From the IMG/VR virus record IMGVR_UViG_3300044491_001697, positions 1 through 29,075 of that record: DNA of 29,075 nucleotides. The stretch is one strand, 5' to 3'. This document shows, piece by piece, positions 1-29,075 of this stretch (position 1 is its first letter; each line of letters starts with the position of its first letter). Both the position numbers and the translations under genes were made by a program. This stretch comes from a virus. Under the pieces are notes generated by a model that was given only the letters and a program-made list of their open reading frames with translations, searched no databases and had not been told where the DNA came from.

Positions 1-273
1 GTGGTTCGCTTCGCTCACAGTGTTGTTAATGAATCGGATCTCTTCAACATTTGCCCAACGAAAACTTCTCCATCCGTTGGCGTTGATGTCCCACACACTA
101 CATGCAGTGCCATCTGTATTGGGTGTATAGTCTTTACTTCCATCTGTATCCACTTGAGGTAGATACTGTTCTTGCAGTGTACACGTCATCACTCTTCGGT
201 CACCATTCACCTTTGTGAATGTCACCTCTAGTGTATTACACTTTAGGTCTTGTAGCAACTGTTGTTTATCCAT
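1..273 (-). CDS. WYL_2/DUF2693-like small phage protein (3' end outside window)
   Basis: An ATG at 273 is preceded by an AAAGGAG Shine-Dalgarno and opens 91 codons that run off the left edge without a stop. The protein begins MDKQQLLQDLKCNTLEVTFT, continues with KVNGDRRVMTCTL and later VWDINANGWRSFRWANVEEI. The pattern 'VxFTKxNGxxRxMxCTL ... VWDxxxxxWRSFR' resembles the small SH3-barrel-like proteins (DUF2693/WYL_2) common in T4-like phages; this is recalled similarity, not a search. Function is unknown. It lies just downstream of the tRNA pair, probably on the transcript that starts near 702. Confidence 0.8.
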   Translation of the reverse strand, partial: MDKQQLLQDLKCNTLEVTFTKVNGDRRVMTCTLQEQYLPQVDTDGSKDYTPNTDGTACSVWDINANGWRSFRWANVEEIRFINNTVSEANH

Positions 274-291
274 TACATTCTCCTTTTGTTG

Positions 292-383
292 TGGCGGATA
301 GGGAGGGATTCGAACCCTCGGTACACAGTAATGTGTACGGCGGATTAGCAATCCACTGGTTTAAGCCACTCACCCACCTATCC
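292..383 (-). tRNA. tRNA-Ser(GCU)
   Basis: The minus strand folds into a complete class II tRNA. The 7-bp acceptor is GGATAGG/CCTATCC with discriminator G and an encoded CCA (294-292). The anticodon loop is TTGCTAA, giving anticodon GCU for AGC/AGU serine codons. The long variable arm has a perfect 7-bp stem (GTACACA/TGTGTAC), as expected for serine. The T-arm GAGGG-TTCGAAT-CCCTC pairs perfectly. It sits between tRNA-Arg(UCU) and the DUF2693-like gene. Confidence 0.96.
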
Positions 384-391
384 TTGTGTTT

Positions 392-466
<75 letters not shown>

Positions 467-478
467 AGACTGGTTCAA

Positions 479-670
479 TTAAATATCCAAATTACATTCG
501 TATTCATCACGCCATTCGTCATACACATCTTGCACAACTTCTGGATCAAAACCCAATACAGTCAGTTCCCGTATCAGTCGATCCACATCACCATCATAAA
601 AGAATCGATCAAACACACGATTTACTTTGCGATTCCAAAACTGTTTGGTGTCTGTAATTTCTGCAGTCAT
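479..670 (-). CDS. small acidic phage protein, unknown function
   Basis: 63 residues, starting at an ATG preceded by AAGGAAATACTT. The sequence FWNRKVNRVFDRFFYDGDVD followed by LIRELTVLGFDPEVVQDVYDE is helical and acidic, of a type seen in marine T4-like phages. I do not recognise a family. It is the first gene after the promoter at 702-729 and lies 12 bp before tRNA-Arg(UCU), so the tRNAs and the leftmost gene are probably co-transcribed with it. Confidence 0.7.
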   Translation of the reverse strand: MTAEITDTKQFWNRKVNRVFDRFFYDGDVDRLIRELTVLGFDPEVVQDVYDEWRDEYECNLDI

Positions 671-701
671 AAGTATTTCCTTGTTTGTCTACTGTTGTAC
701 T

Positions 702-729
702 AATATAACACATACAGTTGATGTGTCAA
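702..729 (-). promoter_or_regulatory. Early-type sigma70-like promoter P1
   Basis: TTGACA (729-724), 16-bp spacer, TATATT (707-702) on the minus strand, reading into the gene at 670 and the tRNAs. It shares GGTTGACA and the spacer end TGTGT with the promoters at 3523, 3964 and 7981. It lies directly downstream of the tRNA-like sequence and an A-run. Confidence 0.8.
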
Positions 730-739
730 CCTTTTTTTT

Positions 740-816
740 TGGCCTGCCCGCTGAGATTCGAACTGCTGACCCTCAGTTTCGTAGACTGATCATCTATCCA
801 GTTCTGCCACGGAGAG
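740..816 (-). tRNA. tRNA-Arg(ACG)-like sequence, probably degenerate
   Basis: The anticodon arm TCAGT-CTACGAA-ACTGA is perfect (anticodon ACG). The D-loop-like AACTGGATA, T-loop TTCGAAT and a 3' CCA (742-740) are all present, at normal tRNA spacing (77 nt). The other stems fail: D-stem GCAG/GATG does not pair, T-stem AGCAG/CTCAG keeps only two pairs, and acceptor CTCTCCG/CGGGCAG has a C-C mismatch. The stop codon of the gene at 794-1366 lies in its D-loop. It is either a decaying tRNA or a fragment of a host tRNA-Arg; function is doubtful. Confidence 0.55.
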
Positions 817-1366
817 ATTCTATTATACGTCTTTGTGTGGCCAGTTTTTCCTGTTTGTAGTTGATCTCAACACCATCACGTGGTGTATGTTCACCCGGTG
901 TAAACACCATGTCCAGTGCTTCACTGGGTATCCATGCTTCTATGCCATCTGGCACTGCCACCAAGTAGGGTTTGATGTCCTCACCTGTGATTATGCCTAT
1001 TGCATCCTGTTGTCCAATCACATACCAATCTGCAGGCGTTTCAATGTGAGTACCCTTGTGTGTGCCCAGACTGTTTTTCAGTTTAACTTTCACACGTGCC
1101 TTCAGTCGCTTGCCTTTGGCAGTGTACATGCCATCTGCCACATACTTGAACTCTAGTGTATAGTTGTGTACAGTATCAATGTGATCAACACCTACATCAT
1201 CCACATACTTGAGCCTTCCATCTGTGTACACTTCTAGACTCTGTTCTATGATGTCACTTTTGTCAAATCGGTCTTTCCTGTTGTTGAGTTGATCACCTAA
1301 TGCATGAACCAAGTCAATATAACTGTGCCAATCCAAACAGTCACGTAATTCTTGACTATACTTCAT
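794..1366 (-). CDS. hypothetical phage protein, 190 aa
   Basis: ATG at 1366 with GAGG seven bases upstream, overlapping the end of the SWIM gene by 11 bp. No family recognised. The middle is beta-rich (VDHIDTVHNYTLEFKYV, then a basic stretch KGKRLKARVKVKLKN). The C-terminal half has a compact fold-like segment (DWYVIGQQDAIGIITGEDIK, then PYLVAVPDGIEAWIPSEAL) and a basic helical tail ending ESLRGRTG. A D...ExK arrangement (VDH...LEFK) could suggest a PD-(D/E)XK nuclease, but this is weak. Its TAG stop falls inside the degenerate tRNA at 740-816, so the C-terminus may have been shaped by that sequence. Confidence 0.75.
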   Translation of the reverse strand: MKYSQELRDCLDWHSYIDLVHALGDQLNNRKDRFDKSDIIEQSLEVYTDGRLKYVDDVGVDHIDTVHNYTLEFKYVADGMYTAKGKRLKARVKVKLKNSLGTHKGTHIETPADWYVIGQQDAIGIITGEDIKPYLVAVPDGIEAWIPSEALDMVFTPGEHTPRDGVEINYKQEKLATQRRIIESLRGRTG

Positions 1367-1547
1367 ACATCAACCTCTGTTCAACTTCACGAATGTGTTT
1401 GCACTTACGGAATGCAATACAATCACAGTCAAATCCTCGATCATACATTGTGACTGTATATTCATCACCTCGACTGCCCGTCACTGGCCATTTCACACCC
1501 ACAAATGGATGTCCTTGTGTGTTTATTTCTTGTGATTTATGTGCCAT
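1356..1547 (-). CDS. SWIM zinc-finger microprotein
   Basis: 63 residues, ATG at 1547 behind a strong AAGGAG. The C-terminal half, YDRGFDCDCIAFRKCKHIRE, carries CxC followed five residues later by CxH (C-D-C...C-K-H), the SWIM zinc-binding signature; the following helix (REVEQRLMYEV) is typical of the family. SWIM domains bind DNA or proteins. Here the domain stands almost alone, as in small SWIM proteins I recall from marine T4-like phages. It is driven by the promoter at 1571-1598 and coupled by an 11-bp overlap to the next gene. Confidence 0.85.
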   Translation of the reverse strand: MAHKSQEINTQGHPFVGVKWPVTGSRGDEYTVTMYDRGFDCDCIAFRKCKHIREVEQRLMYEV

Positions 1548-1570
1548 CTCACTACTCCTTGTTACATTTT

Positions 1571-1598
1571 ACTTTAACATGTTGTGACATGTTGTCAA
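1571..1598 (-). promoter_or_regulatory. Early-type promoter P2
   Basis: TTGACA (1598-1593), 16-bp spacer, weak -10 TAAAGT (1576-1571), minus strand, reading into the SWIM gene. It begins one base after the TAG stop of the upstream nuclease-like gene (TAG-G-TTGACA). Confidence 0.7.
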
Positions 1599-1599
1599 C

Positions 1600-2364
1600 C
1601 TATAAATCATCGATCCTACGTCGATAACTGGCAGTGTTTACACCCAAGCCTTCACCACCTAGGAAAAAGTCATATGCAAGTTTATCCATTTTGGCTCGAG
1701 TGTTTAGGTTTCCAAAACGTAGTCGGTTTTCCCAATATATTCTCTTCTTTGCACTCATTGGTCTTGAACTGACTGTGGGTTTACATCTGTCCAATATCTG
1801 CATGAATAACTGTTTCTTTTGTTCCAGTGAGTGGGCACTGACAATAGCATCTATATCCTGTTTAGTAAAGTTAACATCATGTTTTTCTACTCTGCTTGGA
1901 CCTTGCAGTAACACACAACGATCTCGATGAAAAACATTCATGGTTTCGCCATGACTGTTGTTTAACTGCATACTCCAATTGGGTTTTTTTGTGCAATCTA
2001 TCAAATGAAAATCATCACCTAAACTCTCATGGTAGAACACCAAGAACACACGTTCCTTGAGTTTGTTTGCAAAAGGCACATAACTTTTCTGTAGTTTCTC
2101 ATCTACACTGTAACCAACTGCACCATCAGGACGTACATTATACAGTTTGGCTTTACGTTTACATTCAAACCATGTTCTCTTGCCATCAGGTGCCACAGCC
2201 ACTACATCTGGTATAGCATGATTGTCATCATCTCTGTACACACTTTTGCCAAACATATTTGGGCCTCGACCTATGGTGTACTTGGGATATTTGGCTTCGA
2301 GATAACTGATGAACTTTGCTTCTAGTTCTGCACCAAACTTTTCCTGTGTTGCAAAATTAGTCAT
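1600..2364 (-). CDS. PD-(D/E)XK nuclease-like protein
   Basis: 254 residues from the ATG at 2364. I chose this start because AGGAAC precedes it and it gives a short 8-bp overlap with the ligase stop; longer forms from ATG 2382 or TTG 2388 are open but lack a good Shine-Dalgarno. Residues 51-69 (IPDVVAVAPDGKRTWFECK) show the nuclease core: D53, then E67-x-K69 on the next strand, with a conserved-looking E in the first helix (GAELEAKFISYLEAKYP). Candidate roles are DNA repair, recombination or host-DNA degradation. The C-terminal part is helical and basic (SAKKRIYWENRLRFGNLNTR) and may bind DNA. Adjacency to DNA ligase supports a DNA-processing role. The specific nuclease family is not recognised. 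Confidence 0.8.
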   Translation of the reverse strand: MTNFATQEKFGAELEAKFISYLEAKYPKYTIGRGPNMFGKSVYRDDDNHAIPDVVAVAPDGKRTWFECKRKAKLYNVRPDGAVGYSVDEKLQKSYVPFANKLKERVFLVFYHESLGDDFHLIDCTKKPNWSMQLNNSHGETMNVFHRDRCVLLQGPSRVEKHDVNFTKQDIDAIVSAHSLEQKKQLFMQILDRCKPTVSSRPMSAKKRIYWENRLRFGNLNTRAKMDKLAYDFFLGGEGLGVNTASYRRRIDDL

Positions 2365-3493
2365 CTCTAGTTCCTGATCCATAATCAATCACCACAGGAA
2401 ACCTAGGAACACCATCGTTACTGAGTTCAAAGTATCTGCAGGTTGCCCATGTAATAGTATCTTTATCTTTTAACAACTGTGCAAGTTTATCTTGACTACC
2501 TCTTACACCACTGCTGAACTGTGTACCATCTGCTAGTTCAAGTATAAATCTTTTGGCATATCCTGCCCAATTACCATTACCTTCTTGTACTTCTACAACA
2601 CGATACTCTTCAGTGATGAACTCTTTCCTCTTGAGCAAGTTTTTGGTTCTCTTGAACTCATAAGGTGTGTTCTGTCTAATCATTTGGCCTTCATAACCTG
2701 CAGTTGTGTAATCTCCATACATAATGTCTATTGCTTTTGGCGTATCACAGATGTGTGTAGAAACCTTTACAATACTATCACCTACATCAGCAGTCTTTAG
2801 GTTCTCCTGTAACCAGTTGTATCTTTCCATAAAGATCATGTCGGGGTTCGCACTGTCAAACATATCATACACATGATACTGTACTAATTCAGCACTCTCG
2901 GCCAGTTCCTGTTCACCAATGTTTACAGTTTTCCTAACCAAACTTGTGATCTTTTGAAAGTTGTCTTTAAGTTCATGATTATACAATTCACCATCTAGTG
3001 TGATTGTAGGATTGTTTGCAATAAAATCTTTCAGTGCTTCAGCAATGTGAGGTACTGCTACAATAGGTTTGTTTGCTCTACTGTATAGTCCTCTGCCGTT
3101 AGCAATACATCTAATACCATCTAGTTTAGGTTGTGTAATACCACTGTCTACTGGAGTTTTTGTAAAGTCATTTGCCAACATAGGTTTGAATGCAGTGTAA
3201 CTGTCTATACTGGCAATATCTTCAAAATATTCTTTTTCTACTCTTTTGTCCCACTCGCTTTGTGCTTCTGCTTTTGCTTGTGTTATATTAGTAGTAGCAT
3301 TTGCTCTGCCAACATTCTTGGCTTCTTTAATATACCATTCACTGGTGACTTTTTTACCATCTTGCAAGCCACTGATTACTCTAGTGCCTGCTTGTGTTTC
3401 ATCCAAATTCCAACCATACTGTATGGTCCACTCTCTGATCTTACCAGTAGTATCTCTCTTGTAAAGTTTGGGTAAATTATAAATTGTCTGCAT
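2357..3493 (-). CDS. ATP-dependent DNA ligase with N-terminal WGR-like domain
   Basis: 378 residues. The nucleotidyltransferase core shows motif I QPKLDGIRC (catalytic Lys123 forms the AMP adduct), motif III ITLDGELYNHE (about 165-174), motif IV YEGQMIR (267-273) and motif V EFKRTKNLLKRK (279-290). An OB-fold domain follows (EYRVVEVQEGNGNWAGYAKR to the end). Residues 1-90 look like a WGR-type domain (YKRDTTGKIREWTIQ...GKKVTSEWYIKEAKNVG...QAKAEAQSEWDKR), which is unusual for the canonical T4 ligase. The protein is shorter than T4 gp30 (487 aa). It should seal nicks during phage replication and repair. Promoter P3 and an AGGAG site lie directly upstream. Confidence 0.95.
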   Translation of the reverse strand: MQTIYNLPKLYKRDTTGKIREWTIQYGWNLDETQAGTRVISGLQDGKKVTSEWYIKEAKNVGRANATTNITQAKAEAQSEWDKRVEKEYFEDIASIDSYTAFKPMLANDFTKTPVDSGITQPKLDGIRCIANGRGLYSRANKPIVAVPHIAEALKDFIANNPTITLDGELYNHELKDNFQKITSLVRKTVNIGEQELAESAELVQYHVYDMFDSANPDMIFMERYNWLQENLKTADVGDSIVKVSTHICDTPKAIDIMYGDYTTAGYEGQMIRQNTPYEFKRTKNLLKRKEFITEEYRVVEVQEGNGNWAGYAKRFILELADGTQFSSGVRGSQDKLAQLLKDKDTITWATCRYFELSNDGVPRFPVVIDYGSGTRDD

Positions 3494-3522
3494 GTATCTC
3501 TCCTACTATCTAACTATACTTT

Positions 3523-3550
3523 ATAATAACACAAATATGGCACTTGTCAA
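3523..3550 (-). promoter_or_regulatory. Early-type promoter P3 (ligase)
   Basis: TTGACA (3550-3545), 16-bp spacer ending TGTGT, TATTAT (3528-3523), minus strand. The TAG stop of the 52-aa gene upstream abuts it (TAG-GTTGACA). The leader (TATAGTTAGA...AGGAGAGATAC-ATG) is nearly identical to those after P4 and P5. Confidence 0.88.
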
Positions 3551-3551
3551 C

Positions 3552-3710
3552 CTAATAGATGACTTGTGCTTCTTTAATTGTTACATATTCAACTTTTGCA
3601 TCATAATTTTGCATACAAGTTTGGAGATAATTTTTTGCTTGATTCCTCTGTGTAAAGCATCTGGTGTATACATCACCATCTTTAAATTTAACAATCACAT
3701 GAAAACCCAT
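3552..3710 (-). CDS. 52-aa phage microprotein, unknown function
   Basis: ATG at 3710 preceded by TAGGAGATACTT, where the TAG is also the stop of the upstream gene, so the two are likely translationally coupled. The peptide begins MGFHVIVKFKDGDVYTRCFT, continues with Q-rich helical sequence and ends EYVTIKEAQVIY: an alternating beta-alpha-beta pattern typical of a small folded protein. The stop codon is fused to promoter P3. No family recognised. Start, ribosome site and position in a packed operon argue that it is real. Confidence 0.75.
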   Translation of the reverse strand: MGFHVIVKFKDGDVYTRCFTQRNQAKNYLQTCMQNYDAKVEYVTIKEAQVIY

Positions 3711-3719
3711 AAGTATCTC

Positions 3720-3935
3720 CTATACCAATGAAGTTTGTATTTCGTACCATGCATCACAGACCATGCTGTCTATCTCATCAACACCACCCAAGTAGTCAGT
3801 AATACCCATTTTTTCTGCTAGTGCAATAGATTGGTGTACTGCTTCAGTTTGTGTTTCTGATTGTCGTATAGCCTTTTCTGCTAGATCATAATACTCGGAT
3901 TCTAGGTCCATTAAATATGATTTAGTTTTGCTCAT
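3720..3935 (-). CDS. small helical acidic protein, unknown function
   Basis: 71 residues, ATG at 3935 behind AGGAGAGATAC. The peptide is amphipathic and acidic (SYLMDLESEYYDLAEKAIRQ, then SETQTEAVHQSIALAEKMGI), with two or three predicted helices and no signal peptide. It is not recognised. It is the first gene after promoter P4 and its TAG stop forms part of the Shine-Dalgarno of the 52-aa gene that follows. Confidence 0.75.
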   Translation of the reverse strand: MSKTKSYLMDLESEYYDLAEKAIRQSETQTEAVHQSIALAEKMGITDYLGGVDEIDSMVCDAWYEIQTSLV

Positions 3936-3950
3936 GTATCTCTCCTATTT

Positions 3951-4145
3951 CTAACTATACTTTATATTAACACATATATCGTTGCTGTCAACCTCTTTTT
4001 CAACACTGTAGTATACATTTTTGATGTTGAATTTACGTATCAGTTGTGAACAGCCAGCACAAGGTTTTGCAAGACCAGTTATCCATTTGGTCTGACAATC
4101 ACTTCGTTTTACTCGTACTATTAATTTGAATAAAGATTTATTACT
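3951..4145 (-). pseudogene. remnant of a cytidine/dCMP-deaminase-like gene
   Basis: One minus frame is open from 4145 to the TAG at 3951 but has no ATG, GTG or TTG before the conserved part. It encodes RSDCQTKWITGLAKPCAGCS then QLIRKFNIKNVYYSVEK. The PCxxC followed by an I-x-x-x-x-I-K-N-V-x-Y strand matches the C-terminal zinc half of the cytidine/deoxycytidylate deaminase fold (compare PCxxCxxxI...GIKxVxY). The HAE half is missing and its expected position is now the 3' end of the glycosyltransferase gene at 4121-4804. I infer a truncated gene left by insertion of the neighbouring module. Promoter P4 lies within its last codons. Confidence 0.6.
3964..3991 (-). promoter_or_regulatory. Early-type promoter P4
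   Basis: TTGACA (3991-3986), 16-bp spacer ending TGTGT, TAATAT (3969-3964), minus strand, reading into the 71-aa gene. It is embedded in the tail of the deaminase remnant. Confidence 0.85.
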
Positions 4146-4804
4146 TCACGTTTCCAAACATGATCATATTCACAGTCTCTCATGTTTTCGAACCAAGGAC
4201 CACCTTCTGTGTAGTGTAATATCTTTGGAGTACCATCTATACCTTCTTGGTAGTGTCCTACCAGCCAGTTCCATTCTGGAGTTAGTTCACCTATTTCGTC
4301 ATCTTCTAACCATGAGAATCTATGCAACCATTGTCCTGTTTGTGAGTTAACTGTGTCTAGATCTAGTGCTTGGTTTTTAGGATGTTCGCAGTTAAACAAA
4401 ACCATACTGCTCCAATTTTTACGTGGATATGGCAGTTGTAATTGTCCATCCATCTTTGTGCCCTCTGGTGGTGTGTAATCATGTTTAACAACATAAACTG
4501 CTTTACTGTCATCTTTGTCTTTGAAAAGATCCCAAGCATCACACAACCACACCATATCACAATCACAGAACACTGCCCATCCTTTGTATTCATTTAGATG
4601 TGGTACTAGGAATCTTGTGAAAGTAAATTCTGTACTTGCTAGTTTGTCTACGTCTCTCCAGTACAGTTTTTCATCTCGTAATTCGTTTTGTTTTAAAGGT
4701 TGTACTGAAACAGAGTCTCGACGTGTGCGTCTTAGTATACTGTGTTCGCACACTTGATATGCAATATCTTCTCTGCTATCCCACCCGACATAAATATTAT
4801 TCAT
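4121..4804 (-). CDS. GT-A glycosyltransferase (GT8-like)
   Basis: 227 residues. The N-terminus NNIYVGWDSREDIAYQVCEH is the nucleotide-binding strand of a GT8-like fold. FTFTRFLVPHL precedes the metal-binding DxD at residues 81-83 (FCDCDMVWLCD), and the acceptor side shows NWSSMVLFNC and PKILHYTEGGPW. Such enzymes transfer a sugar from a nucleotide donor in the cytoplasm. Donor and acceptor are not predictable. It is divergent from the nucleotidyltransferase-cupin gene at 4879 and overlaps the deaminase remnant at its 3' end, marking the left edge of the glycan module. A T4-late-like TAATAAATA lies about 30 bp upstream. Confidence 0.87.
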   Translation of the reverse strand: MNNIYVGWDSREDIAYQVCEHSILRRTRRDSVSVQPLKQNELRDEKLYWRDVDKLASTEFTFTRFLVPHLNEYKGWAVFCDCDMVWLCDAWDLFKDKDDSKAVYVVKHDYTPPEGTKMDGQLQLPYPRKNWSSMVLFNCEHPKNQALDLDTVNSQTGQWLHRFSWLEDDEIGELTPEWNWLVGHYQEGIDGTPKILHYTEGGPWFENMRDCEYDHVWKREVINLYSN

Positions 4805-4829
4805 TAGTTATATACCTATATAATTATTT
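4805..4829 (-). repeat. 25-bp element, copy 1 (23/25 identical to 22608-22632)
   Basis: On the minus strand this reads AAATAATTATATAGGTATAT-AACTA and ends immediately before the ATG at 4804. The second copy, on the plus strand at 22608-22632, precedes the gene at 22663. A shorter relative (TATACGTATAGTTAG) occurs in the leader after P5. It is probably a shared leader or promoter element. Confidence 0.6.
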
Positions 4830-4833
4830 CAAG

Positions 4834-4842
4834 TATTTATTA
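4834..4842 (-). promoter_or_regulatory. T4-late-like -10 element upstream of the gene at 4121
   Basis: TAATAAATA followed by CTTG on the minus strand, about 30 bp before the ATG at 4804. T4 late promoters consist essentially of TATAAATA at -10, so this is a plausible late start site for the glycan genes. A single short motif in AT-rich DNA is weak evidence. Confidence 0.45.
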
Positions 4843-4878
4843 ACATGTAACATACCTTGTGTACATAATGGAGAAACA

Positions 4879-5661
4879 ATGACTACTTTAGTTTTGGTGA
4901 CAGGAGGTTTTGATCCTCTGCATAGTGGACACATAGAATATTTCAAAGCGGCAAAAAAACTAGGTGACAAGTTAGTAGTTGGCGTTAACAGTGACGCATG
5001 GCTGATACGTAAAAAAGGTAAACCTTTTATGCCTTGGACCGAACGTTGTGCTATTATTGAAAACTTGTCAATGGTTGATCAAGTGATTGATGTAATGAAT
5101 GATGACCGGTTTGATGATGCAGGCGGAGCCATTTTTAAATTATTGTCAACAAATAATAGTAATGTTGATATAGTATTTGCCAATGGTGGTGATAGGAAAC
5201 AAGGTAATGTACCTGAAGAAGTTACATATGGAGATTACCAAAATGTAAGTTTTGTTTATGGTGTAGGTGGTGAAAACAAACAGAACAGTAGCAGTTGGAT
5301 ACTAAAAGATTGGTCTGTTCCAAAAGTAGAAAGAGAATGGGGTCATTACAGAAATTTGTACAAAGGCAATGGCTTTATGGTAAAAGAATTAGTAATTAAT
5401 CCACACAGTAGTTTAAGTATGCAAAAGCATCAACACAGAAGCGAAACATGGAATCTTGTGAGTGGTACCGCACATGTATTGATCAGCAACCGAACTATAC
5501 CACAGGATTGTGCCAGGTATAATCTCACTCCTCCTAATCCAATGGATATTCCACGTGGTACTTGGCACAAAGGATTTAACAACAGTGATCAGCCTGCACA
5601 CATAGTTGAGGTGTGGAAAGGTGATATCTTAACTGAAGAAGATATAGAACGTTATGATTGA
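4879..5661 (+). CDS. bifunctional nucleotidylyltransferase - cupin (PMI type II) fusion
   Basis: 260 residues from ATG 4879 (GGAG eight bases upstream; longer open sequence to the left lies inside the divergent gene). Residues 1-130 form a cytidylyltransferase-type nucleotidyltransferase: GGFDPLHSGH with the HxGH signature at 15-18, WTERCAIIENL, and NSSSWILKDW as the ISSSxxL counterpart. From about 135, WGHYRNLYKGNGFMVKELVI and SMQKHQHRSETWNLVSGTAH match the cupin of type II phosphomannose isomerase/ManC proteins (QxHxHRxExW). It probably activates a sugar or polyol phosphate with a nucleotide and isomerises or binds a related sugar. The HxGH-type domain fused to a ManC-type cupin is unusual. 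The next gene overlaps by 8 bp. Confidence 0.88.
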   Translation: MTTLVLVTGGFDPLHSGHIEYFKAAKKLGDKLVVGVNSDAWLIRKKGKPFMPWTERCAIIENLSMVDQVIDVMNDDRFDDAGGAIFKLLSTNNSNVDIVFANGGDRKQGNVPEEVTYGDYQNVSFVYGVGGENKQNSSSWILKDWSVPKVEREWGHYRNLYKGNGFMVKELVINPHSSLSMQKHQHRSETWNLVSGTAHVLISNRTIPQDCARYNLTPPNPMDIPRGTWHKGFNNSDQPAHIVEVWKGDILTEEDIERYD

Positions 5662-6409
5662 AATATGTTGTGTACTAGCCGGAGATAAGTTTGATCCAGA
5701 CGTGTACATTCATCAAATGCTACACAAACTAAGACAGCATCACAGTGATTTCAGACTAACAGTGTTTACTGATAATCCAAACTATTACTACTACCAACAC
5801 AGACAGATACGAGCAATTAGGTTACCTGATTGGGGATATACATCTAGATCCATGTGGTGGTACAAAATGTATCAGTTTAATCCAGATATAGAATGGTCCA
5901 GTCCAGTGTTGTATTTGGATCTTGACACATTGATACTAGGAAAACTAGACAAATTTTGGACTCATGAGCCTGATCATTTTTGTATATTACAAGACTTTAA
6001 TAGAAAATTTGTTCCCGACTATCCCATCAGCAACACCAGTGTTATGAGATGGACACCTCAACAAACTGCAAATTTATTCAGTGAATTTGAAAACAACAGG
6101 CAACACATCACAAGAAAGTTCAGAGGCGATCAAGACTTTGTTACATATCATTTAAAACAACACGGAGACAGTAGATATTGGCCACGTGATTGGGCAATGA
6201 GTTGGAAATGGGAAATTAAACATGGAGGTAGCAACAACGGAGGTATGGAGATTGCTCCAGAGGACTATTATGATCTATCACAGCCTTGGATTATACCACA
6301 TGATTGTAGCATTGTGGTGTTTCATGGAAAGCCTGATCCTTATGAAACAGAACTAGGAAAGCAACAACTATTTCCAAATATCAAGAAGTTGCAACCTCAA
6401 GTCACTTAA
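5654..6409 (+). CDS. GT-A glycosyltransferase
   Basis: 251 residues, starting inside the stop region of the preceding gene (8-bp overlap, coupled translation). The N-terminus MIEICCVLAGDKFDPDVYIH with FRLTVFTDNP, the DxD at 89-91 (VLYLDLDTLILGKL), GDQDFVTYHL and the C-terminal VVFHGKPDPYE with a late histidine are hallmarks of a GT-A glycosyltransferase similar to those in bacterial surface-glycan loci. It should act with the nucleotidyltransferase-cupin protein encoded just upstream. Its last 42 bp overlap the convergent gene at 6368-7366. Confidence 0.87.
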   Translation: MIEICCVLAGDKFDPDVYIHQMLHKLRQHHSDFRLTVFTDNPNYYYYQHRQIRAIRLPDWGYTSRSMWWYKMYQFNPDIEWSSPVLYLDLDTLILGKLDKFWTHEPDHFCILQDFNRKFVPDYPISNTSVMRWTPQQTANLFSEFENNRQHITRKFRGDQDFVTYHLKQHGDSRYWPRDWAMSWKWEIKHGGSNNGGMEIAPEDYYDLSQPWIIPHDCSIVVFHGKPDPYETELGKQQLFPNIKKLQPQVT

Positions 6410-7366
6410 CAAATGATCGCCAAACTGATCAAAGAACCAATTGCGATTGTATTCTATTACAGGTTGCATGTATTCATAACAATCACGTAGATCATTATTA
6501 GACATTTTCTTTTCTACAAATTCACTATTCATATTAATAGCACAGTCTAGTCTTACATCATTTTCTAACACATCATATTCTTCATCAAACATTTTATCAA
6601 ATGTTTCAAAGCCATATGCTTTCATGTTCTCTAATGCACCTATGTGTCCTATCATTAGTATAGGATGTCCAGCAACAATGCTATTGAATGTTTTTTCACT
6701 GATGATTCCAAATTCTTCTGTATATTGGGATTCAGTTACAATGCTGAATAGACTTGTGTTGAAGTTTTTCTTTACACTCAAAAGATTTGCTAGGTTGTCA
6801 TATACATCTTCATATTCATTAAAACTTAGACTTGGATAGTGTAGTTCTTTGCCTGCACTCTGCATACTAACATTACCCCATGGTTTGGTTACCTTACTGA
6901 CTGTAACTGCTCTATGAGGTTTTTGAATACGGTTCATACAAACATAATTGTATTCAAAATCTTTGTTACTATCTGAAAATGCTTCACGTAATACATCTTC
7001 GGCATCTTTGTATTTTTGCCATGTTTCGAATTGATGACTACTGAATTCTACCAAATGAAAACTATCTTTTGGCCAATGTTTTTTAATGCTGAGTGGCCAC
7101 ACAACCACGATAATTTTCCTCAAGACCTCAAGACCCCAAGGAGCATAGTTGTTGTGTATTTGTATTAATTCTCTTGGAAAAGTTTCGCCTTGTGTAAGCA
7201 TGTCTTGTAGACAAAGAACAAGTTTGTATTCTGGTTCTTCAAATCTACATTCATCTACACTAGGTAATTCTACTTCCCAACCATCTTTAGTAATAGGATA
7301 CTTTAATGCTGAATCTATGATTGTACTGTTGGGAAATATCTGTCTGATATAATTTGTAAAATGCAT
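6368..7366 (-). CDS. GT10-like (fucosyltransferase-type) glycosyltransferase
   Basis: 332 residues. The C-terminal half carries FSIVTESQYTEEFGIISEKT followed by FNSIVAGHPILMIG and ALENMKAYGFETFDKMFDEE. This TES...SEKxF..I.AG.P order is the nucleotide-sugar-binding signature of GT10/fucosyltransferase-like GT-B proteins. The same order occurs in 9634-10731, so the two are paralogues. The donor is unknown. No Shine-Dalgarno precedes ATG 7366; a late-like GTTAAATAC ends only seven bases upstream, so translation may be leaderless or the start may differ. Confidence 0.8.
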   Translation of the reverse strand: MHFTNYIRQIFPNSTIIDSALKYPITKDGWEVELPSVDECRFEEPEYKLVLCLQDMLTQGETFPRELIQIHNNYAPWGLEVLRKIIVVVWPLSIKKHWPKDSFHLVEFSSHQFETWQKYKDAEDVLREAFSDSNKDFEYNYVCMNRIQKPHRAVTVSKVTKPWGNVSMQSAGKELHYPSLSFNEYEDVYDNLANLLSVKKNFNTSLFSIVTESQYTEEFGIISEKTFNSIVAGHPILMIGHIGALENMKAYGFETFDKMFDEEYDVLENDVRLDCAINMNSEFVEKKMSNNDLRDCYEYMQPVIEYNRNWFFDQFGDHLLSDLRLQLLDIWK

Positions 7367-7373
7367 TGCACAA

Positions 7374-7382
7374 GTATTTAAC
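7374..7382 (-). promoter_or_regulatory. T4-late-like -10 (GTTAAATAC) at the stop of the preceding gene
   Basis: The minus strand reads TAG-TTAAATACTTG, in which the TAG is the stop of the 56-aa gene at 7382-7552 and the motif ends seven bases before the ATG at 7366. The same AAATACTTG occurs in the element upstream of 4804. If active it would produce a very short or absent leader. Confidence 0.4.
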
Positions 7383-7552
7383 TACTCGTGCAACATAACT
7401 ATGCCTTTACGGTTTAGAGAACGTATTACATTCTCCCAATACTGTACTCCCCAGTCACTGCCACTGCTTTTGCAGTTTAACAGTGCAGTTGCACATAATT
7501 CTATTCTACGATTTACCTCTTCTTGAGGATTTAACATTTCACGTAAATACAT
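7382..7552 (-). CDS. 56-aa phage protein, unknown function
   Basis: I place the start at ATG 7552, behind a GCAGG site, giving MYLREMLNPQEEVNRRIELC to the C-terminal RKGIVMLHE. A longer form from TTG 7591 and a shorter one from ATG 7537 are possible. It overlaps the end of the membrane-protein gene by 22 bp. Helical N-terminal half, a polar middle with CKSSGSDWGVQYW, no signal peptide. It is not recognised; it is the last gene of the operon starting at P5. Confidence 0.6.
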   Translation of the reverse strand: MYLREMLNPQEEVNRRIELCATALLNCKSSGSDWGVQYWENVIRSLNRKGIVMLHE

Positions 7553-7755
7553 CCTTGACCTGCCTGTTCTTTTGTGTATGCAGTATTCCAACCTGGCTTA
7601 ACACCAACATTGTCATACCCTGTTATAAAATGTCTATCTATTCCAACTGCAATAAAAAATATTGCCCATGCAATAACAATTCTAACTGCCCACTTCCATC
7701 CAAACTTTAGTAGGTCTCCCATAAACATTTCAATCATATTGTTATCATTTTTCAT
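7531..7755 (-). CDS. small single-pass membrane protein
   Basis: 74 residues from ATG 7755 with GGGAG nine bases upstream. One hydrophobic segment (WAVRIVIAWAIFFIAVGI, about residues 22-39) follows a short N-terminus and precedes a polar tail (DRHFITGYDNVGVKPGWNTA then YTKEQAGQGCIYVKC). It could be an early inner-membrane protein, for example one affecting superinfection or host transport, but nothing specific supports that. It lies between two small genes of the P5 operon. Confidence 0.7.
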   Translation of the reverse strand: MKNDNNMIEMFMGDLLKFGWKWAVRIVIAWAIFFIAVGIDRHFITGYDNVGVKPGWNTAYTKEQAGQGCIYVKC

Positions 7756-7765
7756 AATCTGCTCC

Positions 7766-7951
7766 CTAAATTACTTTTGTTGTAGCAACTGGTTGATGTG
7801 GTGTGCTACTATTGATTGCATATATGTTACACTCGAAACCTGTATTTTTTGCTATCTTCATTGCCTGTTCAAAAGTGTTTACTCCTGCACATACATAACC
7901 TTGATTAATTAAGTAAACTTCATAGTTTACAATTGGTGCTTGTGCTAACAT
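7766..7951 (-). CDS. small phage protein, unknown function
   Basis: 61 residues, ATG at 7951 with a strong AAGGAG. The peptide MLAQAPIVNYEVYLINQGYV continues CAGVNTFEQAMKIAKNTGFE and CNIYAINS, a beta-alpha-beta pattern typical of small phage proteins of the kind 'x-Y-x-V-x-L...A...A...GxxCxI'. It is the first gene after promoter P5 and carries the same leader as the genes after P3 and P4. Function unknown. Confidence 0.72.
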   Translation of the reverse strand: MLAQAPIVNYEVYLINQGYVCAGVNTFEQAMKIAKNTGFECNIYAINSSTPHQPVATTKVI

Positions 7952-7980
7952 ATATATCTCCTTTTTCTAACTATACGTAT

Positions 7981-8008
7981 ATAATAACACAAAATTGTCA
8001 CCTGTCAA
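7981..8008 (-). promoter_or_regulatory. Early-type promoter P5
   Basis: TTGACA (8008-8003), 16-bp spacer ending TGTGT, TATTAT (7986-7981), minus strand. The terminator at 8018-8038 ends directly upstream, so its T-run leads straight into GGTTGACA. Confidence 0.87.
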
Positions 8009-8010
8009 CC

Positions 8011-8038
8011 AAAAAAATAGGGCATATTATATGCCCTA
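8011..8038 (-). terminator. Rho-independent terminator of the HTH gene
   Basis: On the minus strand TAGGGCATA-TAA-TATGCCCTA forms a perfect 9-bp hairpin followed by seven T. It lies 24 bp after the stop at 8062 and immediately before promoter P5. Confidence 0.9.
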
Positions 8039-8061
8039 CTTTTCCAATATTTTAGATTAGA

Positions 8062-8307
8062 TTACGAAAACATCTTTGCTCTTGAACCGTTTACATCACG
8101 TGCAGTCATTCTATAACGTGTGTAACCTGTAGACGCAATGTCTGTCTTAACGTTAAGTCCTGCAGACTTCATTTCTGACATTCTTGCAGGAAGTTGCATA
8201 ATACCAAACCTTGCGGCGGCATCTTTAGCAGTTAAAGATTTACCAGTACCTCTCAAGTAAGTCTCAAGGAAAGTCTTCTGGTTAGTTTTAATTTTTGTAA
8301 AAGCCAT
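8062..8307 (-). CDS. winged-helix/HTH-like small protein
   Basis: 81 residues, ATG 8307 with AGAGG. The sequence QKTFLETYLRGTGKSLTAKD then AAARFGIMQLPARMSEMKSA reads as helix, turn and recognition helix (AAARFGI...LPARMSEMKSAGLNVKT), followed by a beta hairpin TGYTRYRMTARD. This is a wHTH arrangement, and I recall similar proteins (ending DxNGSRAxxF) as conserved in marine T4-like phages. It probably binds DNA and may regulate early genes. It has its own promoter (P6), a leader with a hairpin, and a strong terminator: a complete monocistronic unit. Confidence 0.8.
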   Translation of the reverse strand: MAFTKIKTNQKTFLETYLRGTGKSLTAKDAAARFGIMQLPARMSEMKSAGLNVKTDIASTGYTRYRMTARDVNGSRAKMFS

Positions 8308-8330
8308 TTTTTACCTCTTTGCTTTAGTTT

Positions 8331-8353
8331 ACTTAGAAAGTTATTTCCTAAGT
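8331..8353 (-). promoter_or_regulatory. Leader hairpin of the HTH gene
   Basis: Between P6 and the ribosome site the minus strand holds ACTTAGGAAA-TAAC-TTTCTAAGT, a 9-bp hairpin with one bulged G. It lies inside a leader of about 50 nt. It may affect translation or mRNA stability. Confidence 0.45.
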
Positions 8354-8361
8354 ATTCATGT

Positions 8362-8390
8362 AGTATAGCACCACAAGAATCTTTTGTCAA
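8362..8390 (-). promoter_or_regulatory. Early-type promoter P6
   Basis: TTGACA (8390-8385), 17-bp spacer, TATACT (8367-8362), minus strand, upstream of the HTH gene. The TAG stop of the 55-aa gene abuts it (TAG-GTTGACA). Confidence 0.85.
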
Positions 8391-8391
8391 C

Positions 8392-8559
8392 CTATTTTTT
8401 AGATTTTTTTGCCTTTGGTGTTCTCTTCCAGATATCTGGTTTAGTTTCACTTTTTGCACCTAGTTCACAAATCGTAGGTTTATTACCTGCATCAAGCCAT
8501 TCTTTGATTAATCTTGCATCTTCTTTGGCTTGTGCTTCTTTTTCGTTAATACCAAACAT
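8392..8559 (-). CDS. 55-aa basic phage microprotein
   Basis: ATG at 8559 behind AAGGATAATATAT. The peptide is MFGINEKEAQAKEDARLIKE, then WLDAGNKPTICELGAKSETK, then PDIWKRTPKAKKSKK. A helical N-terminus is followed by a strongly basic C-terminal tail, which suggests nucleic-acid binding. The TAG stop is joined to promoter P6. It lies 5 bp after the stop of the YodL-like gene in the same orientation. Not recognised. Confidence 0.72.
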   Translation of the reverse strand: MFGINEKEAQAKEDARLIKEWLDAGNKPTICELGAKSETKPDIWKRTPKAKKSKK

Positions 8560-8564
8560 ATATA

Positions 8565-8924
8565 TTATCCTTCCATTAAACTGTTATCTACTTGACTGAA
8601 ACCAAAAGAATCAACCCTATGATATTCTTTTGCCTCTTTATCATACAGAACATCACCAACTGATATACTGTACATAGGCACTGACGTCCTTTTGATGTTG
8701 TCTTCTGGTCCTATGTTTCCAACCTCGAAAGCATGTTCTAGGTCTCTGGCCTGCACTTCTGCAACAGGAACCAAAAACTCAGTGATGTCACTTTCCCTAA
8801 ACTTAGCAGTCATGTATCGCTTGTAAAAATCAATCTTCATCCAATCGTCTTGATTCTTGATTGTGTTAAGTTTCTTTTTTTGTTCAAAACTGAGATTGTT
8901 TTGGAAAAGTGTGTAATTTTTCAT
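8565..8924 (-). CDS. YodL-like conserved phage protein
   Basis: 119 residues, ATG 8924 with AAGGAG about eleven bases upstream. The C-terminal half reads ARDLEHAFEVGNIGPEDNIK, then YSISVGDVLYDKEAKEYHRV and DSFGFSQVD. The order LExxFxxxN...S(x)SVGDVxxx...YxVDSxGF resembles the YodL-like domain of plasmid and phage accessory proteins and conserved marine-phage proteins. Molecular function is unknown. Its promoter P7 carries two palindromes, suggesting tight control. Confidence 0.65.
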   Translation of the reverse strand: MKNYTLFQNNLSFEQKKKLNTIKNQDDWMKIDFYKRYMTAKFRESDITEFLVPVAEVQARDLEHAFEVGNIGPEDNIKRTSVPMYSISVGDVLYDKEAKEYHRVDSFGFSQVDNSLMEG

Positions 8925-8957
8925 TTGACCCGTCTCCTTTGTGTTGTTGCTTTCTTA

Positions 8958-8971
8958 ACTGTACTTACAGT
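8958..8971. promoter_or_regulatory. Operator-like palindrome ACTGTA-CT-TACAGT
   Basis: A perfect 6-2-6 inverted repeat just downstream of and touching the -10 of P7, at the expected transcription start. It is a candidate repressor site. Confidence 0.5.
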
Positions 8972-8996
8972 ATAACATCAATGTTATACCTGTCAA
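8969..8996 (-). promoter_or_regulatory. Early-type promoter P7 with internal palindrome
   Basis: TTGACA (8996-8991), 16-bp spacer, TATACT (8974-8969), minus strand. The spacer and -10 lie within a 20-bp palindrome GTATAACAT-CA-ATGTTATAC (8970-8989, plus-strand reading). The TAG stop of the 45-aa gene abuts the -35. Confidence 0.85.
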
Positions 8997-8997
8997 C

Positions 8998-9135
8998 CTA
9001 TTTTTCATGTTTGCCTGTACGTACAGGAAGTCCTTGATTTACATATTCATTTCGTAAAAACATAACCTGTTTGGGTTGTAGCCATTCCCAAATCAACAAT
9101 TCTCCATCTGGCATTGCAATTTCTAACCAATACAT
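8998..9135 (-). CDS. 45-aa phage microprotein
   Basis: ATG at 9135 with AAAGGA upstream. The peptide is MYWLEIAMPDGELLIWEWLQ, then PKQVMFLRNEYVNQGLPVRT and GKHEK: beta hairpin plus helix. An in-frame ATG at 9168 would add 11 residues but overlaps the -10 of P8 and would precede the transcription start. The TAG stop is fused to P7. Unrecognised; supported by its ribosome site and its place in the promoter-gene-promoter series. Confidence 0.68.
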   Translation of the reverse strand: MYWLEIAMPDGELLIWEWLQPKQVMFLRNEYVNQGLPVRTGKHEK

Positions 9136-9163
9136 ATTGTGTCCTTTATCTAAGTTATGCCTC

Positions 9164-9191
9164 ATAATAGCATATATTACATATGTGTCAA
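9164..9191 (-). promoter_or_regulatory. Early-type promoter P8
   Basis: TTGACA (9191-9186), 16-bp spacer, TATTAT (9169-9164), minus strand, reading into the 45-aa gene. Confidence 0.83.
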
Positions 9192-9196
9192 CCAGA

Positions 9197-9215
9197 AAAA
9201 TGCTGTTTTAAGCAT
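9197..9215 (-). terminator. weak terminator-like hairpin before P8
   Basis: Minus strand ATGCT-TAAAAC-AGCAT followed by five T running to TCTGGTTGACA. The stem is only 5 bp. It repeats the terminator-then-promoter order seen at P5. Confidence 0.4.
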
Positions 9216-9256
9216 CTTAAACCAAATAATATGTTATAATATAACAATTTATGGAC

Positions 9257-9288
9257 CTAAATAAAGTACGGCTTTTGTTAACAGCCGT
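9257..9288 (+). promoter_or_regulatory. late-like CTAAATAA and leader hairpin of the gene at 9315
   Basis: CTAAATAA at 9257-9264 is shared with the region upstream of 22663 and resembles a T4-late -10. Downstream, ACGGCT-TTTGTTAAC-AGCCGT (9268-9288) forms a 6-bp hairpin ahead of the AAAGGAG site. A TATAAT at 9235-9240 is an alternative sigma70 -10. Confidence 0.45.
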
Positions 9289-9314
9289 TCAATGCTAGAA
9301 AGGAGATCTAAATT

Positions 9315-9548
9315 ATGGATATCGTAAAAAGCATAAAAACTTGGGCCAATGCAATCACAGACATTGGTGTAAGTATCATAGCACTAGGAATTGTCTTAGA
9401 GGTACTATTTAAAGGACAAAACATTCCGTTTTGGCCTAATGTTACTATCATAGATAATATTACAGGAATCATTACTGCCTTATCGGCACAAGGTCTTGTA
9501 GGTCTAGTAGCAGTCTGGATTCTATATCATATATACAACAAAAAGTAA
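9315..9548 (+). CDS. small integral membrane protein, two transmembrane segments
   Basis: 77 residues, ATG 9315 with AAAGGAG. Segment one is about residues 17-35 (IGVSIIALGIVLEVLF), then a polar loop KGQNIPFWPNVTIIDN, then segment two about 50-73 (ITALSAQGLVGLVAVWILYH). The size and two-helix topology would suit a holin or other membrane effector, and similar small proteins occur in marine T4-like phages; I cannot assign a function. It is the only plus-strand gene in this region, with its own late-like promoter and a terminator. Confidence 0.8.
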   Translation: MDIVKSIKTWANAITDIGVSIIALGIVLEVLFKGQNIPFWPNVTIIDNITGIITALSAQGLVGLVAVWILYHIYNKK

Positions 9549-9558
9549 GATAGTATAG

Positions 9559-9584
9559 AAACCGCTTGTAGTAATGAGCGGTTT
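9559..9584 (+). terminator. terminator hairpin of the membrane-protein gene
   Basis: AAACCGCT-(10 nt)-AGCGGTTT followed by TG on the plus strand, 10 bp after the stop at 9548. The T-run is short. Confidence 0.6.
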
Positions 9585-9612
9585 TGTCGTGCGGATTTTG
9601 CCGCTCATTACT
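9570..9612. terminator. 12-bp inverted repeat between convergent genes
   Basis: AGTAATGAGCGG (9570-9581) pairs perfectly with CCGCTCATTACT (9601-9612) across a 19-nt loop. It shares the AGCGG segment with the hairpin at 9559-9584, so the two folds exclude each other. It lies between the convergent genes ending at 9548 and 9634 and may stop transcription from either side. Confidence 0.55.
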
Positions 9613-9633
9613 ATTTAATAATCATTACAAATT

Positions 9634-10731
9634 TTAAGTGTCTTGTGTTGGAGGATACCATTGCATGTCTAGTTCATGCTTTGCTCTTTGTGTGAAATGT
9701 ATGTTTGTTTGAATTTTCATAAAGTTATCTAGGTAGTGCTGTCTATTTTTTAACAGTCTTGGCTCTAAACTAGCATAATTTTCTATTCCGTTTTCCAGCA
9801 CAGATCTATTGTCGTTGATCATAGTTTCAATTCTGTTGAATGAAGGATCGGTAAAATCATTTTGTATTTCATCATAACTGTGATCAAACACATCATCAAA
9901 TACATCAAAACCCCAATCACGTAATACTTGTACATGTCCGGTGTTACTGACATAAAGTGCAGGATGTAGTGCCAACCATGTTTGTGTAGTTTTTTCTGTT
10001 ATAAAATCATATGGTAGATTGTATCTAGTTTCGCATACCACACTGAATTGACATCTGTTGTATATTGGTTGTAACTTTAATAGATTGGCAATATTTCTAA
10101 GCATACCATCTGCAATACTAGGTGCACTGTTGTATTCTTCTGCACTCCAATCATCAAAATCTGGTAAATTCCAATTTACTGCTTTGTATGATATTAACCG
10201 ACTGGGCATGTCCTGTAGTAGTTTTACAGTGTGTTGTCTGTGATTACGTGCATTCATGTTTAAACATAAAAAACAAAACTGTTTGTCACTATTGAATTCA
10301 AACTTATCTTTAACATTTTCTTTGTGAGCACTTAGCCAATGTTCATGGTGGAAAGTAGGATAATACACTAATTTCAAAAAACTGTAACCAGGCAGATATT
10401 GTCCTGACTGTTCATTTAACTCTGGTGGTGCACCATTTTCTAGATTCATATGCCATGTCAAGAACACAATTTTAGACATGTTGTCCGGACCGTATTCTTG
10501 TACATAATTATCTAGTTCTGCTACTCTACCACCTGTGTATGTCAAGTCATCCTGTAGTAACACAGTAGTGATTTTATTTGGGTCAAGTTGTGGTTTAAAC
10601 AGAGGCCAACCTGTAATAGGATCATGCATTACTGTTTTGCCATCATGTGTTTGTATCAAACCTGCTTTGATGTTTGTGTAATTTGGAAACATCTGTGGTA
10701 GATGTATTGGTAAAAAACTTATTTCATGCAT
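9634..10731 (-). CDS. GT10-like glycosyltransferase (paralogue of 6368-7366)
   Basis: 365 residues. The C-terminal half shows FSVVCETRYNLPYDFITEKT followed by TQTWLALHPALYVSNTGH and VLRDWGFDVFDDVFDHSYDE, the same E(S/T)xx...xEKT...aGxP-like region and GF(D/E)xFDxxFDxxYD as in 6368-7366. The N-terminal half has a FLCLNMNARNHRQHTVK basic patch typical of this group, probably contacting phosphate. Role: sugar transfer in the glycan pathway, donor unknown. It is the last gene of the 16-gene minus-strand run, overlapping the methyltransferase gene by 13 bp. Confidence 0.8.
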   Translation of the reverse strand: MHEISFLPIHLPQMFPNYTNIKAGLIQTHDGKTVMHDPITGWPLFKPQLDPNKITTVLLQDDLTYTGGRVAELDNYVQEYGPDNMSKIVFLTWHMNLENGAPPELNEQSGQYLPGYSFLKLVYYPTFHHEHWLSAHKENVKDKFEFNSDKQFCFLCLNMNARNHRQHTVKLLQDMPSRLISYKAVNWNLPDFDDWSAEEYNSAPSIADGMLRNIANLLKLQPIYNRCQFSVVCETRYNLPYDFITEKTTQTWLALHPALYVSNTGHVQVLRDWGFDVFDDVFDHSYDEIQNDFTDPSFNRIETMINDNRSVLENGIENYASLEPRLLKNRQHYLDNFMKIQTNIHFTQRAKHELDMQWYPPTQDT

Positions 10732-11399
10732 AGGTAAAATGGTCTTTCTTTGGTTTGTCCTTCATGTTTTTTCACTGTTGAAAAAACTTTTTTTAAACTT
10801 GCATAAAATTTTGCTTCTGTGTAATCAGTTCCCATGGTCCATTTGTGTCCTTTTTTATCATTTTCTGTAGGAAATTCAAACAGTACAAATCCATTGGTTT
10901 TTGATCTAAAATCCATTACTAGTTTTTCCATGTTCATATATTTTTCTGTTCTATTGTAGAGGTGATGTATTACATTGAACACAGTGATCAAATCATATGT
11001 TTTAGGTCCACCTAATCTACACCAAATTTCTAAATCACAGTTGAGGAAATTAGCACCAGTGATATTGAATCTATTCTTGATACTCTCACATACTCCTATG
11101 TATTCTGCACTGTAATCAACGCCTAAACTGTCAACACCTTGTAGTGCTTGTTGGAATACATAATATCCTAGGTTACTGCCAAAATCTGCAAAAGATCTAG
11201 GCTTGATGTCTAGTATTATTTTATCTAAAAAATCACTTTTAACTTTGGTGTCTACCCATGGTCTTTTGTTGGTGGGATTGTTTAATGGAGTAATAGTTTG
11301 TGGTGTAATATCGTAGTTTTGATATCCTCGAACATTTATACATTTGCTCTCATGTCCACCATATGTTACTGATTCTATATCTGCCATTTCCAAAGTCAT
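10719..11399 (-). CDS. SAM-dependent methyltransferase
   Basis: 226 residues. Motif I is FADFGSNLGYYVF (70-82), the acidic end of strand two is GVDYSAEYI (about 93-101), and YDLITVFNVIHHL (about 134-146) is motif IV with the catalytic loop region: a class I Rossmann methyltransferase. The GSNLGYY form is common in FkbM-like and sugar O-methyltransferases. The 4-bp ATGA overlap with the cupin gene upstream suggests the two act on the same intermediate. Substrate inferred to be a sugar or nucleotide-sugar. Confidence 0.85.
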   Translation of the reverse strand: MTLEMADIESVTYGGHESKCINVRGYQNYDITPQTITPLNNPTNKRPWVDTKVKSDFLDKIILDIKPRSFADFGSNLGYYVFQQALQGVDSLGVDYSAEYIGVCESIKNRFNITGANFLNCDLEIWCRLGGPKTYDLITVFNVIHHLYNRTEKYMNMEKLVMDFRSKTNGFVLFEFPTENDKKGHKWTMGTDYTEAKFYASLKKVFSTVKKHEGQTKERPFYLCMK

Positions 11400-11746
11400 A
11401 CACTACTCCCTACTGTTCTACGTTTTATATCATCGTGATTAAATTCTGCCCAATACAATTCAAATGCAACACCATCTTCTACACCTTCAAATTGATGTAT
11501 CTTGCCTGGCTTGACTTGTGTAAAGTCTCCTGGACCTAGTATTGTTTCATCTACTAATCCTTGTTGTTCACCATCTTGCCAAACTCTCACAATCATCTTT
11601 CCAGACTCTACAAAGAAACCATTCCATTTGTAGCAGTGTTCATGTTCACTGCATTTGTAACCTGCTTTAAATTCTATCCTATGAAACTCTAATACACCAT
11701 TTGCATGTATTAACTCAGTGGAACCCCATATTTTGCCTGCTTTCAA
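11396..11746 (-). CDS. single-domain cupin (RmlC-like jelly roll)
   Basis: 116 residues from a TTG at 11746. I chose it because AGAGG lies at ideal spacing and its TTGA overlaps the stop of the upstream gene by 4 bp; the longer form from TTG 11803 would overlap by 61 bp. The fold is a cupin: FHRIEFKAGYKCSEHEHCYK (motif 1, HxH...), NGFFVESGKMIVRVW, GPGDFTQVKPGKIHQFEGVE (motif 2 with H), AFELYWAEF. It may be a sugar isomerase/epimerase or a binding protein. It resembles the cupin half of the fusion at 4879 only in fold. Confidence 0.8.
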   Translation of the reverse strand: MKAGKIWGSTELIHANGVLEFHRIEFKAGYKCSEHEHCYKWNGFFVESGKMIVRVWQDGEQQGLVDETILGPGDFTQVKPGKIHQFEGVEDGVAFELYWAEFNHDDIKRRTVGSSV

Positions 11747-12837
11747 TATACTTGCCTCTTGATATACATTTCTAGTTCTTTCCAAGTACTTGGTACTGTC
11801 CAATCATGTTTTTTAAAGTTTTTGTATATTCCACTACAAAAATCATCTGCAAACATATCCAGTATTTTAGGTAAAACCCAATCAGTGAATTGATCTACTA
11901 CAGTTAGATCTGTTTGAATAAAACTACTCCAAACTGATATAAAATTATTTTGTTTTAAATGGTAGAGATAATTTAATAAAAATTGACCCATTACAAACTT
12001 AGTATTGGCTTTTACCAAACTGTCTTTTCCTTTGTATACCTCTTGTTCTCCTATTGAAGATACCATTAGTCTTGCGTCTTTGTGATTGTCTAGTGCTCTT
12101 TTGTAATATAAATCATTACGTACCATTCCTGCTCCGCCATAATCAACCCATTTTATCCTGCGTTTTCCATCAGCATTTAGCATAAAGTTTCTGCCGTTTC
12201 CGTAACCCAAATCCCAAAATAAAAAACCAGTATGTTTGATTGTCCAAGCATTCATGTTACAAACTTCTGCTAACGACTGTTTGATAACTATCGGATCTTT
12301 TGATATATTGACAAAAGGTTGTTTACAAGTATAATACATAAAGCCATGCTTTGTCACCATATTGCTTACAAGTGATTTATTCAAAGGTATCTTCATCTGA
12401 TGTATACTATGTAGTAAAGTATTAAACAATCTTGTGTGCTGATTGTAATCTTTTGCATATGGCCTGTATGCTTTTACTATGTATTTTTGTCCACTTGAAT
12501 CTAAATACCTTTGTCCTAGAAAAGTATATCCATCTTTGCCATGTCCTAGATTTTTTATAACTTTGTAACCATATGCGGCTAACAGTACAGGTTTATTCTT
12601 CTCTTCATCTTTAACAAGTGCAATACTTGTTAACTGTTGTGTTTCTAATACCTGCACACACATTCTTGGGTTGTGCAAATTTTCACTTACATATTGTTCT
12701 AACTCTGCCCAATTGGGATAACCATTAGACTTGTGTTGATTGTACCCAGGTATATCATCAGGACTTTTATATACTGGCAATCCTTCTGCTTCTAAGTTAT
12801 CATCTAACACTATCATTTTGTTTGTTTTAAGAGGCAT
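11743..12837 (-). CDS. protein-kinase-fold phosphotransferase
   Basis: 364 residues. A glycine-rich loop NLGHGKDGYTFLG (96-108), the lysine K122 in KYIVKAY, a catalytic-loop equivalent WDLGYGNGRNF (208-218, D209 and N217) and a DFG equivalent WVDYGGAG (230-237) identify a kinase fold of the atypical or aminoglycoside/Kdo-kinase kind. It probably phosphorylates a sugar or lipid-linked glycan rather than protein, judged by its neighbours. About 90 N-terminal residues precede the kinase domain. It overlaps the genes on both sides. Confidence 0.75.
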   Translation of the reverse strand: MPLKTNKMIVLDDNLEAEGLPVYKSPDDIPGYNQHKSNGYPNWAELEQYVSENLHNPRMCVQVLETQQLTSIALVKDEEKNKPVLLAAYGYKVIKNLGHGKDGYTFLGQRYLDSSGQKYIVKAYRPYAKDYNQHTRLFNTLLHSIHQMKIPLNKSLVSNMVTKHGFMYYTCKQPFVNISKDPIVIKQSLAEVCNMNAWTIKHTGFLFWDLGYGNGRNFMLNADGKRRIKWVDYGGAGMVRNDLYYKRALDNHKDARLMVSSIGEQEVYKGKDSLVKANTKFVMGQFLLNYLYHLKQNNFISVWSSFIQTDLTVVDQFTDWVLPKILDMFADDFCSGIYKNFKKHDWTVPSTWKELEMYIKRQVY

Positions 12838-13735
12838 AATTTTTCTCCAACTGTCTATAGCAATATCCGTTTTCTAATTCTGTTGCAGTAAACTGATTGT
12901 AAGACAACCAATACACCAATTTAACTCTGTCTGGTTCTTGATCAAATTCTCTAGGCTTTATATTGTTGTTGTCAAAAACTTCCATAGGAAAACTTACTGG
13001 CCAACAGCAGTTTTGATCTGTTGTTATAACTGGAATACCATCCAATGTTGCCTGTAGTGCTACCATACTGTTGTAAGCAATTACACATTGAGCCTGTCCA
13101 AGGTCATTTTTTAGTTTGGGTACAGGTTCTTGATTCTCATGTTTTTCTAATCTAATCAAATCACCCAACTTGTTTACTATGGGTTCATTTGGTTTTAGTC
13201 TTACTTTTATACGCCAATGTTCATCTGGATGCAACATAGTTTTCAACTTTTGTAATGTTTCATCTAACCATCCTGGAGCAGGTATATCATTATACCAACT
13301 GATGGCATGTGTGGGAGGACATACTAAAATGTGTTCTCCCCTTTGTTCAAATGTTTTCCATGGTTGGACTTTGTTTTCACCTTTAAAAAACATTTTCCAT
13401 CTGTAACTGTCTGCATCTTTTACAAAATTCATTGTGTGTAGATTTTTACAGACACGTAGCCATTGTTTACCATTGTATCCTGGATCAAAATAACTATGAT
13501 CCAAATAATAATAGGGTATACCTTTACTTGCGGCTTCTTTAAACATAAGTCCAGTACCACGGAGAATACCCAAACTAGCAACACCCGTTGCATCATTTGG
13601 AATGCCTTTTTCTCTGTATGTACCTATAGGTTTATACTCTACATTTTTTGGTCCTATCACGTTACACAATCCGTCAAAAAACTTTTGAGTAAAAATTCTT
13701 GTTCTAGGTCTTGCAGTGTCATACACATAAAACAT
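12827..13735 (-). CDS. KpsC/KpsS-like capsule-type glycosyltransferase, paralogue A
   Basis: 302 residues. The features are a short N-terminal Rossmann-like start, a conserved KGIPYYYLDHSYFDPGYN segment, HILVCPPTHAISWY, WRIKVRLKPNEP and the C-terminal CVIAYNSMVALQATLDGIPV followed by ITTD. The last motif (S/N-S-xx-A/L...G-x-P) is the donor-site signature of capsule polysaccharide GT-B proteins (Capsule_synth type). Two more copies of this organisation are at 13719-14516 and 22663-23517. It overlaps both neighbours. Confidence 0.75.
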   Translation of the reverse strand: MFYVYDTARPRTRIFTQKFFDGLCNVIGPKNVEYKPIGTYREKGIPNDATGVASLGILRGTGLMFKEAASKGIPYYYLDHSYFDPGYNGKQWLRVCKNLHTMNFVKDADSYRWKMFFKGENKVQPWKTFEQRGEHILVCPPTHAISWYNDIPAPGWLDETLQKLKTMLHPDEHWRIKVRLKPNEPIVNKLGDLIRLEKHENQEPVPKLKNDLGQAQCVIAYNSMVALQATLDGIPVITTDQNCCWPVSFPMEVFDNNNIKPREFDQEPDRVKLVYWLSYNQFTATELENGYCYRQLEKNYAS

Positions 13736-14516
13736 CGATTAATTCCTTTGCTTTGCCAGAGGCAATTTCTTGATTTGTATACTGTAAGTAAGCAATATTA
13801 TTTAACCATTGTGATGGATCTTTTTGTAACGGAGTCTCTATCAACGACAGTTGTGTATGACTTACTGGTGTTGCATAACTTTCTACGTCACAGAAAGTTG
13901 GAGTGCCCAACAGTTGTGCCTCTACTGCAACTAAACTTACACTTGTTACAACACACCAAGCATTTTTACAATCCTCTTGAAAACTTTGTACACCGGCTGA
14001 CTTTTCTGCAAGTGGTCCACTTGTTCCGTTTGCTCTAGGCTTGTATCTGATCTTAATTGGTCTGTCAGTGTGTTTTTGTATCTCGTCTACAGTATCTGAT
14101 ACCCATTGTTTGACATTTTTATTTGTATACATTTGTGTCATTGTTTCACTGCTAGGACATATTAATATTGTGTCACCTTGTGATGTTTTAGTTATAGGAG
14201 TATTCCATTGCTTGTATCTGTCTGCAGGACAGTTCATAGCATCAGGTATTTGATGAAATTTATTTTTTGAGACACGCCAGTAGCATGTATCAACAATTCC
14301 CCATCTACCATGGTAGGGCATATCCCAGAACCACCATTCTTTTAATTTGGGGATAATACTTCTATTATTTTGTATTATACCCCAGAATGCACTAGGTATA
14401 TCTTCAATTTTATCTCTGTCTGCAACTTTGGCTCCCGGCCAACCCTGTAACAGAGCATCCATGACTATATTACATTTGCTTTCTTTATTAACTGTATTAT
14501 AGTAGCAATTTAACAT
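13719..14516 (-). CDS. KpsC/KpsS-like capsule-type glycosyltransferase, paralogue B
   Basis: 265 residues. ILICPSSETMTQMY, RPIKIRYKPRANG and CVVTSVSLVAVEAQLLGTPT parallel the segments of paralogue A, including the terminal VT-S-x-S...G-x-P motif. The N-terminus MLNCYYNTVNKESKCNIVMD fits a first strand, favouring ATG 14516. However, a consensus promoter (14496-14524) overlaps that ATG, and a transcript from it would begin at the ATG at 14462. Both forms may exist. Role inferred: sugar polymerisation in the glycan pathway. Confidence 0.75.
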   Translation of the reverse strand: MLNCYYNTVNKESKCNIVMDALLQGWPGAKVADRDKIEDIPSAFWGIIQNNRSIIPKLKEWWFWDMPYHGRWGIVDTCYWRVSKNKFHQIPDAMNCPADRYKQWNTPITKTSQGDTILICPSSETMTQMYTNKNVKQWVSDTVDEIQKHTDRPIKIRYKPRANGTSGPLAEKSAGVQSFQEDCKNAWCVVTSVSLVAVEAQLLGTPTFCDVESYATPVSHTQLSLIETPLQKDPSQWLNNIAYLQYTNQEIASGKAKELIDVLCV

Positions 14517-14524
14517 TTTGTCAA
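14496..14524 (-). promoter_or_regulatory. Consensus sigma70 promoter P9 inside the operon
   Basis: TTGACA (14524-14519), 17-bp spacer, TATAAT (14501-14496), minus strand: a perfect match to the bacterial consensus. It directly follows the TAA stop of the GT61 gene (TAA-G-TTGACA) but contains the annotated ATG of the next gene in its spacer. Confidence 0.7.
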
Positions 14525-14525
14525 C

Positions 14526-15563
14526 TTATAATGTCTTGATCCAGTTATTAAAAGCAACCAAGTTATTGACTTTCCATGGACTGTTATAATCTCTTGCACC
14601 TGCTACAGGATCTGCAAAAACAACAGCACCTGGATACAAGTTTATACTGCACTTTTGCATCCATGGTGCTTGTGCGACAATGTGTCTATCGTGTGTATCA
14701 CTAGGAAAAGGAAAACCTGGAGAATGTATGCCTCCTGTGATTAAGTTTTGATTTATACGCCACAGTATATTAGTAACACCTGCACCTGCTGTACTGATGT
14801 ATTTTTCCATATGGCTGAACATACTGATTTTTTCACCCAAAGAATAATTTTCACCAAAAACTTCTTTCCATCCGTGTCGTGTCATTATTTCGACCATATC
14901 ATCTTCATTTGTTATACCACGTTTCACTGTGTTATCTTCTCCTATGGTCAGTTTCCTATCTTTTAATGGATTAGCGTGTGCTCTACGACTAAGATATATT
15001 TTCTCATGTCTAGGCACATCAGGAAATCTTTGTCTGCTGATTGTAACCAGCCTCTGTATCAAGTCATATATTTTAGCATGTGGTTTACATCTTTTGCCTG
15101 TACGTAATTCGTTTACTAATGTACAACTATAAAATACTTTTTCATAGTTGCAGTTAACATTGCTGTACTGCCAATCAATGTCTAGCAGTTCTAATAATTC
15201 TAATACAAATGGTGGATGTTTAGTTACAGTTCTACCATTAGGATTTAACAAAAGTTGTAGATTAGGATATTGTTTTTTAAGTTCTAGATAGTTTGCCAAA
15301 GGTCCAAGTCCGTCATTGATACAATGGTAATAATTCATCAGTGGAGTTGTGTACCAATAGAAGTATAATCCTTTTGCATCTTGTGTTGTGTCTGGTATAT
15401 CTTTTGGAGCCTTTGTTGTAAGCACCGAAGCATTTTTACCTAAATGATAGGCAATAAGTTGTTTGTCTTTGACAAACCATTCTACTTTACCTTCCAGTGG
15501 TAATATTTGTAAATTATCTAAACTGCCTATTCCGTTTTGGTCTAATGTATTTCTTATAGTCAT
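14526..15563 (-). CDS. GT61-family (DUF563-type) glycosyltransferase
   Basis: 345 residues from ATG 15563 (one base after the upstream stop, GGAA in front); a longer TTG form from 15602 would overlap. LYFYWYTTPLMNYYHCINDG gives the N-terminal histidine region. HEKIYLSRRAHANPLKDRKL, then NEDDMVEIMTRHGW, and YISTAGAGVTNILWR match the GT61 pattern IYxSRxxAxxRRxxNE...GxxxExG.AGxxNxxx. GT61 members transfer xylose, GlcNAc or arabinose. The substrate here is unknown. Confidence 0.85.
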   Translation of the reverse strand: MTIRNTLDQNGIGSLDNLQILPLEGKVEWFVKDKQLIAYHLGKNASVLTTKAPKDIPDTTQDAKGLYFYWYTTPLMNYYHCINDGLGPLANYLELKKQYPNLQLLLNPNGRTVTKHPPFVLELLELLDIDWQYSNVNCNYEKVFYSCTLVNELRTGKRCKPHAKIYDLIQRLVTISRQRFPDVPRHEKIYLSRRAHANPLKDRKLTIGEDNTVKRGITNEDDMVEIMTRHGWKEVFGENYSLGEKISMFSHMEKYISTAGAGVTNILWRINQNLITGGIHSPGFPFPSDTHDRHIVAQAPWMQKCSINLYPGAVVFADPVAGARDYNSPWKVNNLVAFNNWIKTL

Positions 15564-15564
15564 G

Positions 15565-16269
15565 TTAATAGTTCCAAATAATATTTGCAAAATAATCTGC
15601 AACGCTTTTGTTACGTTGATAATTCATGTGATGTCCATCGCTATTAAACACATCCACTCCTTGCTTTTGCAAGTATCTAATTCTGTGTTTCTTTTTGTCA
15701 TAAGCAGGCATATCCCATAAAGTATAAGATTCAGGCAACCATTCACCATGCTGTGATTTTATGTACATTGCTTCTTGTTTGCTCCAACACCATTCAGGAA
15801 TAAAAGTATATATACTGTTCTCCAACATGTGTTTTTCAAAAAATTCTATATTGTCTTGTAGTTCATTGTCTATCTGTATTAATTGTCCATCAAATAGTCT
15901 GCGATGAAAGTAACTGTAAACCACACAGGTCATTGCTATTTTGTATTTGTTTTTTATTCTATCGTGTATTAATTTTATTGTATCATTGCCTGCCCCATCA
16001 AGTCCAAAATTTAAACACTTTGTTCCTAGTTTCTTTTCCAAAAGACTAGGCCAACTGTTTTCTAGTCTATCTCCTTGATTAACGGTGAAACTGTCACCGA
16101 GGCATAAAACTACAAGTGTATTCTCATATTGATCATATTCTTCGTTGCTTCGGAATCCCCAACTATTGTATCTACAACTGTAAGGTAGTTCTTCGCCTGT
16201 GTAGCAATGTACACAGGTGTGTGTTTGATTTGATCTACGTTTATAAATGTCTAGATCGTCAATGATCAT
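15565..16269 (-). CDS. SGNH/GDSL-family hydrolase
   Basis: 234 residues. Block I is VVLCLGDSFTVNQGDRLENS (S60 as nucleophile), the glycine block is NFGLDGAGNDT, and block V is SDGHHMNY (D211, H213 or H214). The preceding YNSWGFRSNEEYD is the motif found before the GDS block in alginate O-acetyltransferase-like and sugar acyl-esterase proteins. It probably adds or removes an O-acyl group on the glycan. No signal peptide, so it acts in the cytoplasm. It overlaps the apt-like gene by 4 bp (ATGA). Confidence 0.85.
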   Translation of the reverse strand: MIIDDLDIYKRRSNQTHTCVHCYTGEELPYSCRYNSWGFRSNEEYDQYENTLVVLCLGDSFTVNQGDRLENSWPSLLEKKLGTKCLNFGLDGAGNDTIKLIHDRIKNKYKIAMTCVVYSYFHRRLFDGQLIQIDNELQDNIEFFEKHMLENSIYTFIPEWCWSKQEAMYIKSQHGEWLPESYTLWDMPAYDKKKHRIRYLQKQGVDVFNSDGHHMNYQRNKSVADYFANIIWNY

Positions 16270-16787
16270 GTATACTCAACTCCTGCATAAAACGGAATAC
16301 ACCTATCCTGTAGACTTTTTTCACCTGGTAAAAATTTTAAATTCATCACACAAGCAACAGCCATCACTCTACCACCTAGTTGTTGTACAATATCTATTGC
16401 AGTATTCATGGTACCACCAGTTGCCATTAAATCATCAATTAGTATTACTTTGTCTCCTTGACTTATAGCATCAGACTTTATTTCAAGTGTAGCAGTTCCA
16501 TATTCTAAATCATATGTTTTACTTTTTACTGGAGGTGGTAATTTGCCTTGTTTTCTTGCAAGTATCAAAGGATTTCTTGTTCTATGTGCAAACACACTTG
16601 CAAAGATAAATCCTCTAGCATCTAGTCCTACTATTTTATCTACAGGGCAATATTTTAACAAATTATCATAAATGTAATTGTTTGCCCTTGCAAAGCCTTC
16701 TGGATTTTGGCACAGACTAGCAGTACACTTAAAGTCTATTCCTTGAACAGGAAAATCTTTATAACTTTTAATATAATTTTTTAACAT
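16266..16787 (-). CDS. apt: adenine phosphoribosyltransferase
   Basis: 173 residues, the usual length for this family. Diagnostic segments are KIVGLDARGFIFA (51-63), ARKQGKLPPPVKSKTYDLEY (77-96, the adenine/hood region) and the PRPP-binding loop VILIDDLMATGGTM (114-127). The enzyme makes AMP and pyrophosphate from adenine and PRPP. It may salvage adenine, for example that released from S-adenosylhomocysteine formed by the module's SAM enzymes, or supply AMP for sugar activation; either is inference. It lies 1 bp after the next upstream gene and is coupled to the SGNH gene. Confidence 0.92.
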   Translation of the reverse strand: MLKNYIKSYKDFPVQGIDFKCTASLCQNPEGFARANNYIYDNLLKYCPVDKIVGLDARGFIFASVFAHRTRNPLILARKQGKLPPPVKSKTYDLEYGTATLEIKSDAISQGDKVILIDDLMATGGTMNTAIDIVQQLGGRVMAVACVMNLKFLPGEKSLQDRCIPFYAGVEYT

Positions 16788-16788
16788 A

Positions 16789-17664
16789 TTAATCCTTGTC
16801 TATCCATGTTTGCATTTCTAAAACACTTGATGGAAATACATTCATTTGATAACATTTTAAATTTATACCTTTTTCTCTCAAGTTCATTTGTATCTTTGCT
16901 TCATCTATTATAGATAGATTTTTATGTGACCAATTATAAGACATATTTTCTGAAACTATCTGATTAGTAATTTGTAGTATAGTTTGGTCAATGTCTGTAT
17001 ATTTTTGTAATTTTCTCCAGTTATTTAATTTAGGGAGATTGTTTCTACTATCTTTATAATTTGTAAATTCTATTATTTTATAAATTATATTTTCTGTGTT
17101 TTTTATAAATTCGTCTAGTGTAATCTGTAATACCTTTTCATTTCTGTCTATTTTATAATGTTCTATATAATGCTTTTGTGCCTCTAGTATATAACTTATT
17201 TTTTCTCTTTTTTCCCAATCATCTGCATTATTTTTAAGTTGTGTCCATATTTTATAGATGGTTGTAGGCTCATTCATAAAATAATCCTCATCACCTTTAT
17301 TATAAGTTTTTGTCATTACATTATGCAACAATAACTGTAAAGTATTTTCTGTAGGATGTATACTAATAAATTTTTTAAAATTATCTTTGTAGTCATCTAC
17401 AGTCTTTTGGAAAGGATAAGACCGATCAATATCTCCATGAGATCTTACAAATAATTCCTCATCATCACTTTCTAGATATTTTGGAATGTCTTCAAAATGT
17501 AAAAATGTTCCTTTGAATTTATGTGAACTTCCGTCCTTTTTAAAAGGAGTTTTGTTTGCTTCACTGATATTTTTGCTGGTAATTAAGGTAAGTGCCCAAT
17601 GTAAAAAAGTGCCATACCCACCAGGAGGATATAATATTAGTGTTGTATTCTTAGTATGTTGCAC
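16789..17664 (-). CDS. sulfotransferase-like protein
   Basis: 291 residues from a GTG at 17664, 14 bp inside the upstream gene. The start TTLILYPPGGYGTFLHWALT resembles the 5'-phosphosulfate-binding loop of PAPS sulfotransferases (PxxGxGT). A later VLQITLDEFIKNTENIIYKI followed by IEFTNY resembles the family's 'xxYEDLxxNPxxxIxxIxxFLG' region. The classical 3'-phosphate-binding RxxxxxxxS segment is not clear, so this is a tentative call. It is one of the most AT-rich genes in the window, with many Lys, Asn and Ile codons, which may mean a separate origin. Confidence 0.55.
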   Translation of the reverse strand: MQHTKNTTLILYPPGGYGTFLHWALTLITSKNISEANKTPFKKDGSSHKFKGTFLHFEDIPKYLESDDEELFVRSHGDIDRSYPFQKTVDDYKDNFKKFISIHPTENTLQLLLHNVMTKTYNKGDEDYFMNEPTTIYKIWTQLKNNADDWEKREKISYILEAQKHYIEHYKIDRNEKVLQITLDEFIKNTENIIYKIIEFTNYKDSRNNLPKLNNWRKLQKYTDIDQTILQITNQIVSENMSYNWSHKNLSIIDEAKIQMNLREKGINLKCYQMNVFPSSVLEMQTWIDKD

Positions 17665-18466
17665 TTGTATGATCTTTCTGTCTTACATCTATATTGTCTG
17701 CACTATACTCGCCTTTAAGTTCATCAACAATATCGTTTACATAACGTCCTTGAAATGGAATTTGAAATGGTGCGTCTTTGGTTTTTGTGTATGCAGTTAC
17801 TATACTTACGTTATGTGCTTTACCATCTCTATTGTGTAGTTCATCATATGAACGTTCTAATTCACTAAGTGGTGCACGTGGCTTCTTTTGTTCATAGTGT
17901 GTCCAACTATCTATTGCAGTGGGACAATCTATATACTTGCCTGTGTTTTGTGCAAGCCACATAAAACGCCATTTATATCCGTTAGCGGCGGCTATGTCTC
18001 TGAACAATCCTGGATGAAAACTATAGAAGCAATGATTAAACCATGGAGCAAAAGGTAGAACATTTATCATTGTACCACCTACACGACATAAATTATGCAT
18101 GTTTTCAAACACAGTACGTTGATCAAATATGTGTTCACCTGTTCCATTGTTTGTTACATAGTCAAATTGTGTTGTGTAATTGTATTTGTCTTTTAGTATA
18201 AAGTTTAAATCCATTGCTATACTACGTAGTTCTGTGTTTATATCTATAGCAAGGTAATCACTAAACCCAAGATCTTCAAAGTATTCCCATACATACTGTG
18301 TAGGTTTACGCAGTGTACGACTACATGTTTGTTCACATTTGTTTAACCAATCTTCACTGTATCTAAAACGTTGATTACCCCATTCAACTACAGTTGCTCC
18401 TGTAGGAAACACATTTTGTTTTACAAGTGTTGCAGTTGCTAACTGCATTATATTATTGAACGCCAT
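17651..18466 (-). CDS. class I SAM methyltransferase-like protein
   Basis: 271 residues. ATVVEWGNQRFRYSEDW stands where motif I would be, DYLAIDINTELRSIAMDLNF supplies the acidic end of strand two, and FDYVTNNGTGEHIFDQRTVF, then CRVGGTMINVLPFAPWFNHC give the strand 4-5 region of Methyltransf_11-like enzymes. Motif I is degenerate (EWGNQ rather than GxGxG), so cofactor binding is uncertain. HPGLFRDIAAANGYKW is characteristic of methyltransferases in polysaccharide loci. The gene overlaps the radical SAM gene by 14 bp. Confidence 0.72.
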   Translation of the reverse strand: MAFNNIMQLATATLVKQNVFPTGATVVEWGNQRFRYSEDWLNKCEQTCSRTLRKPTQYVWEYFEDLGFSDYLAIDINTELRSIAMDLNFILKDKYNYTTQFDYVTNNGTGEHIFDQRTVFENMHNLCRVGGTMINVLPFAPWFNHCFYSFHPGLFRDIAAANGYKWRFMWLAQNTGKYIDCPTAIDSWTHYEQKKPRAPLSELERSYDELHNRDGKAHNVSIVTAYTKTKDAPFQIPFQGRYVNDIVDELKGEYSADNIDVRQKDHTSATY

Positions 18467-19583
18467 CTATCATTGCTCCTATATCTGGAAAAGTTTGTTT
18501 GAAACTTATTCCTCTGTAATTATCATGCTTATTTGTAAAGTCCAAAAACTTATCAAATAACTTACTATCGTTGTTTTTTTGTAAAAACTTTACCCAATTA
18601 TTAAAAAACTTTGTTTTACTTAATTTGTCTATTATTTTTTCATTAATGTTTTTTGGATAAATTGTTGGTTGTAAATGAAAAGGTTCATGCACAGGACCAC
18701 AATATGGTCTTCCTAGTCCTATACGCAAACACCAAATATAAAAATCATCTAAGTAAAAAATATTGTAGGCACTTAAAGTATGACTAACAGATAATTTTAA
18801 ATTAGGCACAACTTTTTTATATTCTACATATTTTTTAGCATTTGTTTCTAGTGTATTCCAATCTGCAGGAAAACGTATGTATTCATATTGTTGTTCTACA
18901 CCATCAACGCTTAATTGTATATCGACTTGTTTAAATTTAGTCCACAGTAACCACCATTCATCATCTGGGAATAACTGTGCGTTTGTGGTGTAATGCAACG
19001 ACATATGTTTAGAATTACCACTGTCTATATATTTTTGCAAAAGACTTTTTTGGATTTTTGTCATACTTAAAAAAGGTTCACCACCTGGAATATCTAAATG
19101 TATTGCGTGTGGCATTTTGTCATAAATTTTTTGTGAAAATTCTTCATCTAGATGCTCTAAACTTTTGGTATCGATATTGTATACATCTTTATATTCTTTC
19201 CGCCATTTACTACTTGCACCAGGGCCACACATTATACATTTTAATTGGCACGTATTTCCAAAAGCAATACTGCCTGTAATAAATTTCTTATCGTCTTTAT
19301 ATTCTTGGTAATCTTTTTCCCATCTTGTATAATCTAATTGACGTTTACTTTCTATTCCAGATTCCTCATCTAATTTGCAACGTTCACAACCTTTTGGCCA
19401 AACATTGTTTGTAAATTCTTGTTTGACATTTTTTAAAAAATTACTGTTGCTGTATTCTTCTATCAGGGTTTCAGCAACATTAAATTTTTCGTCATAGAGG
19501 CTCATCCTAAACTTACAACAAGGACTGATGTTTCCTAATGGACTGATGTCTATGTTAGTCCATGGTGCCATACATTTGATCAT
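18453..19583 (-). CDS. Twitch-domain radical SAM enzyme 1
   Basis: 376 residues. The core motif GNTCQLKCIMC (C112, C116, C119) is the CX3CX2C ligand set of the SAM-cleaving [4Fe-4S] cluster, and DIPGGEPFL (164-172) is the SAM-binding GGE motif. N-terminal cysteines (C4, C22/C23 in CMAPWTNIDISPLGNISPCC, C66 and C69 in GCERC) form a SPASM/Twitch-like auxiliary-cluster region ahead of the core. LSVDGVEQQYEYIRFP is typical of this family. The reaction is unknown; relatives modify peptides and carbohydrates. TAATG coupling (1-bp overlap) links it to the methyltransferase gene before it. Confidence 0.9.
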   Translation of the reverse strand: MIKCMAPWTNIDISPLGNISPCCKFRMSLYDEKFNVAETLIEEYSNSNFLKNVKQEFTNNVWPKGCERCKLDEESGIESKRQLDYTRWEKDYQEYKDDKKFITGSIAFGNTCQLKCIMCGPGASSKWRKEYKDVYNIDTKSLEHLDEEFSQKIYDKMPHAIHLDIPGGEPFLSMTKIQKSLLQKYIDSGNSKHMSLHYTTNAQLFPDDEWWLLWTKFKQVDIQLSVDGVEQQYEYIRFPADWNTLETNAKKYVEYKKVVPNLKLSVSHTLSAYNIFYLDDFYIWCLRIGLGRPYCGPVHEPFHLQPTIYPKNINEKIIDKLSKTKFFNNWVKFLQKNNDSKLFDKFLDFTNKHDNYRGISFKQTFPDIGAMIDGVQ

Positions 19584-20182
19584 TAGTCAATTCTTTTTAA
19601 ATGATAATATTCTCTACCACCACTGGCTCTGGCTTGTCCATGTTCGATAATCGTAAAGTGACTTTCAAATGCTTTTAACATGCTATCTGTGTGCTTTTGA
19701 TTGTTTGGTCTATTCTGTAATTTTTGTGTTTCATGTACTACTATTCCGCCTGGTGCTAACAAGTTCCAATATGCTTGTGCTATTTCATCTTCAGTTAATC
19801 CACCAAAGTCTCTAAGTTGTATACTCACTGCTAAACTTAATATTATATCAAATCTTGTGTTTGTGTATTTCACATAGTCATTGAATGTGCCTCTAAACCA
19901 TTTGATGTTTTCTTCTTTTTTTGTATCTTTAAGTTTTACAAATGGTTCTACACCTATGCATTTTGCACAATGTTCGCTGATCTGTCTAGTGATATATCCG
20001 TCATTACAACCTACATCTAATAGCACTGCTCCTGGACTATTTTCTTCTATATTCCAAAACTTTTTGCAAACATCTACTATATTCATATTTTTTATACGTT
20101 TGGTAGCATCTTCCCAGCCATATCTTTTTTGATATTTTTCCCATTCGTTAATTATTTTATCAGAAGGTTGTGTGTAACTCAT
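19583..20182 (-). CDS. SAM-dependent methyltransferase
   Basis: 199 residues from ATG 20182, whose TAGGAAA site overlaps the upstream stop; an ATG at 20227 would extend it by 15 residues. Motif I is VLLDVGCNDGYITRQI, the strand-two acid is CIGVEPF, and FDIILSLAVSIQLRDFGG with LLAPGGIVVHETQ give motifs IV-VI. GREYYHLKRID closes the fold. The CNDGY form resembles methyltransferases of sugar and capsule pathways. It is translationally coupled to the radical SAM gene. Confidence 0.85.
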   Translation of the reverse strand: MSYTQPSDKIINEWEKYQKRYGWEDATKRIKNMNIVDVCKKFWNIEENSPGAVLLDVGCNDGYITRQISEHCAKCIGVEPFVKLKDTKKEENIKWFRGTFNDYVKYTNTRFDIILSLAVSIQLRDFGGLTEDEIAQAYWNLLAPGGIVVHETQKLQNRPNNQKHTDSMLKAFESHFTIIEHGQARASGGREYYHLKRID

Positions 20183-20190
20183 TGTTTTTC

Positions 20191-20916
20191 CTAACTTATG
20201 TTGTATTTTTCTTTTATTGAATTCCATGTTTTTATCACAGGCTCAGGTGGTTCTGTAAACATTGTCATTGTGTCCCATTGCTGTCTTGGATTGATATCTT
20301 TGACAGCAGGAAACTTGTCTTTATCGGTTAACTTTGCCAATAACTCTTGTTCATAGCAGAGTTTAGGTTGTTCAAGTGCTTGAACTAAACTTGTTCTAAA
20401 GTTTTTATAATCAAAAAATTCATACAAATAAGTTAGTCTATCACTTAATCTATCTTGTGCTTTACTTTTTATAGGCACAGCCATTTCAAAATCTATAAGG
20501 CTTATTGTATTGTTTTGTATACAAAAATTACTTAGTGGAAATTTTGTGTAATCTTTTACACCACTTTTTGGATCCATACCAGGATAAAAATACATTATTT
20601 TTTGTTCTTCTAGAGCATCTGCTATTGCATGTACTTGTGGAATATATTTTTCTAAGTTGTGTTCATGCCATGTGTGAAACAAACTTTCGCCTACATAATT
20701 TATATGTATAGAAAGATCTTGTTCATCTTTGCCTAGCAGTTGAGGAAAGTTTGGTTTATGTTTTAAACGTTCCAAGCATTGTATTTCTCTTAACCAACAG
20801 TCATATAAACTTCCACGTGCTGGTTTCACAGTTTTTTTATTTCTAGCACTGTAACATTTTACAACATCATTGTTAGAAATAAAACACCAACTGGCTTTTC
20901 CCATTGCATATTTCAT
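20191..20916 (-). CDS. small kinase-fold phosphotransferase
   Basis: 241 residues. VVKCYSAR holds the probable ATP lysine, LREIQCLERLKHKPNFPQLL is the helix C and strand 4 region, INYVGESL the hinge, and LSNFCIQNNTISLIDFEMAV carries N130 and the metal-binding D147 (IDFE in place of DFG). No clear HxD catalytic loop is visible, but the order fits lipopolysaccharide kinase or choline-kinase-like folds. It likely phosphorylates a glycan or its precursor. It is distinct from the larger kinase-fold gene at 11743. TAATG coupling to the oxygenase gene. Confidence 0.7.
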   Translation of the reverse strand: MKYAMGKASWCFISNNDVVKCYSARNKKTVKPARGSLYDCWLREIQCLERLKHKPNFPQLLGKDEQDLSIHINYVGESLFHTWHEHNLEKYIPQVHAIADALEEQKIMYFYPGMDPKSGVKDYTKFPLSNFCIQNNTISLIDFEMAVPIKSKAQDRLSDRLTYLYEFFDYKNFRTSLVQALEQPKLCYEQELLAKLTDKDKFPAVKDINPRQQWDTMTMFTEPPEPVIKTWNSIKEKYNIS

Positions 20917-21686
20917 TATGATTTAATTTCTTTTACTTTCCACATTTTACCATTGCCGTTAAATTCGCCAATGATATTGATACTGCGTCTACGTTCTGTA
21001 GGGTTTATTCTTGGTGTCACACTGTGTATACTGCCCATAACATTTAGAAACATACAGAAACTGTTTTGTTTGTATGGTACCTCACGTACTGCCTCATGTA
21101 GACTGTTGTCTACTTGTCTACCAAGTGTTTTATTGACTTCATTGATTACACCAGTTTGTTTGTGTATTGTAAAGTTTCCTCCTTGTGCAGTATCCTCTGG
21201 TTTACGCATGTATAACAGTCCTGCGTATATTTCTACAGGATTATCCACATGTGGTGTACGACTTGTTCCTGATTGATCAACAGGTTCATGAACTACAAAT
21301 TGACAATCAGTCACATACTGTCCACTGTTATCAACATCACGTACTGTGATGTTATCTGCTTCTAGCAAGTGTTTGTATTGTGTATAGTTGCTTTCAATTA
21401 CTGGTGCAAACAGTTTGATACATGCTTTAAAATATTCTGGACTTGTATGATATGCAAAAAAGTCTTGCCAAATAGGAGGAAGCACTTCTGGTTCATGTGC
21501 TTGTTTGCTTTTAAATCTATATGTTATTCCACCATCATGTGGTGTTGTACCTGTAACAATATCTTCGGGAAAAGTATCGGCAAGTTCATTGTATATAGAT
21601 TCAGGTAATGCTTCATCAACACATACATACGGATAAGGATCCGTTATTACTTCTTTAATATTTTGTAGTACACTAATTTTTTCCAT
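20916..21686 (-). CDS. 2-oxoglutarate/Fe(II)-dependent oxygenase
   Basis: 256 residues. RTPHVDNPVEIYAGLLYMR gives the H146-x-D148 iron ligands, GGNFTIHK the core strand, and FLNVMGSIHSVTPR the distal H221. ERRRSINIIGEF supplies the arginine that binds 2-oxoglutarate. This is a double-stranded beta-helix dioxygenase of the prolyl-hydroxylase-like type frequent in marine T4-like phages. It hydroxylates an unknown target, a glycan or protein by context. GGAG precedes the ATG, 3 bp after the GT gene stop. Confidence 0.9.
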   Translation of the reverse strand: MEKISVLQNIKEVITDPYPYVCVDEALPESIYNELADTFPEDIVTGTTPHDGGITYRFKSKQAHEPEVLPPIWQDFFAYHTSPEYFKACIKLFAPVIESNYTQYKHLLEADNITVRDVDNSGQYVTDCQFVVHEPVDQSGTSRTPHVDNPVEIYAGLLYMRKPEDTAQGGNFTIHKQTGVINEVNKTLGRQVDNSLHEAVREVPYKQNSFCMFLNVMGSIHSVTPRINPTERRRSINIIGEFNGNGKMWKVKEIKS

Positions 21687-21689
21687 ATA

Positions 21690-22592
21690 CTATGATCTCC
21701 ATTTTTTTGTTTCAAGTCCTGTTGAAATTTGCTGTCGCTCAGCATCATATTCATGAGGATTTTTTAATTTTTCTTGTTTTATCTGTGCTTTAGTAACATG
21801 CCTTACATCTTGCCACCATTCACCTTTTGCAAAATGTGAGGCTCCTTGGAGATCACCTGCTAGACTTTTGCCTACTTCTTTTCTAAATCCTTTTAGGTGG
21901 TCCATATATTTTCCTAACACACTGTTTATAAAAATATGTCCGCCGGCACTATCACTACCAAGATCATTAAATTCTACACCTTTTTCTTTTTGTTCTGCAA
22001 CTAGTTCACCAAAGATATAACTGTCATGATATTCTTTGTGATTGAATATATCATCACTTTCATAAATCCATCGCCATCTATTCATAAAACTTTCGAAAGC
22101 ATGATGTTTGGTATTAAACATCATCCAACCACACTCGGGCCATGTCTTGCGTCCTAGGTATGTGGCCAATTGATTATCATTTGGTGCTATACTTTGTAAA
22201 AAGTCTTCTGGTATTTTTGTGTGTGTTCTTACATCACCGTCACACCAAATAAATACATCACTATCACAAGTTTTGGCAAAGTGCCAAAGTGCAAAAACTT
22301 TATTTGCAAATCTGCTGGCATCCCACAAAAAACTTTTCTTGGACATATCTTTGTTGTGCCCGTGTGCATGTGGATTGTCTTTGTGTTTTTCCTGCCAACT
22401 TTTTAAATCTGGAAGTGTACTTCTTTGATCTAATATTTTTATATCGCTGGGTGCTTCTGGTGTGTGATCTTCTGCATATATTGTTAATGGCACTGACTTT
22501 GGCCAATAATTAATATATCCTTCTATAAAATGCTTTCCATATTTTTTGTACCCTGTTGGGTGCCAGGATGTGAATACTGCTAACTTTTTCAT
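21690..22592 (-). CDS. GT-A glycosyltransferase
   Basis: 300 residues, first gene of the 16-gene run; ATG behind AGGA. KKLAVFTSWHPTGYKKYGKH gives the first nucleotide-binding strand. RFANKVFALWHFAKTCDSDV leads to the DxD at 118-120 (FIWCDGDVRTHTKIP). WPECGWMMFNTKHH is the acceptor-side motif, and the later FNDLGSDSAGGHIFINSVLG provides the C-terminal His region. The C-terminal 60 residues are basic and helical, possibly for membrane association. Late-like CATAAATA lies upstream. Confidence 0.85.
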   Translation of the reverse strand: MKKLAVFTSWHPTGYKKYGKHFIEGYINYWPKSVPLTIYAEDHTPEAPSDIKILDQRSTLPDLKSWQEKHKDNPHAHGHNKDMSKKSFLWDASRFANKVFALWHFAKTCDSDVFIWCDGDVRTHTKIPEDFLQSIAPNDNQLATYLGRKTWPECGWMMFNTKHHAFESFMNRWRWIYESDDIFNHKEYHDSYIFGELVAEQKEKGVEFNDLGSDSAGGHIFINSVLGKYMDHLKGFRKEVGKSLAGDLQGASHFAKGEWWQDVRHVTKAQIKQEKLKNPHEYDAERQQISTGLETKKWRS

Positions 22593-22605
22593 TGAATTCC
22601 TCGTA

Positions 22606-22638
22606 CTAAATAATAATATACGTATATAACTATTTATG
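22606..22638. promoter_or_regulatory. Divergent late-like promoter region with near-palindromic core
   Basis: CTAAATAA on the plus strand (22606-22613) and CATAAATA on the minus strand (22638-22631) face opposite ways around the perfect palindrome ATATACGTATAT (22615-22626). They could serve the genes at 22663 (+) and 22592 (-). Copy 2 of the 25-bp element (22608-22632) covers the core. Confidence 0.5.
22608..22632 (+). repeat. 25-bp element, copy 2
   Basis: Differs from the minus-strand sequence at 4805-4829 at two positions only (T/A and G/C). Here it reads toward the KpsC-like gene at 22663. Confidence 0.6.
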
Positions 22639-22662
22639 TATTTTTATGTTGGATAAAAAATT

Positions 22663-23517
22663 ATGAAAATATCACACTTTCCAAACAACTTACCAGGCAA
22701 TGCAGATCTAGTTTATCCAAAATTACTAGATGCAATCAAACAAACTGACACTTTAGTAGAGGGAGACAGTGATGCTGATGCGGCACTTATATGGAGTGTG
22801 CTTTGGTTTGGAAGGATGTCTGGTAACAAAAGAGTATGGGATGATTATAGAGCAAAAGGCAAACCTGTTATTGTAATTGAAGTAGGAGGACTACACAGAA
22901 ACGAGACATGGAAATTAGGTATCAATGGAATAAACAGAGATGCAGATTTTGCCTTGGAAGATTACATGCCAGATGACCGAATAACAAAACTTGGACTAAT
23001 GGCTCAGCCTTGGAAACAAGATGGCGAGTATGTGCTAATATGTGGACAACACGGACACAGTCAACAATGGATAGATATGCCTGACATGGATACATATTAC
23101 AAAAAAACAATACTTGCAGTTCGTAAAGTTACTGATAAACCTATTGTAGTTCGCAGTCATCCAAGATTTAGAGAAGGATTGCATTGGACATGTGATATGA
23201 ATTGGTATAAAAATCAAGGTGTAACTTGGAACATACCCAAACATATACAACAAACCTATGATAGTTTTGATCTAGAACATATGCTAAAACACACCTACTT
23301 CACTGTTAGTCATAGCAGTAATGCTGGATTAAACAGTGTAATAAATGGTGTGCCGGCAGTTGTCAGTGAATCTAGTCTTGCATACGAAGTAGGAAGTAAA
23401 ATAGACAAATGGCTTAGTAAACCTGATAGAAACAACTGGTTAAGACGTATAAGTTATGTTGAATGGTTTGCTGATGAAATAGATGTGCAATGGCGTAGAA
23501 TTAGAGCAAAACTTTAA
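22663..23517 (+). CDS. KpsC/KpsS-like capsule-type glycosyltransferase, paralogue C
   Basis: 284 residues, ATG 22663 with GGAT in front. KPVIVIEVGGLHRNETWKLG followed by INGINRDADF, YVLICGQHGHSQQW, KPIVVRSHPRF and TVSHSSNAGLNSVINGVPAV then VSESS make up the same series as paralogues A and B, and the last is the clearest S-H-S-S-N...G-x-P capsule-synthesis motif. It stands alone on the plus strand, divergent from the 16-gene run, and overlaps the convergent methyltransferase gene by 4 bp. Confidence 0.8.
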   Translation: MKISHFPNNLPGNADLVYPKLLDAIKQTDTLVEGDSDADAALIWSVLWFGRMSGNKRVWDDYRAKGKPVIVIEVGGLHRNETWKLGINGINRDADFALEDYMPDDRITKLGLMAQPWKQDGEYVLICGQHGHSQQWIDMPDMDTYYKKTILAVRKVTDKPIVVRSHPRFREGLHWTCDMNWYKNQGVTWNIPKHIQQTYDSFDLEHMLKHTYFTVSHSSNAGLNSVINGVPAVVSESSLAYEVGSKIDKWLSKPDRNNWLRRISYVEWFADEIDVQWRRIRAKL

Positions 23518-24278
23518 TGCCAGGTAAAGTCTTGTACATTTCCATCTATCCATTTTGTTACTAAACCTTGATTAGTCAAATAGCCTTTTTTCATAATTAT
23601 GCTGGTCATATTTTCATTAAAGATATCTTTTTCTACTAGATCATACCATGTAGTAGTGTAATCAAAAGGATTTGTATTTTTGTAAGTTAAAACTTCTATT
23701 GCATCTTCGTTGGGAGGTTTATTAAAGTATGCATCTTTACAATCAAAACCATTTAGAGCAATATAGTATATAATTTGTGTAAGAGTAAATGTATTTAAAA
23801 ATTTTGCTGGTGTATAATTTTCAAATTTATTGTATGCATTATTAACTGTCATCGGAACACACAAATACAACATACCATTCTTATTCATTATATTATTGAT
23901 GTTACCTAAAACTTGTATAGGAGAATGTGCATATTGTAAACTGCCGTGACACCAAGCCACATCAAATTTCTTTTTACCAAAAGGAAAAGGACCACTGTTA
24001 AAGTCATGTCCTGTAAAATCTAAATTACGAGGAATTGGTTCCTCCATATAATTTTGTAAATCTACAGCAGTGCATTTAATGTTTAAAGGTTTGCCAGGAG
24101 TGCCATCTTCTTTAGGTACATCTCGCATGTCTGCCCAAAACTTAGCATCTAATCCTTTGCCTGCACCTATGTCAACTAGATTTTTTACACTACGTTTAAA
24201 GTCGTCAAAATTATCTAAAATTTGCAGTGTTCGAAGACTGTGTGCATGACTTATTGTGTAATCTTCCCAATTAGTCAT
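23514..24278 (-). CDS. SAM-dependent methyltransferase
   Basis: 254 residues. Motif I is NLVDIGAGKGLDAKFW (33-48), the strand-two acid is CTAVDLQNY, and FDVAWCHGSLQYAHSPIQVL with MNKNGMLYLCVP gives motifs IV-V, as in Methyltransf_11 enzymes. The substrate is unknown. It is the last gene of the run that starts with gp32 and is coupled by an 8-bp overlap to the conserved helical protein. Confidence 0.85.
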   Translation of the reverse strand: MTNWEDYTISHAHSLRTLQILDNFDDFKRSVKNLVDIGAGKGLDAKFWADMRDVPKEDGTPGKPLNIKCTAVDLQNYMEEPIPRNLDFTGHDFNSGPFPFGKKKFDVAWCHGSLQYAHSPIQVLGNINNIMNKNGMLYLCVPMTVNNAYNKFENYTPAKFLNTFTLTQIIYYIALNGFDCKDAYFNKPPNEDAIEVLTYKNTNPFDYTTTWYDLVEKDIFNENMTSIIMKKGYLTNQGLVTKWIDGNVQDFTWH

Positions 24279-24735
24279 CTATTCTAATATCCTCCATACC
24301 TGCAGTTCTCAATCTTACAATATGTCCCATTTGCCATTGTTTTGAATCAAGACCTTTCATAATACCTAACCATTTGTTTCTAAGCAATGCAACTTCGTTA
24401 ATGATAGTTTCGAAGTCAATTACTTCATCTTCACCATCAACATATTTCTCAGCATCTCTACTTGTAAGTGCTCTTTGATATCCCTCCAAATATTTTTGGA
24501 AGTGTTTGCGTCTTGTTTTTCTCAACTGTATATTTAAAAAATTAAGTACTGCTTCAATTTCTTGTAATTGATTAAATCTGCGTTCAGTAATACCAGGTAG
24601 TGCAGAAATATTTTTCTCAAGTATTCCTTTTACTGAACATTCTATTCGTGCATTTTGTAATTCAATTTCGTAGTAACTGATAAATGCAGGAATATTAGAT
24701 AAATCTTGAGTTACTTTTCCGTACCATTGTGCCAT
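24271..24735 (-). CDS. conserved helical protein of marine T4-like phages
   Basis: 154 residues, nearly all helical, e.g. SALPGITERRFNQLQEIEAV then LNFLNIQLRKTRRKHFQKYL and EGYQRALTSRDAEKYVDGED. I recall a close cyanophage counterpart with the same 'YQRALTSRDxEKYVDGE' and 'LLRNKxLGIxKGL' stretches, near the recombination genes. Its function is not established; size and location would fit a recombination or helicase-loading accessory (UvsY-like), but no sequence similarity to T4 UvsY is evident. It sits between the radical SAM and methyltransferase genes, overlapping both. Confidence 0.75.
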   Translation of the reverse strand: MAQWYGKVTQDLSNIPAFISYYEIELQNARIECSVKGILEKNISALPGITERRFNQLQEIEAVLNFLNIQLRKTRRKHFQKYLEGYQRALTSRDAEKYVDGEDEVIDFETIINEVALLRNKWLGIMKGLDSKQWQMGHIVRLRTAGMEDIRIDD

Positions 24736-26000
24736 TATTTTATTTTACTTTCATCTACTAATTTTGTCAACCATGGAAATGTTTTCCGCCAATTTAGGTT
24801 TCTACGTCTATCTATTTCATCTAACAACACACCTAGTTTTTTTATTTCTTTGTAATCTCTAGATTGATTGTTGTATTTTCTTTGTAGTCCTTGCATGTAA
24901 CCAAGCATCTGTTGATTTTGCCAATCTTCATCATAGGCTTCCATTTCTTTGTAAATTTTGTCAAAATCTTTATCAAAAAATCCTTTACCAAATATACCAG
25001 GACGCAAACAACTATGACTAAACACAACTTCGCCAAAACTGTGTGCTATAGGTCGTTTGTATTTCTTTCTCAGTCTTGCTACATATTTTATTACATCTGG
25101 TGCAGTTTTAATTGTAAGTCCTGTATGTGTTTGATTAAAGTTTAAGTATATCCAACGTTGGCTAGCCAAGTATTCAAAGTTTTCCTTAAATTGTTTTAAG
25201 TTGATGCCATATCTTACATATTCTTGAGGTTTACCAAAGCAATCAATACTAGCCATTACATCTAATCTTTTGATTTTTTTAGTTGCAATTAAATTTTTTA
25301 TCTGTTCTATTTGTGTAACAAACTTATTGTGTGCAACTGTTAGGTTAGATACTATGGTAAATTCTAATTGTGGACTGGGATGATTTTCAAAAAATTTCAA
25401 CAGCCTATTGAACTGTGCTTGATAAAATGGTTCACCACCTAAAAAATGAAACTGTTTTAGAGTAGAATGATTTTTTGCTAACCAATCAAAAAACTTGTCT
25501 GTTATTTCACCTAGTTTGTCAACTTTTGTTGCAAAGTTATCTAGTACAACATCATCTTTTTCGAATCTTCCAAATCGCCTATTTTCTGCTTGTATCTTAC
25601 TGCTAAATCCGTCCCAACAATACAAGCAACTTAAATTACATGTGTTGTCAAAGTAAACTTCAACAATAGTTGGATTTACCGTTGTGGCAGTAGGATCTTT
25701 GTCCAGTTCTAAAGGATATTGATTGGGTATACTAGATTGATACATTCTATCACTAGTACCACCTGCATCTTCTATGTGTTTGCAGTACTCACACCCACGT
25801 CCTGGCCATTCACCAGAAAGCATTTTCTTTCTATCATTAATTTTATTTTCAGTGTTATGAAAATTATCAAAATCATCAACAGAAAGGAAATCTTTTTCTA
25901 TTCTATGGCAACTACTGGTGCTACCTTCATATAGTCTGATTGTGCTCCATGCCCATTTGAGTTGACATGCAGGTTTGGTTTTTATCGGAAAGTAATTCAA
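24735..26000 (-). CDS. Twitch-domain radical SAM enzyme 2
   Basis: 421 residues from a TTG at 26000; no ATG precedes the conserved cysteines and the ribosome site is weak. The core CNLSCLYC (C121, C125, C128) and FHFLGGEPFYQ (about 185-195) mark a radical SAM enzyme. Upstream cysteines C12, C31, C70 and C73 (GRGCEYCKHIEDAG) repeat the pattern of enzyme 1 and probably bind an auxiliary cluster. It is inserted between core phage genes: the small acidic gene after uvsX and the conserved helical gene. TAATG coupling downstream. Reaction unknown. Confidence 0.88.
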   Translation of the reverse strand: MNYFPIKTKPACQLKWAWSTIRLYEGSTSSCHRIEKDFLSVDDFDNFHNTENKINDRKKMLSGEWPGRGCEYCKHIEDAGGTSDRMYQSSIPNQYPLELDKDPTATTVNPTIVEVYFDNTCNLSCLYCWDGFSSKIQAENRRFGRFEKDDVVLDNFATKVDKLGEITDKFFDWLAKNHSTLKQFHFLGGEPFYQAQFNRLLKFFENHPSPQLEFTIVSNLTVAHNKFVTQIEQIKNLIATKKIKRLDVMASIDCFGKPQEYVRYGINLKQFKENFEYLASQRWIYLNFNQTHTGLTIKTAPDVIKYVARLRKKYKRPIAHSFGEVVFSHSCLRPGIFGKGFFDKDFDKIYKEMEAYDEDWQNQQMLGYMQGLQRKYNNQSRDYKEIKKLGVLLDEIDRRRNLNWRKTFPWLTKLVDESKIK

Positions 26001-26003
26001 CTT

Positions 26004-26231
26004 TTACCATTCTTCATCTTCAAATTCATCTGCAAGTTCATCCTCACCTAGTATATCTTCAATGGCTTCACGAAGATATGTATCAACACCTGCTAATTGT
26101 TTCAGTTGTTCTTCATCTAAGACTTCTTGTAAGTCATCAACTAGATGTTGAACGGCTTGGTTTCTATCTTTACTAGGAATATACTCTTTTAAAATTTTAT
26201 ATGATGATTCTAAAACTTCAAGGTCAATCAT
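26004..26231 (-). CDS. small acidic protein following uvsX
   Basis: 75 residues, starting inside the uvsX stop (ATGA, 4-bp overlap). The sequence MIDLEVLESSYKILKEYIPS followed by KDRNQAVQHLVDDLQEVLDE is helical, and the tail EDELADEFEDEEW is strongly acidic. I recall similar small proteins right after uvsX in marine T4-like phages. It may bind UvsX or mimic DNA; neither is shown. Confidence 0.75.
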   Translation of the reverse strand: MIDLEVLESSYKILKEYIPSKDRNQAVQHLVDDLQEVLDEEQLKQLAGVDTYLREAIEDILGEDELADEFEDEEW

Positions 26232-27352
26232 AGTTCATTTCTTTCTTTTAGTTGTTCTTCTGTACCTTTAACATATAACTCCTCTGGAGTCATTTCATCT
26301 AATGTTTTTTCTTCAGGTTTGGGCTCATCATTACTTATAAGATCTGTTTGATTTTGCTCCATCATAATTACTTCTAGTTTATCACTGGTCCATGCTTTTC
26401 TGTACTCTAACATTTCTGTGCCATCTTTTTTAGTGTACTTTAACCTGTTGCCCTGTTTTACAAGTAATCCTTTTTTCTCAAATAAATCTATAAGTCCGCT
26501 TGTGGCACTCATGCCAGTTGCATACGGAATCTCTACTTGTACACCTTCAAACGGTTTTGCATAACGTGTTTTCATAACTTTACATGCCGCTCTAATACCA
26601 TGTACATCACTGGTTTTGTTTCCATCAGCATCTGTTTTAAGTTTAAGTTTTCTCATAGCAATAACAATACTAGAAGCATATATAAATCCTTGTCCGCCAC
26701 TAATCTTATCATCTGGATCAAACATATCCTGCGATGCATAAGTGTGGTTAGTACATACCATTCCTACATTATAACTACCAATCATGTTTACTGTATTACG
26801 TACAAGTGAAGTAAGTGCCTTAGGCTTTCTACCCATATCACCCTTCATATCGCCTCTATCAAACTGGTCAACATCTGTTGGTGTTAACAACATACCCAAA
26901 CTGTCTATTACAAACAACACTTTAGGTCTGTCTTCTTCTGCCATTGCTTTGTAATCTTTCATAAATGTGCTGATAGTTTTTGCTACATCATCAATCATAC
27001 TCATGCTTAGTTTTAGCAGTTTGCTTTCATCTGTGTCTACACCAAGTGCATGTAACCATGCCTCATCTAGTGCATTTTCACTATCTACCAATACAACAAA
27101 TATACCTTGCTCTTGTGCATTTCTTACAATGTTTGCACTTGCAAAATAACTCTTTCCAGCACCACTTTCACCAGCAAAAACTGTAACCTTTCCCATTGGT
27201 ACACCTTTATAAAAGTCACCTGAGATAAGATAGTTTAATGCATAGTTACCTGTGCTTACCCAATCTGTTGGATCATGGAATCCAACACTTAGTCCATCAA
27301 TACTTTTTGTTATGTCTTTTCTAAATTTACTCACATCAAATGGTTTTGCCAT
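26228..27352 (-). CDS. uvsX: UvsX RecA-like recombinase
   Basis: 374 residues, close to T4 UvsX (391). Walker A is GESGAGKS (61-68), Walker B is VLFVIDSLGML, and the L1/L2 region follows (RKPKALTSLVRNTVNMIG, then TNHTYASQ...DKISGGQGFIYASS). The acidic C-terminal tail (DEPKPEEKTLDEMTPEELY) is typical of the phage family. It forms filaments on single-stranded DNA and drives strand exchange for recombination-dependent replication. The ribosome site is AAGGAG. It lies directly downstream of gp32, separated by a 10-bp-stem hairpin. Confidence 0.97.
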   Translation of the reverse strand: MAKPFDVSKFRKDITKSIDGLSVGFHDPTDWVSTGNYALNYLISGDFYKGVPMGKVTVFAGESGAGKSYFASANIVRNAQEQGIFVVLVDSENALDEAWLHALGVDTDESKLLKLSMSMIDDVAKTISTFMKDYKAMAEEDRPKVLFVIDSLGMLLTPTDVDQFDRGDMKGDMGRKPKALTSLVRNTVNMIGSYNVGMVCTNHTYASQDMFDPDDKISGGQGFIYASSIVIAMRKLKLKTDADGNKTSDVHGIRAACKVMKTRYAKPFEGVQVEIPYATGMSATSGLIDLFEKKGLLVKQGNRLKYTKKDGTEMLEYRKAWTSDKLEVIMMEQNQTDLISNDEPKPEEKTLDEMTPEELYVKGTEEQLKERNEL

Positions 27353-27371
27353 ACTACACTCCTTGTTAGTA

Positions 27372-27396
27372 ATAGGGAGGGATTGACCCTCCCTAT
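27372..27396. terminator. Perfect hairpin between gp32 and uvsX
   Basis: ATAGGGAGGG-ATTGA-CCCTCCCTAT, 10-bp stem. The T-run follows on the plus strand (27397-27407), not on the transcribed minus strand, where the hairpin is followed by TACTAAC. For the gp32-uvsX transcript it is more likely a stability or processing element than a full terminator. Confidence 0.6.
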
Positions 27397-27405
27397 ATTA
27401 TTTTT

Positions 27406-28437
27406 TTAGTTGTTAGATTGTCGGTTACGAATCATTGCTAAAATGTCTTCGGCCCGTTTACTACCACCTTCTTCTGTAGTAGTTGCCGCCGCCGGAGTTT
27501 CAACTGTTGTTGACTGTGGAGCCGGAGTCTCAACTTTTGCTGGCTCTGGTGCTACTGTTTCAGCAACTGTTTCTTTAACTTCCGGTGCAGGAGTTGGTGT
27601 TGTCACAACCGGAGCAGGTGTGTCAGACTGACTAGAGGATGTACCTGCTGGTGCTTCAACTCCATATGGTCTGTAGTATTGACCAAACTTTTCAACGTCA
27701 TATGGCTTACCATCAACTGATGCTTCAAACATCTCTTTGATTACAGCCAATTCAACATCTGTAGGTTTCTTTGGAAGGAAATCACTTAAATTGTGCAATC
27801 CATGTGTTTCGATTGCAGACTTTTGTGATTCTGTTAATGCAGTTTCTTTCCTTGCCCACTTTGAGGTTGAGTAATCTGCATACTGACCTTTTGTGGTCTT
27901 AGTGATACGAAAGTCTAAACCTGCATTATAATCTGTGGGTAATTCCTGAATATCTGGATCCATTAATGCGTCTTTGATTAATGTAAAGATACTTGGTGAG
28001 ATTACAAATCTACGAATTGGATTTGCTGGTGCGTCTTCTTGCAACGGATTCTCAGTAACAAAACCTTGGAAGATGTAACTACGTTTCTTCCAATACTTTC
28101 TACCCATCTCTTCGAGACTAGAATCTTTAAACCATCCTCTTACTTCGGATAGGATAGGACAAGTTTCTTGCCACATTTCAACACATGGAACTTGTACCAC
28201 GACTTGATTTGAATTCATGTCGCCACCTTTAACTCCACTGAAAGGGAGCCTTATCATCAACCTTTCTGCCCAGAAAAAAGTGTTATCTACATTACCATCA
28301 GGTAAGAATCGTACAACTGCTGTACTTCCTTCAGGTATATTCCAATGTGGGTAAATTGCGTTATCGCCGCCGCTGGTTCTCTCGTTACGAGATTCTTGTG
28401 CTTTAAGTTTTGCACGAATTTCTGCCAATGATGCCAT
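27406..28437 (-). CDS. 32: gp32-type single-stranded DNA-binding protein
   Basis: 343 residues. The N-terminal LAEIRAKLKAQESRN is the basic cooperativity region. The OB-fold core includes AIYPHWNIPEGSTAVVRFLP, WAERLMIRLPFSGVKGGD, VPCVEMWQETCPI and DYNAGLDFRITKTTKGQYAD. The C-terminal 80 residues are a Pro/Thr/Glu-rich linker (e.g. TPAPVVTTPTPAPEVKETVA) ending EDILAMIRNRQSNN. T4 gp32 uses His-Cys3 zinc ligands; here only two close cysteines are clear, so zinc binding is uncertain. It coats replication-fork ssDNA and works with UvsX. Promoter at 28505 and a strong AAGGAG precede it. Confidence 0.95.
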   Translation of the reverse strand: MASLAEIRAKLKAQESRNERTSGGDNAIYPHWNIPEGSTAVVRFLPDGNVDNTFFWAERLMIRLPFSGVKGGDMNSNQVVVQVPCVEMWQETCPILSEVRGWFKDSSLEEMGRKYWKKRSYIFQGFVTENPLQEDAPANPIRRFVISPSIFTLIKDALMDPDIQELPTDYNAGLDFRITKTTKGQYADYSTSKWARKETALTESQKSAIETHGLHNLSDFLPKKPTDVELAVIKEMFEASVDGKPYDVEKFGQYYRPYGVEAPAGTSSSQSDTPAPVVTTPTPAPEVKETVAETVAPEPAKVETPAPQSTTVETPAAATTTEEGGSKRAEDILAMIRNRQSNN

Positions 28438-28504
28438 TTTATTTCTCCTTATGTGCCTGTTATTAGCCTATGTTTTGTATGCCTCTGATACATACTATTT
28501 CTAT

Positions 28505-28533
28505 AGTATATAACATTTGTATTTAGTAGTCAA
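28505..28533 (-). promoter_or_regulatory. sigma70-like promoter of gp32
   Basis: TTGACT (28533-28528), 17-bp spacer, TATACT (28510-28505), minus strand. The leader of about 60 nt contains GTATG-(9 nt)-CATAC (28477-28495), a possible structure for translational control. Confidence 0.7.
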
Positions 28534-28567
28534 GACTTTTTTTTAATTATTTTGTGGTTTTTTAGTC

Positions 28568-28595
28568 AAAAAAATAGCACCTTTCGGTGCTATTT
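28568..28595 (-). terminator. Rho-independent terminator before gp32
   Basis: Minus strand AAATAGCACC-GAAA-GGTGCTATTT: a 10-bp stem closed by a GAAA tetraloop and continuing into seven T. It lies 12 bp after the stop at 28607 and insulates gp32 from the upstream gene. Confidence 0.93.
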
Positions 28596-28606
28596 GTTAT
28601 TTTGTT

Positions 28607-29062
28607 TTAGTTTGCTTCTTGTGTTGCTTCTGGTTCCATATTGGCTATTCTATCAAGTGCCTGTCTTTGCCTTTGAATAATACTTCTAGGTGTAGTTTGG
28701 TAACCTTCTTCGCCTGGTCTAATGCCAAAGTTTGATTTTGCGTTTGACCCTATGCCTGCCATGTCCCTGATTTTTTGTAGTTCAGCATCACCTTCTACTG
28801 GTGCTGTTTCTTCTACTGGTTCAGTTTGAGCCGTTTCGGGTTCTACAACTTCTATGTTTTCTTCTGATTCATTCATTGATTCTATCCCTTCTTGTGTGTC
28901 ATCATCTGCTTCTTCAAGTGACTCGTTTTTGCTGCCTTCACGCTCATCTCTCTTCATTTCAACATACTTGTCGTACATTGCTGGATCGCAATCATATTTT
29001 TCACATGCTTTGTCCTGTGCATCTTCTGGCTCCATGCCGTCGTCAACTAAATCCATTTTCAT
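28607..29062 (-). CDS. acidic phage protein, 5' end possibly outside window
   Basis: 151 residues if ATG 29062 is the start, but the frame stays open to the window edge (KINK before the Met) and there is no Shine-Dalgarno, so it may be longer. The N-terminal part EPEDAQDKACEKYDCDPAMY then DKYVEMKRDER is helical. The middle is a Glu-rich disordered stretch (EEADDDTQEGIESMNESEEN). The C-terminus is ELQKIRDMAGIGSNAKSNFG followed by a basic helix (SIIQRQRQALDRIANM). It resembles scaffold- or linker-like phage proteins but I do not recognise it. It ends in a strong terminator. Confidence 0.7.
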   Translation of the reverse strand: MKMDLVDDGMEPEDAQDKACEKYDCDPAMYDKYVEMKRDEREGSKNESLEEADDDTQEGIESMNESEENIEVVEPETAQTEPVEETAPVEGDAELQKIRDMAGIGSNAKSNFGIRPGEEGYQTTPRSIIQRQRQALDRIANMEPEATQEAN

Positions 29063-29075
29063 CTTATTAATCTTA

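Follow-up and report, generated by a model that had tools for sequence, protein, structure and literature searches.

A family of near-identical putative early promoters at closely packed gene junctions of a marine T4-like phage and its relatives

The early promoters of phage T4 have been described as 'uber' promoters of the UP/-35/TGn/-10 type, which compete for unmodified host polymerase (PMC2988021). In T4-like phages, early promoters joined to stem-loop terminators, i.e. the PeSLs, have been proposed to mediate gene shuffling (Arbiol, 2010; Comeau, 2014; both as cited in PMC4503421). The stretch of viral DNA analysed here (the window; 29,075 nucleotides, IMG/VR record IMGVR_UViG_3300044491_001697) bears eight minus-strand elements, P1 to P8, which can be compared with both. 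As in T4, an A-rich upstream region, a consensus -35, a TGn and a -10 lie ahead of genes of early type, but the window family presents GG plus TTGACA instead of TTTAC(A/T), with a spacer that is mostly of 16 nt. The early promoters of RB49 are also of the TTGACA type, and in a candidate recovered by pattern scan at 36985 the upstream gene terminates at the TGA within TTGACA; the 50 kb scanned in this phage nonetheless display varied contexts, with no GG-TTGACA family of near-identical sites. Regarding the PeSLs as they are summarised in the citing source, the likeness lies in an early promoter positioned at gene junctions of changing content, P5 being found directly after a terminator hairpin, whereas most sites of the window family have no stem-loop and abut or overlap the preceding stop. 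The features under consideration are the following.

P1, 702..731, minus strand: GGTTGACA-N13-TGT-TATATT; ORF 479..670 behind.
P2, 1571..1602, minus strand: TAG stop of ORF 1600..2388 plus GTTGACA-N13-TGT-TAAAGT; ORF 1356..1547 behind.
P3, 3523..3554, minus strand: TAG stop of ORF 3552..3710 plus GTTGACA-N13-TGT-TATTAT; ATP-dependent DNA ligase gene 2357..3493 behind.
P4, 3964..3993, minus strand: GGTTGACA-N13-TGT-TAATAT; ORF 3720..3935 behind.
P5, 7981..8010, minus strand: GGTTGACA-N13-TGT-TATTAT, immediately 3' of a terminator hairpin (PeSL-type); ORF 7766..7951 behind.
Terminator-like hairpin, 8011..8042, minus strand: AGGGCATATAATATGCCCT plus a T-run, separating P5 from the HTH_39 gene; folding energy of the stretch, -20.1 kcal/mol.
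P6, 8362..8394, minus strand: TAG stop of ORF 8392..8559 plus GTTGACA-N14-TGC-TATACT; gene of an HTH_39 protein, 8062..8307, behind.
P7, 8969..9000, minus strand: TAG stop of ORF 8998..9165 plus GTTGACA-N13-TGT-TATACT; YodL-like ORF 8565..8924 behind.
P8, 9164..9193, minus strand: GGTTGACA-N13-TGC-TATTAT, 3' of a weak hairpin; ORF 8998..9135 (45 aa) behind.
P9 (candidate of the first-pass annotation), 14496..14528, minus strand: TAA-GTTGACA-N16-TATAAT region, with TAA-GTTGACA at 14524.

Eight near-identical minus-strand promoters had been reported by the first-pass annotation, and their coordinates (given at the 3' end of the respective -10), the shared GGTTGACA and the spacers (16 nt in P1-P5, P7 and P8, 17 nt in P6) were all confirmed. 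Every element is made of GGTTGACA, 13 nt (14 in P6), TG[TC] and a -10 hexamer; the extended -10, which appears as TGT or TGC abutting the hexamer in 8/8 elements, had been missed. The fusion of TAG to GTTGACA claimed at P2, P3, P6 and P7 is real, each TAG terminating the upstream ORF, while an adjoining upstream ORF stop was looked for at P4 and none was found. Behind P8, the listed start of a 55-aa ORF (ATG 9165) overlaps the -10, and the true start is likely ATG 9135, giving 45 aa. As for P9, said to repeat the stop fusion with TAA, it was rejected as a member of the family: it has no TGn, reaches a score of 14.9 with the matrix presented below, and holds within its spacer the ATG of ORF 13719..14516, so that a transcript from P9 would miss the start of this ORF. 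P9 is probably a chance match and not a promoter. Just upstream of P1, a tRNA-like sequence with a possible ACG anticodon loop was observed (745-820, minus strand); it was called by neither ARAGORN nor Rfam and may therefore be a decayed tRNA. In the interval that separates P4 from the ORF ending at 4121 (3950-4120), a minus-strand frame reads by eye as a putative deaminase-like C-terminal fragment, which runs through P4 and ends in its leader.

Proteins similar to UvsX, UvsY and SSB (PHROG matches) are encoded in the window together with an ATP-dependent ligase, and a relative with a ligase 81% identical carries a T4-type Gp23 capsid gene (E=1e-99), which together place this marine phage among the T4-like phages. 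When isolates are ranked by UvsX and ligase similarity, phages of alphaproteobacteria come first, and a nucleotide search against isolated phages returned a tRNA as sole match. In the relatives, the genes found behind the motif encode a 5'-3' exonuclease, a DNA methyltransferase, AAA proteins, the ligase and small proteins of no known function. The HTH_39 gene behind P6 has the same promoter type in front of it in most of 54 relatives, after many different genes. In uncultured marine phages of the T4-like group, the promoter family would allow early genes, often without a known function, to be recognised from the sequence alone.

A weight matrix was built from the window's own sites, with strong sites defined by a score of at least 18. 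In the window, 8 such sites were present on the minus strand and 0 on the plus strand, against 0.0 per strand in Markov-simulated sequence. Since these sites match the matrix by construction, the independent support comes from the sites of the relatives, namely 6 strong sites in a 134-kb relative, all on one strand with 0 on the other, and 17 on a single strand of a 203-kb relative (200 kb searched), the other strand having 0. Across 149 related loci, a motif search matched 45 times on the strand that carries the query gene, never on the opposite one and once in the reversed control, and an exact-pattern search of the relatives likewise found the motif on one strand only. While loose sigma70 scans of the window barely exceed shuffles (47 vs. 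38.3), as would be the case if the elements were chance sigma70-consensus matches in AT-rich DNA, the full motif (8 vs. 0 in the control) is confined to one strand and kept in the relatives, which makes a chance origin vanishingly improbable, and it was rejected. At most of the eight positions preceding the GG, A is present in 27-37 of 52 non-redundant sites; this tract is UP-like in sequence, with a putative UP activity. Further downstream, TATAGTTA lies 2-5 nt 3' of the -10, near the expected transcription start, in 16/66 family sites (about a quarter) vs. 1.9 in shuffled sequence; it follows the -10 of P3, P4 and P5 and is also present in relatives.

A stem-loop check of P1-P8 gave a hairpin at P5 (the one at -20.1 kcal/mol), a weak one at P8 and none at the rest. 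The P5 hairpin was missed by a standard terminator scan, probably because its stem extends into the T-run. A hairpin like AGGGCATATAATATGCCCT follows the HTH gene in relatives, there without a promoter. Over the family, a terminator hairpin is joined to the promoter in 12/84 sites, where shuffled sequence gives 0.2. What the window contributes is thus a new family within a known kind of promoter, whose members for the most part carry no stem-loop.

The -35, the TGn and the -10 match the host sigma70 consensus in 8/8 window sites. Together with the UP-like A-rich region, the occurrence of the motif in relatives and Gp23, this supports the earlier claim of an early-promoter family in a T4-like phage. 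It is highly probable that P1-P8 are strong sigma70-dependent T4-type early promoters, closely packed and each belonging functionally to the gene behind it; their early timing is predicted from the resemblance to T4 promoters, and their strength and use of the host polymerase are likewise predictions. Counting against the T4-type reading, the TTGACA of the family is unlike the TTTAC(A/T) of the T4 candidates found by scan. In the course of infection, the unmodified host RNA polymerase would transcribe the small early genes at once from P1-P8. Each promoter occupies a very short intergenic gap. As a consequence, the stop of the preceding gene falls at one of three places: shortly upstream of the element (TAA, about -22 to -5), on its edge (TAG-GTTGACA) or within the -35 itself (GGT TGA CA). 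The promoter would be a functional part of the gene behind it, and gene gain, loss or replacement would consequently leave junctions at its upstream edge, which is the reason we infer for the junctions being found there.

The stop positions were counted over 84 non-redundant sites, loci fetched with the TAGG pattern being excluded, of which 71 have an upstream gene. The upstream stop lies within -24..+4 of TTGACA in 60 of these 71 sites, vs. about 5% at random positions. The commonest mode is a TAA about 5 to 22 nt upstream, followed by the fused modes, i.e. a TAG at -4 (10/71) and the TGA inside TTGACA serving as stop (9/71), or 19/71 in total. In the TGA mode, the last residues of the upstream protein are coded by promoter sequence, KG or KKG being the ending in A-rich examples; in the loci L206-L259, upstream proteins entering the promoter in the TGA frame were seen to carry promoter-encoded tails such as KKG, EKG or NKG. 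As TAA, TAG and TGA modes are all encountered, fusion represents the tightest case in a graded range of close packing, and the arrangement is mostly ordinary, since candidate promoters overlapping a stop are present in T4 and RB49 as well; a pattern scan of the T4 region 1-50000 places two candidates (2457 and 20611) immediately behind a TAG stop. Stop fusion as the rule was rejected on the count of 19/71, and the proposal that it is the defining design is not supported, given its minority status in the relatives and the fused candidates of T4 and RB49. Most simply, stop fusion is a by-product of close packing. It seems very unlikely that the fusion itself has been selected, making 'gene plus next promoter' modules: where the upstream gene is read in the TAG frame, TAGG shows a modest enrichment (7/18 vs. 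6/48, window excluded, one-sided p=0.02), but, besides the scarcity of fused junctions and their occurrence in T4 and RB49, an ORF entering GGTTGACA in the right frame necessarily stops at its TGA, and the 63-locus adjacency test detailed below revealed no excess of exchange at stop-fused over other promoter junctions, conservation being 0.55 vs. 0.32 (p=0.06), i.e. in the opposite direction.

Where the same promoter and downstream gene follow unrelated upstream genes, identity begins at -19..0 relative to the GG in 55/57 pairs, representing 16 promoter lineages. In pairs that share the upstream gene and differ in the downstream one, the break falls right after GGTTGAC(A) in 17/19 in-register cases, which stem from a handful of families, in an analysis that could show same-register pairs only. 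With the register unrestricted, the partner promoter stands in the same register in 31 of the 93 comparisons where there is one and is absent in 185/278, many being shifted by 1-16 nt; a fixed recombination joint is therefore not required. At locus L147, a 132-aa gene with an extra promoter is inserted between the TAGGTTGACA of an 88-aa gene and the ligase promoter, where close relatives have one promoter, and identity to these relatives breaks at the shared element. Gene adjacency was compared on 95 loci and then on 63, the latter excluding the loci fetched with the TAGG pattern. Over the 63 loci it is conserved at 0.38 at promoter junctions vs. 0.57 elsewhere, with a p value (1.7e-4) that exaggerates the evidence, as related junctions enter the count repeatedly; deduplicated by gene family, the values are 0.27 vs. 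0.58 (p=0.04, n=7 vs. 32). An earlier, underpowered test on the window and two large relatives, with 5 promoter junctions, gave p=0.33. The larger comparisons make a quantitative case for a faster turnover of gene order where a junction bears a promoter, which agrees with the PeSL idea. The modular exchange suggested in the first-pass annotation is partly supported, by the breaks at the promoter edge and the lower conservation of adjacency, but not as a property of the stop-fused junctions.

These observations could also be read as promoters acting as recombination cassettes, short homology (GGTTGACA and the leader) between copies swapping gene-plus-promoter units as with PeSLs. The insertion at L147, the in-register breaks and the lower adjacency, deduplicated or not, are all in favour of such a role, which is nevertheless rather doubtful: once the register limit is lifted many partner promoters are shifted or missing, an 8-nt match is expected from promoter function alone, and a gene with its own promoter tolerates moving without the promoter acting in recombination. 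Promoter autonomy of this kind fits the data as well as promoter-mediated recombination does. It is unlikely, too, that the -35 box serves as both stop codon and recombination joint, in which case the 3' end of the upstream gene would hold the -35 and the incoming gene would bring the spacer, the -10 and the leader, the promoter being regenerated at each exchange.

Among the genes preceded by these putative early promoters, both large relatives (G1, site 20407; G15, site 177805 on the reverse complement; L150-L166) have a family promoter before the gene of a protein of 1096-1401 aa. By eye, this putative protease is subtilisin-like, starts in the manner of a lipoprotein and has a C-terminal region that resembles an autotransporter.

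Follow-up and report, generated by a model that had tools for sequence, protein, structure and literature searches.

The tRNA-like element and the genes around it

The stretch of DNA analysed here, a 29,075-nt virus record hereafter called the window, encodes UvsX and an ssDNA-binding protein. A degenerate tRNA-Arg(ACG) is found on its minus strand together with a 190-aa ORF, two called tRNA genes and a match to a promoter consensus (Table 1). The degenerate tRNA, referred to below as the element, is read from 816 to 740 and comprises 77 nt with anticodon ACG, a G discriminator and an encoded CCA.

Table 1. Coordinates of the element and neighbouring features in the window.
Feature	Coordinates	Strand	Details
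Degenerate tRNA-Arg(ACG)	740..816	-	Pairs formed: acceptor 6/7, D-stem 0/4, anticodon stem 5/5, T-stem 2/5; G73; encoded CCA (742-740)
190-aa ORF	794..1366	-	Read from tRNA-like sequence from codon 184 position 2 to the TAG; tail S-L-R-G-R-T-G-stop
ORF/tRNA overlap	794..816	-	tRNA positions 1-22: acceptor 5' strand, D-stem 5' strand, D-loop
tRNA-Arg(tct)	392..470	-	ARAGORN; Rfam 42.6 bits; two T-stem pairs broken
tRNA-Ser(gct)	292..383	-	ARAGORN; intact; Rfam 55.7 bits
Sigma-70-like promoter match	702..729	-	TTGACA-16-TATATT, 11/12, TG before the second hexamer (consensus match only)

The 5' end of the element is shared with the 190-aa ORF. Base 816, the first base of the tRNA, is position 2 of codon 184, and the final codons of the ORF read TCT CTC CGT GGC AGA ACT GGA TAG. 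The TAG occupies tRNA positions 20a-21-22, in the D-loop (GGATAG). The protein gene takes its tail and its stop codon from tRNA sequence; a first-pass annotation of this DNA had stated that the 5' part of the element encodes the last residues and TAG of the gene, and the mapping of codons onto tRNA bases bears this out. Relatives of the 190-aa protein were found at 13 IMG/VR loci, 12 of which include the C-terminus (L013 is cut). In all 12, the protein ends at its own stop no more than a few residues from where the tRNA starts in the window, and none has an RGRTG-like tail, indicating that the window is the exception, with the end of the gene replaced by tRNA sequence. ARAGORN called no tRNA directly 3' of the homologue at any of the 13 loci. 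The 190-aa protein itself gave no Pfam match above cut-off, no PHROG and no relative among named phages. At L002, L003, L010 and L011, the ORF next to the homologue has, by eye, a TDPPYG-type DNA methyltransferase motif, and this neighbour hints at a link to restriction-modification or DNA modification. Querying the literature for overlaps between phage genes and tRNA genes turned up no paper matching all five query terms, which is not proof that such overlaps are unreported.

The sigma-70-like match adjoins the CCA of the element and an A-run. Judged from sequence, this candidate promoter would serve the genes downstream of it, namely a 63-aa ORF and the called tRNAs. The Arg(tct) gene has a 7-bp acceptor and lacks positions 8-9; its broken T-stem pairs are G49-G65 and A51-G63, which may mark the onset of decay in a second Arg tRNA of the window. 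Two Rfam families of plastid UTR elements, RF04351 and RF04354, match the antisense of the called tRNA genes (295-348 and 394-466, plus strand) below their cut-offs and look like antisense-tRNA models. At the sensitivity used, no relatives of the neighbouring 63-aa and 252-aa proteins were found in IMG/VR. The 252-aa protein (1600-2358, minus strand) has no Pfam match above cut-off and contains, by eye, a PD...ECK-like motif (PDVVAV...WFECKRK). Inspection by eye of the translations at 4636-5661, 18453-19583 and 24735-26000 suggests a nucleotidyltransferase fused to a cupin-like portion and two proteins bearing a radical-SAM-like CxxxCxxC, all set in an extended series of sugar- and methyltransferase-like genes.

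Homology to tRNA-Arg(ACG) and loss of the cloverleaf

A covariance model was built from 8 intact 77-nt tRNA-Arg(ACG) genes, 5 from bacterial replicons and 3 from phages, and run across the whole window with filters off. It matched the element without gaps over positions 1-77 of 77, at 41.0 bits and an only roughly calibrated E of 3.4e-9; the top non-tRNA match in the window scored 6.3 bits. Chance similarity to a tRNA is ruled out at this E value. A sequence-only model gave 43.9 bits (E 1.9e-12), and blastn aligned the element with Rhizobiaceae tRNA-Arg(ACG) (Sinorhizobium, Shinella) at 80.3% over 66 nt (E 2e-7). The Arg(ACG) model and blastn matches together indicate that the element descends from a tRNA-Arg gene, and its full-length homology and anticodon make it a tRNA-Arg(ACG) by descent. 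It is identical to the Sinorhizobium gene at 57/77 positions, including G73, and differs at 20.

Breaks in pairing affect 8/21 stem pairs of the element: all four in the D-stem, three of the five in the T-stem and acceptor pair 3-70 (C-C). Pairs 1-72, 2-71, 27-43 and 31-39 have changed on both sides relative to the Sinorhizobium gene and still pair. The first-pass annotation had described a tRNA-Arg(ACG)-like sequence with a perfect anticodon arm, canonical D- and T-loop bases and CCA, whose D-stem, T-stem and acceptor no longer pair. Much of this observation holds. The tRNA likeness at 740-816 is real and lies on the minus strand, which had been left unstated, the loop bases and CCA are as described, and the anticodon arm (UCAGU-CUACGAA-ACUGA) is fully paired. 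The overlap with the stop codon and the loss of the D- and T-stems also stand, but the claim of acceptor loss was wrong, as that stem keeps all but one of its pairs.

The generic Rfam tRNA model (RF00005) gave the element 17.4 bits against a cut-off of 29. Its parse is gapped, with one deletion in the D-stem and one insertion in the T-stem, and rescues some D and T pairs which the Arg-specific alignment does not. Since more pairs survive in this parse, the statement of stem loss is partly alignment-dependent. ARAGORN, run on the window, missed the element and called only the Ser(gct) and Arg(tct) genes. When constrained to a cloverleaf, the element has an energy of +5.2 kcal/mol, compared with -23.5 to -29.6 kcal/mol for 8 intact genes. 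Covariance scoring had been proposed in the first-pass annotation as a check on degeneracy, and it places the element below functional tRNAs with both models: 17.4 Rfam bits where the Ser(gct) and Arg(tct) genes of the window reach 55.7 and 42.6, and 41.0 bits from the Arg(ACG) model versus 65.7-78.9 for 4 phage Arg(ACG) genes outside the training set. Neither by score nor by a paired cloverleaf does the element qualify as a functional tRNA under RF00005. With tRNA homology, a lost secondary structure and a phage genome around it, it belongs with the phage pseudo-tRNAs.

We also compared what structure contributes to the score. Adding structure to the model changed the score of the element by -3 bits (43.9 to 41.0). 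For 7 Arg tRNAs outside the training set, structure added 33-45 bits (sequence-only to structural: L093, 48.5 to 82.6; L146, 44.8 to 78.9; L144 (tcg), 42.1 to 78.2; L095, 41.7 to 74.3; L094, 35.1 to 71.1; L144 (4234), 33.4 to 68.4; L144 (581), 20.8 to 65.7), and for the Arg(tct) of the window it added about 24 bits (32.2 to 56.0). The sequence score of the element is on par with functional Arg tRNAs whilst its structure score is that of no tRNA. This comparison offers an easy means of distinguishing tRNAs that have died from those that have diverged but still work.

The minimum-energy fold of the element is a rod of -20.2 kcal/mol with a 6-bp D-loop/T-loop helix. This helix arises in 0.02-0.06% of simulated decays but was picked post hoc, and the energy of the rod is matched by 34-44% of simulated decays and by 108/200 shuffles (z 0.16). 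With the helix chosen post hoc and the energy common among simulations and shuffles, the stable alternative fold was given no weight as evidence.

Origin of the element and competing explanations

The element was compared with 186 distinct ARAGORN tRNAs. The closest by global alignment were Arg genes, with three alphaproteobacterial Arg(ACG) first, followed by an Arg(tct) of the phage record containing L008 and then by Melnitz Arg(ACG). One of 178 CCA-bearing tRNAs has the same 3' acceptor strand, CGGGCAG plus G73; it is an Arg(tct) (L167, G025) in the phage record of the closest relative of the 190-aa protein. The nearest tRNAs and the acceptor-strand match thus point to a phage/alphaproteobacterial Arg lineage. 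The alphaproteobacterial likeness fits the top UvsX rows, which are Agrobacterium phage Atu_ph07 and Sinorhizobium phage Phosso. The host is left unnamed, as the phage Arg(tct) is almost as close as the alphaproteobacterial Arg(ACG) genes; E. coli gave no match to the element. No relatives carrying the element were found, and searches of IMG/VR with an exact 28-nt core, a 20-nt 5' pattern and an anticodon-arm pattern returned no match. In the stretches examined, the closest DNA ligase relatives (80-84% identical, L015-L023) have neither the 190-aa gene nor an ARAGORN tRNA.

The reading we favour, with a probability of roughly 0.8, is that a large tailed phage here carries a pseudogene of tRNA-Arg(ACG). 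Gene decay of this sort is commonplace, and similar relics have been described in a number of large phages. A phage/alphaproteobacterial-type Arg tRNA gene would have come to adjoin the 3' end of the 190-aa gene, and substitutions on one side of pairs in the D-stem, in the T-stem and at 3-70 would then have abolished its tRNA function. The tRNA was probably under weak selection, as arginine in this phage is mostly encoded by AGA, which is read by the retained tRNA-Arg(tct). The 30 ORFs of the window contain AGA 200 times, CGT 77, AGG 33, CGA 24, CGC 9 and CGG 6, and with AGA dominant and Arg(tct) retained a CGN-reading tRNA is likely to be less needed. The Ser codons read by Ser(gct) number 264 AGT and 49 AGC in the same ORFs. 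The RNA of the element would be the tail of the 190-aa message, would not fold as a usable tRNA and probably lacks a function. In Atu_ph07 and Phosso, 5/95 Rfam tRNA matches fall below the cut-off, at 18.6-23.9 bits, and tRNA relics are usual in such phages.

Two patterns count against decay. The breaks are uneven, affecting 7/9 D/T pairs versus 1/12 acceptor/anticodon pairs (hypergeometric 0.0022, with the grouping made post hoc). The conserved loop bases are all unchanged, with P of 0.009 for 12 random substitutions and 0.08 when neighbouring changes are treated as 7 events, in a test that is biased by the element having been selected for its loops. Blind decay would usually leave less order than either pattern shows. 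Decay in place is also something we infer and do not see, as no relative found has an intact copy at the site.

The uneven breaks would be explained by a mosaic origin, and also by a kept mimic. In the former, two phage Arg tRNA genes would have recombined within the conserved D- and T-loops, leaving mismatched D- and T-stems and a product dead on arrival. Junctions in the loops predict the pattern of pairing that is seen, with D 0/4 and T 2/5 but acceptor 6/7 and anticodon 5/5, and also in favour of a mosaic are the acceptor strand and G73 matching Arg(tct) L167 and 15 nt of the anticodon arm in common with Felixounavirus Arg(ACG). However, both outer parts fit no single donor (best outer match 23/35), and, in the 3' strand of the D-stem, U24 and G25 run against tRNA rules and are odd whichever gene was the donor. 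An anticodon switch within one Arg lineage would likewise mix signals. We consider a mosaic rather unlikely. A host tRNA fragment serving as an attachment site has in its favour the blastn match to Rhizobiaceae tRNA-Arg(ACG), at 80.3% over 66 nt. Where a tRNA gene serves as an attachment site, one of its ends stays identical over a long block, but here the differences are spread along the full length and the longest run in common with any of the 186 tRNAs is 15 nt, inside the anticodon arm (12 nt with the listed alphaproteobacterial Arg(ccg)). The contiguous block of 30-40 nt identical to a host tRNA, suggested in the first-pass annotation as a check, is found neither among the 186 tRNAs nor through core patterns in the genomes of 84,980 species, with 0 matches both to a 21-nt D-stem/anticodon-loop pattern and to the anticodon-arm pattern (20-21 nt). 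Scanning the ORFs of the 29-kb window by eye revealed no recognisable integrase, in a record that is probably a fragment. An attachment site is barely credible. The same is true of the idea that the tRNA still works in an atypical fold, for which the intact anticodon loop, loop bases and CCA and the D and T pairs rescued in the generic parse are outweighed by the Rfam score below cut-off, the negative ARAGORN result and the positive cloverleaf energy.

A functional RNA needing only the anticodon arm and acceptor could act as a decoy or regulator, for example as a sponge for an anticodon-cutting host nuclease or for the A34-editing enzyme of tRNA-Arg(ACG), or as a tRNA-like piece in the 190-aa message. 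The acceptor and anticodon arm are still paired, the conserved loop bases are all retained, the rod fold provides a 6-bp D-loop/T-loop helix, and excerpts of a report on Bacillus cereus offer a cellular precedent, tRNA-Other (PMC3399842). Against this, the fold is no better than that of shuffles, 34-44% of random decays fold equally well, and the core patterns are absent from IMG/VR. Changes in the anticodon loops of phage tRNAs have been proposed, in excerpts of another paper, to confer insensitivity to nucleases (PMC10264068), but the loop here is the ordinary CUACGAA. We regard such a role as improbable. Even less probable is an armless mimic kept as acceptor and anticodon helices in the rod fold, produced from the 3' end of the message and acting as a lure for an enzyme with affinity for the anticodon arm of tRNA-Arg(ACG).

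The first-pass annotation had offered a decaying gene, a regulatory mimic and an attachment fragment as possible interpretations, and these have fared differently. The first is supported by covariance scores under the functional range, the attachment fragment finds no support given the 15-nt longest run and 0 genome matches, and the mimic gained no positive evidence, with no relative carrying the element and a fold z of 0.16.

Comparison with known tRNAs and tRNA relics

Read as a decayed phage tRNA gene, the element shares isotype, anticodon loop and CCA with the tRNA-Arg(ACG) of Alphaproteobacteria (Sinorhizobium, Methylobacterium, Sphingomonas) and differs in its 8/21 broken pairs. Broken stems also set it apart from phage tRNA-Arg(ACG) (Melnitz, Felixounavirus), with which isotype, anticodon loop and CCA are again the same. 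It is a small but clear example of phage tRNA gene turnover, in which a protein gene takes its last residues and stop from a tRNA relic, although the finding alone raises no large question.

Among cellular relics, tRNA-Other of Bacillus cereus is a recruited pseudo-tRNA which, in the excerpted report, resembles the element in being tRNA-like, non-translational and within a larger transcript (PMC3399842). It has deletion phenotypes whereas none are known for the element. Closer parallels come from phages. Pseudo- or degenerate tRNAs are mentioned, in excerpts of the respective papers, for Klebsiella phage RaK2 (PMC3622015), Erwinia jumbo phages (PMC7760394), XacN1 (PMC5852040), T4-like phages (PMC1524935) and CBA120 (PMC3184105). 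These excerpts do not mention such a relic providing the ending of a neighbouring gene, unlike the element here. As in the window, they describe tRNA relics beside working tRNAs in large phages. Rak2-like phages are also among the nearest to the window by UvsX, and Atu_ph07 is described, in the excerpted text, as closely related to them.
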